A stretch of DNA of 64,000 bases from Thioalbus denitrificans (lineage in GTDB: Bacteria; Pseudomonadota; Gammaproteobacteria; DSM-26407). Numbering within the stretch: position 1 is the stretch's first letter; the number at the start of each line of letters is the position of its first letter. Of this stretch, positions 1 to 64,000 are shown piece by piece. Below the pieces are notes generated by a model. It did no database searches and was not told the DNA's origin. It saw only the letters and a program-made list of their open reading frames with translations. Both the position numbers and the translations under genes were made by a program. The stretch lies in NCBI RefSeq assembly GCF_003337735.1, contig NZ_QPJY01000001.1:144150-208149 (forward strand), written 5' to 3'.

Positions 1-39
1 CCGGTTTCCCGTCCGCACACTGCACAGGGAAGCGCTGCC

Positions 40-720
40 ATGGATTGCCTGCCCACCTTTCCCGTCCGCCGCGCCTGCGGCGGGCTCCCCTGCGGGGCGT
101 GTCCCCTCGGTCCCCTCCATGCCGGCGGCCTGGAGGTGGAGAGCCGCTACGTGCCCGAGGGCTTGCGCCTCTACCGGGCCGGGGAGCCGGGCGAGCACTT
201 CTACCACCTGGTCCGGGGCCAGCTGAAGCTGGTCTGCTACCTCCCCGACGGGCAGCAGCGCATCGTGCGCCTGCTCGGGCCCGGGGACCTGTTCGGGCTG
301 GAGGTCCTGCTGGACACCGGCTATCGGCACCACGCCTGGGTGGTCCGCGGCGCCCTGCTCTGCCGGCTGCCGGCGGCGGCGGTGCGCCGCGCCGCCGATG
401 CCGATCCGGCGCTGAAGTGGAACCTGCTGGGCCACTGGCAGCGGGCGCTGGAGGCGGCGGACACCTGGCTGACCCGCTTCGCCACCGGCACCGCCCGCCA
501 GCGGGTGGCGCGGATGCTGCTGTGGTTCGCCGAGCGCGGCCACGGCCGGCTGGAGATCGACTTCACCCGCGAGGAGATGGGGGCGATCCTGGGGCTGACC
601 GCGGAGACGGTGAGCCGGGTGATGGCCGAGTTCCAGCGCGGCGGCGGCCTGCGCCGCCGGGGCCGCAGCGGGCTGAGCTGCGACTGCCGCCAGCTGGCCC
701 GGATGGCCGGCGAGATGTAA
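40..720 (+). CDS. FNR-type Crp/Fnr family transcriptional regulator
   Basis: A 226-residue cytoplasmic DNA-binding regulator. Residues about 35-125 form the cyclic-nucleotide-like beta-barrel (RAGEPGEHFYHLVRGQLK, GPGDLFG) and about 145-220 a winged helix. The recognition helix reads LTAETVSRVM, matching the E-x-x-S-R of E. coli FNR, so a TTGAT-N4-ATCAA type site is expected (inference). Cysteines at 13, 18 and 21, and Cys108 in LLCRLP, sit where FNR carries its [4Fe-4S] ligands; LLCRLP aligns with the FNR segment holding its fourth ligand. The N-terminal spacing is C-x4-C-x2-C rather than the FNR pattern, so cluster binding is plausible but unproven. It converges on mnmE. The ATG follows a weak GGGAAG. 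Confidence 0.85.
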   Translation: MDCLPTFPVRRACGGLPCGACPLGPLHAGGLEVESRYVPEGLRLYRAGEPGEHFYHLVRGQLKLVCYLPDGQQRIVRLLGPGDLFGLEVLLDTGYRHHAWVVRGALLCRLPAAAVRRAADADPALKWNLLGHWQRALEAADTWLTRFATGTARQRVARMLLWFAERGHGRLEIDFTREEMGAILGLTAETVSRVMAEFQRGGGLRRRGRSGLSCDCRQLARMAGEM

Positions 721-787
721 GCGCTTACTTACACTTTAACGCCCGGGTTTAGGGCAACGGCGACCTGCGCCGTCGTCCCGGCAGGGC

Positions 788-2143
788 CTACTTGCCGATG
801 CAGAAGCTGGCGAAGATCCGGCCCAGCAGATCCTCGGAGCCGAAGGCGCCGGTAATCTCCGCCAGGGTATCCTGGGCCAGGCGCAGTTCCTCGGCCAGCA
901 GCTCGCCGGCGCGCGCCTCGGCCAGCTGGACCCGGCCCCGGGCGAGCGCCGCGCGCGCCGCCGCCAGCGCCTCCAGGTGCCGGCGCCGGGCCATGAACCC
1001 GCCCTCCCCGGCGCTGGCGCTGAAGCCCATCGCCTGCTCCAGGTGCCGGCGCAGCGCCTCGATGCCCTCGCCGCTGCTGGCGCTCAGGCGCACCACCGGC
1101 GCGCCCCGCTCCTCCCCCGCCCCGGCCGCGCCGCCGCTGAGATCGATCTTGTTGCGCACCACGGTCAGCGCGGGGCCCCGGGGCAGGCGGGCGAGGATCG
1201 CCTCGTCGGCCGCCGTCACCCCGGTGCGGTCGTCCACCACCAGCAGCACCCGGTCCGCCTGGCCGATGGCCTCCCAGGCCCGGCGGATGCCCTCCCGCTC
1301 CACCCGGTCCTCGCTCTCGCGCAGGCCGGCGGTGTCGATGACGTGCAGGGGCATACCGTCGAGCAGGATGTGCTCGCGCAGAATGTCCCGGGTGGTGCCC
1401 GGAATCTCGGTCACGATGGCCGATTCGCGCCCCGCCAGGGCGTTGAGCAGGCTCGACTTGCCGGCGTTGGGCTGGCCGGCGATCACCACCGTCATCCCCT
1501 CGCGCAGCAGGCTGCCCTGGCGGGCGGCGTCCAGCACCCCGTCCAGCCGGGCGGCGAGGCCGTCCAGCTCCCCCAGCACGTGGCCGTCGGCGAGGAAGTC
1601 GATCTCCTCCTCGGGAAAGTCGATGGCCGCCTCCACGTACATGCGCAGCTGCACCAGGGACTCCACCAGGGCGTGCACGCGCTGGGAGAACTCCCCCTGC
1701 AGGGAGCGCAGGGCGGAGCGGGCGGCCTGCTCCGAGGCGCTGTCGATGAGGTCGGCGATGGCCTCGGCCTGGGCCAGGTCGATCTTGTCGTTGAGGAAGG
1801 CCCGTTCGCTGAATTCGCCGGGGCGGGCCGGGCGCACCCCTTCGGCCAGCACCCGCCGCAGCAGCAGGTCCATCACCACGGGCCCGCCGTGGCCCTGGAG
1901 CTCGAGGACATCCTCGCCGGTGAAGGAGTGGGGAGCGGGGAAGTAGAGGGCCAGGCCCATGTCCAGGACGCCGCCGTCGCGGTCGCGGAACGGCAGGTAC
2001 TCGGCCAGGCGGGGCGGCGGGAGCCGCCCCAGGACCGCGCGGGCCACGGCGCCGGCCCGGGGGCCGGAGACGCGGATGATGCCCACCCCGCCCCGGCCGG
2101 GGGGGGTGGCCTGCGCCGCGATGGTGTCGGCCGGTTCACTCAT
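788..2143 (-). CDS. mnmE: tRNA uridine-5-carboxymethylaminomethyl modification GTPase MnmE
   Basis: MnmE works with MnmG to add the cm5/cmnm5 group to the wobble uridine of certain tRNAs. The 451-residue product has the N-terminal tetrahydrofolate-binding domain ([22 protein letters not shown]), a central helical domain and an inserted G domain with GQPNAGKSS (G1), DTAGLRES (G3) and NKIDLS (G4). It ends in the family signature CIGK, whose cysteine is conserved. Length is close to E. coli MnmE (454). An upstream in-frame ATG would add 14 residues, but the chosen Met directly precedes the conserved SEPADTIAA start. It lies just downstream of yidC, the usual gammaproteobacterial order. Confidence 0.97.
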
Positions 2144-2189
2144 GGGCGCGCCGCCCGCGTGGTCAATCCGCCCCAGGCCCGCCACGCTC

Positions 2190-3845
2190 CTAGGCGTGGT
2201 GGGCGCCCGCCGCCTTCTCGATGCCGCGGGTGATGTACCACTGCTGGGCGATGGAGAGCGTGTTGTTCACCACCCAGTAGACCACCAGGCCGGCCGGGAA
2301 GAAGGCGAAGAAGACGGTGAACACGAACGGCAGCGCCATCATCACCTTGGCCTGGATCGGGTCCGGCGGCGTCGGGTTGAGCCTCTGCTGGATGAACATG
2401 GAGATGCCCATCAGCACCGGCAGCACGTAGTAGGGATCCTTGATGGAGAGATCGTGGATCCAGAGGATGAAGGGCGCCTGGCGCAACTCCACGCTCTCGA
2501 GCAGCACCCAGTAGAGGGAGATGAAGACCGGGATCTGCACCAGGATCGGCAGGCAGCCGCCCAGCGGATTGATCTTCTCCTTCTTGTACAGCTCCATCAT
2601 GGCCTGGTTGAGGCGCTGCTTGTCGTCCCCGTAGCGCTCCTTGAGCGACTGCAGGCGGGGCGCCATGCGGCGCATGTTGGCCATGGAGCGATAGCTGGTG
2701 GCGGAGAGGTGGTAGAAGGCCAGCTTGATGATCACGGTCACCAGGACGATGGACCAGCCCCAGTTGCCCACCAGCTTGTGCAGCCACTTCAGCAGCCAGA
2801 ACAGCGGCTGGGCGATGAACCACAGCCAGCCGTAGTCCACGGTCAGGTCCAGGCCGTCGGCGATCTGGGCCAGCCGGTCCTGGTTCTTCGGCCCCATGTA
2901 GAGCTCGAGAGAGAGATCCGCATCGCTCCCCGGCGCCACCTCACGGGTGGGTCCGGCCAGGCCGACCAGGTAGCGCTCGCCCGGCAGCGCCTTGGTGTAG
3001 AAGTGGTTGGTGGTGTCCTGGGGCGGAATCCAGGCGCTGATGAAGTAGTGCTGGATCATGGCCGCCCAGCCGCCGGGGACATCGCGGGAGAGCGCCTGCT
3101 TGGCCATGTCCTCGAACTTGATCTTCTCGTAGCGCTTGTCCGGGCTCGAGACGGCGGCACCGGTGTAGGTGTAGCCGGCGAACCTGGAACCGCCGAGATC
3201 GATGCCGGCGCTGCGCTGCAGCTGGCCGTAGATGCGCGCCGCCACCGGGTCGGCGTCGCCGTTCTCGATCCGGTAGTCCACCTTCACCAGGTAGTTGCCG
3301 CGGCTGAAGGTGTAGCTCTTGGTGACCTTGACGCCGTCGTTGTCGACCCAGGTCAGGGGCACCACCAGGGTGTCCTGCCCCGGCTCCAGGCGGAACTCGT
3401 CCGCCGCCGCGGTGAAGCGGGCATGGTGGTCGGGCAGGCCGTTGCCGAGCAGCCCGCTCTGGGCCAGGTAGACCCCGCGCTCGGAGGTTTCCAGCAGGGT
3501 GAAGGGCGTATCCTTGCGCTCCAGGCTCACCGGGAACTGCAGCAGGTGGGACTCGCGCACGTTGCCCCCGGCGAGGTCGATGACCACGTCGAGCACGTCG
3601 GTGCGCACCTCCACCTGGCCGGCGCCGGATGCGGCGGGCGCGGGTGCGCCGGGGGTCGGGACGGACGGGGCCGCGGCCGCGGTGTCGGGCACATCGGCGG
3701 GGACTTCGGCCGAGGGCGCGCCCGCCGACGGGGTCGCCACCGCCTGCGGCTCGGGCGGCGGGGCGTTCTCGCGCTGCCAGGCCTCCCAGAGCAGGAAGGA
3801 AATCAGGAACAGGGCCAGGTAGAGAAACAGTCTCTGGAAGTCCAT
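2190..3845 (-). CDS. yidC: Membrane protein insertase YidC
   Basis: YidC inserts and folds inner-membrane proteins alone or with SecYEG. The 551-residue protein has the Gram-negative layout: an N-terminal membrane anchor (residues about 5-20), a Pro/Ala-rich linker, a large periplasmic P1 domain (about 60-340), then the conserved 60-kDa inner-membrane core with five hydrophobic segments. The core includes [17 protein letters not shown], the cytoplasmic [19 protein letters not shown] loop, [16 protein letters not shown] and [13 protein letters not shown]. It sits in the rpmH-rnpA-yidD-yidC-mnmE series, separated from yidD by 9 bp and followed by mnmE, so the genes are probably co-transcribed. 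Confidence 0.97.
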
Positions 3846-3854
3846 AGTCGGCCG

Positions 3855-4082
3855 TCAGTGTTTGTGGGGTTCATCCGGCACGGGGTCGAAACCGCCCTCG
3901 TGCCAGGGATGGCAACGCAGAATCCGCCTCAGGGCCATCCAGCCGCCGCGCAGCACTCCGAACCGTTGCACCGCGGTTTCGGCATAGCAGGAGCAGGAGG
4001 GATGGAAACGGCAATTATTGCCCAGCAGGGGACTGATGAGGTAGCGGTAGGCGCGGATGGGCAGAATCAGGAGCCAGCGCAT
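3855..4082 (-). CDS. yidD: Membrane protein insertion efficiency factor YidD
   Basis: A 75-residue membrane-associated protein of the YidD (UPF0161) family, which aids insertion of YidC substrates. It shows the family pattern: N-terminal hydrophobic/basic [18 protein letters not shown], then [19 protein letters not shown] with the conserved cysteines, [19 protein letters not shown], and the closing DPVP. The start overlaps the 3' end of rnpA by 16 bp, a common arrangement that suggests translational coupling. Confidence 0.95.
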
Positions 4083-4432
4083 CGTTTCACCACTTCGCTC
4101 CAGTGCCTGTGCAGCGCCGCCCGGATGGCCCGGTTGTCCAGCTCGTCGAGCCTGCCGCGGACCATCACTATCATGTCCATTGCCGGCAGCTCTTCCTGGT
4201 GCAGGCGGAAGCTCTCGCGCACCAGCCGCTTGATGCGGTTGCGGGCCACGGCGCTCTTCACGTGCCGCTTCGCCACCGTCAGGCCCAGTCGGGGATGACC
4301 CAGCCCGTTGGGGCAGATCACCAGGAGGAGAGCGTTCCGCGCCAGGCGCCGGCCCTGGGCAAAGACCCGGGAGAACTCCCTGGGATGCGTCAGCCTCAGC
4401 GAGCGCGGGAACCGGCCTCCCCTCCCGGACAA
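4067..4432 (-). CDS. rnpA: Ribonuclease P protein component
   Basis: The basic protein subunit of RNase P, which helps the RNA subunit remove 5' leaders from pre-tRNA. It is 121 residues long and carries the signature [13 protein letters not shown] (about 84-96) after [14 protein letters not shown]. Its N-terminal [20 protein letters not shown] matches the substrate-binding half of the family. It lies 13 bp downstream of rpmH, the almost universal rpmH-rnpA pairing, and overlaps yidD. Confidence 0.96.
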
Positions 4433-4445
4433 GGAGCCTCTCGCC

Positions 4446-4580
4446 TCAGGCGCTCAGGCGCTTGCGGCCCTTGGCACGCCGGCGGGCGATGATCTGGCGG
4501 CCGTTCTTGGTGGCCATGCGGGCACGGAAACCGTGGTTGCGCTTGCGCTTCAGGACACTGGGTTGGAAAGTTCTTTTCAT
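4446..4580 (-). CDS. rpmH: 50S ribosomal protein L34
   Basis: A 44-residue, strongly basic protein read on the minus strand. It begins [20 protein letters not shown] and ends [12 protein letters not shown], which is textbook L34. The ATG is at 4578-4580 and the TGA at 4446-4448. It heads the rnpA-yidD-yidC-mnmE series and is divergent from dnaA across the 266-bp spacer. Confidence 0.98.
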
Positions 4581-4846
4581 GACTGCCGCCCTGCGGGTAC
4601 GTGGATATTGGACTTCGTTTATCTATATCAAGCCGGGGTGTCGGAACACCTGACGCTCACCGCGCACGGCACAGCCGCCGCTCCACGGAATAGAAGCGCC
4701 GAAGGATACTTCGCGTCCACGCGGCCTGTCAAATCGGGAACCGGTCCGGGGGCCGTCGGCGGCCTGTTCACAGGATGTGGATAACTCCATTCCCGGCGGC
4801 TACACTGGCGGGTCAGTCGACTTCAAAAGGGGGGGTGATTCTTCCA
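4581..4846. promoter_or_regulatory. rpmH-dnaA divergent intergenic region with one DnaA box
   Basis: This 266-bp spacer separates divergent rpmH and dnaA. It holds one perfect consensus DnaA box, TGTGGATAA at 4776-4784 (minus orientation TTATCCACA), about 65 bp before the dnaA start, well placed for autoregulation. The dnaA Shine-Dalgarno AAAAGGGGGG lies at about 4826-4835. Promoters for both genes must lie here, but I cannot assign -35/-10 pairs with confidence. Confidence 0.6.
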
Positions 4847-6229
4847 GTGGCCATCGCACTTTGGAACCAGTGTCTGCAGCGCCTGCAGGAAGAGTTGCCC
4901 AGCCAGCAGTTCAACACCTGGATCCGTCCCCTGCAGGTGGAGGAAAACGGCGCCACCCTCTACCTCCTCGCCCCCAACCGTTTCGTCCTCGACTGGGTGA
5001 GCGATCACTACCTGGAACGCATCAGCCACCTGCTGGCCGAGATCCATGGCGGGGAGCCGCCTCCCCTGCTGCTGGAGGTGGGTAGCCGCAGACAGCCCCA
5101 GGCCCGTCCTGCCGGTCCGCCGGGGAACAGTCGCGCCCCGGCCACGGCCACGGAAATACAGCCCTCAGCGCCCGCCACAGGCGGTGAGGAGCGCATGCCC
5201 GCCCGCTGGCGCAACACCCTGAACCCCGCCTTCACCTTCGACAACTTCGTGGAGGGCAAGTCCAACCAGCTGGCCCGCGCCGCGGCCACCCAGGTGGCGG
5301 AGAACCCCGGCCTGGCCTACAACCCGCTGTTCATCTACGGCGGCGTCGGTCTCGGCAAGACCCACCTGATGCACGCCACCGGGAACCTGATTCTCAAGTC
5401 CAAGCCCCGCGGCCGGGTCGTCTACCTCCACTCCGAGGGGTTCGTGGCCGACATGGTCAAGGCGCTGCAGCGCAACGCCATCAACGAGTTCAAGCGCTTC
5501 TACCGCTCGGTGGACGCGCTGCTCATCGACGACATCCAGTTCTTCGCCCGCAAGGAGCGTTCCCAGGAGGAGTTTTTCCACACCTTCAACGCCCTGCTCG
5601 AGGGCCAGCACCAGGTCATTCTCACCTGTGACCGCTATCCCAAGGAGATCGACGGCCTGGAAGAGCGGCTCAAGTCGCGCTTCGGGTGGGGACTGACGGT
5701 GGCCATCGAACCCCCGGAGCTGGAGACCCGGGTGGCAATCCTGATGAGCAAGGCCGAGCAGGCCAAGGTGAAGCTCCCCGACGAGGTGGCGTTCTTCGTC
5801 GCCAAGCGCATCCGCTCCAACGTGCGTGAGCTCGAGGGCACCCTGCGGCGGGTCATCGCCAGCTCCCACTTCACCGGGAGACCCATCACCCTGGAGTTCG
5901 CCAAGGAGGCGCTGAAGGATCTCATCGCCCTCCATGATCGCCTCATCACGGTGGACAACATCCAGCGCACGGTGGCGGAGTACTACAAGATCCGGGTGGC
6001 CGACCTGCTCTCCAAGCGCCGCAGCCGATCGGTGGCCCGCCCGCGCCAACTGGCCATGGCCCTGGCGAAGGAGCTGACCAACCACAGCCTGCCCGAGATC
6101 GGCGACGCCTTCGGGGGGCGCGACCATACCACGGTGATCCACGCCTGCCGCAAGATCAAGGAGCTGAGGGAGACGGACCACTCGGTGCAGGAAGACTATG
6201 CAAACCTGTTGAGAACCCTCAGCACATGA
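4847..6229 (+). CDS. dnaA: Chromosomal replication initiator protein DnaA
   Basis: DnaA binds DnaA boxes and melts the origin. I place the start at GTG 4847, giving 460 residues: [19 protein letters not shown] aligns with the E. coli start, and a purine-rich AAAAGGGGGG lies about 11 bp upstream. The in-frame ATG at 4775 would add 24 unrelated residues and sits over a DnaA box. Domain I runs from about 1-80, followed by a Pro/Ala-rich linker. The AAA+ domain has GGVGLGKTH (Walker A) and LLIDDIQFF (Walker B). Domain IV ends with the DnaA-box-binding signature [15 protein letters not shown]. Confidence 0.98.
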
Positions 6230-6472
6230 TGTTCCCATCCTGTGGATAAGACGGAACCCGCCGCAAGGCTCCGATTTATCCACAGGATGTGAGCAGCAAA
6301 CGCAGGTTCCACACCCGGGTCAGTGCAGCTGAAAAAAACTTGCAACCATATGATAATTAATACATAAAACAATTTATCCACAGATGGACGGCTGACTAGT
6401 AACAACAACAGGTTTATAAGTATCTTTAATCAACAATTAATCAGTGAGATCACACAACACAGGACAGGCCGC
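6230..6472. other. Probable chromosomal replication origin (dnaA-dnaN spacer)
   Basis: The 243-bp spacer is far more AT-rich than the rest of the window. It holds three perfect DnaA boxes: TGTGGATAA at 6241-6249, TTATCCACA at 6276-6284 and TTATCCACA at 6374-6382. AT-rich stretches flank the third box (about 6341-6378 and 6411-6444). With the box in the rpmH-dnaA spacer, this gives two clusters around dnaA, as in pseudomonads. It is called oriC from gene context and box density; no GC-skew calculation was possible. Confidence 0.8.
6374..6401 (+). promoter_or_regulatory. Candidate origin-unwinding element: DnaA box, 13-bp spacer, CTAGTA
   Basis: A perfect DnaA box (6374-6382) is followed by a 13-bp spacer (6383-6395) and then CTAGTA (6396-6401), two trinucleotides with a central T as in DnaA-trio elements. 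An AT-rich tract follows (GGTTTATAAGTATCTTTAAT). From memory, E. coli R1 read toward its unwinding element has the same order and a 13-bp spacer before CTAAT. Only two good trios are present, so this is suggestive. Confidence 0.4.
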
Positions 6473-7576
6473 ATGAAATTCGCGATCCAACGGGAAGCCC
6501 TACTCAAGCCTCTGCAACTGGTCGCTGGTGTTGTGGAGAAGAGGCAGACCTTGCCTATACTCTCCAACGTATTGATTACATTGGAAAATGGACAGCTTTC
6601 CCTCACCGGGACGGATCTCGAGGTGGAGCTGGTTGCACGCACGACCGTTGATAGTGCCGATGAAAACGGGGAAATCACCCTGCCGGCACGCAAGCTCGTG
6701 GACATCATGCGCAACCTGCCCGAGGACTCCATGGTCGAGGTTCGTGTCCAGGACCAGCGGGCCGTGATCAAGACGGGAAGAAGCCGGTTCACCCTGGCGA
6801 CGTTGCCGGCCAGCGAGTTCCCGAACGTGGAGGAGGTCCAGGCCACGAGCCGGTTCCAGGCTCCCCAGCGTGATCTCAAGTTCCTGATCGAACACACCCA
6901 GTTCGCCATGGCGCAGCAGGATGTGCGCTACTACCTGAACGGAATGCTGTTCGAGACGCAGCCTGACCTCCTGCGCACCGTGGCGACCGACGGCCACCGG
7001 TTGGCCGTCTGCGACAAGGAGATGGAGCTTTCCAATGTCGCCGCCACCCAGGTCATCGTGCCGCGCAAGGGGGTACTGGAACTTCACCGGCTTCTGGAAA
7101 CCAGTGACGAGCCGGTGGAGGTGATTCTCGGCAGCAACCATATCCGGGTCATCGGTCCCCTCTTCAGCTTCACCTCGAAACTCGTGGACGGCCGCTTCCC
7201 CGACTATGGCGCCGTGTTGCCGAAGAATGGAGACAAGATCCTGGTCGCCGGCCGGGAAGATATGCGCCAGGCGCTTCAGCGCGCGGCCATCCTCTCCAAC
7301 GAGAAGTACCGCGGTATCCGGCTCCAGCTCTCCGCCGGGACCCTCAAGGTCATGGCCAACAACCCTGAGCAGGAAGAGGCCGAGGAGGAGATCGAGGTCA
7401 ACTACGGCGGGGATGAGCTCGAGATCGGCTTCAACGTGGGCTACCTGCTGGATGTGCTCAATGCCCTGGGAACGGACGCGATCAAGATCACCCTGAAGGA
7501 TGCGGACAGCAGCGCCGATCTCCGGGCCGACGGTGACGACAGCTGCCGTTACGTCGTCATGCCCATGCGCCTCTGA
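6473..7576 (+). CDS. dnaN: DNA polymerase III subunit beta (sliding clamp)
   Basis: The ring-shaped processivity clamp of DNA polymerase III. The 367 residues match the usual length (E. coli 366) and open with the typical MKFAIQREALLKPLQLVAGVVEKRQTLPILSN pattern, here split over residues 1-32. Three repeated clamp domains follow, and the protein ends with the conserved VVMPMRL. It follows the origin spacer and precedes recF by 501 bp. Confidence 0.98.
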   Translation: MKFAIQREALLKPLQLVAGVVEKRQTLPILSNVLITLENGQLSLTGTDLEVELVARTTVDSADENGEITLPARKLVDIMRNLPEDSMVEVRVQDQRAVIKTGRSRFTLATLPASEFPNVEEVQATSRFQAPQRDLKFLIEHTQFAMAQQDVRYYLNGMLFETQPDLLRTVATDGHRLAVCDKEMELSNVAATQVIVPRKGVLELHRLLETSDEPVEVILGSNHIRVIGPLFSFTSKLVDGRFPDYGAVLPKNGDKILVAGREDMRQALQRAAILSNEKYRGIRLQLSAGTLKVMANNPEQEEAEEEIEVNYGGDELEIGFNVGYLLDVLNALGTDAIKITLKDADSSADLRADGDDSCRYVVMPMRL

Positions 7577-8077
7577 TGGTGACCGCCTGTCGTGGCGGTG
7601 GGTGCCCCGGACCCGTGATGGCCGGGTGTCAATCGCCCGGCTCTTCATCCGGGTTCGCCTCTGGTCCGGTCTTTCAAGCAACCAGCGGCAAGATGCCGCC
7701 TGCCGTTGGGGCCGACGGCTATATATATGAGACAGTCTCCTGATGGGGGATAGGCGAAGCGGGATGAACGCGCCCCTTACTATTTAGTGAAGGGGGATGC
7801 ATCCCGCACGAGAGAACTACCAGCAACGGAAGCCGCGTGCAGAGGCATGCTGAATGCCCCCGTCAATCGTCCCGACGCGACCACCAGGTCGGTATATTCG
7901 CAGTCAGTGCTTCCGCGGTGACTCAGACCGCTCCTTCTCACCGGGCGCCGGGATTCAGGCTACGCGGCCTTCCGTTACGCGTTCGCGGCAGCGAGGGACG
8001 CAATCACCGACACGCCACCATCCCCCATTCCAGCGGCTCAACACCACCATGGAGCCTCGGCAGGAACACGACGTGGA
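7577..8077. other. dnaN-recF intergenic region with a large imperfect hairpin
   Basis: This 501-bp gap contains no gene I can support. Its main structure is an inverted repeat at 7759-7807: GCGGGATG (7759-7766) pairs with CATCCCGC (7800-7807), and inside it CCCCTT (7773-7778) pairs with AAGGGG (7790-7795). There is no T-run after it, so a simple intrinsic terminator is unlikely. A short alternating CTATATATATGA lies at about 7720-7731, upstream of the hairpin. The rest shows nothing recognisable, though a promoter for recF-gyrB probably lies here. Confidence 0.4.
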
Positions 8078-11630
<3,553 letters not shown>

Positions 11631-11647
11631 TGCTTTGTTGGATGTGA

Positions 11648-11921
11648 CCGCAGATTAACGGATTCGGGGACAGTATACTTATTTCCCGGCGAAACCCGGG
11701 CCTGCTAGGGGAGAGGGAGAATCTGCCGCCGGGAAATAAGTATACTGTCCCCGAATTGGCGTGCCCTGGTAAAGAGAAACCGCGCAGCGGCTCTGGGTTG
11801 GTCGTGAGCGTTGGAGCCGTGGAGCGAGTCTTTGCGCTATAAGGCGTTGGCTGTAAGTTAGTACTCACTATCTGCTGGTGAGCGGTTGTTCAAATCAACG
11901 ACAATCAACGCGAATCTGCGG
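11648..11921. repeat. Intergenic element bounded by CCGCAGATT and AATCTGCGG
   Basis: CCGCAGATT at 11648-11656 and its inverse AATCTGCGG at 11913-11921 bound the gyrB-plsC spacer. The same bounded arrangement occurs at 13244-13454 and 56672-56873. The right arm runs into the last codons of plsC, encoding its terminal Ala-Asp-Ser. The element contains the long inverted repeat listed separately, and no gene. Confidence 0.5.
11662..11756. repeat. 95-bp element with perfect 30-bp inverted arms
   Basis: The 30-bp arm at 11662-11691 (starts ATTCGGGGACAGTATACTTA) is repeated exactly in inverse orientation at 11727-11756, with a 35-bp loop. The GGGGACAGTATACTTATTT core resembles palindromes I associate with REP-associated tyrosine transposases (from memory). 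It could be such a mobilised element or a bidirectional terminator for gyrB and plsC, which converge here. Confidence 0.7.
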
Positions 11922-12660
11922 TTCCGGCCTTTGTTTCCGCGGCATCCGCGGGAAGCGTGGATATCCGGGCCATGGTGGAGCGGATCCAGGACTCGGCGTC
12001 GCGATTGATGTCGGCCGTGCCGCGGCCCGCGGTCTCGATGACGGGGCCGATGACCAGGCGGATGGTCCCGGGCTTCTTGAGGAACCCCCGCCGCGGCCAG
12101 TATTCGCCGGCGTTGTGGGCCACCGGGATGACCGGGTAGCCGCTCTTGGCGGCGAGCATGGCGCCGCCGATGTTGAAGGGCTTGCGCACGCCCGGCGCCA
12201 CCCGCGTCCCTTCCGGGAAGATGACCACCCAGCGCCCGGCGTCCAGCCGGGCCCGGCCCTGGGTGAGGACCTGCTGCATGGCCTTGCGCCCGGCCTTGCG
12301 GTCGATGGCGATGGGCCGGGTGAGGGCCAGCCCCCAGCCGAACACGGGAACCCAGAGCAGCTCGCGCTTCAGCACCCAGGCCGGGTCATGGAACACCAGC
12401 TGCAGGTAGAGGGTCTCCCAGGCGGACTGGTGGTTGCACATGACGATGCAGTTCGACGGGGGGATGTTCTCCTCCCCTTCCACCTCGCAGCGCAGGCCGC
12501 AGGTCAGCTCCAGCCACGCGGTCATGGCGTGGGCCCAGCGTGCGATCAGCCAGACCCGGGGCCGTTCGGGCAGCACCAGGGCCACCGGGATCAGGGGCAG
12601 GTAGACCAGGGTGGCCAGCCACATTCCCAGCGCATAGAGGGTGGAACGCAGGATCAGCAT
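11905..12660 (-). CDS. plsC: 1-acyl-sn-glycerol-3-phosphate acyltransferase
   Basis: It acylates lysophosphatidate at sn-2 in phospholipid synthesis at the inner membrane. The 251-residue protein has an N-terminal hydrophobic segment (about 1-30), motif I NHQSAWE (an H-x4-E form of H-x4-D), a second motif in LTRPIAIDR, motif III FPEGTR and motif IV VIPVAHNAG. The start overlaps gmhB by 7 bp, so the two are likely translated together. The last residues come from an intergenic repeat arm, suggesting that the C-terminal tail is not conserved. Confidence 0.9.
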   Translation of the reverse strand: MLILRSTLYALGMWLATLVYLPLIPVALVLPERPRVWLIARWAHAMTAWLELTCGLRCEVEGEENIPPSNCIVMCNHQSAWETLYLQLVFHDPAWVLKRELLWVPVFGWGLALTRPIAIDRKAGRKAMQQVLTQGRARLDAGRWVVIFPEGTRVAPGVRKPFNIGGAMLAAKSGYPVIPVAHNAGEYWPRRGFLKKPGTIRLVIGPVIETAGRGTADINRDAESWIRSTMARISTLPADAAETKAGTADSR

Positions 12661-13229
12661 GCCGTGTTCTCCCTGTGGTCTTCGGCAGCGGGTTCGGAGT
12701 TCAGCAGCCCGGTGACGGCGGCGGCCAGATCCGGGTAGACCGGGGTGCCCGGGGGGAGATCGGGGTTGGTAAGCGTTTGCTCACCCTTTCCGGTGCGCAC
12801 CAGGATGGGCCGGGCGTCCACCGCCACCGCCGCCTGCAGGTCCCGCAACGAGTCGCCGATGGCGGGCACCCCGGCCAGGCTGACGCCGTAATGGCGGGCG
12901 ATGGACTCCAGCAGGCCGGGCAGCGGCTTGCGGCAGGTGCAGTGATCCTCGGGAGTGTGGGGGCAGTAGTAGAGGGCGTCGACACGACCGCCGGCGGCGG
13001 CCAGCGCGGCGTTCATCCGGGCGTGAATCCGGTCCAGGGTGGCGCGGTCGTAGAGTCCCCGGCCCACCCCCGACTGGTTGGTGGCCACGGCCACGGTCCA
13101 GCCGGCGCGGTTGAGCCGGGCGATGGCCTCGAGGCTGCCGGGTATCGGCACCCACTCCTCCGGCGACTTGATGTAGGCGTCCGAGTCCTCGTTGATGACC
13201 CCGTCGCGATCGAGAATGATGAGCTTCAT
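12654..13229 (-). CDS. gmhB: D-glycero-beta-D-manno-heptose 1,7-bisphosphate 7-phosphatase
   Basis: A HAD-superfamily phosphatase of the ADP-heptose route for LPS core. The 191 residues start with the catalytic MKLIILDRDGVINED (nucleophile in DRDGV). It has VATNQSGVGRG, the zinc-binding cysteine/histidine loop CPHTPEDHCTCRKP typical of GmhB, and the late HAD motif PAIGDSLRDLQAA. It runs into plsC with a 7-bp overlap. A tandem-repeat region lies immediately upstream. Confidence 0.93.
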   Translation of the reverse strand: MKLIILDRDGVINEDSDAYIKSPEEWVPIPGSLEAIARLNRAGWTVAVATNQSGVGRGLYDRATLDRIHARMNAALAAAGGRVDALYYCPHTPEDHCTCRKPLPGLLESIARHYGVSLAGVPAIGDSLRDLQAAVAVDARPILVRTGKGEQTLTNPDLPPGTPVYPDLAAAVTGLLNSEPAAEDHRENTAC

Positions 13230-13243
13230 GTGATTGGTTTTAA

Positions 13244-13454
13244 CCGCAGATTACGCAGATTACGCAGATTACGCAGATTACGCAGATTACGCAGATTCTA
13301 TATGGTCAGGGGCAAGGATGGCTCGCAGTACACTAACATGCGTTGCCTTGCCTGAAGGGAGTGGCCGATCACTCAGGGGAGCATAGGCCGTTCCGGAATG
13401 CGGCAGTGCTCCCGTCCGGAGATATTCAATCCGCGTAATCTGCGTAATCTGCGG
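13244..13454. repeat. Tandem 9-bp CGCAGATTA array and its inverted counterpart
   Basis: Nearly six head-to-tail copies of CGCAGATTA occupy 13245-13297. A short inverse array (CCGCGTAATCTGCGTAATC and on to 13454) ends in AATCTGCGG, so the array and its inverse bracket about 130 bp of unassigned DNA. Copies of the same CCGCAGATT arm bound two other spacers in this window. It is not a CRISPR: the unit is 9 bp and there are no unique spacers. Confidence 0.75.
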
Positions 13455-13471
13455 ATGACAATAACAGGGGT

Positions 13472-13819
13472 TCAGTCCTTGAACTCGGAGACGCGGATGC
13501 GGCCGTTGACCATGCGCGAGCGGCGCTGCATGAGCTTCTCCATCTTCTCCCAGAAGGCGGCGTTGAGGTCGAACTCCGCGGCGATGGCCGTGCCCATGAC
13601 CAGGATGAGCAGGTCGGCCACCTCCTCCGCCAGCTCCGCCTTCGGCTTGCCCTTGGAGACGCAGGCGGAGATCTCGCCCAGCTCCTCGGCCATCAGCGCC
13701 ACGCGGTAGGTGAGCTCCTCGCCGCCCGTCTCCCGGAACCGGTGCTTGTCGTGAAAGGCCTGGACCGCCGCCAGCATGGCGGCCCAGTCTTCTGGCTTGT
13801 CAGGTTTGTAAGTGCTCAC
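13472..13819 (-). CDS. MazG-like nucleotide pyrophosphohydrolase
   Basis: A short single-domain all-alpha NTP pyrophosphatase. The metal-binding pattern MAEELGEISACVSKG followed by ELAEEVADLLILVMG gives the E-x2-E ... E-x2-D signature of the MazG/dUTPase-like family. Likely substrates are nucleotides, perhaps damaged ones; the exact substrate cannot be told. The start is uncertain: GTG at 13819 gives 115 residues, and a TTG two codons earlier abuts the glyS stop. It is downstream of glyS on the same strand. Confidence 0.8.
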   Translation of the reverse strand: MSTYKPDKPEDWAAMLAAVQAFHDKHRFRETGGEELTYRVALMAEELGEISACVSKGKPKAELAEEVADLLILVMGTAIAAEFDLNAAFWEKMEKLMQRRSRMVNGRIRVSEFKD

Positions 13820-13825
13820 ATTCAA

Positions 13826-15901
13826 TCAGGACTGCAGGCGTGAGATGTCGGCCACCTCAAGGAACAGCCCGCGCAGGCCGCTGAGCAGCGCCAGCCGGTT
13901 GGCGCGCACGGCCGGGTCCTCGGCCATCACCAGCACCTGGTCGAAGAAGGCATCCACCGCGGCGCGCAGACCGGCGAGCCGGCGCAGGGCCTCGGTGTAG
14001 TCGCCGTTGTCCAGCAGCGGCCGGACCGCCTCGCGCTGGGCGGCGACCTGGTCGGCGAGCTCGCGCTCGGCGCTCTCCACCAGCCGCCCGGCGTCAACCG
14101 CAGCGGGGATCGCCTCCTCGGTCTTCTTGAGGATGTTGTGCACCCGCTTGTTGGCCGCGGCCAGGCTCTCCGCCTCGGGCAGCTCCCGGAACGCGGCCAC
14201 CGCGTGTATCCGGTGGTGAAAGTCCAGCGGGCGGACCGGGCGGGTGGCGAGCACCGCCTCGAATACGTCGGGCCGCACGCCCTCCTCCTGGTACCAGGCG
14301 CGCAGTCGCTCGAGCATGAAGGTGAAGACCTGCTCCTCCACGTCGGGCGCGCTGATGCGGCCGTCGTAGCCGCCGCGGGCTTCGGCCAGGGCCCAGGTCA
14401 GGTCCAGGGGGAGCCCGCCCTCGACGAGGATGCGCAGGACGCCGACGGCGGCCCGGCGCAGGGCGAAGGGGTCCTTGTCGCCGCTCGGTGGCTGGCCGAT
14501 GCCGAAAATGCCCACCAGGGTGTCGAGCTTGTCGGCGATGGCCACCGCCCGCCCGCTGTCGGTGGACGGCAGGGCGTCGCCGGAGAAGCGCGGCATGTAC
14601 TGCTCGTTCAGCGCCCGCGGCACGTCGCCGGGCTCATGGGCGTGGGCGGCGTAGTACTCGCCCATGATGCCCTGCAGCTCGGGGAACTCGCCCACCATGC
14701 TGGTCATCAGGTCGCACTTGGAGAGCATGCCGGCGCGACGGGCGTTGTCGGGATCGAACCCCAGGCGATCGGCGATGTGGGCGGCCAGCCGCCCCACCCG
14801 CTCGGCCTTGTCGAACAGGCTGCCCAGCTGCTGCTGGAACACCACGCTGCGCAGGGAATCGAGGCGATCGGCCAGCGGGGTGTCGAGATCGGTGCGGTAG
14901 AAGAAATCGGCGTCGGAGAGGCGCGCACGCATGACCCGCGCATTGCCGGCCACCACCTGGGCCTCGTCGCGGCTCTCGATGTTGGCCACGGTGATGAAGC
15001 TGGGCAGCATCCGGCCGTCGCCATCCACCACGTGGAAGCACTTCTGGTGGTTGTGCATGGCCGAGACCAGGGCCTCGGCCGGGACCTCCAGGAAACGCTC
15101 CTCGAACGGCACCGCCAGGGCGCGGGGCCATTCCACCAGGGCGGTGACCTCGTCGAGCAGCGCCTCGTCCACCACCGCCCGGCCGCCGGCGGCGACGCCC
15201 GCCTCCAGCACCTGGGCGCGGATGGCTTCGCGGCGGGCATCGAAGTCGGCCAGCACGTGGCCCTCGGTCTCCAGCAGCGGCGCGTAGGCCTCCGGCTCGC
15301 CCAGGTAGAGGGCGCCGGGGTGCAGGAAGCGGTGGCCGCGGGTCTCGCGGCCGGCGCGGATGCCCAGCACCTCGGCGTCGATGACCTCGTCGCCGAACAG
15401 CAGGACCACCCAGTGCACCGGGCGCACGAATTCCACCTTGAGGCTGCCCCAGCGCATGCGCTTGGGAATGGGCAGCGCGGCCAGGGACTGTTCCACGATG
15501 GCGGGCACCAGCGCGGCGGTGGGCTGGCCGGGCTGCTGGGAGCGGAACACGAGCCAGGCGCCCTGCTCCGTCTCCAGCTTCTCCAGCGCCTCCACCGCCA
15601 CCCCGCAGGAGCCGGCGAAGCCCTGGGCGGCCCGGGTGGGCCGGCCGTCGTCGTCGAAGGCGGCCCGCAGCGCCGGGCCGCGGCGCTCGAGCACCCGGTC
15701 CGCCTGGGCGGACTGCAGCGAGCGGATGTGGACCGCCAGCCGGCGCGGGCTGGCGTAGGTCAGCACCTCGCCGTGGGCCAGGTCCGCCTTGGCCAGCCCG
15801 GCGGTGATGCCCGCGGCGAAGGCCTGGGAGAGACGCCGCAGGGCCTTGGGCGGCAGCTCCTCGGTCCCTATCTCGATGAGCAGGTCGCGGGTGTCAGCCA
15901 T
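13826..15901 (-). CDS. glyS: Glycine--tRNA ligase beta subunit
   Basis: The beta subunit of the bacterial alpha2beta2 glycyl-tRNA synthetase. The 691 residues fit the family (E. coli 689). It opens [19 protein letters not shown], typical of GlyS, contains [12 protein letters not shown] and the HD-like segment [20 protein letters not shown], and ends in the DALR anticodon-binding domain ([26 protein letters not shown]). Its ATG overlaps the end of glyQ by 8 bp. Confidence 0.97.
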
Positions 15902-16844
15902 GGGCGGCCTCCTTGGCCTGGGCCAGCATGGGGAAGCCCAGCGCCTCGCGGGCGTCGTAGTAGGCCTGGGCCACGGCCCGGGCCAGGGCGCGCACGCGCA
16001 GGATGTAGCGCTGGCGCTCGGTCACCGAGATGGCGTGGCGGGCGTCCAGGAGGTTGAAGGTGTGGGAGGCCTTGAGCACCTGCTCGTAGGCGGGCAGCGG
16101 CAGGCCGGCCTCGATCAGGCGCTGGCTCTCGCGCTCGCAGTTGTCGAACCAGCCGAACAGGCTCTCCACGTTCGCCTGCTCGAAGTTGTAGGTGGACTGC
16201 TCCACCTCGTTCTGGTGGAACACGTCGCGGTAGTAGACCTTGCCCAGGGGACCGTCGGTCCAGACCAGGTCGAAGACGTTCTCCACCCCCTGCAGGTACA
16301 TGGCGATGCGCTCCAGGCCGTAGGTGATCTCGCCCATGACCGGGTCGCAGTCGATGCCGCCCACCTGCTGGAAGTAGGTGAACTGGGTCACCTCCATGCC
16401 GTTGAGCCACACCTCCCAGCCGAGGCCCCAGGCGCCCAGGGTGGGCGATTCCCAGTTGTCCTCCACGAAGCGGATGTCGTGCACCAGCGGGTCGATGCCC
16501 AGCTCCCGCAGCGAGCCGAGGTAGAGCTCCTGGATGTCCAGCGGCGAGGGCTTGATGACCACCTGGAACTGGTAGTAGTGCTGCAGCCGGTTGGGGTTCT
16601 CGCCGTAGCGCCCGTCGGTGGGGCGGCGGGAGGGCTGCACGTAGGCGGCGCTCCAGGGCTCCGGACCGATGGCGCGCAGGAAGGTGGCGGGGTGGAAGGT
16701 TCCCGCGCCCACCTCCATGTCCAGCGGCTGGAGCAGGACGCAGCCCTGCCGCGCCCAGTAGTCCTGCAGCGCCAGGATCAGGCCCTGGAAAGTGGTTGCA
16801 TCATGGCCCCGGCCGGTGGCCGCGGGCTGGCTGAAATCGGTCAC
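15894..16844 (-). CDS. glyQ: Glycine--tRNA ligase alpha subunit
   Basis: The catalytic alpha subunit that forms glycyl-adenylate. I choose GTG at 16844 (316 residues), preceded by AGGAAC. This matches the length of Pseudomonas GlyQ, whereas upstream ATGs at 16913 or 16886 would add unmatched residues. The class II core is plain: [70 protein letters not shown] and [17 protein letters not shown]. Confidence 0.96.
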
Positions 16845-16938
16845 GGTGGATGTTCCTGTGGCTGAACCGTCCGCAAAGCGGACCATTATAGCCGGAGCGG
16901 GCGCAATTCTCATGGGATTGATGGACTAAGGGATAAGG

Positions 16939-16979
16939 GTGTTCCGTGTTCCGTGTTCCGTGTTCCGTGTTCCGTGTTC
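16939..16979. repeat. Tandem 7-bp GTGTTCC array
   Basis: Almost six direct copies of GTGTTCC lie in the spacer upstream of glyQ. The same unit recurs as four copies at 47987-48014. It lies 42 bp from the palindrome at 17021-17054. Confidence 0.85.
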
Positions 16980-17020
16980 AGGATCGGATCATCTTCCCAT
17001 TACCCGTCACCCATCACCGG

Positions 17021-17054
17021 GAATGCGTAGGGCCGGATTTATCCGGCCGGGCAG
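17021..17054. repeat. Palindromic repeat, copy 1
   Basis: GAATGCGTAGG leads into the 18-bp palindrome GGCCGGATTTATCCGGCC (17031-17048). A second copy at 50588-50621 differs at five positions, two of which are a compensatory pair in the stem. It resembles a REP-type palindrome. Confidence 0.7.
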
Positions 17055-17118
17055 GGCCTGTAAACCCGGCGTTGTTATGCAGATGAACTTGCAACCGCCA
17101 TTTCCGCGCCGAATGCCT

Positions 17119-17805
17119 TCAACCGCCGGACTCGGAGAGGAGGTACTCGAGGTAGTCCAGGCGACGCAGGGAGAGGTCGATCTTGTACTTTAGCTCCTCG
17201 TCCACCTCCGCCAGCAGGTGGAGCAGGCTCTCGTGGAAGAAGACGCCGAAGCTGTCGAGGTAGCGCAGCTGGTAGCCGCGGTCGAGCACCAGGTTGTCCA
17301 CACCGAACAGATCGATCACCCGGGGATCCCGGTCCCCGTGCCAGCCGCGGGCGGCGGCGATGAAGCGGCGGAGCTGGTCGCGGGCGCGGCCGAGGCGGCG
17401 CAGCAGGGGCACCGCCTCCTCCTCGTTGCCCGGGTTGGCCAGGTTGAACCAGGGCGTGTGGGTGCGGGCGATGACCACCACGCTCGGCTCGCCGTCAACC
17501 TCGGTGTGGACGAACCGGGTGGCCGGGATGATCTCCCCCAGCGCCTCGCGCAGGGTGCGGTACTCGCGGGCGTAGACCCGGGCCTCGCGGAAGCCGCACG
17601 GCTGGCGGAACTTCTTGATGACCAGGTCGAGCGGCTCCTGGCCGCCGCCGCGCCGGATGCGGCCGGCCTGCTGCCAGACCTCGCAGTGGCTGCCGACGGT
17701 GGAGATGAGGGTGGCGGGCAGGTTGGCTGTGTCCAGGCAGGCGATGGTGCCGGGGATGCGGTCCACCTCCTTGCCGCCGGCCGGCCGATCGGATGGTTGC
17801 GCCAC
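17119..17805 (-). CDS. Uncharacterised protein with a kinase-like motif pattern
   Basis: I do not recognise this 228-residue protein. Its motif order resembles a protein-kinase-like fold: a beta-strand lysine in DLVIKKFR (Lys64/65), a hinge-like VVVIARTH, a catalytic-loop-like VIDLFGVDN (Asp165, Asp170, Asn171) and LDSFG (183-187) where kinases have DFG. The glycine-rich loop is not evident. It starts at GTG 17805 with GGAG 8 bp before, and a TATACT-like -10 lies at 17838-17843 on the minus strand. It follows hupR by 60 bp, so it may be co-transcribed with the hydrogenase genes or have its own promoter. No signal peptide or membrane segment is seen. Confidence 0.6.
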   Translation of the reverse strand: MAQPSDRPAGGKEVDRIPGTIACLDTANLPATLISTVGSHCEVWQQAGRIRRGGGQEPLDLVIKKFRQPCGFREARVYAREYRTLREALGEIIPATRFVHTEVDGEPSVVVIARTHTPWFNLANPGNEEEAVPLLRRLGRARDQLRRFIAAARGWHGDRDPRVIDLFGVDNLVLDRGYQLRYLDSFGVFFHESLLHLLAEVDEELKYKIDLSLRRLDYLEYLLSESGG

Positions 17806-17865
17806 GCGCTGCTCCAGAAGGCATCGGGGTTGACGGGAGTATACCGCCCGGCGGGGGACGGCTGC

Positions 17866-19356
<1,491 letters not shown>

Positions 19357-19360
19357 GGGT

Positions 19361-20269
19361 TCAGTCCGTCCGCAGCTGTTGCTTCAATGTAGCCAAATTC
19401 CGTTCCAGATGAGAGATGTTCTCGGCGAGGAGCTGGTGCCGGCGCGCCAGGATCCAGTCGCACCAGGCCTCCAGACCGCTGCCGCCGGTGGCCGAAAGGG
19501 GGATGGCCTCGAGCCCGGGCTTCACCTGGCGGGCGTAGCCGAGGCAGCGCTCCAGGTCGAACTCCACGTAGGGCAGGAGGTCGATCTTGTTGATGAGCAG
19601 GAGGTCGGCGGCGTGGAACAGGTCCGGGTACTTGAGGGGCTTGTCCTCACCCTCGGTGACCGACAGGATGGCCACCTTGTGGGCCTCGCCGAGATCGAAC
19701 GCGGCGGGGCAGACGAGATTGCCCACGTTCTCGATGAACAGCACCCCGTGGGGCTCCGGCTGCAGGGTGTCGAGGGCGTGGCCGACCATGTGGGCGTCCA
19801 GGTGGCAGCCCTTGCCGGTATTGATCTGCAGCGCCGGGGCGCCGGCGGCGCGGATGCGCTCGGCGTCGTTGGCCGTCTGCTGGTCGCCCTCGATGACGGC
19901 AACCGGCAGCCGGTCGCGCAGCAGTTCGATGGTCCGGGTCAACAGCGTGGTCTTCCCCGAGCCGGGGCTGGAGACCAGGTTGAGGGCGAGGATGCCGGAT
20001 TCGGCCAGGCGCTTGCGGTTGGCCCCGGCGTAGGCGTCGTTCTTCGCCAGGATATCCCGCTCGATGCGCACCATGCGTGCCTGGCTGAGCCCGGGGGCAT
20101 GGGCGCGGGCGGGCCCGGCGCCGTAGTCGAGCAGCCCGGCGCCCGCCTGGTGCGCGTGTTCATGGTGATGTCCGTGAGCATGGGGATCACCGTCATGATG
20201 GTGTCCATGGTGGTGCCCCTCCCCGATCCGGGTCTCGCCTTCCCCGCAGCCGCATACCGTGCACATCAT
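19361..20269 (-). CDS. hypB: Hydrogenase nickel incorporation GTPase HypB
   Basis: HypB delivers Ni2+ to the hydrogenase large subunit with HypA, using GTP. The 302-residue protein has an N-terminal CTVCGCG metal site and a histidine-rich stretch with 13 His between residues about 18 and 41 ([20 protein letters not shown]), indicating nickel storage as well as delivery. The G domain shows [26 protein letters not shown], the metal-binding [21 protein letters not shown] and NKIDLLPY. Its ATG overlaps the hypA stop (ATGA), so the pair is coupled. Confidence 0.97.
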
Positions 20270-20607
20270 TCCACCTCCATTGAATGGATTCTCAGCTCTT
20301 CACCGCCGGTGACCTGAAGCTGGTGGCTATGGCAGCGGGGACAGGCGGAATGGCGCGCCGCCACAACCACCTGTGCGCCGCACGGCAGGCACCAGGCCTG
20401 TCCCGGCTGTTCGATGATCTCCAGGCGCGCGCCTTCGGCCACCGAACCGCGGGTGACCACATCGAAACCGAAGCGCAGGGCATCCGGTTCCACGCCCGCG
20501 AGCGCTCCGATCTCGAGCCACAGGGTGCGCACCCGGGTGAACGCCCCGTTCCGGTGCTGTTCCTCGATCACCTGCAGGATCCCTTCGCAGAGGGAGAGCT
20601 CATGCAT
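20266..20607 (-). CDS. hypA: Hydrogenase maturation nickel metallochaperone HypA
   Basis: A 113-residue nickel chaperone acting with HypB. It begins [11 protein letters not shown], where His2 and Glu3 are part of the nickel site, and has the zinc-binding CLPCG ... CPRCHS pair of CxxC motifs. The start overlaps the end of hupK by 8 bp and the end overlaps hypB by 4 bp. Confidence 0.97.
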
Positions 20608-21796
20608 GGCCGACCACCTCCAGCCGCCAGCCGACGCAGGGATCCACCGACTGGATCAGCAGCCCTACCCGCTCCTCCAGCCGGTCGTCGGCCGGGAGGC
20701 CCATCAGCCCCCGCGCCACCGCGCCGTTGGGGTGGAAGTTCCACTCCGTGGGAGCCAGGATCTGATAGCGCCGTACACTTGGTCCTTCCAGTTCCACCCG
20801 GTGCACCAGCCGGCCGCGGGCGGCTTCGACCTGGGCGAGTCCGACCCCGGCTGCCGTGGCGGGTGCCGGGGGAGCGGCATCGATGGAACGTCCGTTCAGG
20901 TTCCTGGCCATGGAGACGATGCGCTGGTGGATGACCGCCAGCTCGCAGAGTCTCGCCGCCGTCCGCGTAAGCAGGCCGTTGCCGTGACTGGCCGCGAGCG
21001 CCGCGACCAGCGGCAGGTGCCGCTGGCGGGTGCTGGCGCCGGTTTCGCAGGGCGTGTCATTCCAGCTGGGACGAGAGGTGAAGCCGGCATCCCCGCAGAA
21101 GCGGGCGTGCAGTTCCCAGGCCGGGGTTGCCGGCAGGGCAGGGATGTCGGACTGCCCCAGCCGGGACCATCCCCAAGCGGCAATGTGATGAACCAGGCGG
21201 GCCGCCACGGTCGATCCGCCCGCCGCCCAGCCAGCCAGGGCATCGCTCCCGGCGATCTTCCACCACTCCGGGATCCGCAGGCCGAATACCGAGCGTTCCA
21301 GTATTTCCGTCAGTCCCTCGATGCGTTCCTGCAGGGCAGCGGTGCGCACCCGCAGCGTGCCGCCGCCGGGATGGAAGCCGTCTCCCTCCGGGTAGAGCAG
21401 CGTGGAGATACCGTGGTTGAGCCGTGCCACAGACACCAGTTCCGGGGCGTGCGGTGTGTCGCCCAGTGCCGCGTGCCAGTCCAGCAGCACCCGCAGCAGG
21501 TGCTCGCGGGCACTTTCGAAGTCGACCAGCAAGGCACGCGCGTCCCGGTGCCCGGGATCGATCCGCAGGCCGAGCGCCTGTTCACAGGCCTGCACCGCGG
21601 CGCTGCCCTGGGCCGTGGCGCACACGCCGAACAGCAGCGGCAGGCTTCGCAGCACCTGTTCGATCGGCCGATCCCGGAACAACTGTTCCGCCGCCCGGGG
21701 CCGATCGGCGTGCAGGTCGACCCGGCACACCGCACCGGCGCGAATCGCCAGGCGCAGGCGGATGCACCCTTCCGGCGTTACGGAACGGTCGTTCAT
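20600..21796 (-). CDS. hupK: Hydrogenase maturation protein HupK (degenerate large-subunit-like)
   Basis: A 398-residue protein placed where HupK/HoxV proteins lie, between hupI and hypA. Those proteins resemble the NiFe large subunit and are thought to scaffold active-site assembly. Near the C terminus it has RYQILAPTEWNFHPNGAVARGLMG, like the large-subunit segment NYQ-x-(V/I)-x-PTTWN, followed by SVDPCVGWRL, where the active-site DPCxxCxxH is reduced to one cysteine. The N-terminal RxCGxC motif is absent. I start at ATG 21796, preceded by GGGAGG at about 8 bp; an upstream Met would add 10 residues. Confidence 0.85.
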   Translation of the reverse strand: MNDRSVTPEGCIRLRLAIRAGAVCRVDLHADRPRAAEQLFRDRPIEQVLRSLPLLFGVCATAQGSAAVQACEQALGLRIDPGHRDARALLVDFESAREHLLRVLLDWHAALGDTPHAPELVSVARLNHGISTLLYPEGDGFHPGGGTLRVRTAALQERIEGLTEILERSVFGLRIPEWWKIAGSDALAGWAAGGSTVAARLVHHIAAWGWSRLGQSDIPALPATPAWELHARFCGDAGFTSRPSWNDTPCETGASTRQRHLPLVAALAASHGNGLLTRTAARLCELAVIHQRIVSMARNLNGRSIDAAPPAPATAAGVGLAQVEAARGRLVHRVELEGPSVRRYQILAPTEWNFHPNGAVARGLMGLPADDRLEERVGLLIQSVDPCVGWRLEVVGHA

Positions 21797-21963
21797 TGTC
21801 TGCCTCCCAGAAGACTGCGCAGCCACTGCCGGCGGTTCATGCCCGGATGACGCGCGGGGGGTTCACAATGTTCGCCCAGCAGCGCCCCGAGCGCCGTCTC
21901 CGCGGTGAGCACGGCTGTCTCCTGTTCCTCGAACCGGTGCATGGCGAAGCCCTGCGGATCCAT
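21793..21963 (-). CDS. Small 56-residue protein of unknown function in the hup operon
   Basis: A 56-codon frame fills the space between hupI and hupK on the operon strand. It starts at ATG 21963, 4 bp after the hupI stop, and ends with TGA overlapping the hupK ATG (ATGA). It begins MDPQGFAMHRFEEQETAVL and ends with the basic/hydrophobic MNRRQWLRSLLGGRQ. The tail recalls the RR-containing start of a Tat signal but is C-terminal here. All neighbours are coupled by 1-8 bp overlaps, so an untranslated gap would be unusual. No family is recognised. Confidence 0.65.
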   Translation of the reverse strand: MDPQGFAMHRFEEQETAVLTAETALGALLGEHCEPPARHPGMNRRQWLRSLLGGRQ

Positions 21964-21967
21964 CGGA

Positions 21968-22189
21968 TCAGTCCCGCAGCACCATGAACTGGTCGCGTTC
22001 GCCGTCGCACTCGGGGCAGCGCCAGCTCATCGGCAGGGCGCTGAAGGGCGTGCCGGGCGGTACCTGGGACACCGGATCGCCGAGAGCGGGGTCATAGACG
22101 AACCAGCAGATCTTGCACTCCAGCCGATCGCCGTCGGCCAGGCGCTCGGGGTTGCCGAGAAAGGAGCCCTCGAAACCGGACGTTCTCAT
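21968..22189 (-). CDS. hupI: Hydrogenase-associated rubredoxin HupI
   Basis: A 73-residue rubredoxin with the two knuckles CKICW and CPECD that bind one Fe. Rubredoxins of the hup/hox operons are needed for normal activity of O2-exposed uptake hydrogenases. The ATG overlaps the hupH stop (ATGA). The N-terminal extension of about 25 residues before the first knuckle (MRTSGFEGSFLGN) is typical for HupI-type proteins. Confidence 0.95.
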   Translation of the reverse strand: MRTSGFEGSFLGNPERLADGDRLECKICWFVYDPALGDPVSQVPPGTPFSALPMSWRCPECDGERDQFMVLRD

Positions 22190-23046
22190 TCGAGCACCTC
22201 CAGGATTTCCAGCAGGCGTTCGTGGCTGTCCTCCAGGTCCTCCCGCGCGGCACAGGCGACGGCCGGCACGTCCACCACCTCCAGGGTGGTGAGGATGGGC
22301 AGGTCCTGGGAATTGAAATGGCGCACCCACCAGACGTTGCGCAGGCGGGTCGAGGTGATGCGGCAGTTGCCGTAGCCGCGGGAGAGGATATCCACCGAAC
22401 CCGTCCCCAGGGTCGTCTCGAGGTAGGCGAGATCCTCAGGTGTCTGCGGCAGCAGGGTGAGATTGATGACGTGGTTGGGATCCCCCGCACGGTAGCCCCG
22501 GGCGTGATCGGCCAGCTCCACCAGGACCGGGGGGGCATTGATGACGCCCTCCGGAAGCTCGCCGCGATGCACCGGGACCAGGTGGGTATCGGCGCCCGTG
22601 AAGGCCCGGGTGCGCAGTGCGCGGGGGATGTCCCCCACCTCCACCGAATGGGACCGGACCCGTCCCGCCGCGTCCAGGTGCTGAAGCCGCCAGACCCCGG
22701 TGAGCACCGATTCCTGTGCCAGCAGGGGTTCGCGGCCGGCGCAGCGGATGCTCACCTCGCCCTCGCCCAGCACCTGGTCCACCAGCTGGAGGGCTTCCGC
22801 GTCCAGATCGTCCAGGTGCACCACCAGGGCCGGGTCGCCCGCGCGGCAGGCCGCCAGGGTGGCGCGGATCTCCAGCAGCGTCGAGCGTGCCCGCGGGCGG
22901 GCGCTCAGGACCTCCGCCCCGGGGAGCTCGGGAAGCCGGAAGGTGGTCATCTCGCGAGGCAGGGGCAGGTAGTCCAGCGGTTCGTCGTCCGCACCCGCCT
23001 GGGAGCCGGGACCGAGGGTCACCACCGGAATGGAAAAGGGCTTCAT
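22186..23046 (-). CDS. hupH: Hydrogenase expression/formation protein HupH (HyaF family)
   Basis: A 286-residue cytoplasmic protein of the HupH/HyaF family, linked to small-subunit maturation in O2-tolerant hydrogenase operons. Recognisable stretches are LLEIRATLAACRAGDPALVVHL, GEGEVSIRC and the C-terminal GTGSVDILSRGYGNCRITS followed by NVWWVRHFNSQDLPILTTLEVV, all quoted in pieces of the family core. The start is ATG 23046; longer frames upstream overlap hupG and lack family similarity. It is 10 bp after hupG and overlaps hupI by 4 bp. Confidence 0.92.
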   Translation of the reverse strand: MKPFSIPVVTLGPGSQAGADDEPLDYLPLPREMTTFRLPELPGAEVLSARPRARSTLLEIRATLAACRAGDPALVVHLDDLDAEALQLVDQVLGEGEVSIRCAGREPLLAQESVLTGVWRLQHLDAAGRVRSHSVEVGDIPRALRTRAFTGADTHLVPVHRGELPEGVINAPPVLVELADHARGYRAGDPNHVINLTLLPQTPEDLAYLETTLGTGSVDILSRGYGNCRITSTRLRNVWWVRHFNSQDLPILTTLEVVDVPAVACAAREDLEDSHERLLEILEVLE

Positions 23047-23056
23047 GGGCGTCTCC

Positions 23057-23476
23057 TCAGTGGCAGTTTGCGGTGGCGACGGGAATGCCGATGGTGGGCG
23101 GACGCACCGGTTCGGCTGTGAGGATGCGCTCGGCGCCGGCCAGGTAGTCGGCCCAGTCCTGCACCCGGGTGATGGTGCCCAGGTAGGCGCCCCGGCGCAG
23201 GAACACCAGCGCCGGCCAGGCGCTGAAGCCATAGCGACCCTGCAGGGCGGATTCGGCCCCGGCCGCCACCACGGCCGGCGTGACCCGCCCGTCGAGCGTC
23301 TTGACCAGTTCCGGGAGGATCACCGCCACGTCGCCGCTCTCCGGATAGCGCCCGGGATCACCGGCGAAGAACAGCACCACGTGCTCATGGGCGTGCAGAA
23401 AGGGGTCGAGGTCGTCGATTTCCAGGCGGGCGTAGCCCAGCTCCGTGACGAGACGATCGATCAGGGGTGAGCTCAT
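23057..23476 (-). CDS. hupG: Hydrogenase chaperone HupG (HyaE family, thioredoxin-like)
   Basis: A 139-residue thioredoxin-fold chaperone without the CxxC redox pair, as in HyaE, which binds the Tat signal of the small-subunit precursor and may delay export until clusters are in place. Visible are HEHVVLFFAGDPGRYPESGDV and GFSAWPALVFLRRGAYLG, given here as short pieces of the strand-loop core. The ATG at 23476 overlaps the hupF stop (ATGA). Confidence 0.92.
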   Translation of the reverse strand: MSSPLIDRLVTELGYARLEIDDLDPFLHAHEHVVLFFAGDPGRYPESGDVAVILPELVKTLDGRVTPAVVAAGAESALQGRYGFSAWPALVFLRRGAYLGTITRVQDWADYLAGAERILTAEPVRPPTIGIPVATANCH

Positions 23477-23781
23477 GGTGTCTTCTCCGATCGCAGATGC
23501 GGTGGCAGTTGAGGTTCCCGGTCGACGAGGTCGGCGAACAGGTGATCCAGGGGGTCGCCCCGCAGGGCGGCGTCGAGCGCGTCGAGGGCGGCCCCGATCC
23601 GGTGGGCGCGCTCCGGGTCGATCGCCTCGCGGGCGCTGTCGAGAAACACCAGCACCCAGCCGCCCGGCGGCTGCCCGCCCACCAGCATGAGATCCACCAG
23701 GCGCCGCTCCCCCCGCCCCTCGCACCAGGCGTGGAAGGGTCCGGCGGGATCCACCACCTGCATGGGGATGCCGATGCACAT
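23473..23781 (-). CDS. hupF: HypC/HupF-type hydrogenase maturation chaperone
   Basis: A 102-residue member of the HypC/HybG/HupF family, which carries the Fe(CN)2CO moiety with HypD and holds the large-subunit precursor. It has the invariant start MCIGIPMQV, with the essential Cys2. The second half continues DLMLVGGQPPGGWVLVFLDS and then a tail longer than in HypC, as in HupF proteins of O2-tolerant systems. It lies between hupD (1-bp overlap) and hupG (4-bp overlap). No separate hypC is seen in the window. Confidence 0.93.
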   Translation of the reverse strand: MCIGIPMQVVDPAGPFHAWCEGRGERRLVDLMLVGGQPPGGWVLVFLDSAREAIDPERAHRIGAALDALDAALRGDPLDHLFADLVDREPQLPPHLRSEKTP

Positions 23782-24416
23782 CAGGAATCCCTCCGCCGGG
23801 CGCCGGCCAGCACGCGGGGGTCGCCACTGCGGCAGGCCTCCGCCGACGTGGGCCGGCCGGACTCGTAGGCGTCGAGGCCGAGGGCGGCGTGGGGCAGGTG
23901 GAGGGCCCCGATATCCGGGTCCCAGCGTGGCCTGGCCTCGATGCCGAAGCCGGCCAGGTACTTCAGCGCGATGGCCAGGGCCGGGTCGATCTGCGCCTTG
24001 ACCTGCGGCCGCAGGCTGCCGCCGTAGTCTTCCAGCTCCACCGGCTGGACACCGATGAGCAGGAGGTGCGCGGGGTACTCGCCCATCAGATCGGCCAGGG
24101 CCAGCACCTCCTGGAATCCCGTCTGGTGCAGGCTCATCTTCTTGGCGCCCATGAACTTCGGCACCGCCGTTCCCTCGACGATGCGCAGGGTGCCGGGCGG
24201 GAGGCCGTAGTCGATGGCGTCGAAGACCACCAGGATGTCGGCCTCGCGCACGTCCTGGACCAGGTAGATGCCCTGGGTGCCGCCGTCCAGCAGGCGCACA
24301 TGGGGGGGAAAGCGGTAACGCCGGTGCAGTGCCTCCACGGCCCGCACGCCGAAGCCCTCGTCGGCCCACAACAGGTTGCCGATGCCGAGGACGAGCACCC
24401 TCGGGGTGGTCTGCAT
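23781..24416 (-). CDS. hupD: Hydrogenase maturation endopeptidase HupD
   Basis: This nickel-dependent protease removes the C-terminal peptide of the HupL precursor after Ni insertion. It shows VLVLGIGNLLWADEGFGVRAVEAL, VVFDAIDYG and MSLHQTGFQEVL, which supply the conserved Glu, Asp and His that read the nickel site. I use ATG 24416 (211 residues), preceded by GGAGG; an ATG four codons earlier is possible. It is the first gene of the accessory operon, 45 bp from a sigma-54 promoter. The tail beyond the protease domain is longer than usual. Confidence 0.94.
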   Translation of the reverse strand: MQTTPRVLVLGIGNLLWADEGFGVRAVEALHRRYRFPPHVRLLDGGTQGIYLVQDVREADILVVFDAIDYGLPPGTLRIVEGTAVPKFMGAKKMSLHQTGFQEVLALADLMGEYPAHLLLIGVQPVELEDYGGSLRPQVKAQIDPALAIALKYLAGFGIEARPRWDPDIGALHLPHAALGLDAYESGRPTSAEACRSGDPRVLAGARRRDS

Positions 24417-24461
24417 GACATCCTCCATCCAGCTATTTATTTATGATTTTTATCAGGTATG

Positions 24462-24477
24462 AGCAGGAACCGGGCCA
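24462..24477 (-). promoter_or_regulatory. Sigma-54 (-24/-12) promoter for the hupD operon
   Basis: On the minus strand TGGCCCGGTTCCTGCT has the -24 GG and -12 GC with exactly 10 bp between, as in consensus TGGCACG-N4-TTGCA. It sits 45 bp before hupD. A sigma-54 activator (HupR) in the same locus makes it credible. Confidence 0.65.
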
Positions 24478-24624
24478 ATGCTCCCGTGTGCGCCTATGTC
24501 TCTGTTTGGCGGCTCGTTTTGACCCGCCGCTACACACCGTCCCCGCCATCATGTGTAATTTGACTAACCGGTTTGTTGTAAATATGTACGGTATGCTTCC
24601 ATTCCGAACCGGTGGATTGCCGGC

Positions 24625-24650
24625 AAAAAAAAGCGCGGCAGGCGCCGCGC
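24625..24650 (-). terminator. Intrinsic terminator after hupC
   Basis: Read on the minus strand, a 7-bp GC stem (GCGCGGC/GCCGCGC, 24633-24650) with a 4-nt loop is followed directly by an eight-T run (24625-24632). It lies 34 bp past the hupC stop and separates the structural from the accessory genes. Confidence 0.9.
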
Positions 24651-24683
24651 GGAAGGTCGTACGGGAGGCGCACGGACCGGCTG

Positions 24684-25370
24684 TCAGTCGGGGCGGTCGT
24701 CCTTGAACCGGCGCCAGCCGCTGACCATGGCGCTGATGAGGCTCTGGCGGGACATGATGTCCTCGCGGATGGCCGCGTAGACGTGGAGGATGACGAAGAT
24801 GACCAGGTACCACATGCCCAGGTGGTGCCAGGTGTGCACGTCCTGGCTCTGGCCGAACAGGGGGATGACCCAGCCGAACAGGGTGTCGGCCCAGCTGCCC
24901 CGCCCCAGTCCCTCGCCGTAGAGGGCGAAGCCGGTGGCGATCATGAACAGCCCCCCCAGCACCAGCATGGTGAACATCATGAACTGTCCCAGCGGGTTGT
25001 GGCCCACGTACTTCTGCGGCTCCTTGCGCAGGAACAGGTACCAGGAGAGCTCGTTCCAGAACCCCCGCCACCATTTCCCGCTCCACAGGGGCAGCAGGAA
25101 CAGCTCACGGGCATGGCGGTTGCCCACCAGCGCCCAGTAGAGCCGCGCCAGCAGGCCGATGGCGAACAGGTAGGCGGCGCTGAAGTGGGCGAAGCGGATG
25201 TAGCCCATGAGGAAGTGGTCGCTGGCCTCGCCGGGCAGGGTGGGCGGCGGGCTGCCGATGAAGTAGCCGCTGATCACCAGGACGGTGATGGCGAGCGCGT
25301 TGATCCAGTGCCACAGCCGTACCGGCGCCTGGTAGACGTAGACGGCCACCTGGTTTGCTTGTGTCCGCAT
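24684..25370 (-). CDS. hupC: Ni/Fe-hydrogenase b-type cytochrome subunit
   Basis: The di-heme cytochrome b that anchors HupSL to the periplasmic face of the inner membrane and passes electrons to quinone. The 228-residue protein has four hydrophobic segments and the heme-ligand histidines in RLWHWINAL, RFAHFSAAYLF, VHTWHHLGMW and ILHVYAAIRED. The start is ATG 25370 with AAGGAG 7 bp upstream; a Met eight codons earlier lacks such a site. It follows hupL by 58 bp and precedes a strong terminator. Confidence 0.96.
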   Translation of the reverse strand: MRTQANQVAVYVYQAPVRLWHWINALAITVLVISGYFIGSPPPTLPGEASDHFLMGYIRFAHFSAAYLFAIGLLARLYWALVGNRHARELFLLPLWSGKWWRGFWNELSWYLFLRKEPQKYVGHNPLGQFMMFTMLVLGGLFMIATGFALYGEGLGRGSWADTLFGWVIPLFGQSQDVHTWHHLGMWYLVIFVILHVYAAIREDIMSRQSLISAMVSGWRRFKDDRPD

Positions 25371-25428
25371 AGGTGTTCTCCTTCCGGTTGGCACGCCCGG
25401 GCGGGTGCGCCCGGGCGTGCGGTGACGA

Positions 25429-27219
25429 TCAGCGCACCTTCACCCGGGTCAGCTCCTCCCCCTCCGGGCTCATGACATGCGTGGAGCAGGCCAGGCAGGG
25501 GTCGAAGCTGTGCAGGGTGCGGAGGATCTCCAGCGGCTGCTCCGGATCCGCCAGCGGCGTGTTCATCAGCGCCGCCTCGAAGGCGCCGATGTTGCCGGCC
25601 GGATCCCGGGGCGAGCCGTTCCAGGTGGTGGGCACCACCGCCTGGTAGTTCTCGATGCGCCCGTCGCGGATGCGGATCCAGTGCCCCAGCGCGCCCCGCG
25701 GTGCCTCGGTGGTGCCCACCCCCCTGGCCTCCTTCGGCCAGGTGGAGGGGTCCCACTTGTCCACGTTGGCGGTGCTGGAGTCGCCGGCCTTGATGTTGGC
25801 CACCAGCTTGTCCTGGAAGTGGCGCATCTTGTCCGCCGCCCAGGCGCACTCCAGGCCGCGGGCGGCGGTGCGCCCGAGGGTGGAGAACAGCGCCGTGACG
25901 GGCAGCCCCAGGTCGGTGAGCACCTTGTCCACCGGCTCCTTGAACTCCGGGATGCCCCTGGAGTAGCCGATGATGTAGCGCGCCAGCGGCCCCACCTCCA
26001 TGGCGTGGCCGCGCCAGCGCGGGGCCTTGATCCAGGAGTACTTGGCGTTCTCGTCGATCTGCTCGATGCGGGTGCGGCTGCCCTTGGTGCCGGGCCCCAG
26101 CTCGAAGTTGGGCTCGGTGACCCCGTCCCAGGGGTGCAGGCCCTTGCTCTCGTCGGGATAGGTGAACCAGGAGTGGGCCACGTACTCCTGCACCTGGTCC
26201 GGGTCGGTGAGGTCCACGTCGTGCACCTCGGCCAAGTTGCCGTTGATGATGGCGCCCCGCGGCAGCAGCTGGTTGTCCGCCGAGTTGTCGTTGGCCCGCT
26301 CCGGGATGTCGCCGTAGGAGAGGACGTTGGTGGCCGACAGCCCGCCGCCGTGGAGCCAGTCCTTGTAGAAGCTGGCCACCGCCAGCAGGTCGGGGATGTA
26401 GACCTGGTTCACGAACTCGATGGAGCGGTCGATGATGGAGGAGACCAGGTTCAGCCGCTCCATGTTGACCGCGCCCACCGCCCCGGTGCCGTTCACGTTG
26501 ATGGCACACGGCACCCCGCCCACCAGCCAGTTGGGGTGCGGGTTCTTGCCGCCGTAGATGGTGTGGATCTTCACGATCTCCTTCTGGAAATCGAGCGCCT
26601 CCAGGTAGTGGGCCACCGCCATCAGGTTGGCCTCGGGCGGCAGCTTGTAGGCGGGGTTGCCCCAGTAGCCGTTCATGAACGGTCCCAGCTGCCCCGATTC
26701 CACGAAGCGCTTCACCCGCCCCTGCACGTCGCGGAAGTAGCCGGGCGAGGAGAGGGGCCAGCTGGAGATGCTCTGGGCCAGCTCGGAGGTGGCCTTCGGA
26801 TCCGCCTTGAGCGCGCTCACCACGTCCACCCAGTCCAGGGCGTGGAGATGGTAGAAGTGCACCAGGTGATCGTGCACCTGCAGGGTCAGCTGCATGATGT
26901 TGCGGATGGAGTTGGCGTTCTCCGGGATCTGGATGCCCAGGGCGTTCTCCACGGCGCGCACCGAGGTGAGCGCATGGGTACCGGTGCAGACCCCGCATAT
27001 GCGCTCGGTGAAGGCCCAGGCGTCGCGCGGGTCGCGGTTCTTCAGGATCACCTCCAGCCCGCGCCACATGGTGCCGGTGGAGACCGCGTTGCGGATGACG
27101 TTGTTCGCGTCCACGTTCACCTCGCAGCGCATGTGGCCCTCGATGCGGGTGACGGGATCCACCACCAGGCGGCGGCCGGTGGTGTCCAGGTTGTAGCCGT
27201 TGGGTGTCGTGGTGGTCAT
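25429..27219 (-). CDS. hupL: Uptake [NiFe]-hydrogenase large subunit
   Basis: The catalytic subunit that splits H2 at the NiFe(CN)2CO site, exported to the periplasm with HupS. The 596 residues carry RICGVC (Cys75 and Cys78) and DPCLACSTH (573-581), the four nickel-ligating cysteines, followed by a 15-residue C-terminal extension ([15 protein letters not shown]) that HupD would remove after His581. Also seen are [12 protein letters not shown] and [16 protein letters not shown]. The ATG directly follows the hupS TAG with no gap. Confidence 0.98.
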
Positions 27220-28293
27220 CTACTCGTCTCCTTTCTCGCGCACGCGCTTGATGGCGCTGGCCGCGGCATGGGCGGCCACGGCCGCGCCCACCACCCCGGC
27301 GGCGGTGCCGCCCACGGCGTCGGCGTTCGCCTCGACGCCGAACTGGTGGATGTCGGTGAGGCGGTCATAGAAGCTGCCCTTGTCCCAGAAACCGTCCTCG
27401 GAGCAGCCGATGCAGCCATGGCCGGACTGGATGGGGAAGGAGACGCCGCCGTTCCAGCGCACCGTGGAGCAGGCGTTGTAGGTGGTGGGGCCCTTGCAGC
27501 CCATCTTGTAGAGGCAGTAGCCCTTGCGCGCCGACTCGTCGTCCCACGCCTCCACGAACTGGCCGGCGTCGAAGTGGGGCCGGCGGTAGCACTTGTCGTG
27601 GATGCGCTGGCTGTAGAACATCTTCGGCCGCCCCTGGCGGTCCAGCTCGGGGATGCGCTCGAAGGTGAGCATGTAGGTGATGACCCCGGTCATCACCTCG
27701 GCGATGGGCGGGCAGCCCGGCACCTTGATGATGGGCTTGTCGGTGATCACCTTGTGCACCGGCGTGGCCCGGGTCGGGTTGGGCCGGGCCGCCTGGACGC
27801 AGCCCCAGGAGGCGCAGGAGCCCCAGGAGATGATGGCCTTGCAGTCGGCGGCCACCTCGCGCAGCTGTTCCACGAAGGGCCGGCCGCCGATGATGCAGGA
27901 CATGCCGTCCTGGTTCAGCGGCGGGTTGCCCTCCACCGCCAGGATGTAGTTGCCCTTGTACTTGCTGCGCACCTCCTCGAGTATCGCCTCGGCCTGGTGG
28001 CCGGCGGCGGTCATGATGGTGTCGTCGTAGTCCAGCGAGATCATGGACAGCACTACGTCCTTGACCAGCGGATGGGCCGAGCGGATGAAGGACTCCGAGC
28101 AGCAGGTGCACTCCAGGCCGTGGAGCCACAGCACCGGGGTGCGGGGCTTGGTCTCCATCGCCTGGGCGATGCGGCCCACGTAGGCCGGGCCCAGCCCCAG
28201 GGCCGTGGCCGTGAGGCTGCAGTACTTGAGGAAGCTGCGGCGGCTGATGCCCTGCCGTCGCATCACCTCGTAGAAGGTTTCGGTTTTCGCCAT
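27220..28293 (-). CDS. hupS: O2-tolerant uptake [NiFe]-hydrogenase small subunit
   Basis: The FeS electron-transfer subunit, 357 residues. A Tat signal has SRRSFLK (Arg18-Arg19) and a hydrophobic stretch; a C-terminal membrane anchor lies at about 315-340. The proximal cluster region shows six cysteines: LECTCC (Cys62, Cys64, Cys65), GSCASWGC (Cys160, Cys165) and VPGC (Cys194). The extra Cys64 and Cys165 match E. coli Hyd-1 Cys19 and Cys120, the hallmark of the [4Fe-3S] cluster of O2-tolerant group 1d enzymes. It heads the hupSLC operon behind a sigma-54 promoter. Confidence 0.98.
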
Positions 28294-28375
28294 GGTTGAT
28301 CCCTCTCTCCATCGCAGTCCGCTGTCGCGGGCGCCTGCGTTCTTGTCGTTGGCCGTGGGATGGCAGCGGGAGTGG

Positions 28376-28391
28376 AGCAGGGTTTGTGCCA
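28376..28391 (-). promoter_or_regulatory. Sigma-54 (-24/-12) promoter for hupSLC
   Basis: On the minus strand TGGCACAAACCCTGCT matches TGGCACG-N4-TTGCA at the -24 block and keeps the GG-N10-GC spacing. It lies 83 bp before hupS. An AT-rich tract (28400-28415) and an inverted TGAC/GTCA pair (28418-28429) just upstream may bind IHF or the activator, which I cannot prove. The 234-bp hupT-hupS spacer holds no gene. Confidence 0.75.
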
Positions 28392-28527
28392 GCAGGTGGA
28401 ATAATCTTTTAAAACCGTGACTTGTGTCAGTCCGGCGGGTCGACGCGCGGCGCCGGATCGGATACCGGGCGCGGCAGGTTGGATGGCGGGTGGAAGGTCG
28501 CTGACCAGGTCCGGGCGGGGGCGGGCG

Positions 28528-29889
28528 TCAGGACTGCAGCGGCAGGCGCAGGGTGAACAGGGCGCCGCCGTCGGGCGGGTTTTCCGCGCTGAGGCTGCCG
28601 CCGTGCTCGCGGATCATGCGGTAGCTGATGGAGAGCCCGAGGCCTGTGCCCTCGCCCACCGGCTTGGTGGTGAAGAAGGGGTCGAAGAGCTTGTGCAGGT
28701 TCTCCGGGGGGATGCCCGGCCCGTTGTCGTGGAAGCGGATCACGACCATCCCCCCCTCCACCCGGCCGCTGATCTCCAGCCGCGGCGCGGGGGTCCCGCG
28801 CAGGGCGTCCACGGCGTTCTGCACCAGGTTGATGACCACCTGCTGGATCTGGCCGGCGTAGCCGGTCACTTCCACGTCCGGCGGCAGGTCCGAGGTCACG
28901 GCGATGGTCTCGTGCACCTCCTTCAGGGCCCAGCGGGTGCCCCGCTCCACCACCTCGGCGAGATTGAAGGGGGTGCGCGGGCCGCGCTGGCTGGAGGAGA
29001 AGCGCTTGAGATCGTCGACGATGTCGCGCACCCGCTCGGCCCCTTCCAGGGAGCCCTCCACCAGGGGCTTCAGGTCCTCCAGCAGGTGGTCGATGCGCAG
29101 ATCCCGGCGCAGCTGCGCGCGGGCGTCCGGCGTCTTGTCCCCGTGCAGTGCCCGCAGGTAGGTCTCCAGCTTGCGCCGGTAGCGCTCCAGGGCGTGCATG
29201 TTGCCGTAGATGAAGCTGATGGGGTTGTTGAGCTCGTGGGCCACGCCGGCCACCAGCCGGCCGAGGGAGGCCATCTTCTCCGACTGCACCACCTGCTGCT
29301 GGGCCTCCTTGAGCTCGGCGTGGGCGCGGTTGAGGGCCTCGTAGGCGCGCCGCAGCTCGCCCACCGGGCGGCCGATGAGCACCATGCCGATGAGCCGCCC
29401 CCTGTGGTCCAGGTGGGGGCTGCAGTTCATGGACAGCGGCACCGGGCGGCCGTCGCCGCCCGCCAGGGAGACCTCGCAGTCCTGCACCGGCGCGGTGGAG
29501 CGCATGTGCTCGGGAAAGCGTTCGGCCAGGGACCGCGACTCGGCGCTGAACAGCTCGGCGAAGGGACGCCCGGTGCACTGCTCCGGGCGCAGGCCGGTGA
29601 GCCGCTCCAGGGCCCGGTTGGTCTCCAGGATGCGGCCCTCGGTGTCGCACACGATGAGCACGTCGGACATGGCTCCCAGCACCCCGTTGATGAAGGCGTG
29701 GGCCTGCTCCAGGGCCAGGTTCTTCTCCTCCAGGGCCACCTGGTAGCGCACGAGATCGGCGTAGATCTCGTCCATCTTCTGCACCACCTCCACCCAGGCG
29801 GTCTCCGCGCCGGGATCGTGGGGGGCGAGCCCGGGCATGGCCACCTGGTCCAGCAGGGAGGGGTTGGGGGGTGTCTTGTCGCGGGTCAT
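28528..29889 (-). CDS. hupT: H2-responsive sensor histidine kinase HupT/HoxJ
   Basis: A 453-residue soluble kinase that receives the signal from the HupUV hydrogenase and controls HupR phosphorylation. There are no membrane segments. An N-terminal coiled-coil-like region (about 35-65) leads to a PAS domain (about 65-180), a second helical linker, a HisKA domain with His218 in VAGVAHELNNP, and a HATPase domain with NLVQNAVDAL, DNGPGIP and GEGTGLGLSIS. The ATG at 29889 lies 28 bp after hupV; longer frames upstream only read through hupV in another frame. Confidence 0.93.
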   Translation of the reverse strand: MTRDKTPPNPSLLDQVAMPGLAPHDPGAETAWVEVVQKMDEIYADLVRYQVALEEKNLALEQAHAFINGVLGAMSDVLIVCDTEGRILETNRALERLTGLRPEQCTGRPFAELFSAESRSLAERFPEHMRSTAPVQDCEVSLAGGDGRPVPLSMNCSPHLDHRGRLIGMVLIGRPVGELRRAYEALNRAHAELKEAQQQVVQSEKMASLGRLVAGVAHELNNPISFIYGNMHALERYRRKLETYLRALHGDKTPDARAQLRRDLRIDHLLEDLKPLVEGSLEGAERVRDIVDDLKRFSSSQRGPRTPFNLAEVVERGTRWALKEVHETIAVTSDLPPDVEVTGYAGQIQQVVINLVQNAVDALRGTPAPRLEISGRVEGGMVVIRFHDNGPGIPPENLHKLFDPFFTTKPVGEGTGLGLSISYRMIREHGGSLSAENPPDGGALFTLRLPLQS

Positions 29890-29917
29890 GGGCCGTTCCG
29901 GGCGGGGAGCGCCTCTG

Positions 29918-31363
29918 TCAGTGCACCGTGCAGACCATGCAGGGGTCGAAGGAGCGGACGATGTGCTGCACCGCCACCGGGTCGGTCTCGCCCGCCCGCA
30001 CCGGGGCGCCCACCAGCGCCTGCTCCAGCGGCCCGGGCGTGCCGCCGGCGTCGCGGGGGGAGAAGTTCCAGGTGGTGGGGGCGATGATCTGGTAGTTGTG
30101 GATGCGGCCGCCGCGCACCTCCAGCCAGTGGCCGAGGCTGCCGCGGGCGGCCTCCACCAGGCCGGCGCCCGCCGCCGCTTCCGGCCTGGGCGCGTGGTGG
30201 CAGAAGGGCGCGCCCGGGCGCAGGGTCCGCACCCAGCGCTCCATCTCCGGCACCACCCGGGCGATTTCCAGCAGCCGCGCCACCACCCGGTTGCGCACGT
30301 TGCCGCCGCCCGCGGCCACCAGTTCGCGCACCAGCGGGTGGCCGTCCACCACCTGGCGGGCCAGCGCCCCCACCTCCACCACCGCACCGCCCAGGCGCGG
30401 GGCCTTGCACCAGGAGTAGGCCGCCGCGCGGTCGGCGTCCGGCCGGGTGAGGCCGGCGGCGGGGTGCAGGGGCTCGGCGGGTCCGTCCATCCAGCTGTGG
30501 CTCAGGTCCTCGGCGATGGCGGCCGGATCGAGGGGCCGCGGCGACCCGTCCCAGACCCCGGCGCGGAACAGCCGCTCGCCGCCCGCGGGGTAGCTGCCGT
30601 AGCTCATGAAGCGGTCGGCGGCGCGCCCCAGCCGCTCCAGCCCGAGGGCGTCGGCGATGGCCAGGAAGCGGCGGAAGTCGCCGCGCCCGGGCGCCTGTGC
30701 GGTCCATGTCCGCAGGGCCGCGTCGCTGTCCAGCGCCGCCACCGCCTCCAGGGCGTCGCCGAACAGGGTGTGCTCCAGGAAGCGGCGGAAGGCGGCGAGG
30801 ATGGCCAGCAGTCGCACCCGTTCCTGGGCCTCCACCGGGCGGGTCGATCCCCCGGGCCGGAGGCTGAGGGTATGGGGCCACTTGCCCGCCAGCATGCCCA
30901 TGAGGTGCAGGAACTGGGCGCGGGCGGCGAGCGCCTCGCGTCCGGCGCTGCCGGTGAGCGCCCGGAACCGCCCGGCGGCCGCCTCGAACCAGGGCTCGCC
31001 GGCATAGACCGGGCGGGCGAAGTCGGGCATGAAGAAGAGGTAGAAGTGGGTGAGGTGATCGGCCAGGTTCTCGCAGGCCAGCAGCAGGTTCAGTGCCAGC
31101 TCGCCGTTCGGGGGCGGCTCCAGCCCCTGGGCCTGGGCCAGCGCCGCGGCGGCCGCGGCCGACTGGGAGACCGAGCAGATGCCGCAGATGCGCGGCACGA
31201 TGACCAGGGTGTCGAGGGGATCCTTGTCCTGCAGGATCTGCTCGAAGCCCCGGTAGAGGGGCGAGTTGACCCGGGCCCCGGCGACCCGGTCGCCCTCGAC
31301 GTCCAGGTGCACCTCCAGGTCGCCCTCCACCCGGTTGAACGGGCCGACGGTGATGCGCGCCAT
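29918..31363 (-). CDS. hupV: H2-sensing regulatory hydrogenase large subunit HupV/HoxC
   Basis: The large subunit of a cytoplasmic sensor hydrogenase (group 2b). It has RICGIC (Cys60, Cys63) and stops exactly at DPCMVCTVH, 481 residues, with no cleavable extension, as in known regulatory hydrogenases. Ile62 in RICGIC and Phe110 in HFYLFF are the bulky residues shown in Ralstonia HoxC (same numbering) to narrow the gas channel and make the sensor insensitive to O2. It lies 2 bp after hupU and 28 bp before hupT. Confidence 0.96.
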   Translation of the reverse strand: MARITVGPFNRVEGDLEVHLDVEGDRVAGARVNSPLYRGFEQILQDKDPLDTLVIVPRICGICSVSQSAAAAAALAQAQGLEPPPNGELALNLLLACENLADHLTHFYLFFMPDFARPVYAGEPWFEAAAGRFRALTGSAGREALAARAQFLHLMGMLAGKWPHTLSLRPGGSTRPVEAQERVRLLAILAAFRRFLEHTLFGDALEAVAALDSDAALRTWTAQAPGRGDFRRFLAIADALGLERLGRAADRFMSYGSYPAGGERLFRAGVWDGSPRPLDPAAIAEDLSHSWMDGPAEPLHPAAGLTRPDADRAAAYSWCKAPRLGGAVVEVGALARQVVDGHPLVRELVAAGGGNVRNRVVARLLEIARVVPEMERWVRTLRPGAPFCHHAPRPEAAAGAGLVEAARGSLGHWLEVRGGRIHNYQIIAPTTWNFSPRDAGGTPGPLEQALVGAPVRAGETDPVAVQHIVRSFDPCMVCTVH

Positions 31364-31365
31364 GG

Positions 31366-32367
31366 TCAGCGGTACTTGGTGCTGCGGATGCGCGGCGCCT
31401 CCACCGTGTGATCGGCGGTGGCGTTGCGGCGCAGGCGGCTGGGGGTGGCGGCCTTGGACAGCGAGGCCAGCGCCACGAACCAGGCCTTGGGCATGTCGGT
31501 GGGCAGGCCGATGGGAATGCCGGCGATCTTGGGCGTGGTCTGGAACGGGTGGCCCGGCTCCTCGAACTCCGGTGCCGTGCAGTTGATGCAGGCATAGCCG
31601 CCGCTGGTGCAGGAGCCGCCGCCGTTCCAGGGGCGGGTGTTGCAGTCGGCGTGGGCCTGGGTGCCGAGGCAGCCGAGGTTTTCCATCAGGCAGCCCTGGT
31701 CGGAGGCCTTCTCGGCGCTGGCCTTGTACTCGTAGAACTCGTTGCGGGCGCAGCCGTGGTGGACCAGGTGATCGGCATAGAGTCGCGGGCGGGCGAAGGG
31801 GTCGAGGTCCGCCGCGCCCAGCTCGCCCAGGGCCAGCAGGCTGAGGGTCTCGGTGACCCAGCCGGGGTGGGTGGGGCAGCCGGCCACGTTGATCACCGGC
31901 AGGCCCGCGGCGCTACGGAACCCGGCGCCCAGCAGGCCGCCGGGGCGATCCCCCTCGTACTGCAGGCCGCAGGCCTCGGTGGGGTTGCCGCCTCCGGCGG
32001 TGACTCCGCCGAAGGCCGCGCAGCTGCCGATGCCGAGCACGTAGCGGGCGTGGGCGGCGATGCGCCGCACCCACTCGACCAGGGGCACGCCGGTGCCGGC
32101 GAAGAGGTGGAAGCGGCCGCTGCCGTGGGGGCCGCGCAGGAGCGAGCCCTCGACGCACAGGGCGTCCACCGGCGCCTCTCCCGCCGCCGCCGCGGCGAGC
32201 AGCGCGCGCACCTCGCCGCCGCTGGCCTCGCTCAGGGAGGGGTGCCAGAGCAGCTCGATGCCGGCGCCCTCGAGGGTGGCGGGCAGATCGGGGGACTCGG
32301 CGCAGAGCAGCGACATGGTGCAGCCGCCGCAGCCGCCGGACTGCAGCCATAGGACTCTCAGGCTCAT
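31366..32367 (-). CDS. hupU: H2-sensing regulatory hydrogenase small subunit HupU/HoxB
   Basis: The FeS subunit of the sensor hydrogenase, 333 residues, starting MSLRVLWLQSGGCGGCTMSL with no Tat signal, so it stays in the cytoplasm. The proximal cluster has the standard four cysteines (GGCGGCT, IGSCAAFGG, VAGCPTHPGW), without the two extra ones of HupS. Distal clusters come from HHGCARNEFYEY and the Cys-rich region before GGYACINCTAPEFEE. It is the first gene of hupUVT. A TATACT-like -10 lies about 45 bp upstream (32413-32418), with no sigma-54 site, suggesting constitutive expression. Confidence 0.96.
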   Translation of the reverse strand: MSLRVLWLQSGGCGGCTMSLLCAESPDLPATLEGAGIELLWHPSLSEASGGEVRALLAAAAAGEAPVDALCVEGSLLRGPHGSGRFHLFAGTGVPLVEWVRRIAAHARYVLGIGSCAAFGGVTAGGGNPTEACGLQYEGDRPGGLLGAGFRSAAGLPVINVAGCPTHPGWVTETLSLLALGELGAADLDPFARPRLYADHLVHHGCARNEFYEYKASAEKASDQGCLMENLGCLGTQAHADCNTRPWNGGGSCTSGGYACINCTAPEFEEPGHPFQTTPKIAGIPIGLPTDMPKAWFVALASLSKAATPSRLRRNATADHTVEAPRIRSTKYR

Positions 32368-32470
32368 GATGTCGGGTCACTCCACACTGGCACTTCCCCG
32401 CGGGGGGATTCAGTATAGGTTAGCGGTGACGGCGTGGCGCATCCAGCAGGCGGGGCGACGGGAGGTGACG

Positions 32471-33013
32471 GTGAACAACGGACCCGAGGGCGGCGGCGGC
32501 CGGCTGCGCAGCGTGGTGAGCTACCTGGAGATGCGCGCGCCGCCGGTGGAGGGGCCGCCGGCGCCGCCGCGCCCGGGGCTGGCGCTGGTCCGGCTCGAGC
32601 GGCCCAGCGTCCCCTTCTACCGCTTCCTCTACGACACCATCGGCGAGCCCTGGCTTTGGATCGATCGGCGCCGGATCGATGACGCCGGGCTGGAGGCCAT
32701 CATCCGCCATCCGCGGGTGGAGGTGCACGTGCTCTACGGCGGCGGGGAGCCGCTCGGCTACGCCGAGCTCGATTTCCGCGTGCCCGGCGAGGTGGAGATC
32801 GTCTACTGCGGCCTGATGCCCCACGCCATCGGCGGCGGGCTGGGCCGCTACCTGCTCGGCCAGGCGCTGGACCGGGCCTGGGCCGCGGGTCCGGAGCGGG
32901 TCTGGCTCCACACCTGCACCCAGGATCACCCCGGCGCGCTCGGGTTCTACCGCCGCGCCGGCTTCGTCAAGACCCACGAGGTGGAGGAGTGGGTGGAGAT
33001 TGCCCCCGTCTGA
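32471..33013 (+). CDS. GNAT family N-acetyltransferase
   Basis: An acetyl-CoA-dependent N-acetyltransferase of 180 residues. The acyl-CoA-binding motif A is seen as VYCGLMPHAIGGGLGRYLLG, then VWLHTCTQDHPGALGFYRRAGF, the usual late GNAT segment. The substrate is unknown. The start is GTG 32471, with GGGAGG 5 bp upstream; a GTG two codons earlier is also possible. It is divergent from hupU, and the codon use is as GC-rich as its neighbours. Confidence 0.88.
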   Translation: MNNGPEGGGGRLRSVVSYLEMRAPPVEGPPAPPRPGLALVRLERPSVPFYRFLYDTIGEPWLWIDRRRIDDAGLEAIIRHPRVEVHVLYGGGEPLGYAELDFRVPGEVEIVYCGLMPHAIGGGLGRYLLGQALDRAWAAGPERVWLHTCTQDHPGALGFYRRAGFVKTHEVEEWVEIAPV

Positions 33014-33085
33014 GTCCGGTTGGTTCAACGCCAAGACACGAAGGCGCGAACTCGCCAGGAACAACAGGAGCGGCGTGGCGGCGGG

Positions 33086-33778
33086 TCAGCCGGTGTGGGG
33101 GCGGAGGTGGCGGCCGAGGCGCCGTTCCAGCACCTTGAACACCTGGGTGAGCACCAGGGTCATGGCGAGGTAGATGAGCCCGGCGGCGAGGAACATCTCC
33201 ACCGGGAGGTAGTTGCGGGCGATGAGGGTGCGGGCCATGCCGGTGAGATCCAGCAGGGTGATGGTGCTGGCCAGCGCGCTGCCCTTGATCATCAGGATGA
33301 TCTCGTTGCCGTAGGCGGGCAGGCCGATGCGCACCGCCTGGGGCAGGATGATGCGTCGGTAGGCGAGCGGCAGGGACATGCCGATGGCGCGGGCGGCCTC
33401 GATTTCGCCGGGGGGCACCGCCTGGATCGCCCCGCGCAGGATCTCCGCGGTGTAGGCGCCGGTGTTCAGCGCGAAGGCGATGATGGCGCACCAGTAGGGT
33501 TCGCGCAGGATGGGCCACAGCGCGCTCTCCCGCACCCACTCGAACTGGGAGGCGCCGTAGTAGATCATGAAGATCTGCACCAGCAGCGGCGTGCCGCGGA
33601 AGAAGAAGATGAAGCCGTAGGGCAGCATCCGCACCAGCGGGCTGCGCGCCACCCGCATCAGGGCCATGGGCAGCGCCAGCAGCAGCCCGATGAGGAGCGA
33701 GATCCCCACCAGCTCCAGGGTGAGGACGGTGCCGGAGAGCAGCTTCGGCAGGCTGTCGATGATGGCCTGGAAGTTCAT
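33086..33778 (-). CDS. Polar amino-acid ABC transporter permease (HisM-like)
   Basis: An inner-membrane permease, 230 residues with about five membrane helices. The EAA loop with the coupling pattern EIEAARAIGMSLPLAYRRI contacts the ATPase. FFRGTPLLVQIFMIYYG is typical of the HisM/ArtM group for basic amino acids. The ATG at 33778 overlaps the previous permease stop (ATGA). It is the last gene of the four-gene transporter set. Confidence 0.93.
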   Translation of the reverse strand: MNFQAIIDSLPKLLSGTVLTLELVGISLLIGLLLALPMALMRVARSPLVRMLPYGFIFFFRGTPLLVQIFMIYYGASQFEWVRESALWPILREPYWCAIIAFALNTGAYTAEILRGAIQAVPPGEIEAARAIGMSLPLAYRRIILPQAVRIGLPAYGNEIILMIKGSALASTITLLDLTGMARTLIARNYLPVEMFLAAGLIYLAMTLVLTQVFKVLERRLGRHLRPHTG

Positions 33779-34470
33779 GTGCGCGAGCGCTCCAGACCGC
33801 GGTTGGCCCAGCGCTCGGCGAAGTGGATGCCCACCATGGTCACCACGGTCATGCCCAGGTAGATGATCGCCGCCAGTAGGTAGAAGGTGAACGGCTCCTT
33901 GGTGAAGCCGATGGCGATGGAGCTCTTGCGCATCAGCTCCTCGAGCCCGATGAGGGAGACCAGCGCGGTGTCCTTGAGCAGCACCAGGAACAGGTTGCCG
34001 AGCCCGGGCAGGGCGATGCGCCACACCTGGGGCAGCACGATGCGGTGGAAGGTGAGCCAGCGGCCCATGCCGAAGGCCTGCGCCGCCTCGATCTGGCCCC
34101 GGGGAATGGCCAGCATGGCGCCGCGGAACACCTCGGTGGCGTAGGAGCCGAAGGTGATGCCGAGCGCGGTGACGCCGGCGGCGTAGGGGCTCAGCTCCAC
34201 GTAGCCTTGGTGGCCGAAGTACCCGGCTAGCGCGGTGAGCATCCCGGCGGTGCCGAAGTAGATGAGCAGCACGATGATGAGCTCCGGCACCCCGCGCACC
34301 ACGGTGGTGTAGAGCCCGGCGGCGGCCCGCGCCAGGCGCGAGCGGGAGAGCTTGGCGCTGGCGCCGAGCAGCCCCAGCACCAGGCCCACCGCCACGGCCC
34401 CGGCGGCCAGCTGCAGGGTCATCAGGGCGCCCAGGAGGATCTGGTCGCCGAATCCTTGCAGCTCGAACAT
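33775..34470 (-). CDS. Polar amino-acid ABC transporter permease (HisQ-like)
   Basis: The 231-residue partner permease, with about five hydrophobic helices, VVRGVPELIIVLLIYFG and the EAA loop IEAAQAFGMGRWLTFHRIVLPQ quoted in part. It belongs to the HisQ/ArtQ type and forms a heterodimeric channel with the downstream permease. It lies 24 bp after the binding-protein gene and overlaps the next permease by 4 bp. Confidence 0.93.
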   Translation of the reverse strand: MFELQGFGDQILLGALMTLQLAAGAVAVGLVLGLLGASAKLSRSRLARAAAGLYTTVVRGVPELIIVLLIYFGTAGMLTALAGYFGHQGYVELSPYAAGVTALGITFGSYATEVFRGAMLAIPRGQIEAAQAFGMGRWLTFHRIVLPQVWRIALPGLGNLFLVLLKDTALVSLIGLEELMRKSSIAIGFTKEPFTFYLLAAIIYLGMTVVTMVGIHFAERWANRGLERSRT

Positions 34471-34494
34471 CGCCGGGGCCGGGCGTCAGGCGGC

Positions 34495-35232
34495 TCAGTA
34501 GATGTCGAAGGGGAAGTACTTGGCGTTGATCTTCGCGTAGGTGCCGTCGGCGCGAATCTGCTCGATGGCCTTGTTCAGCCGCTCCACCAGGGCGGCGTCC
34601 TCCTTGCGCACGGCGATGCCGATTTCGTCGTTGATGTTGATGGGATCGCCCACGAACTCGAAGCCCTGGCCCGCCTCGCTCTGCAGCCAGTTGTAGTTCA
34701 CGTAGGTGTCGGCCAGCATGGCGTCGAGGCGGCCGTTGGAGAGATCCAGGTAGGCGTTCTCCTGGGTGTCGTAGAGCTTGATGGAGACCGTGTCGGAGAG
34801 GTTGTCCTCGAGATACTGGGCGCTGATGGTGGCGCGCTGGGCGCCGATGGCCTTGCCCTTGAGGTCGTCCACGGAGAAGCCCGAGCCCTTCTTCGCGGCG
34901 TAGCGCAGGCTGTTGGAGTAGTAGCGCCCGGTGAAGGCCACCGCCTGCTTGCGCTCCTCGGTGATGGACATGGAGGCGACGATGGCGTCGTACTTGCGCG
35001 CCAGCAGGCCGGGGATGATGCCGTCCCAGTCCTGGGTCACGAACACGCACTCCACCTGCATGGCGTCGCAGAGCGCGTTGGCGATGTCGATGTCGAAGCC
35101 GAACACCTTGCCGTCGGGCCCGATCTGGTTGAAGGGGGGATAGGCGCCCTCGGTGCCGATGCGCAGGGTCTCGGCCTGGGCGACACCGGCCAGGGCCAGG
35201 GTGGTGAGCAGGATGGCGAGCAGCTTTTTCAT
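34495..35232 (-). CDS. Periplasmic amino-acid-binding protein of an ABC transporter
   Basis: A 245-residue type II periplasmic binding protein with signal peptide MKKLLAILLTTLALAGVAQA. The mature start ETLRIGTEGAYPPFNQIGPDG and FGFDIDIANALCDAMQVEC are characteristic of the lysine/arginine/ornithine or histidine binding group, so a basic amino acid is the likely ligand. The start is ATG 35232 with AGAGG upstream. It lies between the ATPase and permease genes. Confidence 0.93.
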   Translation of the reverse strand: MKKLLAILLTTLALAGVAQAETLRIGTEGAYPPFNQIGPDGKVFGFDIDIANALCDAMQVECVFVTQDWDGIIPGLLARKYDAIVASMSITEERKQAVAFTGRYYSNSLRYAAKKGSGFSVDDLKGKAIGAQRATISAQYLEDNLSDTVSIKLYDTQENAYLDLSNGRLDAMLADTYVNYNWLQSEAGQGFEFVGDPININDEIGIAVRKEDAALVERLNKAIEQIRADGTYAKINAKYFPFDIY

Positions 35233-35273
35233 CGTGGTGTGCCTCTCGTGGACCGTTCGGTTGTCGGGCTGTG

Positions 35274-36050
35274 TCACTGCAGGTGGCTGGAGATGAACTG
35301 CCGGACCCGCTCCGAGCGGGCCTGGCCGAAGATCTGCGCCGGCGGCCCCATCTCCTCCACCCGTCCCTCGTGCAGGAACATGATCTGGCTGGAGACCTCG
35401 CGGGCGAAGCCCATCTCGTGGGTGACGATGAGCATGGTGCGCCCCTCCTCCGCCAGCCGGCGGATCACCTGCAGCACCTCGCCCACCATCTCCGGGTCGA
35501 GCGCCGAGGTGGGCTCGTCGAAGAGGATGAGCCGCGGCTCCATGGCCAGCGCCCGGGCGATGGCCGCCCGCTGCTGCTGGCCGCCGGAGAGGTGGGCGGG
35601 ATAGTGGCTGCGCTTGTCGGCGATGCCCACCTTGGCCAGCAGCGCCTCGGCCCGCTCCACCGCCGCGGCGCGGCTCAGCCCCTGCACGTGGATGGGGGCC
35701 TCGACGAGGTTCTCCAGCACCGTCATGTGGGACCAGAGGTTGAAGTTCTGGAACACGAAGCCGATCTGCTGGCGCATGCGGTTGAGCTGCGCCGGGTCGG
35801 CCGGCCCCAGGCCGCCCTCGCGGGAGGGCTGCAGGCGCAGGGTCTCGCCGGCCAGGGCGATGCGGCCCTGGTCCGGGTATTCGAGCAGGTTGAGGCAGCG
35901 CAGGAAGGTGCTCTTGCCGGAGCCGCTGGAGCCGATGATGGAGATGACGTCGCCGTCATGGGCGGTCAGGGAGATGCCCTTGAGCACCTCCAGCCCGCCG
36001 AAGCGCTTGTGGATGTCGGCGACCTCGAGGGCCGGCGTGCCGGCATTCAT
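35274..36050 (-). CDS. Polar amino-acid ABC transporter ATP-binding protein (HisP-like)
   Basis: The ATPase of the transporter, 258 residues. Walker A GSSGSGKSTFLR, Q-loop FQNFNLW, signature LSGGQQQRAAIARAL, Walker B LILFDEPTSALDPE and the switch His in IVTHEMGFA are all intact. The insert around LRLQPSREGGLGP is typical of HisP/AotP. It is the first gene of the operon; no clear promoter is seen in the 274-bp spacer to the divergent cupin gene. Confidence 0.95.
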   Translation of the reverse strand: MNAGTPALEVADIHKRFGGLEVLKGISLTAHDGDVISIIGSSGSGKSTFLRCLNLLEYPDQGRIALAGETLRLQPSREGGLGPADPAQLNRMRQQIGFVFQNFNLWSHMTVLENLVEAPIHVQGLSRAAAVERAEALLAKVGIADKRSHYPAHLSGGQQQRAAIARALAMEPRLILFDEPTSALDPEMVGEVLQVIRRLAEEGRTMLIVTHEMGFAREVSSQIMFLHEGRVEEMGPPAQIFGQARSERVRQFISSHLQ

Positions 36051-36324
36051 GATCCGGCGGCCTCGCGGTCGGTAGCGGGACGGAACACCCCGGAACAGGG
36101 CGCGCGGGCGGGCTGGCGGAGTGCGGCTACTCTGGGCATGGCTCTGTCCGTCGGGCGAGGTTTCATTCTAGGTGAGCCCGGCGCCGATGCAAACCGCCGC
36201 CATGGTCATGTTCACGCTTGTCTACACTTGCCGCAGCGGCGCGGGGCGCCGGATGCCGGTGCCGGGGGCGGATCGGGCGCGCCGCGTGGAATCGCTGTTC
36301 CGCAACCTGACGAGGGAGGTGCAC

Positions 36325-36825
36325 ATGGAGCGCAAGGCGCCGATTCTCAACCTGGACGAGGTGGAGTACGAGGAGTGGGGGCACGGTGAGCGCTTCGCGG
36401 CGCGGCTCGGGCCCCTGGCCGCCCGCCTGGGGGCCCGGAAACTGGGCTACCGGGTGGTGGTGGTGCCGCCGGGCAAGACCGCGTGGCCCTGCCACTTCCA
36501 CCACGTGAACGAGGAGATGTTCCTGATCCTCGACGGCCACGGCACCCTGCGCATCGGGGCGGAGCGCCACCCGCTGCGCGCCGGCGACGTGGTGTGCCTG
36601 CCGCCGGGCCCGGAGACCGCGCACCAGATCCTCAACACCTCCAACGCCGCCCTGAAGTACCTGGCGGTCAGCACCATGGAGGCGCCGGACATCATGGAGT
36701 ACCCCGATTCGGGCAAGTACGCGGTGTTCGCCGGCAGCGCCCCGGGCGGGGCGCAGGCCGACCGGACCTTCGCCATCGTCGCCCGGCACCGGGACGCGAC
36801 GGACTACTGGGAGGGCGAGGAGTGA
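36325..36825 (+). CDS. Cupin-domain protein
   Basis: A small single-cupin protein, 166 residues. Motif 1 (HFHHVNEEMFLILDGHG, with His57, His59 and Glu64) and motif 2 (GDVVCLPPGPETAHQI, with His100) give a complete metal site. The function is not clear; similar proteins are annotated as cupin_2 enzymes or sugar isomerase-like. An SD GAGGGAGG precedes the ATG. It is 50 bp before the PLP decarboxylase on the same strand, so the two may act together. Confidence 0.85.
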   Translation: MERKAPILNLDEVEYEEWGHGERFAARLGPLAARLGARKLGYRVVVVPPGKTAWPCHFHHVNEEMFLILDGHGTLRIGAERHPLRAGDVVCLPPGPETAHQILNTSNAALKYLAVSTMEAPDIMEYPDSGKYAVFAGSAPGGAQADRTFAIVARHRDATDYWEGEE

Positions 36826-36875
36826 GGCGCTATCCTTGCGCGGGTCCCGACACCGACCGTGCGCCAGGAGAGGTC

Positions 36876-38330
36876 ATGACCGATCGGCAGCAGACCGGCT
36901 ACCACATGAGCCCCGAGGATTTCCGCCGCCACGGCCATGCGCTGGTGGACTGGATCGCCGCGTACTGGCAGCGGGTGGAGTCGCTGCCGGTGCGCTCCCG
37001 CGCGGCGCCGGGCGAGGTGGCCGCGGCCCTGCCCGGCAGCGCGCCGGAGCGGGGGGAGCCGTTCGCGGCGATGCTGGAGGACGTGGAGCGGGTGATCCTG
37101 CCCGGCCTCACCCACTGGCAGTCGCCCAACTTCTTCGCCTACTTCCCCGCCAACACCTCGGCCCCGTCGGTGCTGGGCGAGCTGCTTGCCGCGGGGCTCG
37201 GCGTGCAGGGGATGCTGTGGGCCACCAGCCCCGCCTGCACCGAGCTGGAGACCCGGGTGCTCGACTGGCTGGCGGAGCTGCTCGGGCTGCCCGCGGCGTT
37301 CCGCTCCGACGGCGGCGGCGGCGGCGTGATCCAGGATTCCGCCTCGGGCGCGGCGCTGTGCGCCCTGCTGGCGGCGCGGGAGCGGGCCTCGGACGGCGCC
37401 GCCAACGAGCGGGGCTGCGACCGGCGGCTGACCGCCTACGCCTCCACCGAGACCCACTCCTCCATCGAGAAGGCGGTGAAGATCGCCGGCCTGGGGCGGG
37501 AGCAGCTGCGCATCATCCCGGTGGACGACCACTTCGCCATGGACGCCGGGGCCCTGGCGCGGCAGATGGCCGCCGACGTGGCCGCCGGGTTCACGCCGGC
37601 GTTCGTCTGCGCCACCGTGGGCACCACCTCCTCCACCGCCGTGGACCCGGTGGCCGCCATCGCCGCCGTGGCGCGCCGCTTCGGCGCCTGGCTGCACGTG
37701 GACGCCGCCATGGCCGGCTCGGCCATGATCTGCCCCGAGTTCCGGGCGCTGCAGGCGGGCGTGGAGCAGGCCGACAGCTACTGCTTCGATCCCCACAAGT
37801 GGCTGTTCACCAACTTCGACTGCAGCTGCCTGTTCGTGCGCGAGCGCGGCGCGCTGATCCGGGCCCTGTCGGTGCTGCCGGAGTACCTGCGCAACCGCGC
37901 CAGCGAGAGCGGCGCGGTGATCGACTACCGCGACTGGCATGTGCCCCTGGGGCGGCGGTTCCGGGCGCTGAAGCTCTGGTTCGTGCTGCGCCACTACGGC
38001 GCGGAGGGGCTGCGCCACCACCTGCGCGAGCATGTGCGCCTGGCGCGCTGGTTCGCCGACCAGGTGGCCGTCCACCCGGACTTCGAGCTGGCCGCGCCGG
38101 TGCCCTTCAACCTGGTCTGCTTCCGCCACCGCGGCGGTGATGCCGGCAGCGAGGCGCTGCTGGAGCGGCTCAACGGGAGCGGGCGCCTCTACCTCACCCA
38201 CACCCGCCTCGACGGCCGCTTCACCCTGCGCCTGTGCGTGGGCCAGACCCACACGGAAGCCAGCCACGTGGAGGCGGCCTGGGCGGCGATCCGGGCGGCC
38301 GCGGAGGGGACCGCGGCGCCGGCCGGCTGA
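36876..38330 (+). CDS. PLP-dependent aromatic-L-amino-acid decarboxylase family protein
   Basis: A group II PLP decarboxylase, 484 residues. PLP-lysine is Lys308 in CFDPHKWLFTNFDCS, with the cofactor Asp in WLHVDAAMAGSA and the ring-stacking His in STETHSSIEKA. The N-terminal HALVDWIAAYWQRVESLPV and WQSPNFFAYFPANTS are typical of DOPA/tryptophan/tyrosine decarboxylases. Substrate is unknown; an aromatic amino acid is likely. An SD AGGAGAGG precedes the ATG. Confidence 0.9.
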   Translation: MTDRQQTGYHMSPEDFRRHGHALVDWIAAYWQRVESLPVRSRAAPGEVAAALPGSAPERGEPFAAMLEDVERVILPGLTHWQSPNFFAYFPANTSAPSVLGELLAAGLGVQGMLWATSPACTELETRVLDWLAELLGLPAAFRSDGGGGGVIQDSASGAALCALLAARERASDGAANERGCDRRLTAYASTETHSSIEKAVKIAGLGREQLRIIPVDDHFAMDAGALARQMAADVAAGFTPAFVCATVGTTSSTAVDPVAAIAAVARRFGAWLHVDAAMAGSAMICPEFRALQAGVEQADSYCFDPHKWLFTNFDCSCLFVRERGALIRALSVLPEYLRNRASESGAVIDYRDWHVPLGRRFRALKLWFVLRHYGAEGLRHHLREHVRLARWFADQVAVHPDFELAAPVPFNLVCFRHRGGDAGSEALLERLNGSGRLYLTHTRLDGRFTLRLCVGQTHTEASHVEAAWAAIRAAAEGTAAPAG

Positions 38331-38457
38331 TGATCCGCGGTGATGGGGCGCGCCCGCCGCACGCACGCTGTCCCCATCCCCTTCCGGGTTGCAACGCCCG
38401 GACCGGCCGCGCACCATTCTGCGCCTGCGCGACAGGACCAGACAGGAGTATCGAACC

Positions 38458-39315
38458 ATGAAATACGTGGGAGCCCACGTCTCCGCCTCGGGCGGGGTGG
38501 AGAACGCGCCGCTCAACGCCGCGGCCATCGGCGCGCGCGCCTTCGCCCTGTTCACCAAGAACCAGCGCCAGTGGCAGGCCAAGCCCCTGACCACGAAGAG
38601 CATCGACGCCTTCCGCGCCAACCTCGAGCAGTCGGGCATCCGGCCCGGGCATGTCCTGCCCCACGACAGCTATCTCATCAACCTCGGCCACCCCGAGCCG
38701 GAGGCGCTGGCGAAGTCCCGCGCGGCCTTCCTCGACGAGATGCGGCGCTGCGGGCAGCTGGGGCTGAAGCTGCTCAACTTCCACCCCGGCGCCCATCTCG
38801 GCAAGATCGACGAGGAGGCGTGCCTGGCCCGCATCGCCGAGTCGGTGAACCTGGCCCTGGAGCAGACCGAGGGGGTCACCGCGGTGATCGAGAACACCGC
38901 CGGCCAGGGCACCGTCCTCGGCTGGCGCTTCGAGCACCTCGCCGCCATCATCGACCGGGTCGAGGACAAGTCGCGGGTGGGGGTCTGCCTCGACACCGCC
39001 CATACCTTCGGCGCCGGCTACGACCTGCGCACCGCGGCGGCGTGCGCGGAGACCTTCTCCGAGTTCGACGCCGTGGTGGGTTTCCGCTACCTGCGCGGCA
39101 TGCACCTCAACGACTCCAAGGCGGCGCTCGGCTCGCGGGTGGATCGCCACCACAGCCTGGGTAAGGGGCTCATCGGCCTGGAGGCCTTCCGCACCATCAT
39201 GCGCGATCCGCGCTTCGAGGAGATTCCCCTGGTGCTGGAAACCATCGACGAGACCCTCTGGCCCGAGGAGATCCGGATGCTCTACGGGATGCAGTCCGGG
39301 CAGGGGGGCGAGTGA
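38458..39315 (+). CDS. nfo: Deoxyribonuclease IV (endonuclease IV)
   Basis: A class II AP endonuclease that nicks DNA 5' to abasic sites. The 285 residues match the family. The three-zinc TIM barrel is shown by [67 protein letters not shown] and LVLETIDE, all of which carry the metal ligands. An SD CAGGAG precedes the ATG. Its stop overlaps the start of the next gene (GTGA). Confidence 0.97.
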
Positions 39316-39710
39316 GCCTGCCCCTCGAGGCGCTGCTGGCCTGGCCGCTCCTGCTCGCCCTGGCGGTGGCCAACGGGGCCCTGCGCGAGTTCCTGCTGCA
39401 GCCGCGCCTGGGCGAGCGGCCGGCGCGCCTGCTGAGCCCGGTCATCCTCGCCCTGGGGGTGCTGATCCTGGGCGGCCTGTTCGCCTGGTACGCGGGGCCC
39501 CGTCCGGCCCCCGTGCTGCTCGGCGTGGGGCTGTTCTGGCTGCTGCTGGCGCTGGTGTTCGAGTTCGGCTTCTTCCACTTCGTCCGCGGGGTGCCGTGGA
39601 CGGTGCTGCTGGCGGACTACAATATCCTTGCGGGCCGGCTGCTGGCGCTGGTCTGGATCGCCACGCTGCTGGGCCCCTGGCTGGGCGGCCGGCTGCTGGG
39701 CTACTACTGA
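39312..39710 (+). CDS. Small integral membrane protein of unknown function
   Basis: A 132-residue protein with about four hydrophobic helices (about 5-22, 42-62, 67-92 and 105-125). Starts at GTG 39312, overlapping the nfo stop by 4 bp, so it is translationally coupled to nfo. No family is recognised. It has no cysteines or histidine clusters; the only marked polar loops are [17 protein letters not shown] and [14 protein letters not shown]. Confidence 0.7.
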
Positions 39711-39771
39711 GCGGGCGCGATCCGCGCCGGGCTGCGGCCGTGCGCGCGATCCCGGTACCGCCCGGAGACCC

Positions 39772-40083
39772 TCAGGCCCCGGCATCGAGCCGGTTCCGCA
39801 CCGCGGCCACCTTGCCCTCCAGGCCGCCCCGGCGCCCCGCCCGGCTGTCGATCTTGGCGGTGGCGTAGATGCGCCCGCAGCCCCGGGCCTCCAGCAGCGC
39901 GTGGGCGCGCTCCACGAACGCCAGTGCCTCGCCGATGGTCGCGGTCTCGATGATGGTGCCCATGGGGGTGAGGCGGTACTCGGCGCCGCTGTCCCGGATC
40001 ATGCGGATCACCTCGGCGACGTCGGGGCTGACGCTCTCGCCGCGGTCCATGGGGAAGATGCTGAATTCGATGAGTACGGACAT
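39772..40083 (-). CDS. MTH1187 family (UPF0045) thiamine-binding-like protein
   Basis: A 103-residue ferredoxin-like protein of the UPF0045/MTH1187 family, which in some members binds thiamine-type ligands. Typical features are the start VLIEFSIFPMDRGESVSPDVAEV, YRLTPMGTIIET and a basic tail. It is alone and divergent from msrA. The function in this organism is not known. Confidence 0.85.
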   Translation of the reverse strand: MSVLIEFSIFPMDRGESVSPDVAEVIRMIRDSGAEYRLTPMGTIIETATIGEALAFVERAHALLEARGCGRIYATAKIDSRAGRRGGLEGKVAAVRNRLDAGA

Positions 40084-40256
40084 GGGCTGCTCCAGTCTGG
40101 TTTATCGGCGCGCATCCCGCGCATTACAGGCAGCCGGCGGCCGAAGCGGATCAGCCGCCGCCGGGCGGCGGGCAGACCCCGCGCTGAAAGGGTTTGCCGC
40201 CGGCCCCGGTCCACTGAACAGTAGCCGTCCATGGGTGCGACGGCCGGGAGAGACAC

Positions 40257-40874
40257 ATGGGACTGAGAAAAATCGGCCGGCTTGCCGCCGCCGGCCTGCT
40301 GTTGCTGGGTGCCGTACCGGGGCCGGTCGCGGCCGCGGAGCCGGCCGTGGCCACCTTCGCCGGCGGCTGCTTCTGGTGCATGGAGCCCCCCTACGACAAG
40401 CTGGAGGGGGTCATCTCCACCACCTCCGGCTACACCGGCGGAGACAAGGAGAACCCCACCTACGGTGAGGTCTCCGCCGGCGGCACCGGCCACTACGAGG
40501 CCCTGCAGGTGGTCTACGACCCGGCCCGGGTCAGCTATCAGCAGCTGCTGGTGCTGTTCTGGCACAACGTGGATCCTCTCGACGCGGGCGGCCAGTTCTG
40601 CGACCGCGGCGACCAGTACCGGACCGCCATCTTCGTCCACGACGAGGAGCAGCGGCGCCTGGCCGAGGAGTCGAAACAGTACCTGGAGCAGGCGGGCGGC
40701 TTCGACAAGCCCATCGTCACCCCCATCCTGCCCGCCGGACCCTTCTACCCGGCGGAGACGTACCACCAGGACTACTATGAGAAGAACCCGCTGCGCTACA
40801 AGTTCTACCGCTACAGCTGCGGCCGCGACGCGCGCCTCGAGGCCCTCTGGGGCGAGTTGGCCGGGAAGCCCTGA
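40257..40874 (+). CDS. msrA: Peptide-methionine (S)-S-oxide reductase MsrA, probably exported
   Basis: It reduces methionine-S-sulfoxide in damaged proteins. The catalytic GGCFWC (nucleophile Cys38) is followed by the family core STTSGYTGG, PTYGEVSAGGTGHYEALQV and RTAIFVHDEEQR. Unlike most cytoplasmic MsrA, it starts with a signal peptide (LAAAGLLLLGAVPGPVAAAE), so it should act in the periplasm. GGGAGAG precedes the ATG. The 173-bp spacer upstream holds nothing else I can identify. Confidence 0.95.
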   Translation: MGLRKIGRLAAAGLLLLGAVPGPVAAAEPAVATFAGGCFWCMEPPYDKLEGVISTTSGYTGGDKENPTYGEVSAGGTGHYEALQVVYDPARVSYQQLLVLFWHNVDPLDAGGQFCDRGDQYRTAIFVHDEEQRRLAEESKQYLEQAGGFDKPIVTPILPAGPFYPAETYHQDYYEKNPLRYKFYRYSCGRDARLEALWGELAGKP

Positions 40875-40895
40875 ATCCCGGCCGGCGGGCGTCGG

Positions 40896-41369
40896 TCACA
40901 CATCCGTCTCCAGCCGTTTCGACAGGTAGGCCTGCACATTCGGCCCCCCGGGGTTGGCGAGTACGCACTCCACCCAGGCGCCGCGTTCGTGGCAGATGAC
41001 CGCCAGGTCCCAGACGCAGGCGCTGAGCCCGGTGGGGGTCACCTCCTCCAGCTCGGCGGGGCGATCGTGGGGGGAGACCCAGACGTGATGGTGCAGTTCG
41101 TTCTCGTCCGCCCACCAGTCCACGAACACGAAGTTGCCGCCGCGCCCGTCGTGGATGCCCACGAAACCCACCCCGTAGTGATTCTGCCCGGCGGCCACCA
41201 CGGCGAGCTGGGTTTCCGCCAGGTCCCGGGCCGCGCGCACCAGGGGTGAGCGGGGCAGTTCCCGGTCATGGGCGATGCCGTAGGCCTTGAGCTGGAAACC
41301 GGGGGTATCCCAGAGACCGAGGAAGCGGATGGGGCGGGGACGGTAGGGCTCGCTGAGGTTCGGATTCAT
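40896..41369 (-). CDS. Conserved-looking hypothetical protein
   Basis: A 157-residue soluble protein that I do not recognise. It has a compact hydrophobic core (LAVVAAGQNHYGVGFVGIHDG, FVFVDWWADENELHHHVW) with many aromatic residues and a His-rich HHHVWVSPHD. No signal peptide. It converges on msrA with a 21-bp gap. The composition and codon use look like a genuine gene. Confidence 0.65.
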   Translation of the reverse strand: MNPNLSEPYRPRPIRFLGLWDTPGFQLKAYGIAHDRELPRSPLVRAARDLAETQLAVVAAGQNHYGVGFVGIHDGRGGNFVFVDWWADENELHHHVWVSPHDRPAELEEVTPTGLSACVWDLAVICHERGAWVECVLANPGGPNVQAYLSKRLETDV

Positions 41370-41576
41370 GGCGGCTATCCCTGTCGGTGGTCGGCAGCGG
41401 CAGGTAGACAGTGTAGTGCATGACCGGGCGGACCGGGGCGCGGATGGGGGCCCCGGGCCGGCCTTGGCCTATCCTGAAGCATGGGCGGACGGCCGGGAGC
41501 GCGCGGCCGGCCGGATCCGGCCGGCGGGTTGCCGGGCACCCTGGAGCGTCGACGGACACCGGAGAGCACGCGGGCG

Positions 41577-42128
41577 ATGGCCAGACTTCTCATCCTCTAT
41601 GCCAGCCGCGAGGGCCAGACCGCCCGGATCGTGGAGCGGATGGCGGACATCGCCCGGGGCCGGGGGCACGCGGTGGAGATCGTCCGCTGCCGCCGCTTTT
41701 CCGTGCCGCCGTCACCGGATCCCTTCGCCGGCGTGCTGGTGGGCGGCTCCATTCACCTCGGCCGGCACGAGCGGAGCCTGGAGCGGTTCGTGGCCGCGCA
41801 CCACGACGTGCTGGAGCGCCTGCCCGCGGGCTTCTTCTCGGTGAGCCTCAGCGCCGCCAGCCCGCGGGCCGAGGTGCGGGCCGCGGCGCAGGGCTACGTG
41901 GATGATTTTCTGCAGGAGACCGGCTGGCATCCGCGGGTGACGGCCAGCTTCGCCGGCGCGCTGGCCTACACCCGCTACGGGCCGCTGAAGCGCTGGTTCA
42001 TGCGCCGCGTCGTCGCCCGCCACAGCGACGACACGGACACCCGCCGCGATTACGAGTACACCGACTGGGAGGCGGTGGGGTGTTTTGCCGCGGCGTTCCT
42101 CGACCGGCTGGAGAGATGGCCGGAATGA
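41577..42128 (+). CDS. Flavodoxin-domain protein, HemG-like protoporphyrinogen oxidase
   Basis: A 183-residue flavodoxin-fold protein. ARLLILYASREGQTARIVERMA is the FMN phosphate loop, followed by VLVGGSIHLGRHERSLERFV and FAGALAYTRYGPLKRWFMRRV, patterns shared with HemG, the quinone-dependent protoporphyrinogen IX dehydrogenase of heme synthesis. The assignment is probable but rests on motif similarity. Its stop overlaps the next start (ATGA). Confidence 0.85.
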   Translation: MARLLILYASREGQTARIVERMADIARGRGHAVEIVRCRRFSVPPSPDPFAGVLVGGSIHLGRHERSLERFVAAHHDVLERLPAGFFSVSLSAASPRAEVRAAAQGYVDDFLQETGWHPRVTASFAGALAYTRYGPLKRWFMRRVVARHSDDTDTRRDYEYTDWEAVGCFAAAFLDRLERWPE

Positions 42129-42736
42129 GCGCCGCGCCGCTCCGGACCGCGGCGCTGATGGCCTGCCTGGGCCTGGCGGCCCTTGCCGCCCGTGCGGATC
42201 CGGGTGGACCGTTGTGGGCCCCCACGCCCCGGCTCAACCTGCCGGTGGAGGAGGTGCGCCCGGCCTTCGCGCCCTATGCCGAGTTCTGTGCCCGGGAGGC
42301 CGGCGCCTGCGATCTCTCCGGCCCGCAGTCGCTGCACCTGACACCCGAGCGCATGGCGCTGATCGCGGGTGTGAACGGGAGGGTGAACCGCGGGATCGTC
42401 CTGATGGCGGACGTGCAGCAGTACGGCGTGGAGGAGTACTGGGCCTACCCCCGCTCCGGCTATGGCGACTGCGAGGACCTGGCCCTGGAGAAGCGGGCGC
42501 GGCTGGTGGCGCTCGGCTTTCCCCGCGGGGCGCTGCGCCTGGGGCTCGCCCAGCACCGCCGCAGCCTGTTCACCCACGCGCTGCTGCTGGTGGAGACCGA
42601 TGCGGGCACCTATGTGCTCAACGGGCCCGGATCGGAGGTGGTGCTGTGGTTCGAGACGCCCTACAACTTCGAGGCCCGGGAGCGGCCGGACGGGCGCTGG
42701 GAGCGCTTCGACCAGCGCCATTGGCGCTACGACTGA
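42125..42736 (+). CDS. Transglutaminase-like cysteine peptidase (BTLCP family)
   Basis: A 203-residue exported protein of the bacterial transglutaminase-like cysteine peptidase group. A signal peptide (LRTAALMACLGLAALAARA) is followed by the catalytic Cys in SGYGDCEDLALEKR and His in LFTHALLLVETDAG. Family members such as LapG cleave surface adhesins, but no LapD-like partner is seen here. The ATG overlaps the HemG-like stop. Confidence 0.88.
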   Translation: MSAAPLRTAALMACLGLAALAARADPGGPLWAPTPRLNLPVEEVRPAFAPYAEFCAREAGACDLSGPQSLHLTPERMALIAGVNGRVNRGIVLMADVQQYGVEEYWAYPRSGYGDCEDLALEKRARLVALGFPRGALRLGLAQHRRSLFTHALLLVETDAGTYVLNGPGSEVVLWFETPYNFEARERPDGRWERFDQRHWRYD

Positions 42737-42746
42737 ACGGGTCGCC

Positions 42747-43169
42747 TCAGAGCTGGCCGCGGTTGGCCAGGGCCACGAACCGCTCCAGGGTGACGATCTC
42801 CACCCCGGTGCAGTTCATGTAGCGCTGCAGGCCGCCGCCCACGTAGAAGTCGCGCAGGGTCCAGCCCTCCCCGCCGAGCACCAGGTAGGCCCGGCGGAAC
42901 CGCCCGGGATGGAACTGCAGGGCGTCCTTCAGGCAGATCACCTCGAACGGCACCTTCTGCTCCGCGGTGCCCGAGCTCTGCTGCCACTTCAGCGATATGA
43001 GGTAGCGGTTGCGGTCCCGGTCGTCGGCCACCAGGTCCACCTTGTGCCGGCGGCCGTTGGGGCGGGTGCCCACCAGCACCTGGGGCTGCCAGGTGTAGCC
43101 GCCGCTGTGCAGCGAGTGGGTGACCATCACCTCGTGCACCGCCCCGGTGCGGGTGTCGCGGGTCCTCAT
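42747..43169 (-). CDS. Small PD-(D/E)XK nuclease, probable restriction enzyme
   Basis: A 140-residue protein with a PD-(D/E)XK-like core: HKVDLVADDRDRNRYLISLKWQ places Asp45 and Lys61 as metal-binding and catalytic residues, and SSGTAEQKVPFEVICL follows. Such stand-alone nucleases occur beside D12-class adenine methyltransferases. The ATG at 43169 overlaps the methyltransferase TGA by one base (TGATG); a GTG one codon earlier is possible. A type II R-M role is inferred, with recognition site unknown. Confidence 0.75.
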   Translation of the reverse strand: MRTRDTRTGAVHEVMVTHSLHSGGYTWQPQVLVGTRPNGRRHKVDLVADDRDRNRYLISLKWQQSSGTAEQKVPFEVICLKDALQFHPGRFRRAYLVLGGEGWTLRDFYVGGGLQRYMNCTGVEIVTLERFVALANRGQL

Positions 43170-44062
43170 CACAGGTTCCTCGTGGCGAGCATCTCCAGCG
43201 CCTTGCTGCGATCCCCGGTGCAGCTGATCATGCGTGGCGCCGGGAGGGTGTCGATTTCGAATCCCAGTTCCCTGTAGAGCTCCAGGATCTTCTCAGTGGC
43301 CTGGTTGGAGGCCACCACCGGCCCCGGGTGCCTGGCCAGCCACTCGGCCAGGCGAACCTGGTCCTCCCAGCGGAAGTTCTCCTTGGCGTACTGGGTGAAC
43401 TGCACGTCGTAGGGCGGATCGGCGTAGATGAAGTCCTCCGGCGACAGCGCCATGGACTCGAAATCGCCGCAGCTGAACGCCCACTCGGAGAGGATTCCGC
43501 GGTAGGCGCTGAAGTCGCGGGTGTAGTTGATGGTCTTGTAGCGGCCGAAGGGCACGTTGAACTCGCCGCGGCTGTTGAAGCGGCACAGGCCGTTGTAGCC
43601 GGTGCGGTTGAGGTAGTAGAACAGCGCGGCGGCCTTCTTGGTGGCGGCGCGGTTGTCGGCGATGAGCCGGTTGAACTCGGTGCGACTGTCGTAGTAGTGG
43701 TCGCTGTCGTTGACCATCCGGATGCTGACTTTCAGCCCCGCTTTCAACTGGCGGTAGAAGTTGATGGCGTGGGGGTTGATGTCGTTGAGCAGGGCCCGCT
43801 CCGGGTTCAGCCCCAGGGCCACCGCCAGGCCGCCGCAGAAGGGCTCCGCCAGCCGCCGGTGGCGGTGGGGCTGCCAGAGCGGGCGCAGGTGCGGCAGCAG
43901 CCAGCGCTTGCCGCCGGCCCACTTGAGCGGTGGCGGGAGCGTGGGCCGGACGGGCTCCGCGGTCTCGACAGGGGTCTCGGCGCGCTGCATGGCTCTGCGG
44001 TCGGTTTCCGGCGGGCTCTGAATGGGGCGTTGTGGAGTCGAAGGGCTGTACTTTAGCAGCAT
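43169..44062 (-). CDS. D12-class (Dam-like) DNA adenine methyltransferase
   Basis: A 297-residue N6-adenine DNA methyltransferase of the Dam/M.EcoRV class. PLKWAGGKRWLLPHL (motif X), EPFCGGLAVALGL (motif I, SAM binding) and YADPPYDVQF (motif IV, DPPY 215-218) are intact. The first 45 residues are Pro-rich and unmatched. The ATG at 44062 has a GGAGG immediately adjacent, so translation may start at Met25. With the nuclease gene downstream it looks like a type II restriction-modification pair. Confidence 0.9.
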   Translation of the reverse strand: MLLKYSPSTPQRPIQSPPETDRRAMQRAETPVETAEPVRPTLPPPLKWAGGKRWLLPHLRPLWQPHRHRRLAEPFCGGLAVALGLNPERALLNDINPHAINFYRQLKAGLKVSIRMVNDSDHYYDSRTEFNRLIADNRAATKKAAALFYYLNRTGYNGLCRFNSRGEFNVPFGRYKTINYTRDFSAYRGILSEWAFSCGDFESMALSPEDFIYADPPYDVQFTQYAKENFRWEDQVRLAEWLARHPGPVVASNQATEKILELYRELGFEIDTLPAPRMISCTGDRSKALEMLATRNL

Positions 44063-44222
44063 CCTCCGCCCGGGGGCAGCACCGGGACCGGCGCCGGGCT
44101 GCTGCAGCGCAGCTTGTACCGGGGGGCCGGGCCGACTATGTCTTTTCTAAGCCCGCCGCGCGAGCGGCCCGTAGGCACGGGCGGCCGGGGGGCGGGATCC
44201 GGGACACCGGAAGGAGGCTGCC

Positions 44223-44456
44223 ATGAAGACCTACCGCGCGAACGTGGTTATCCATCTCGACGAGAGCCTGGATCCCGCCCAGATCCACGACCTGGAGCGC
44301 AAGCTGAGCGGCGAGAACGGCGTCATCAGCGCCTGCGTCAGCGACCGCGCCACCCACCTGATGGTGGTGGATTTCGACTCCCAGGCCATCAGCTCCGACC
44401 AGTTGCTGGCCCGGGTGCAGCGCGAGGGGGTGCACGCGGAGCTGGTGGGGCTCTGA
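44223..44456 (+). CDS. Small ferredoxin-fold (HMA-like) protein without metal cysteines
   Basis: A 77-residue protein with a beta-alpha-beta-beta-alpha-beta look (YRANVVIHLDESL ... GVISACVSD ... HLMVVDFDSQAIS ... VHAELVGL), like heavy-metal-associated domains but lacking CxxC. AAGGAGG lies 6 bp before the ATG, so translation is likely strong. Function is unknown. Confidence 0.8.
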   Translation: MKTYRANVVIHLDESLDPAQIHDLERKLSGENGVISACVSDRATHLMVVDFDSQAISSDQLLARVQREGVHAELVGL

Positions 44457-44474
44457 GCCCCGCCAACGCCCCCT

Positions 44475-44867
44475 TCAGGCGGCGCGATCCAGCCGCGGGG
44501 CCGGGCCCTTCGGGGGCGCGGCCGGCGGCAGGGGCCGCACCGGCGTGCCGTCGTGGATGGCCGCGCGGGCTTCGGCGGCGGCCAGCTGCTCGCCCATTCC
44601 CAGCTTCCGCCACAGGCCCACCCCCGCCGCCGGCACCAGGGCGATGGCGCTCCACTGCAGCCACGCCGGGCCGCCGCCGTTGACGGCGAAATGGATCACG
44701 TAGGTGAGGCCCACCAGGAGGGCGGCCATCAGGGCGATGATGACGAAATCGGGCACCTGGCCGGCATGGAGCCAGGCCGGTGAGCGGGGCGAGCGATAGG
44801 CGGCCAGCAGCAGAATGAAGGCGCAGACGGTGAACAGCAGGATGGCGGCGCCGATGAAGCCGGTCAT
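44475..44867 (-). CDS. Small membrane protein of unknown function
   Basis: A 130-residue protein with hydrophobic helices at about 3-23, 45-65 and 72-88, ending in an Ala/Pro-rich cytoplasmic tail. GGAG precedes the ATG at 44867. No family recognised. It converges on the 77-residue gene. Confidence 0.7.
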   Translation of the reverse strand: MTGFIGAAILLFTVCAFILLLAAYRSPRSPAWLHAGQVPDFVIIALMAALLVGLTYVIHFAVNGGGPAWLQWSAIALVPAAGVGLWRKLGMGEQLAAAEARAAIHDGTPVRPLPPAAPPKGPAPRLDRAA

Positions 44868-45215
44868 GGGGGTTCTCCAGGGATAACGCCGGGCCCCGGC
44901 GCTTGCCGGGGTCCACACCGGGCCGCCTCCCGGGCGGGACGACGGCCCGGACCTAGCCGTCCCGGGGCGCGGCGGGGCCGCCCGGAAGGGGCGCTGCGGT
45001 GCGGAGGTTCGGAGGCGGCCGCCCCGCGGGGGCGGCTGTCGGCGGTGTGCGCCGACCTGTGGAGCGCCTGCGAGGCGCACTCCCGGAACCGCGGGCGGCT
45101 TCCACGAGCACGTCGCGTACGACGGTCGGATGGAATCTAGAACCGGCGCTCCCGTTCCGCAAGCGGGTGGCCGGCCGGTCGCAGAAGTTCACAGACTTCC
45201 GCACCGGCCCGGGCC
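44868..45215. other. Intergenic region between pepN and the small membrane-protein gene
   Basis: 348 bp that I see as non-coding. A frame open on the plus strand runs antisense into pepN and is Arg/Pro-rich, as expected for a shadow. I find no convincing terminator, repeat or RNA. Confidence 0.4.
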
Positions 45216-47861
45216 TCAGCTCCCCTCCCCCAGCGCCTTGCTGGCGATCTCGTAGACGTCCTTCGACAGCTGCGGGGTGGCGAGGACGCGCTTCAGCTCG
45301 CCGGCCATCAGGGCGCGCCGGCCGGGCTCGTAGCGCCGCCACTGGGTGAGCGGGGTGAGCAGCCGGGCGGCCACCTGCGGGTTGAGGGGGTCGAGCTCCA
45401 GCACCCGGTCGGCCAGGAACAGGTAGCCGGCGCCGCTGGGATCGTGGAAGCGCACCGGGTTTCCGGAGGCGAAGGCGCCGATGAGCGCGCGCACCTTGTT
45501 GGGGTTGCGCAGGTTGAAGGCCGGATGGCGGGTGAGCCGCTTCACCTCCTCCAGCGTTCCCGGCAGGCTGGAGGTGGCCTGCAGGGCGAGCCACTTGTCC
45601 ATGACCAGGGGGTCGTCCCGCCAGCGGCCGTGGAAGTGGGCCAGCGCCTCGATGCGCCCGGGGATGTCGACCTGGGCCAGCGCCGCCAGGGCCGCCATGG
45701 CGTCGGTCATGTTGTCCGCCTCCCGGTACTGGGTCATGCACAGGGCCTGGATCGTCTCGTCGTGGAGGGCCATCAGGTAGCCGAGGCAGACGTTCTTCAG
45801 CCGCCGCCGGCCGATGGCCTCGGGGCTCACCCGGTAGTCCGGGTCACGGTGGGCGTGGTAGCTCTCCAGCAGGATCGGCCGCAGCTCCTGGGCCAGGGCG
45901 TGGCGCAGGAACTCGCGGGCGTTGTGGATCGCCTCCGGATCGATGGCGTCGGACTGCTCGGCCAGGTAGGCCTCCGAGGGCAGCATCAGGGCCTGGGCCA
46001 GCAGCCGCCGGTCGGCGCCCGGGTCCTCCAGGAGCTTGCGGTAGGCGGCCAGGAGCCCTTCGTCCAGCCGCAGCGGGCGGCCGTCGCGGTAGTCAGCCAT
46101 CAGCCGGGTGATCACCCGCTCGGCCAGCCGCTGGCCGGCATCCCAGCGGTTGAACTCGTCCGTGTCGTGGGCCATCAGGAAGGCCAGCTCGGCGTCGCTG
46201 TAGTCGTAGCGGAGCCTCACCGGGGCGGAGTAGCCGCGCAGCAGCGAGGGCACCGGCGTCGTGCCGATCGCCTCGAACACGAAGGCGTGCTCGGCCTCGG
46301 TGAGCTCCAGGACCCGGGTGCCGGCAACGGCTTCCGCCTCGCCGGCCAGCCGCAGCGGCAGGTCGACGCCGTCGGGACCCACCAGGCCGAGGGCGAAGGG
46401 AATGTGCAGGGGCAGCTTGTCGGGCTGGCCGGGGGTGGGCGGGGTGTGCTGGGTCACGGTCAGGGTATAGGTCCGGGCCCGGGGGTCGTGGTGGCCGGAG
46501 ACGCCGAGCACCGGGGTGCCGGCCTGGCTGTACCAGCGCCGGAACCGGGACAGGTCGCGCCCCGTGGCCTCCTCCAGGGCCTGCACGAAGTCGTCGCAGG
46601 TGACCGCCTGGCCGTCGAAGCGCTCGAAGTAGCGGTCGGTGCCCCGGCGGAAGCCCTCGGGGCCCAGCAGGGTGTGGAGCATGCGCACCACCTCGGCGCC
46701 CTTCTCGTAGACGGTGAGGGTGTAGAAGTTGTTGATCTCCTGGTAGGCGTCGGGACGCACCGGGTGGGCCAGGGGGCCGCCGTCCTCGCGGAACTGGAAG
46801 GTGCGCAGCAGGTTCACGTCCTTGATGCGCTTGACCGCCCTGGAGGTCATGTCGGCGGTGAACTGCTGGTCGCGGAAGACGGTGAAGCCCTCCTTCAGGG
46901 AGAGCTGGAACCAGTCGCGGCAGGTGACCCGGTTGCCGGACCAGTTGTGGAAGTACTCGTGGGCGATGACCGCCTCGATGCCCTCGTAGTCCTCGTCGGT
47001 GGCCGTCTCCGGCTGGGCCAGCACGTACTTGGAGTTGAAGACGTTGAGGCCCTTGTTCTCCATCGCCCCCATGTTGAAGTCGTCCACCGCCACGATCATG
47101 TAGATGTCGAGATCGTACTCGCGCCCGAACACCCGCTCGTCCCAGGCCATGGCCTGCTTCAGCGAATGCATGGCGTGGCCGCACTTCTCGGCGTTGCGCG
47201 GCTCCACCCAGATCTCGAGCTTCACCTCGCGGCCGCCGGCGGTGGTGAAGGTGTCCTCCAGGGAGACCAGGTTTCCGGCCACGAGGGCGAACAGGTAGCA
47301 GGGCTTGGGGAACGGGTCCTCCCAGGTGACGAAGTGGCGCCCGTCCGGCAGCTCGCCGCGGGCCACCGGGTTGCCGTTGGAGAGCAGCACCGGGTAGCGG
47401 GCGGGATCGGCGCTGAGGGTGGTGCTGAAGCGGGCCATCACGTCGGGGCGGTCGGGGTAGAAGGTGATCTTGCGGAACCCCTCCGCCTCGCACTGGGTGC
47501 AGAAGTTGCCGCTGGAGAGGTAGAGCCCCTCCAGCGAGGTGTTCTCCCCGGGTCGGATCTCCACGCTCGTCTCCACCGTGCAGCGCTCCGGCAGGATGCC
47601 CAGGTCGAGGTGATCCTCGGTGAGGGTGTACTCGTGGGGAGCCAGCTCGCGGCCGTCCACCGCCACCCGCTTCAGCCCCAGCTCCTGGCCGTCCAGCACC
47701 AGCGGCCCCGGCGGCAGCGCGGGATTGCGCCGCAGGGTCAGGCGCGCCTCCACCCGGGTGACCGGGTCGCCCAGCTCGAAGCCGAGATCGGCATGCTCCA
47801 CGAAATAGGGGGGCGGGGTGTAGTCCTCGCGGCGGATGGTCCTGGGCGTGGCTTCTCTCAT
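45216..47861 (-). CDS. pepN: Aminopeptidase N
   Basis: An M1 zinc aminopeptidase of 881 residues that degrades peptides in the cytoplasm. GAMENKGLNVFNSKYVLA is the exopeptidase motif, and HEYFHNWSGNRVTCRDWFQL with LKEG provides the zinc ligands and catalytic Glu. Length and the C-terminal alpha-helical domain match E. coli PepN (870). The start is the ATG at 47861 (MREATPRTIRREDY); upstream frame extension is non-coding. Confidence 0.97.
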   Translation of the reverse strand: MREATPRTIRREDYTPPPYFVEHADLGFELGDPVTRVEARLTLRRNPALPPGPLVLDGQELGLKRVAVDGRELAPHEYTLTEDHLDLGILPERCTVETSVEIRPGENTSLEGLYLSSGNFCTQCEAEGFRKITFYPDRPDVMARFSTTLSADPARYPVLLSNGNPVARGELPDGRHFVTWEDPFPKPCYLFALVAGNLVSLEDTFTTAGGREVKLEIWVEPRNAEKCGHAMHSLKQAMAWDERVFGREYDLDIYMIVAVDDFNMGAMENKGLNVFNSKYVLAQPETATDEDYEGIEAVIAHEYFHNWSGNRVTCRDWFQLSLKEGFTVFRDQQFTADMTSRAVKRIKDVNLLRTFQFREDGGPLAHPVRPDAYQEINNFYTLTVYEKGAEVVRMLHTLLGPEGFRRGTDRYFERFDGQAVTCDDFVQALEEATGRDLSRFRRWYSQAGTPVLGVSGHHDPRARTYTLTVTQHTPPTPGQPDKLPLHIPFALGLVGPDGVDLPLRLAGEAEAVAGTRVLELTEAEHAFVFEAIGTTPVPSLLRGYSAPVRLRYDYSDAELAFLMAHDTDEFNRWDAGQRLAERVITRLMADYRDGRPLRLDEGLLAAYRKLLEDPGADRRLLAQALMLPSEAYLAEQSDAIDPEAIHNAREFLRHALAQELRPILLESYHAHRDPDYRVSPEAIGRRRLKNVCLGYLMALHDETIQALCMTQYREADNMTDAMAALAALAQVDIPGRIEALAHFHGRWRDDPLVMDKWLALQATSSLPGTLEEVKRLTRHPAFNLRNPNKVRALIGAFASGNPVRFHDPSGAGYLFLADRVLELDPLNPQVAARLLTPLTQWRRYEPGRRALMAGELKRVLATPQLSKDVYEIASKALGEGS

Positions 47862-47986
47862 GACGGGGCCTGTGGGGGATGGTGAATCAGGGGTGAGTGT
47901 CGTGGATTGTAGCGCCCCGCCGCGGGCCGCTTCACCCCCCGGACCGAAGGGTTGTCCAGGATTGGCGAGGGTGGGATGGTCCCGTG

Positions 47987-48014
47987 GTGTTCCGTGTTCC
48001 GTGTTCCGTGTTCC
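47987..48014. repeat. Tandem GTGTTCC array, second locus
   Basis: Four direct copies of GTGTTCC, the same 7-bp unit as at 16939-16979, in the 224-bp spacer between pepN and the DUF4010 gene. Nothing else is recognisable in that spacer. Confidence 0.85.
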
Positions 48015-48085
48015 GGGGAGGGGATGGACCGGTGCCCGGGCCTGGAACGGGATCGAACGGCGGAGGCGCCTGGCTGTTGGAGCCC

Positions 48086-49348
48086 TCACCCCGCCATGGG
48101 GGCGGTGGCCAGGGTGGCGGCCATGCCGGAGAGTACCACCGCGGTCACGGCCAGGGCGGTGCGCCGGGCCATGCTGCCGCCGGCGATGAACACCACCAGG
48201 AGGCCCTTCACCGTCGTGTTCACCAGGGCGGCGATGACGATGCCGTAGGCCGCCACGCCCGCCAGCAGGGTCCCGGGCACCATGCCGGCCAGCGACAGGG
48301 TGATGGCGTCCACGTCGGCGATGCCGGAGGCCGCGGCGAGCAGGTAGACGCCGAGATCGCCGTACCATTCCCGCAGGGCCACCGAGAGCAGCATCACCAG
48401 TGCCAGCACGGCGCCGAACTTCACCGCCGTGGCCAGCTCGAAGGGGTGGGACAGGCGCACCCGGGCCGGCAGCCGCGCGGCGCTGCGCCACAGCAGCAGC
48501 GCCGCCGCGTAACCCACCACCGCCATGACGCCCACGGGCACCAGCAGCGTGGGCAGCAACGCCGGGCTGACGGCGGCCACCACCAGCAGCAGGCGCGGGA
48601 ACATGGTGCTGGAGGCGAGCAGCACCCCGGCGGCCAGCAGGGGCTGCAGCTCGGCGTTCTCCCGCCCCATGCGCGCCAGGCTCAGGGTCACCGCGGTGGA
48701 GGCGGCCAGCCCGCCGAAGGCGGAGGTGAAGAGGATGCCGCGGTCCGGACCGGCGATCTTGACGGCGAAGTAGCCGAACAGGGAGATGGCGGCGATGAGC
48801 ACCACCATCCACCAGATGATGTAGGGATTGAGCGCCTGCCAGGGGCCGTAGCCCCGGTCGGGCAGGATGGGCAGCAGCACCACCGAGATCAGCAGCAGCT
48901 GCAGGGTCGCGTTGAGTTCCTGGGGCTCCAGCCGCCGCAGCCAGCCGTGCACCACCACCTTGAAGCTCAGCAGGGTGACCGTCACCACCGCCATGGCGGC
49001 CGCCGCCGCGGGATATCCCAGCTGCACCAGCGCCCCGAGGGCGAAGGCGACCAGGGCGGCGGCCTCGGTGGTGAAGCCGTAATCCCGGTCGCGCTGGACG
49101 CCGAGGTAGTAGCCCAGTCCCATCAGCCCGGTGAAGCCGAGCAGGGCGAAGCCGAGCAGCAGGGGATCCACCTCGCGGGCGATGAGCCCCCACACCCCGC
49201 CCAGCAGCCCGATGAGGCCGAAGGTGCGCAGGCCGGCGAAGCGTCCACCCTCCTCCGCCTCGCGGGTCTTCCAGCCCCGCTCCACGCCGATGAGCAGGCC
49301 GATGGCCAGCGCCAGTCCGAGATCGAGGAAGAGTTCCAGCTGGGTCAT
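48086..49348 (-). CDS. MgtC/SapB and DUF4010 domain membrane protein
   Basis: A 420-residue inner-membrane protein with about 12 hydrophobic helices. The N-terminal third (DLGLALAIGLLIGVERGWK, GLRTFGLIGLLGG) is of the MgtC/SapB type; the rest (residues about 180-415, with GGLAASTAVTLSLAR and GIADVDAITLSLAG) is DUF4010. The function is not known for certain; related proteins are linked to Mg2+ limitation or transport. Confidence 0.9.
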   Translation of the reverse strand: MTQLELFLDLGLALAIGLLIGVERGWKTREAEEGGRFAGLRTFGLIGLLGGVWGLIAREVDPLLLGFALLGFTGLMGLGYYLGVQRDRDYGFTTEAAALVAFALGALVQLGYPAAAAAMAVVTVTLLSFKVVVHGWLRRLEPQELNATLQLLLISVVLLPILPDRGYGPWQALNPYIIWWMVVLIAAISLFGYFAVKIAGPDRGILFTSAFGGLAASTAVTLSLARMGRENAELQPLLAAGVLLASSTMFPRLLLVVAAVSPALLPTLLVPVGVMAVVGYAAALLLWRSAARLPARVRLSHPFELATAVKFGAVLALVMLLSVALREWYGDLGVYLLAAASGIADVDAITLSLAGMVPGTLLAGVAAYGIVIAALVNTTVKGLLVVFIAGGSMARRTALAVTAVVLSGMAATLATAPMAG

Positions 49349-49690
49349 GAACGGATACTAACGCGTGGATTCGCGCAATAGCACCTGTCCGGGGCGCCGC
49401 GGCCGTGCATTGCCCGGCCGGAGGCCGGGGGGATGGAGCAGAAGGCGTTTCCCCCGCGGGGCGGGGCTGACGCCCGGGGTCTGCGTCTTCTGCGGGGAGC
49501 TGTGGCGGGTTCGCGCGGCGTGCGCCCTCGGCGCCATGCCGCCGGGAACGGCCGTTCGGCCGGGGCTGATCAGGCCGGTGCAGGGACCGGAACCGGGCAG
49601 GGCGGGGATCTCCCGGCCCTGCCGGTACGGTGCGGGTGGGGCCGGGATGACGGCACCCACCCGCGCAGGGTCGAGCGGGGTAACGTCCGC
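49349..49690. other. Intergenic region downstream of ompW
   Basis: 342 bp of GC-rich DNA between ompW and the DUF4010 gene, with no gene I can support. Only short GC palindromes such as GCCCGGCCGGAGGCCGGG are seen, without a T-run. Confidence 0.4.
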
Positions 49691-50350
49691 TCAGAAGCTG
49701 GTGCCGACGCCCACCATGAAGACCCAGGGATCGATCTCCACCTCACCCTGGTAGGTGCCGTTGCCGACGTTGGCGTCGGTGTTGATGTCGGCGTAATAGG
49801 CGGCGCCGTTCAGGAAGAAGCCGCTGCCGAGATCAACATCCACGCCCGCCACGCCGGCCAGGCCCCAGGAGTCGTCGAGGGAGATGTCGGTACCCGCCAG
49901 AGCCCCCTTGCCCTTGGTTTCGAAGAACGTGGTGTAGTTGATGCCCGCGCCCACGTAGGGCCGCACGGCACCCTGGGGATTGATGTGGTACTGCACGGTC
50001 ACGGTCGGCGGGAGGTGCTTGGTCTCGCCGATGGTACCGGCGCCCGACAGGGTGCCGGCGCCCTTGATGGAGTGCTTGAAGGGGGTGGCGGCCAGGAGCT
50101 CGACACCGATGTTGTCGGTCACCATGTAGGTGAAGTTGAGACCGAGCTGGGTGTTGCTGCCCACGTCCACCTTGATGCCGGTGGGGTCGCCGTCGCTGTC
50201 CTTGAAATCTTCGCTGCTGGTGTTGGGGGAGACATGGGCCGCACCCGCACGGACCAGGATGTTGCCCGCCTCCACGGCCAGGGCGCTGGAGCTCATCAGG
50301 GCCAGGCCAGCGGCCACGGCCATCACACAGGAATTCTTTGCAAGCTTCAT
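49691..50350 (-). CDS. ompW: OmpW family outer membrane protein
   Basis: A small eight-stranded outer-membrane barrel, 219 residues. The signal peptide has a hydrophobic stretch before SSALA. The mature part starts VEAGNILVRAGAAHVSPN, has the family NIGVELLAATPFKHSIKG, and a conserved LPPTVTVQYHI and VRPYVGAGINYTTFF, ending with a C-terminal Phe (VGVGTSF) as required by the BAM machinery. OmpW may take up small hydrophobic compounds. A CRP-type site lies 126 bp upstream. Confidence 0.95.
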   Translation of the reverse strand: MKLAKNSCVMAVAAGLALMSSSALAVEAGNILVRAGAAHVSPNTSSEDFKDSDGDPTGIKVDVGSNTQLGLNFTYMVTDNIGVELLAATPFKHSIKGAGTLSGAGTIGETKHLPPTVTVQYHINPQGAVRPYVGAGINYTTFFETKGKGALAGTDISLDDSWGLAGVAGVDVDLGSGFFLNGAAYYADINTDANVGNGTYQGEVEIDPWVFMVGVGTSF

Positions 50351-50475
50351 CTACGACCTCCCTCGAGTCGTTTCGGGGCCACCATGCGCCCCTTGGATAG
50401 GTGTGCGCGGCACGGAAACGCGCTTTCCATGCCTTGTGCCGCAAGGTCGGCGCAATGCCGACCGGGTGAGTTTTA

Positions 50476-50491
50476 TGTGAACCAGTTCACA
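50476..50491. promoter_or_regulatory. CRP-type operator TGTGA-N6-TCACA upstream of ompW
   Basis: TGTGAACCAGTTCACA is a perfect TGTGA-N6-TCACA and nearly palindromic. It lies 126 bp before ompW in an AT-rich stretch. The FNR-type protein at 40-720 has the recognition residues for TTGAT, so a CRP/Vfr protein encoded elsewhere is the likelier binder. Confidence 0.6.
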
Positions 50492-50525
50492 AAACAATGA
50501 CACAAATCAAATATGGGTATTGTTG

Positions 50526-50597
50526 GTGCGTGAGTGCGTGAGTGCGTGAGTGCGTGAGTGCGTGAATGCGTGAATGCGTGAGTGCGTGAATGCGTAG
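50526..50597. repeat. Tandem 8-bp GTGCGTGA array
   Basis: Nine head-to-tail copies, with some A for G changes in the first position, end directly in the palindrome at 50588-50621. It lies in the ompW upstream region between divergent genes. Confidence 0.85.
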
Positions 50598-50621
50598 GGT
50601 CGGATTCATCCGACCAGGCAA
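50588..50621. repeat. Palindromic repeat, copy 2
   Basis: GAATGCGTAGG plus GGTCGGATTCATCCGACC (50598-50615), homologous to 17021-17054. The C-G stem pair of copy 1 is T-A here, so the stem is kept despite two changes. Confidence 0.7.
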
Positions 50622-50795
50622 CTTTTTTCCCTGGCCTCGTTTGTGTTTGTTGTGTGATGCGCCGCCGGTGCCCATCGATGGATGTTCCAGGCGGGTCACC
50701 ACTTGCCCTGAACGAGAGATCAAGGCTTGCCTCCCTCCCTTTCGCATCGCGTTACAATGGAGCCTTTCCGCCCCCCTCCGCCGGAGACCCGGACC

Positions 50796-51767
50796 ATGGC
50801 AGGTTCGTCGAAGAAGGTCATTCTCGCCGCCCTGGCCGGCAACGGCCTGATTGCCCTGACGAAGTTCGCGGCCGCCGCCATCACCGGCAGCTCGGCCATG
50901 CTCTCGGAGGGGATCCACTCCGTGGTGGATACCGGCAACCAGGTCCTGCTGCTCCACGGACTGCGCCGCGCCGGCCGGCCCGCCGACGCCCGCTTCCCCT
51001 TCGGTCACGGCAAGGAGGTCTACTTCTGGAGCTTCGTGGTGGCCATTCTCATCTTCGCGGTGGGCGCCGGCGTCTCCCTCTACGAGGGGGTGCAGCACAT
51101 GCTTCGCCCGGTAGCGGTGGAGAATCCGCTGGTGAACTACGTGGTGCTGGGCCTGGCGCTGCTGTTCGAGGGCGGCGCCTGGGCGTTCGCCCTGCGCGAG
51201 TTCAGGCGCGGCAAGGGCAAGTGGGGCTACATCGAGGCGGTGCAGCGGGGCAAGGACCCCTCCCTGTTCGTGGTGCTGTTCGAGGATTCCGCCGCCATGC
51301 TCGGCCTGCTGGTGGCCTTTTTCGGCATCCTGCTGGCCCAGTTGACCGGCAATCCGCTGTGGGACGGGGCGGCTTCCGTGATCATCGGCCTGATTCTCGG
51401 CGGCACGGCCGCCTGGCTGGCATGGGAGACCCACGGACTGCTGATCGGCGAGAGTGCGAACCGCCGGGTGGTGGACGGCATCCGCGCCCTGGTGCGCCTG
51501 CGTCCGGGCGTGGAGCACGTGAACGAGGTGCTCACCCTGCACATGGGTCCGGAGTTCATCCTGGTCAACATCAGCGTCGATTTCGCCGACGATCTGCCCG
51601 CCGCTGCGCTGGAGACGACCATTTGCGCGCTCGATCGCGACATCAAGGCCTCCTTCCCCGGCGTGCGCCGGGTGTTCGTGGAGGCGGAGGCCAGGCGCCG
51701 GGGCCAGCCGCCGCCGGAGGCTCCCTGTCCGGGGCCGGCGCAGTCGGCCGCCACCACCGGGGGGTGA
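50796..51767 (+). CDS. Cation diffusion facilitator family transporter
   Basis: A 323-residue inner-membrane exporter with six predicted helices. AALAGNGLIALTKFAAA begins the domain; SEGIHSVVDTGNQ holds the His/Asp metal-site pair and RFPFGHGKEVYFW follows. A soluble C-terminal domain follows residue about 215. Likely exports Zn, Fe or Mn; which metal cannot be told. The start is ATG 50796; longer frames upstream have no SD. Confidence 0.92.
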   Translation: MAGSSKKVILAALAGNGLIALTKFAAAAITGSSAMLSEGIHSVVDTGNQVLLLHGLRRAGRPADARFPFGHGKEVYFWSFVVAILIFAVGAGVSLYEGVQHMLRPVAVENPLVNYVVLGLALLFEGGAWAFALREFRRGKGKWGYIEAVQRGKDPSLFVVLFEDSAAMLGLLVAFFGILLAQLTGNPLWDGAASVIIGLILGGTAAWLAWETHGLLIGESANRRVVDGIRALVRLRPGVEHVNEVLTLHMGPEFILVNISVDFADDLPAAALETTICALDRDIKASFPGVRRVFVEAEARRRGQPPPEAPCPGPAQSAATTGG

Positions 51768-51791
51768 GGCGCCGCCCGCGGTCCGTGTTCC

Positions 51792-52334
51792 TCAGGCCGG
51801 GCCGCCCAGCCGGATCAATCGGCTGACCCGGAAGCGGTCCTCCGGCGGTTCACCCCGGCAGATGATGCTGATCTCCGTCACGGTGAACGCCAGGGGCTGC
51901 CAGTCCGCCTGCAGCGCCGCGAGCAGCGTTTCCGCCCGCCCCGCCGGTGCCTGGCCCACGCTGAGGTGCGGGCGGAACGTGCCGGGGCGGCGTTCACCGT
52001 AGCCGGGAGCGGCCTGGGCGAGGGCGGCCTGCAGGCGCACCAGGGCGGTGGCCGGCTCCGGCGCCAGCCACAGGGTGCAGCGGCCCTGGCGGTGGCGGAA
52101 CAGGCCGAACCGCTCCAGCCGCACGGGGAACGGTGCAATCGCCGCGGCCGTCGCCGCGAGACGCCCGGCCAGTCCGGGCAGGAGATGCTCCGGCGCGAAG
52201 GGGTAGATCAGGTTGATATGGGGCATCCAGCGCCGGAACCGGCGATCGTGGACCGCGCGGATGGCCTCGATGGGCGGCCAGCAGGCCGTCGGCGGCAGGA
52301 TGGCCACCGCGCTCCTGTGTGTGGTCTCCGGCAT
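51792..52334 (-). CDS. 2H phosphoesterase, 2'-5' RNA ligase family (ThpR-like)
   Basis: A 180-residue protein of the LigT/ThpR type, with two H-x-(S/T)-like motifs: MPHINLIYPF and FRPHLSVGQ. The first has Asn where Thr is usual, so its activity may differ. It probably acts as an RNA 2',3'-cyclic phosphodiesterase. Starts at ATG 52334; the longer frame lacks similarity. Divergent from the AIM24 gene. Confidence 0.8.
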   Translation of the reverse strand: MPETTHRSAVAILPPTACWPPIEAIRAVHDRRFRRWMPHINLIYPFAPEHLLPGLAGRLAATAAAIAPFPVRLERFGLFRHRQGRCTLWLAPEPATALVRLQAALAQAAPGYGERRPGTFRPHLSVGQAPAGRAETLLAALQADWQPLAFTVTEISIICRGEPPEDRFRVSRLIRLGGPA

Positions 52335-52528
52335 GGCGGACGCCTCGGCGACCCGGGTCGGGTTCGGGATGGGCGGGCGGTGCACCGGGTCCTGCGGCAA
52401 GGATTGCACAACAGGGCGACAACGGGAACGGGCGCGACCGGTACAATCCGGCGCGCCGTCATGATCGGGAGCATGGAGATGTTCGACGCGGCTGCAGGCT
52501 GATGGTTTTCCAGACAAGGAGGTAGTGC

Positions 52529-53524
52529 ATGTCGCAATGGTATTTCAGCTATGACGGCGACCAGATCGGACCCCTGGACGACGCCCGGGCACGGGCCCAG
52601 GCGGCGTCACGGCCGGAGGGTCATGTATGGCGGGAGGGGTTCGCCGAGTGGCTGCCCATCCGCCAGGTGGGCGAGCTCTCCGGCGCGGCGGCCCCGGCGG
52701 TCGCGCCGCCGCCGCCCACGGTGCGCGGCGCCGACGAAATCGATTTCCGCATCATGGGCCACGAGATGCAGTACGTGGAGGTGGAGCTCGATCCGGGCGA
52801 GAGCGCCGTGGCCGAGGCCGGGGCGATGATGTACAAGGCCCCCTCCATCCAGATGGAGAGTGTCTTCGGCGACGGCTCCAGCTCCGGCGACGGCTCCTTC
52901 ATGGGCAAGCTCATGGGGGCGGGCAAGCGGCTGCTGACCGGCGAGAGCCTGTTCACCACGGTCTTCACCCACACCGGCCAGGGCAAGGCCCACGTGGCCT
53001 TCGCCGCCCCCTACCCCGGCAACATCATCCCGGTGTCGCTGGCGAACGTGGGCGGGCTGCTGGTGTGCCAGAAGGACAGCTTCCTGTGCGCCGCCCGCGG
53101 GGTCTCCATCGGCATCCAGTTCCAGCGGAAGATCCTCACCGGCCTGTTCGGCGGCGAGGGCTTCATCATGCAGAAGCTGGAGGGGGACGGGCTGGTGTTC
53201 GTCCATGCCGGCGGCACGGTGGTGGAGCGGGAGCTGGGTCCGGGCGAGGTGCTGCACGTGGACACCGGCTGCGTGGTGGCCTACGAGGGCCAGGTGGCGT
53301 TCGATATCCAGCAGGTGGGGGGGATCAAGTCGGCCCTGTTCGGCGGCGAGGGCATCTTCTTCGCCGTGCTGCGCGGCCCCGGCAGGGTGTGGCTGCAGTC
53401 GCTGCCCTTCTCGCGCCTCGCAGGCCGGATGCTCGCCAACGCCCCCCAGCACGGCGGCGGCAAGGGCGAGGGCTCGGTCATCGGCGGCCTCGGCGATCTC
53501 TTCGGCGACCGCTTCAACAGCTGA
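52529..53524 (+). CDS. AIM24/TIGR00266 family protein with an N-terminal GYF_2-like domain
   Basis: A 331-residue protein. Residues about 1-48 (WYFSYDGDQIGPLDD ... HVWREGFAEWLPI) resemble a GYF_2 domain, followed by an Ala/Pro linker. The rest is an AIM24 (TIGR00266) beta-helix-like domain, with FRIMGHEMQYVEVELDPGES, GSFMGKLMGAGKRLLTGES and GGLLVCQKDSFLCAARGV. Function is not established; it lacks a signal peptide. AAGGAGG precedes the ATG at about 7 bp. Confidence 0.88.
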   Translation: MSQWYFSYDGDQIGPLDDARARAQAASRPEGHVWREGFAEWLPIRQVGELSGAAAPAVAPPPPTVRGADEIDFRIMGHEMQYVEVELDPGESAVAEAGAMMYKAPSIQMESVFGDGSSSGDGSFMGKLMGAGKRLLTGESLFTTVFTHTGQGKAHVAFAAPYPGNIIPVSLANVGGLLVCQKDSFLCAARGVSIGIQFQRKILTGLFGGEGFIMQKLEGDGLVFVHAGGTVVERELGPGEVLHVDTGCVVAYEGQVAFDIQQVGGIKSALFGGEGIFFAVLRGPGRVWLQSLPFSRLAGRMLANAPQHGGGKGEGSVIGGLGDLFGDRFNS

Positions 53525-53591
53525 GCCGGATGGTGCCGGATCGCTGCTCCGGCATCCCGCTCCTTACCCTTCACACCTCACGGGCGAAGCC

Positions 53592-54020
53592 TCAGCACTG
53601 CTCCCACGGCAGGCCGTGGTAGCGCCAGCCGCCGAGCGTGCTGCGGTGGTGCTGGTCGTCCAGCTCGCCCTCGAAGCCCTCGTCCACGTGGAAGACGGCC
53701 GGGAAACCCGCCTCGATGAGCGCCTTGCCGGCCTCCTTCGAGCGCTTGCCGCTGCGGCAGATGAGGATGACCGGGGCGCAGCCCTCGTCCAGTTCGCACA
53801 CCACGCCGCCGAGCAGCACCTTGCGCACCTCGGTGACGAAATGGGGATTCACGGTCCAGTCCGGCTCGTCGATCCAGGGCACGTGCACCGAGCCCTTGGG
53901 GTGGCCCACGAACAGGTATTCCATCGTGGAACGGATATCGATGAGCACCGCGCGGTGATCCTCCTCCAGCAGCTTCCAGGCCTGCTGGGAGGTGAGATTC
54001 TTCAGATGGTGTTCGGTCAT
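53592..54020 (-). CDS. Single-domain rhodanese-like sulfurtransferase
   Basis: A 142-residue cytoplasmic rhodanese. LIDIRSTMEYLFVGHPKGSVHVPW is the usual first part, and the active-site loop ILICRSGKRSKEAG has the persulfide-forming Cys. The tail FEGELDDQHHRSTLGGWRYHG is seen in proteobacterial relatives. Divergent from ttcA, which also uses sulfur, so a shared role is possible but not shown. Confidence 0.9.
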   Translation of the reverse strand: MTEHHLKNLTSQQAWKLLEEDHRAVLIDIRSTMEYLFVGHPKGSVHVPWIDEPDWTVNPHFVTEVRKVLLGGVVCELDEGCAPVILICRSGKRSKEAGKALIEAGFPAVFHVDEGFEGELDDQHHRSTLGGWRYHGLPWEQC

Positions 54021-54172
54021 GGCAGTCTCTCTTCCCGGCCGGTGGTCCGGCCTCTCTGTTCCCGCTTATGAATGAATAAGAATATTTGATGGATGTATCA
54101 ATGAAAAGCCCGGCTGAACTGTTTCTGATAAAGTAGCGGACATCCCACCGCCTTCCGGTGTCCGTCAGCGCC

Positions 54173-54970
54173 ATGAGTGATTATCCCGCCTACATCCGCC
54201 CGCCCAAGAGCCTGCTGCGCCTGGTGGGGCGGGCCATCGCCGATTACCGGATGATACGGGACGGGGATCGGATCCTGCTCGGCCTCTCCGGAGGCAAGGA
54301 CTCGCTTACCCTGCTGCACGTGCTGCTGCACCTGCAGCGCCATGCGCCGGTGCGCTTCGAGGTGGCGGCGGCGACGGTGGATCCGCAGATCGAGGGCTTC
54401 GAGCCGGGCCGGCTGAAGGCGATCCTGGCGGAGATGGGCGTGCCCTACCTCTACCGGGAGCAGCCCATCGCCGAGGAGGCGCGGACCCGCCTGCGGGGCG
54501 ACTCCTTCTGCGCCTACTGCGCGCGCATGAAGCGCGGCATCCTCTACACGGCCTGCCGCGAGCAGGGCTACAACGTCCTGGCCCTGGCCCAGCACCTGGA
54601 CGACCTGGCGGAGAGCTTCCTGATGTCCGCCTTCCATGGCGGCCGGCTGCAGACCATGAAGGCCCATTACCGCAACGATGCCGGCGACCTGCGCATCATC
54701 CGGCCGCTGGTCTACGTGCGCGAGCGCCAGACCGCAGCCTTCGCCGCCGAGGCGCCGCTGCCGGTAATCCACGACAACTGTCCCGCCTGCTTCAGCATGC
54801 CCACCCAGCGCGTCCACATGAAGCAGCTCCTGGCCCGGGAGGAGCGCGACAACCGGGCCCTGTTCCGCAGCCTGCTGACCGCCATGCGGCCCCTGATGGT
54901 GACGGCGGAGGGCATCCCCGGCGACGGCGCGGAGGCGGCGCCGCGCACGGGGCTGCGCCGCAGCGCCTGA
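54173..54970 (+). CDS. ttcA: tRNA 2-thiocytidine biosynthesis protein TtcA-like ATPase
   Basis: A 265-residue ATP-pyrophosphatase that thiolates C32 of tRNA. The PP-loop is LLGLSGGKDSLTLLHVL, the first cysteine pair is FCAYCARMKRG and a third sits in NCPACFSMP, for a [4Fe-4S] cluster. Start chosen at ATG 54173; a GTG five codons earlier is in frame. The sequence departs somewhat from E. coli TtcA, so it may be one of the paralogous TtcA-like enzymes. Divergent from the rhodanese gene. Confidence 0.85.
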   Translation: MSDYPAYIRPPKSLLRLVGRAIADYRMIRDGDRILLGLSGGKDSLTLLHVLLHLQRHAPVRFEVAAATVDPQIEGFEPGRLKAILAEMGVPYLYREQPIAEEARTRLRGDSFCAYCARMKRGILYTACREQGYNVLALAQHLDDLAESFLMSAFHGGRLQTMKAHYRNDAGDLRIIRPLVYVRERQTAAFAAEAPLPVIHDNCPACFSMPTQRVHMKQLLAREERDNRALFRSLLTAMRPLMVTAEGIPGDGAEAAPRTGLRRSA

Positions 54971-54977
54971 GGTCCGG

Positions 54978-55208
54978 ATGGGACTGCTGACGGTGGCCAC
55001 CTTCGATCTCATGACCGATGCCCACATCGCCCTGGGGCGGCTCCGGGCGGAGGGCATCGAGGCCTGGCTGGCCGACGAGCACCTGGTGCAGACCGACTGG
55101 CTCTACAGCATCGCCGTGGGGGGCATTAAATTGCAGGTGCGGCCGGAGGACGCGGCCCGTGCGCGGGTCGTGCTGGACACCGACTACTCCGCGGAGATGG
55201 AGGACTGA
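54978..55208 (+). CDS. DUF2007 family protein
   Basis: A 76-residue small protein, MGLLTVATFDLMTDAHIALGRL ... ADEHLVQTDWLYSIAVGGIKLQV, of the DUF2007 'putative signal transducing' type. Starts 7 bp after ttcA on the same strand, so the pair is likely an operon. Confidence 0.85.
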   Translation: MGLLTVATFDLMTDAHIALGRLRAEGIEAWLADEHLVQTDWLYSIAVGGIKLQVRPEDAARARVVLDTDYSAEMED

Positions 55209-55304
55209 GCCGTGTCGGACCGAGTTGCGGAACCCTGCCCTGCCGCCCCGCCGGCGGTCGGATCCCCTCCTCCACTGCACCAGGGATGATCACTGTCTGA
55301 CGGC

Positions 55305-56183
55305 ATGAAGGCCTTTCTCATCACCGCGTTGCTGCACCTGCTGTCCGCCCTGCCCCTGCGGCTGGCGCAGGGCGTCGGCGCCGGCCTGGGCCGGCTGCTC
55401 GGCTGGCTCCCCGGCGACATGCGCCGCATCACCCGGATCAACCTGGAACACTGCCTGCCGGATCTACCGGCCCGGGAGCGCGAGCGGCTGGCGCGGGCCA
55501 GCCTGGTGGAAGCCGGCCGGGCCTTCGCGGAGCTGGGGGCGATGTGGCTGTGGCGGCCGGAGCGGCTCCTGGCCCTGGTGCGCGAGGTGCGCGGTTGGGA
55601 GCAGCTGGAGCAGGCGCTGGCCACCGGACGCGGAATCATTGTCCTCAGTCCGCACCTGGGGGCGTGGGAGCTGGGCTCCCTCTACGGAGCGCCGCGGCAC
55701 CCGCTCACCGCCCTCTACCGGCCGTTGCGCGTCCGGGCGCTCGACGACCTGGTGCGGACCGCTCGTGAGCGCACCGGGGCCCGGCTCATGCCCACCGACG
55801 GCAGTGGCGTGCGGGCCCTGTACAAGGCGCTGGAACGGGGCGAGATGGTGGGCATCCTGCCGGACCAGGACCCGGGCCGCGGCGCTGGCGTGTTCGCCCC
55901 CTTCTTCGGTCACCCCGCCAAGACCATGGTGCTGGTGTCGCGTCTCGCCAGCCGCAGCGGCGCCGCGGTCCTCATCTGCGTGCCGGAGCGGCTGCCCCGC
56001 GGCCGGGGTTTCCGCCTCCACTTCACCCCGGCGCCGGCGGAGGTTTCCGCTGCCGATCTGAACCGGTCGGTGGCGGCGATGAACGCCGGGGTGGAGGCTT
56101 GGGTCCGGCGCCTGCCGGCCCAGTACCTGTGGAGCTACAAGCGCTTCAAGAGTCGCCCGGAGGGCGAACCCCGCTGGTACTGA
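55305..56183 (+). CDS. lpxL: Lipid A biosynthesis acyltransferase (LpxL/HtrB family)
   Basis: A late lipid A acyltransferase, 292 residues, membrane-anchored by an N-terminal helix. LSPHLGAWELGSLYG contains the H-x4-E catalytic pair; MVGILPDQDPGRGAGVFAPFFG is the second conserved block, and LWSYKRFKSRPEGE is the typical end. LpxL and LpxM cannot be separated from sequence alone. Confidence 0.9.
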   Translation: MKAFLITALLHLLSALPLRLAQGVGAGLGRLLGWLPGDMRRITRINLEHCLPDLPARERERLARASLVEAGRAFAELGAMWLWRPERLLALVREVRGWEQLEQALATGRGIIVLSPHLGAWELGSLYGAPRHPLTALYRPLRVRALDDLVRTARERTGARLMPTDGSGVRALYKALERGEMVGILPDQDPGRGAGVFAPFFGHPAKTMVLVSRLASRSGAAVLICVPERLPRGRGFRLHFTPAPAEVSAADLNRSVAAMNAGVEAWVRRLPAQYLWSYKRFKSRPEGEPRWY

Positions 56184-56267
56184 CCATCCCGGCCGCCACA
56201 GCCGTGCGCGCCGGATTCCGCCCGACCGGATTCAGGCCGACACCAGGGAGCTTGGCGTCGAGTCGTT

Positions 56268-56594
56268 TCATTCGCCCCCCGCCTGCTTGCGCAGGCGCTT
56301 GAGGAACACCTTCATCTCCTTGGCCGCCTGGATGTCGCCACGCTCCTCGGCGACCGTGATACCGCGCTCGTAGGCCGCGGCCGCGGCGTCGGTCCGCCCG
56401 TCCCCGGCCAGGGCCTTGCCGTAGGCCTTCCAGGCGGCCGAGTAGGCGGGGTCCTGCGCCACCGCCCTTGCCAGGTGCTCCGCGGCGCGGGCGGCGTCCC
56501 CGGCCTGGAGATAGGCGCTGCCCAGGCCGTAGCGCAGCAGCGCGCTGTCCTGGCCCGCGGCCAGCATCTTCTCGAAGTTCTCGATCACCGACAT
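56268..56594 (-). CDS. TPR-containing protein
   Basis: A 108-residue protein with about three tetratricopeptide-like units: LLRYGLGSAYLQAGDAARAAEHLARAV, AYSAAWKAYGKALAGDGRTDAAAAAYERG and a last one in the Lys-rich tail. Likely a protein-interaction adaptor, partner unknown. It converges on lpxL. Confidence 0.8.
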   Translation of the reverse strand: MSVIENFEKMLAAGQDSALLRYGLGSAYLQAGDAARAAEHLARAVAQDPAYSAAWKAYGKALAGDGRTDAAAAAYERGITVAEERGDIQAAKEMKVFLKRLRKQAGGE

Positions 56595-56620
56595 GGTTGC
56601 ACCTCTGCGGAGCTTAAGAA

Positions 56621-56917
56621 GATCACCACGAAGTCACGAAGGACACGGAGGGAAGGCGAAGAATCGTTCAACCGCAGATTAGCGGTAATTGACGTTGATT
56701 CCATGCCTGCCTGGGCTCAGCCTGCTACAACGTGTCTGAATCACGGATACTGAGGGTGTTCCAACTTCAACAGGACTGCCCGAGAAACGTTCCTTGAAGC
56801 GATCGCGCCTGGTCTGAACCGGGCCATCCGGATAGCGGGGACAAAATCAACGTAAATCAACGTCAATCTGCGGTTTCATGGTCCTCTCTTCGTGTCCTTC
56901 GTGACTCCGTGGTGATC
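56621..56917. repeat. 297-bp element with nested inverted repeats
   Basis: The outer arms (30 bp, 56621-56650 and 56888-56917) are inverted with two mismatches and carry the CACCACGAAGTCACGAAGGA type motif. Inside, CCGCAGATT at 56672-56680 faces AATCTGCGG at 56865-56873, with further GACGTTGATT-like inverse copies. The central 150 bp hold no gene. It looks like a non-coding mobile or structural repeat. Confidence 0.65.
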
Positions 56918-56957
56918 CTTTCGGAGTCCGGTTGACGGCGGGAGTTCCCGCTCCGGG

Positions 56958-57542
56958 TCATTCCGGGGGCCGCAGGGCCACCAGCTGGGCCTTGTTGCGG
57001 AAGCCCCGGCTCAGGTCGCCCACCCGGCCCTCCTCCCGGTAGAAGAGCAGGCGCAGGGGGCGGAACAGCTCCAGCAGCTCGTTGTCCCCCAGCCGGAAGT
57101 TTTCGCTGGCGGGGCCGGTGTCGTCCACCCGGGTGCGGGTCCAGGTCTCGTAGAACAGCACGCCGCCGGGGCGCAGGGCGGCCATCAGGGCGGGGGCGAG
57201 GCCGCGCTCGAGAAAGTGGGCGGCGACGATGACATCGAAGCTCTCCGGCAGGGGGGGGCGGGCCTCGACGTCGCGCACCTCCCCGTGCACCACCAGGCCG
57301 CGGTTGCCGGCGAACTCCCGCAGCCGCTCGATGGCCACCGGGGAGATGTCCCAGGCCCGGGTCTCGAGTCCGCGCCCGGCCAGCAGCAGGGCGTTGGCGC
57401 CGAGCCCGCAGCCGAGATCCAGGGCGGTCCCCGCGGTCGGGAGCAGGTGGAGGTTGTCGCTCAGCACCCGGACGGGATCGGGCAGCTGGCGGGCTTCGGT
57501 GTAGCGCTTGTCCCACTTGGCGATGAATCCGGGATCGTCCAT
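56958..57542 (-). CDS. Class I SAM-dependent methyltransferase
   Basis: A 194-residue methyltransferase. ALDLGCGLGANALLLAGRGL is the SAM-binding motif I, then ETRAWDISPVAIERLREFA and FDVIVAAHFLERGLAPALMAALRPGGVLFYE in part. It resembles the TehB-like group, substrate unknown. Starts at ATG 57542; the upstream frame is a shadow of trkH. Lies 31 bp after trkH on the same strand. Confidence 0.85.
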   Translation of the reverse strand: MDDPGFIAKWDKRYTEARQLPDPVRVLSDNLHLLPTAGTALDLGCGLGANALLLAGRGLETRAWDISPVAIERLREFAGNRGLVVHGEVRDVEARPPLPESFDVIVAAHFLERGLAPALMAALRPGGVLFYETWTRTRVDDTGPASENFRLGDNELLELFRPLRLLFYREEGRVGDLSRGFRNKAQLVALRPPE

Positions 57543-57573
57543 GGCGGCGCTCCTCGATGGCGGACAGGCCTCC

Positions 57574-59061
57574 TCAGCGGCGCCAGTAGGCGGGGCTGAG
57601 GAGCACCAGCAGGGTGAAGATCTCCAGCCGGCCCAGCAGCATGGCGATGGTGCACAGCCACTTCGCCACCGGGTCGACGGTGGTGAAGTTGCTGGCCACC
57701 TCACCCAGTCCGGGGCCGAGGTTGTTCATGCAGGTGGCGATGGCGCCGAAGGCGGTCACCTGGTCGAGGCCGGTGGCCATCAGGCCCAGCATCAGCAGCA
57801 CGAACAGGGCCACGTAGACGGCGAAGAACCCCCAGACCGAGCGCAGGATCCTTTGATCGACCACCCGGCCGCCGATCTTCACCGGCAGGACGGCGCGGGG
57901 GTAGATGAGGCAGCGCACCTCGCGCCGGCTCTGCTGGAACAGCAGCACGTAGCGCATGACCTTCATGCCCCCGGCGGTGGAGCCGCCGCAGCCGCCCATG
58001 AAGCTGATGAGCATCAGCAGCAGGGGCAGGAACAGGGGCCAGAGGGAGAAGTCGGTGGTGGTGAACCCGGTGCTGGTGATGACCGAGGCAACCTGGAAGG
58101 CGGCATCGCGCAGTGCCGTGAGCAGATCGGGGTAGGTGCCGCGCAGGCTCAGGGTCACGGCGGTCACGGCGGTGATGGCGGCCACCACCGCGAGAAAGGT
58201 CCGCACCTCCACGTCCCGCAGCCAGGCCCGGGGATCCCGTTGCCGCACCACCTGGTAGTGGACGGCGAAGTTCATGCCCCCGAGCAGCATGAAGACGATG
58301 GCCACGCTCTCCGCCAGGGGGCTGTGGAAATAGGCCATGCTGGCATCGTGGGTGGAGAAGCCGCCGGTGGAGACGGTGGCGAAGCTGTGGCCGATGGCAT
58401 CGAACAGGCTCATGCCGGCCAGCCGGTAGCCGGCCGCGCAGGCGAGCGTCAGGCCGAGATAGAGCAGCCACAGGAAGCGGGCGGTGTCGGCGATGCGCGG
58501 GGCCAGCTTCTCGTCCTTCATCGGACCCGGGGTTTCGGCGCGGTAGAGCTGCATGCCGCCGATGCCGAGCATGGGCAGCACCGCCACCCCGAGCACGATG
58601 ATGCCCATGCCCCCGAGCCACTGGAGCTGCTGGCGGTACCAGAGGATGGAGGCCGGCAGCCGATCGAGGCCGACGATGATCGTGGCGCCGGTGGTGGTGA
58701 AGGCGGAGACGGCCTCGAACAGGGAGTCGGTGAAGGAGAGGTGGGGCCCGAGGATGAACGGCAGCCCGCTCAGCGCCCCGAGCACGAGCCAGAACAGGCT
58801 GACCACCAGGAACCCGTCCCGGGTGCGCAGCTCGGCCGTGACCCCGAAGCCGGCCAGCCACAGGATTGCGCCGGCGCCGAAGGTCAGGCCGAAGGCGGTG
58901 AGGAAGTGCACCAGCTCGCCGTCGCCATAGCCGATGGAGATGGCCATGGGGAGGATGAGGGACAGGCTGAGGGCCATCAGCAGCTGGCCCAGAACACGCA
59001 GGATCAGCCGGTAGCGTGCCCAGCGCTCTATGTCATGGGGGGAGGAGACCGCGATGGGCAT
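57574..59061 (-). CDS. trkH: Trk-type potassium transporter, TrkH subunit (copy 1)
   Basis: The K+ channel subunit, 495 residues with about ten membrane helices. The four pore loops read [27 protein letters not shown] and [10 protein letters not shown]; the intramembrane gate loop is [15 protein letters not shown]. It lies 7 bp after the second trkH gene, and trkA is 3' of none but upstream on the same strand, giving trkA-trkH-trkH. Confidence 0.96.
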
Positions 59062-59068
59062 GGTGCGG

Positions 59069-60520
59069 TCAGCGACGCCAGAAGGCGGGGGTCAGGAGCA
59101 CCAGGATGCTGAATACCTCGAGCCGCCCCAGCAGCATGGCGAAGCAGAGCACCCACTTGGCCACGTTGTTCAGCTCCCCGTAGTGGGCGCCCACCTCGCC
59201 GAGCCCCGGGCCCATGTTGTTCATGCAGGCGGCCACGGCCGAGAAGGCGGTGATCTGGTCGAGGCCGGTGGCCATGAGGATGAGCAGCATCAGGGTGTAG
59301 GCGGCCACGTAGGCGGCGAAGAAGCCCCACACCGCATCCATCACCCGGTCGGGCAGCACCTTGCCGCCGATCTTGATGGGAATCATGGCGGTGGGATGGA
59401 TGAGGCGGCGGATCTCCCGGGCGCCCTGGCGGAACAGCAGCAGCACGCGGATGACCTTCATGCCGCCGGCGGTGGAGGCCGCGCAGCCGCCGATGAAGCT
59501 CATGAACAGCAGCATCACCGGCAGGAAACCGGGCCAGTTGAAGTAGTCGGCGGTGGTGAAGCCGGTGGTGGTGCCGATGGACACCGCCTGGAAGATGCCG
59601 TGGTGCAGGGCGCTGCCGAAGCTGGTGAAGGTGCCGCTGAGGTAGAGATAGGCGGTGGCGATCAGGGCGGCGGCGGCGAGGATGAACAGGTAGGCGCGGA
59701 ACTCGGGGTCACGCCAGTAGCCGCTCAGGGTGCGGTGGCGCCAGGCGGTGAAGTGCAGGGCGAAGTTGGCGCCCGAGAGCAGGATGAACCCCACCGCGAT
59801 CATCTCCATCAGGGCGCTGTTGAAGTGGCCCATGCTGGCGTCGTGGGTGGAGAAACCGCCGATGGCGACGGTGGAGAAGCTGTGGCCGATGGCGTCGAAG
59901 AGGCTCATCCCCGCCGCCCAGTAGGCCAGGGCGCAGAGCACCGTGAGGCCGAGGTAGATGTACCACAGCGCCTTGGCGGTCTCGGCGATGCGCGGGGTGA
60001 GCTTGCTGTCCTTGACCGGGCCGGGCATCTCGGCGCGGTAGAGCTGCATGCCGCCGATGCCGAGCATGGGCAGGATGGCCACCGCCAGCACGATGATGCC
60101 CATGCCGCCCAGCCACTGCAGCTGCTGGCGGTAGTAGAGGATGGACTGGGGCAGCTGGTCCAGCCCGACGATGACCGTGGCGCCGGTGGTGGTGAGCCCG
60201 GAGATGGACTCGAACACCGCGTCGGTCAGGCTCATGTGGGGATCCTGTCCCAGCATCAGCGGCAGGGCGCCGAAGCTGCCGAGCACGCTCCAGAACAGCA
60301 CCACGATGAGGAAGCCGTCGCGGATGCGCAGCTCGCCGCGGTGGCGGGACACCGGCAGCCACAGCACCAGCCCCGTGGCCAGGGTCAGGGCGAAGCCCTG
60401 CAGGAACGCGGCCGCGGCCCCGTCGCCGTACCACCAGGAGACCGCCACCGACGGCAGCATGGTGGTGCTGAAGATCATCAGCAGCAGACCGAGGATGCGG
60501 AGGATGACGCGGTAGTGCAT
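59069..60520 (-). CDS. trkH: Trk-type potassium transporter, TrkH subunit (copy 2)
   Basis: A 483-residue paralogue of the next gene. The pore loops are LTTTGATVI, TVAIGGFST, GTTTGFTTA and CMNNMGPGLG, with the second and third differing from copy 1 (AIGG for STGG). The gate loop is [15 protein letters not shown]. The tandem pair probably arose by duplication and has since diverged in function or affinity. Confidence 0.96.
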   Translation of the reverse strand: MHYRVILRILGLLLMIFSTTMLPSVAVSWWYGDGAAAAFLQGFALTLATGLVLWLPVSRHRGELRIRDGFLIVVLFWSVLGSFGALPLMLGQDPHMSLTDAVFESISGLTTTGATVIVGLDQLPQSILYYRQQLQWLGGMGIIVLAVAILPMLGIGGMQLYRAEMPGPVKDSKLTPRIAETAKALWYIYLGLTVLCALAYWAAGMSLFDAIGHSFSTVAIGGFSTHDASMGHFNSALMEMIAVGFILLSGANFALHFTAWRHRTLSGYWRDPEFRAYLFILAAAALIATAYLYLSGTFTSFGSALHHGIFQAVSIGTTTGFTTADYFNWPGFLPVMLLFMSFIGGCAASTAGGMKVIRVLLLFRQGAREIRRLIHPTAMIPIKIGGKVLPDRVMDAVWGFFAAYVAAYTLMLLILMATGLDQITAFSAVAACMNNMGPGLGEVGAHYGELNNVAKWVLCFAMLLGRLEVFSILVLLTPAFWRR

Positions 60521-60595
60521 TTAGGATAGTTCCGAGTATCGAGTATCGGGTTGCGAGGCTCCTGGCTACTCGCGACTAGCTACTCGTGACTATTC

Positions 60596-61969
60596 TCATA
60601 TGAACTGGAATCCCACCTGGAACAGGCGCTCCACTTCCTTGATGCGCTTCTTGTCCACCAGGAACAGGATGATGTGGTCCTCCGCCTCGATGATCGTGTC
60701 ATGGTGGGCCATGATCACCTCTTCGCCGCGCACGATGGCGCCGATGGTGGTGCCCGGCGGCAGCTTGATCTCGTCGATGGCCCGGCCCACCACGCGGGAG
60801 CTGCGCGGATCGCCGTGGGCCACCGCCTCGATGGCCTCCGCGGCGCCGCGGCGCAGGCTGTGCACCTTGACGATGTCGCCGCGGCGGATGTGGGTGAGCA
60901 GGCTGCCGATGGTGGCCTGCTGGGGGGAGATGGCGATGTCGATGGAGCCGCTCTCCACCAGGTCGACGTAGGCGGTGCGGTTGATGAGCGCCATGGCCTT
61001 GCGCGCGCCGAGCCGCTTGGCCTGCAGGGCGGAGATGATGTTGGCCTCGTCGTCGTTGGTCACCGCGCAGAAGACGTCGGTGTCCTCGATGTTCTCGTCC
61101 AGCAGCAGGTCGCGGTCGGCCGCGTCGCCCCACAGCACGATGCTGCGGTCGAGCGTCTCGGAGGCGGTGCGGGCCTGTTCGTTGTCCTGCTCGATGAGCA
61201 TGACGTGGAAGCGGCTCTCCAGGGCGCGGGCCAGGCGCCGGCCGATGTTGCCGGCGCCGGCGATGATGATGCGCTTGTAGGGGCGTTCCAGCCGCTGCAG
61301 CTCGCCCATCACCTTGCGGATGTGCTTGCGCGCGGCGATGAAGAAGACCTCGTCATCGGCCTCGATGACCGTGGTGCCCTCGGGGATGATGGGCCGGCCG
61401 CGCCGGAATACCGCCGCCACGCGGGTGTCGATGAGGGGCATGTGATCGCGCAGGGTGCGCAGTGCGTGGCCCACCAGGGGGCCGCCGTGGTAGGCGCGCA
61501 CGGCCACCAGCTGCAGCCGGCCGTCGGCGAAGTCCAGCACCTGCAGGGCGCCCGGGTGTTCGATGAGGCGCTGCACGTAGTCGGTCACCAGCTGCTCGGG
61601 GCTGATGAGCACGTCGATGGGCAGCGCCTGGTTGGAGAACAGGACCGGTTCGTCGAGGTAGGCCTGGGCGCGCACCCGCGCCACCTTGGTGGGGGTGTGG
61701 AACAGGCTCCAGGCCACCTGGCAGGCCACCATGTTGGTCTCGTCGGAGTTGGTGACGGCGAGGATCATGTCGGCATCCTCGGCGCCCGCCTGGCGCAGCA
61801 CCTCGGGATGGGAGCCGCGGCCGCTGACGGTGCGGATGTCGAGGCGGTCCTGCAGGTCGCGCAGCAGGTTGGCGTTGGTGTCCACGACGGTGACGTCGTT
61901 GGCCTCGGTGGCCAGGTTCGCGGCGACCGAGGAGCCTACCTGGCCGGCGCCCAGAATGATGATCTTCAT
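60596..61969 (-). CDS. trkA: Trk system potassium uptake regulatory protein TrkA
   Basis: The cytoplasmic gating subunit of TrkH, 457 residues with two tandem RCK_N and RCK_C halves. The first dinucleotide site is [20 protein letters not shown] (GxGxxG), the second [22 protein letters not shown] segments lie at about 145-225 and 370-450. The spacing to trkH copy 2 (75 bp) includes a degenerate ACTCGCGACTAGC-like repeat. Confidence 0.97.
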
Positions 61970-61990
61970 TGCGGTCCCTTATAGCGTACT

Positions 61991-62242
61991 GCGCCACTCT
62001 TGGAGGCACATTCAGCGAGTCGCGGGCCGGCCAGAGGCAAGGCGCGCTTGTGCAGGAAGTGCAGGTCCCCTTGCAAGCAAGCGCTACGCTGCAGATGGCC
62101 GGCCTGCGGCGCGCCCGCAGGGAGCCCCCCGAAAGGGCCATGACGGCGTTGCAGCGCTGGACAAGGGAACAACCATTGCCTGCGCACTGCGCCTTGTCCT
62201 GGCGCTTTCGGGGGGCTCTGAAAGTACCTCCAAGAGTGGCGC
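61991..62242. repeat. 252-bp intergenic element with three nested inverted repeats
   Basis: Between trkA and ntrX, three perfect inverted pairs are nested: GCGCCACTCTTGGAGG (61991-62006) with CCTCCAAGAGTGGCGC (62227-62242), GAGCCCCCCGAAAG (62122-62135) with its inverse (62205-62218), and GGACAAGG (62159-62166) with CCTTGTCC (62192-62199). No coding frame fits. It could be a MITE or a large RNA structure; being in the 5' leader of trkA, it may affect trkA expression. Confidence 0.6.
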
Positions 62243-62320
62243 AGCAGTACCCGAGCGGCCGTCAGGCCGTTCCCCCTTGTGCCCCGCGTCTCCGGGAGTG
62301 GCGCGGGCAACCAGCCGGCC

Positions 62321-63694
62321 TCACTTGCCGCCGCCCACCTGGCGCGGGTCGATGCCCAGGGCCTTGAGCTTGCGGTAGAGGTGGGTGCGCTCCACCCCGG
62401 CGAGCTTCGCCACCTGGCTGACGTTGCCGCCGCTGGCCTGCAGGTGGTGCTCGAAGTAGGCCTTCTCGAACAGCTCGCGCGCCTCGCGCAGGGGCAGGTC
62501 CAGCACGCCGGGGGCGGCCAGTCCGCCCGCGGCCAGGCTCGCCTCGCCCAGGGCCTGTTCCACCTCCTCCAGCCCGATTTCGTCGCCGCTGCCGAGAATC
62601 AGCAGCCGCTGCACCAGGTTCTTCAGCTCCAGGACGTTCCCGGGCCAGCTGTAGAGGCGCAGCCGGTTCTGGGCCGCCAGGGAGAAGTGCCGGTAGGGCA
62701 GGTTGTCGTGGTCCACGAACCGGTCCACGTAGAAGTTGAGCAGATCCGGCACGTCCTCGGCATGTTCGCGCAGCGGCGGGATGCGCAGCGGGACCACGTT
62801 GAGGTGGTAGTAGAGATCCTCGCGGAAGCGGCCGTCGCGAACCTCCTGCTCCAGGTTGCGGTGGGTGGCGGCGATGATGCGCACGTCCACCTTGACCGGC
62901 TCGGTGCCGCCCACCCGCCGGAAGGCCTGGGTCTCCACTGCGCTCAGCAGCCGGGCCTGGGTCTCGGGATCCATGTCGGCCACGTCCTCGAGGAACAGCA
63001 CGCCGCCGTTGGCCTGTTCCAGGCGGCCGAAGTGGACCTCCTCGCCCTCCTCGCTGCCGAACAGCTCCACCGCCGAGTTCTCCCGGGCGATGATGGCCAC
63101 GCCCACGTCCACGAACGGGCCGTCGCGGCGGGCGCTGCAGTGGTGCAGGTAGCGGGCCAGGGTCTTCTTGCCGCTGCCCGCCTCGCCGGAGATGAGCACG
63201 CGGCTGTCGTGCTGGGCGATGCGCTCCACCTGTTCGCGCAGCGCCTGCATCAGCTGGCTCTTGCCCACCGGCTCGAAGACGGTCTGCACCTGGCGGCGCA
63301 GGCCCACGTTCTCGCGGGCGAGCTTCTCCGCCTGCAGCGCCCGCTCCACGGTGAGCAGCAGCTTGGCCAGGGACAGGGGCTTTTCCAGGAAGTCGTAGGC
63401 GCCGAGCCGGGTGGCTTCGACGGCGGTTTCCACGGTCCCGTGGCCGGACATGACGATGACGGGCATCTCCAGGCCGTTGTCTCCGCGCCACTCCTTCAGC
63501 AGGGTGATGCCGTCAACGTCCGGCAGCCAGATGTCCAGCAGTACCAGGTCGGGCTTGCGGGAGCGCCGTGCGCGCCGCGCCGCCTCGCCGTTCTCGGCGG
63601 ACTCCACCTGGTAGCCCTCGTCGGCCAGGATCTCCTGCAGCAGGGTACGGATGTCCGGCTCGTCATCGACGACTAGGATATGGGGTGCGCTCAT
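62321..63694 (-). CDS. ntrX: NtrX-type response regulator lacking the GAFTGA motif
   Basis: A 457-residue NtrC-family protein. The receiver (Asp in LVLLDIWLPDVDG, Lys in FLEKPLS) and Fis-type C terminus (GGNVSQVAKLAGVERTHLYRKL) are intact. The AAA+ domain is eroded: where GAFTGA should follow ELFG it reads SEEGEEVHFGRLEQA; Walker B is FLEDV rather than FLDEI; the sensor II GNVREL is GNVLEL. It should not activate sigma-54. Its partner NtrY follows upstream in the operon (to the window end), and trkA downstream, a common proteobacterial order. Nomenclature is by synteny. Confidence 0.9.
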   Translation of the reverse strand: MSAPHILVVDDEPDIRTLLQEILADEGYQVESAENGEAARRARRSRKPDLVLLDIWLPDVDGITLLKEWRGDNGLEMPVIVMSGHGTVETAVEATRLGAYDFLEKPLSLAKLLLTVERALQAEKLARENVGLRRQVQTVFEPVGKSQLMQALREQVERIAQHDSRVLISGEAGSGKKTLARYLHHCSARRDGPFVDVGVAIIARENSAVELFGSEEGEEVHFGRLEQANGGVLFLEDVADMDPETQARLLSAVETQAFRRVGGTEPVKVDVRIIAATHRNLEQEVRDGRFREDLYYHLNVVPLRIPPLREHAEDVPDLLNFYVDRFVDHDNLPYRHFSLAAQNRLRLYSWPGNVLELKNLVQRLLILGSGDEIGLEEVEQALGEASLAAGGLAAPGVLDLPLREARELFEKAYFEHHLQASGGNVSQVAKLAGVERTHLYRKLKALGIDPRQVGGGK

Positions 63695-63711
63695 GCTTCT
63701 CCGGCTTCAGG

Positions 63712-64000
63712 TCAGGATTCAGGGGCGGCTCTGGCCCCGTGGTTCAACAGCGCGTCGCGGTTCTCGGCCTGGACCGGGAGGCGCAGGCCGAAGCAGACGC
63801 CGCCGGTGGTCAGGTTTTCGGCCCAGATGACGCCGCCGTGCTCTTCCACAATCTTCTTCACGATGGCCAATCCTAGCCCGGTTCCCTTTGGCTTGGTAGT
63901 GACATAGGGTTCGAACAGCTGGCCGAGAATCTCCTCGGGGATGCCCGGACCGTGATCCACGACCCGCAGTTCCACGTGCCGGCAGCCGGTCTCCTCGCTG
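63712..64000 (-). CDS. ntrY: Sensor histidine kinase NtrY-type, C-terminal part only
   Basis: The last 95 or so codons of a histidine kinase that runs off the window end. The HATPase domain shows VVDHGPGIPEEILGQLFEPYVTTKPKGTGLGLAIVKKI in pieces: G1 box DHGPGIP, F box LFEPYVTTK, G2 box GTGLGLAI. The N-terminal half lies outside. It ends 17 bp before ntrX, and the pair should form a two-component system. Confidence 0.85.
   Translation of the reverse strand, partial: SEETGCRHVELRVVDHGPGIPEEILGQLFEPYVTTKPKGTGLGLAIVKKIVEEHGGVIWAENLTTGGVCFGLRLPVQAENRDALLNHGARAAPES

Follow-up and report, generated by a model that had tools for sequence, protein, structure and literature searches.

The hup operon of Thioalbus denitrificans raises the question of what fills the space between hupI and hupK. 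In the window, a 64,000-nucleotide stretch of the genome, this space holds one open reading frame on the minus strand, running from an ATG to a TGA stop (21963..21793) and encoding 56 amino acids; hypB is also among its neighbours (Table 1). A sequence-only reading of the window had taken the frame to be an unannotated gene, possibly for an accessory factor or a remnant of a HupJ-like protein. Its coordinates agree with ours: four bases (21964-21967) separate the hupI stop codon from the ATG of the frame, and the stop codon (21793-21795) shares an ATGA overlap with the hupK start (21794-21796), so that the frame shows on both sides the close spacing typical of translational coupling. That reading had also described every neighbouring junction as a tight overlap. 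This holds for hupH/hupI, hupK/hypA, hypA/hypB and hupF/hupG, but hupG and hupH are separated by a 10-bp gap. A HupH scan of genome contigs returned a single locus, L064. Elsewhere in the window, a 228-codon frame follows a response-regulator gene on the minus strand (17119-17805).

Table 1. Features of the hup operon in the window, with the evidence for each.
Feature	Coordinates	Strand	Evidence
hypA	20266..20607	-	translation; BLAST against hypA of relatives
hupK, 398 aa, intact	20600..21796	-	Pfam NiFeSe_Hases C-terminal match; 35-42% identity to HupK of 12 relatives; start and stop codons
Probable hupJ remnant, 56 codons; HupJ/HoxT/HybE C-terminal tail without the core domain	21793..21963	-	Pfam PF11939, HupJ profile, slot
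GGGAGG, Shine-Dalgarno-like, inside the final codons of the remnant, its end 6 nt upstream of the hupK ATG	21798..21806	-	direct reading of the sequence
Residues 42-55, MNRRQWLRSLLGGR: conserved C-terminus of HupJ, including the twin arginine	21799..21840	-	RRxx[L/F] in 37/37 full-length HupJs
Residues 8-44, aligned to the HupJ C-terminal helix, linker and first N/R of the tail	21832..21942	-	alignment; AlphaFold helix 3-32
hupI, rubredoxin-type, 73 aa	21968..22189	-	Pfam Rubredoxin, E 3e-22; start and stop codons
hupH, 286 aa	22186..23046	-	Pfam HupH_C, E 9e-62
hupG (HyaE-like)	23057..23476	-	Pfam HyaE, E 3e-28; start codon placed
hupL and hupS, structural genes (names presumed from the families); HupS Tat motif SRRSFLK	25429..28293	-	translations

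By sequence comparison, the frame is the C-terminal tail of HupJ, a member of the HoxT/HybE family. The only Pfam family found for the peptide was PF11939 (NiFe-hyd_HybE), with an E value of 0.031 and a score of 14.6 bits against a curated cut-off of 25. The match is confined to positions 104-146 of the 147-position profile; the core of the family (profile 1 to about 103, with its TPWFMNL stretch) is missing, while the C-terminal helix region and the (S)RRxxL end are present, with N in place of S and W-L in place of L/F-L. We built a more specific profile from the HupJ sequences of 21 relatives (the last 190 residues of each, with rough N-termini and the window's own sequence left out). Against it the peptide scored 17.1 bits, compared with 6.8 bits for the best of 20,000 shuffles, and ranked first among the 937 stop-to-stop frames of the window (E 5e-4, with the runner-up at 0.29). 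The median local score of the peptide against HupJs was 47, and shuffled versions (n=300) reached at most 32. With tblastn, the locus was reached by 3 of 37 HupJ queries at E 0.05. The claim that the product matches no hup protein falls: its RRQWLRSLLGG tail is the C-terminus of HupJ, and an RRxx[L/F] motif occurs within the last 40 residues of all 37 full-length HupJs, preceded by S in 32 of them.

The best match of the peptide was the HybE protein of the same genome's second hydrogenase operon (score 79, with the next at 58). When we searched 94 relatives with the peptide, 40 had a match at E ≤1, the window's own genome included, and these were mostly noise; those inspected among the best (L001 on contig C6 of the same genome, L004 and L005) were all HybE tails, with L006-L032 left out. 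A plasmid search at E 10 gave three records; their matches span 38% of the query, lie under a methyltransferase gene and were judged to be chance.

These results bear on whether the frame could be a new accessory gene with no relation to HupJ, or simply a chance frame in a spacer. A 56-codon stretch would stay open by chance with P ~0.32 at the base composition of the window, so openness alone is weak evidence, and the Pfam match does lie below its cut-off. The profile and shuffle tests disagree with this explanation, and the position is exactly the one HupJ usually takes; it is the homology and the position that lift the frame above chance. We consider an unrelated or chance frame strongly disfavoured and extremely improbable, and a new accessory factor was rejected on the same two grounds. 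Loss of the hupJ core would leave a short frame in the hupI-hupK slot, so that such a frame is to be expected there; the proposal of an unannotated gene for a new factor is thus unsupported, whereas its companion suggestion, a remnant of a HupJ-like protein, is backed by Pfam, the profile, the shuffles and the slot. An ordinary gene remnant, not a new gene, is the most likely identity of the frame.

The HupJ chaperone core, about 100 residues, is missing; the peptide retains a helix, by prediction, and the end NRRQWLRSLLGG with its twin arginine. No match to the N-terminal part of HupJ was found at the window's own hup locus. AlphaFold, run on the single sequence, predicts a two-helix peptide with a helix at residues 3-32 (mean pLDDT 77); a prediction of the L064 HupJ alone was too poor for use (mean pLDDT 49). 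The charges are unevenly distributed, as the sequence-only reading had noticed: five D/E and one K/R in the first half, two D/E and five K/R in the second. Because two defining features of PF11939 were tested and found lacking, a score at the cut-off and the core domain, we regard the peptide as a truncated variant without functional membership of the family.

The C-terminus of the HybE from the same genome (L001) reads DRRGFFRKLLGG, and that of E. coli HybE reads GRRALLFGRRSGENA. The HupJ/HybE family is known for binding Tat signal peptides. The twin arginine at the C-terminus of HupJ/HybE proteins lies near the Tat consensus S-R-R-x-[L/F]-[L/F], with RR in 37 of 37 (for example L001 1432-1971, L002 1405-2001 and L103 1312-1800), and from its sequence this end looks like a C-terminal pseudo-signal.

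To compare the slot between hupI and hupK in relatives, we searched 369 genomes of the class for HupK, 38 of which gave a match, and ran an alignment of 13 HupKs against 398 genomes of the phylum, where 36 matched at 1e-15, many of them as large-subunit hits. The search was then extended to the G342 family (5 genomes) and the G065 family (24 genomes), and the DNA next to hupK was read in the genomes found by all of these searches. Altogether 65 loci were examined, and hupK was counted by its TEWNFH motif, giving 44 hupK loci. The 21 loci without this motif, with low-scoring hits to hydrogenase large subunits among them, stay in the total of 65 but outside the hupK count; L060, L062 and L081, which belong to these 21, do have a HupK-like frame.

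A full-length HupJ lies within 150 nt upstream of hupK at 24 of the 44 loci, mostly overlapping it. At eight more (L068-L072 and L074-L076, from eight genomes of one family), HupJ lies 719-761 nt upstream. HupJ was not detected at 10 of the 44 hupK loci. Two of these ten are L098, where fragments of HupJ occur, and L102, which is part of a contig from the genome that also contains L100. The remaining two loci, the window and G342 with its decayed operon, have a tail-only HupJ. Full-length HupJs total 37, five of them at loci without the TEWNFH motif. The conservation asked of the 56-codon frame is therefore found in part: the tail is kept in relatives within full-length HupJ, but no other clean tail-only frame occurred among the 65 loci examined. 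The one same-genus genome among those searched, G001, had no match for hupK; the closest HupK in the class search shares 43% identity. The slot itself agrees with published gene orders: the order in Rhizobium leguminosarum is hupSLCDEFGHIJK (PMC3534401), and Dechloromonas aromatica has a HupI of 66 aa, a HupJ of 156 aa and then HoxV (PMC2907700). The 719-761 nt gap between hupJ and hupK in the family of eight genomes leaves room for an additional gene.

Decay of hupJ beside an open hupK was seen in G342 and G747, two members of a different family. In G342 (L035, G342:C93, 2600-3318) the C-terminal part of hupJ lies just before an open hupK frame with its core gone, as in the window; unlike in the window, hupI is also lost, hupH has an in-frame stop and the operon is visibly decaying. 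In G747 (L098, G747:C249, 1-1480) the operon is rearranged: hupK is preceded by fragments of HupJ in two frames, next to a frame that resembles a flagellar hook protein. A third broken hup operon, at L096 (G395:C1), has hupK split over frames and hypB split too.

We consider it quite probable that the frame is what remains of hupJ after its core was lost by in-frame deletion. The order before the loss would have been hupH-hupI-hupJ-hupK, as in most relatives; because ten hupK loci are without a detected HupJ, this ancestral state can only be inferred. A deletion of about 100 codons would have taken the HybE-type core but spared hupJ's stop codon, its twin-arginine tail and the hupK overlap, and the ATG after the hupI stop could be either hupJ's own or one newly placed by the deletion. 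The absent domain, the weak codon bias and the parallel decay in G342 and G747 all point to a remnant: GC3 is 0.75 in the frame, compared with 0.933 ± 0.058 over 140 gene slices (2.1% equally low), and values this low were found in 2 of 66 slices from hupK, hupI, hypA and hupH. Against it stand the sub-cut-off Pfam score, the few tblastn queries that reach the locus and a tail that is unbroken and well matched. A neutral remnant would erode with time, and the intact tail could mean either a young deletion or a tail in use.

The same join between hupI and the tail could in principle have arisen in the assembly, with a full hupJ present in the organism and its core dropped. The genome assembly does consist of 21 contigs, but the locus lies in the interior of a 958-kb contig and the join gives one clean frame, starting 4 bp past hupI, with no stop or frameshift. 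We regard such an error as very doubtful.

If the frame is a hupJ remnant, its spacing suggests that it may still be translated, coupling hupI to hupK: ribosomes finishing hupI would restart at the ATG of the remnant and terminate at the ATGA where hupK begins. This placement may be what keeps the frame open. Two studies describe translational coupling at overlaps of the ATGA type (PMC6728339, PMC10666635). The GGGAGG inside the end of the remnant is likely to be the Shine-Dalgarno site for hupK. Since the domain is absent, we would expect no signal-peptide-binding chaperone activity in the peptide.

The genome has two other HybE genes, both full-length and both over the Pfam cut-off. One lies on contig C6, in the second hydrogenase operon, and its product could provide the missing step in trans. 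The other has as a neighbour a putative gene that we take to be NrfD-like. At L002 (G000:C2:561292-564774), the HybE-family protein at 1405-2001, over the Pfam cut-off, has neighbours that look NrfD-like and TorD-like by eye, and no hydrogenase gene was seen in the 3.5-kb stretch covered.

It is tempting to speculate that the peptide is instead a working, tail-only HupJ, a microprotein whose helix and twin-arginine end bind an assembly partner such as HupK, HupG/HupH or the Tat machinery, perhaps in concert with the HybE that the second operon encodes. The end that it retains is one of the best-conserved regions of HupJ, its frame, spacing and overlap are all intact, two helices are predicted, and its tail is closest to the HybE of its own genome. 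Yet there is no second clean case in the 65 loci, its sole companions sit in decayed or rearranged operons, and its codon bias is weak compared with that of the surrounding genes. Such a working tail seems unlikely to us, and we think it rather improbable that HupJ is reducible to a C-terminal helix and a Tat-like twin-arginine end, as a 56-residue microprotein still functional in hydrogenase assembly. If it were, the conserved tail would be a part of HupJ that works on its own, for instance by mimicking the Tat motif of the small subunit, and a functional tail would give a handle on the role of the conserved twin-arginine end in HupJ/HybE.

With the core lost from hupJ as the preferred reading, a previously unannotated stretch is assigned as a truncated hupJ, which adds a case of an otherwise intact-looking hup operon without the HupJ core and suggests that an operon can lose the HupJ factor or have it provided in trans. 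HupJ is a family already known; within part of the hydrogenase literature naming HupJ, no truncated form is described. The remnant resembles the HupJ/HoxT of hup and hox operons in its slot between hupI/hoxR and hupK/hoxV, its C-terminal helix region, its twin-arginine end and its overlap with hupK. At 56 codons it is shorter than the HupJ frames of most relatives, which measure about 165 to 230 aa from stop to stop, and it lacks the core with the ITPWFMNL stretch. E. coli HybE (PDB 2kc5) and the HybE of the genome's own second hydrogenase operon (L001) both have a tail homologous to that of the remnant and, unlike it, the full domain.
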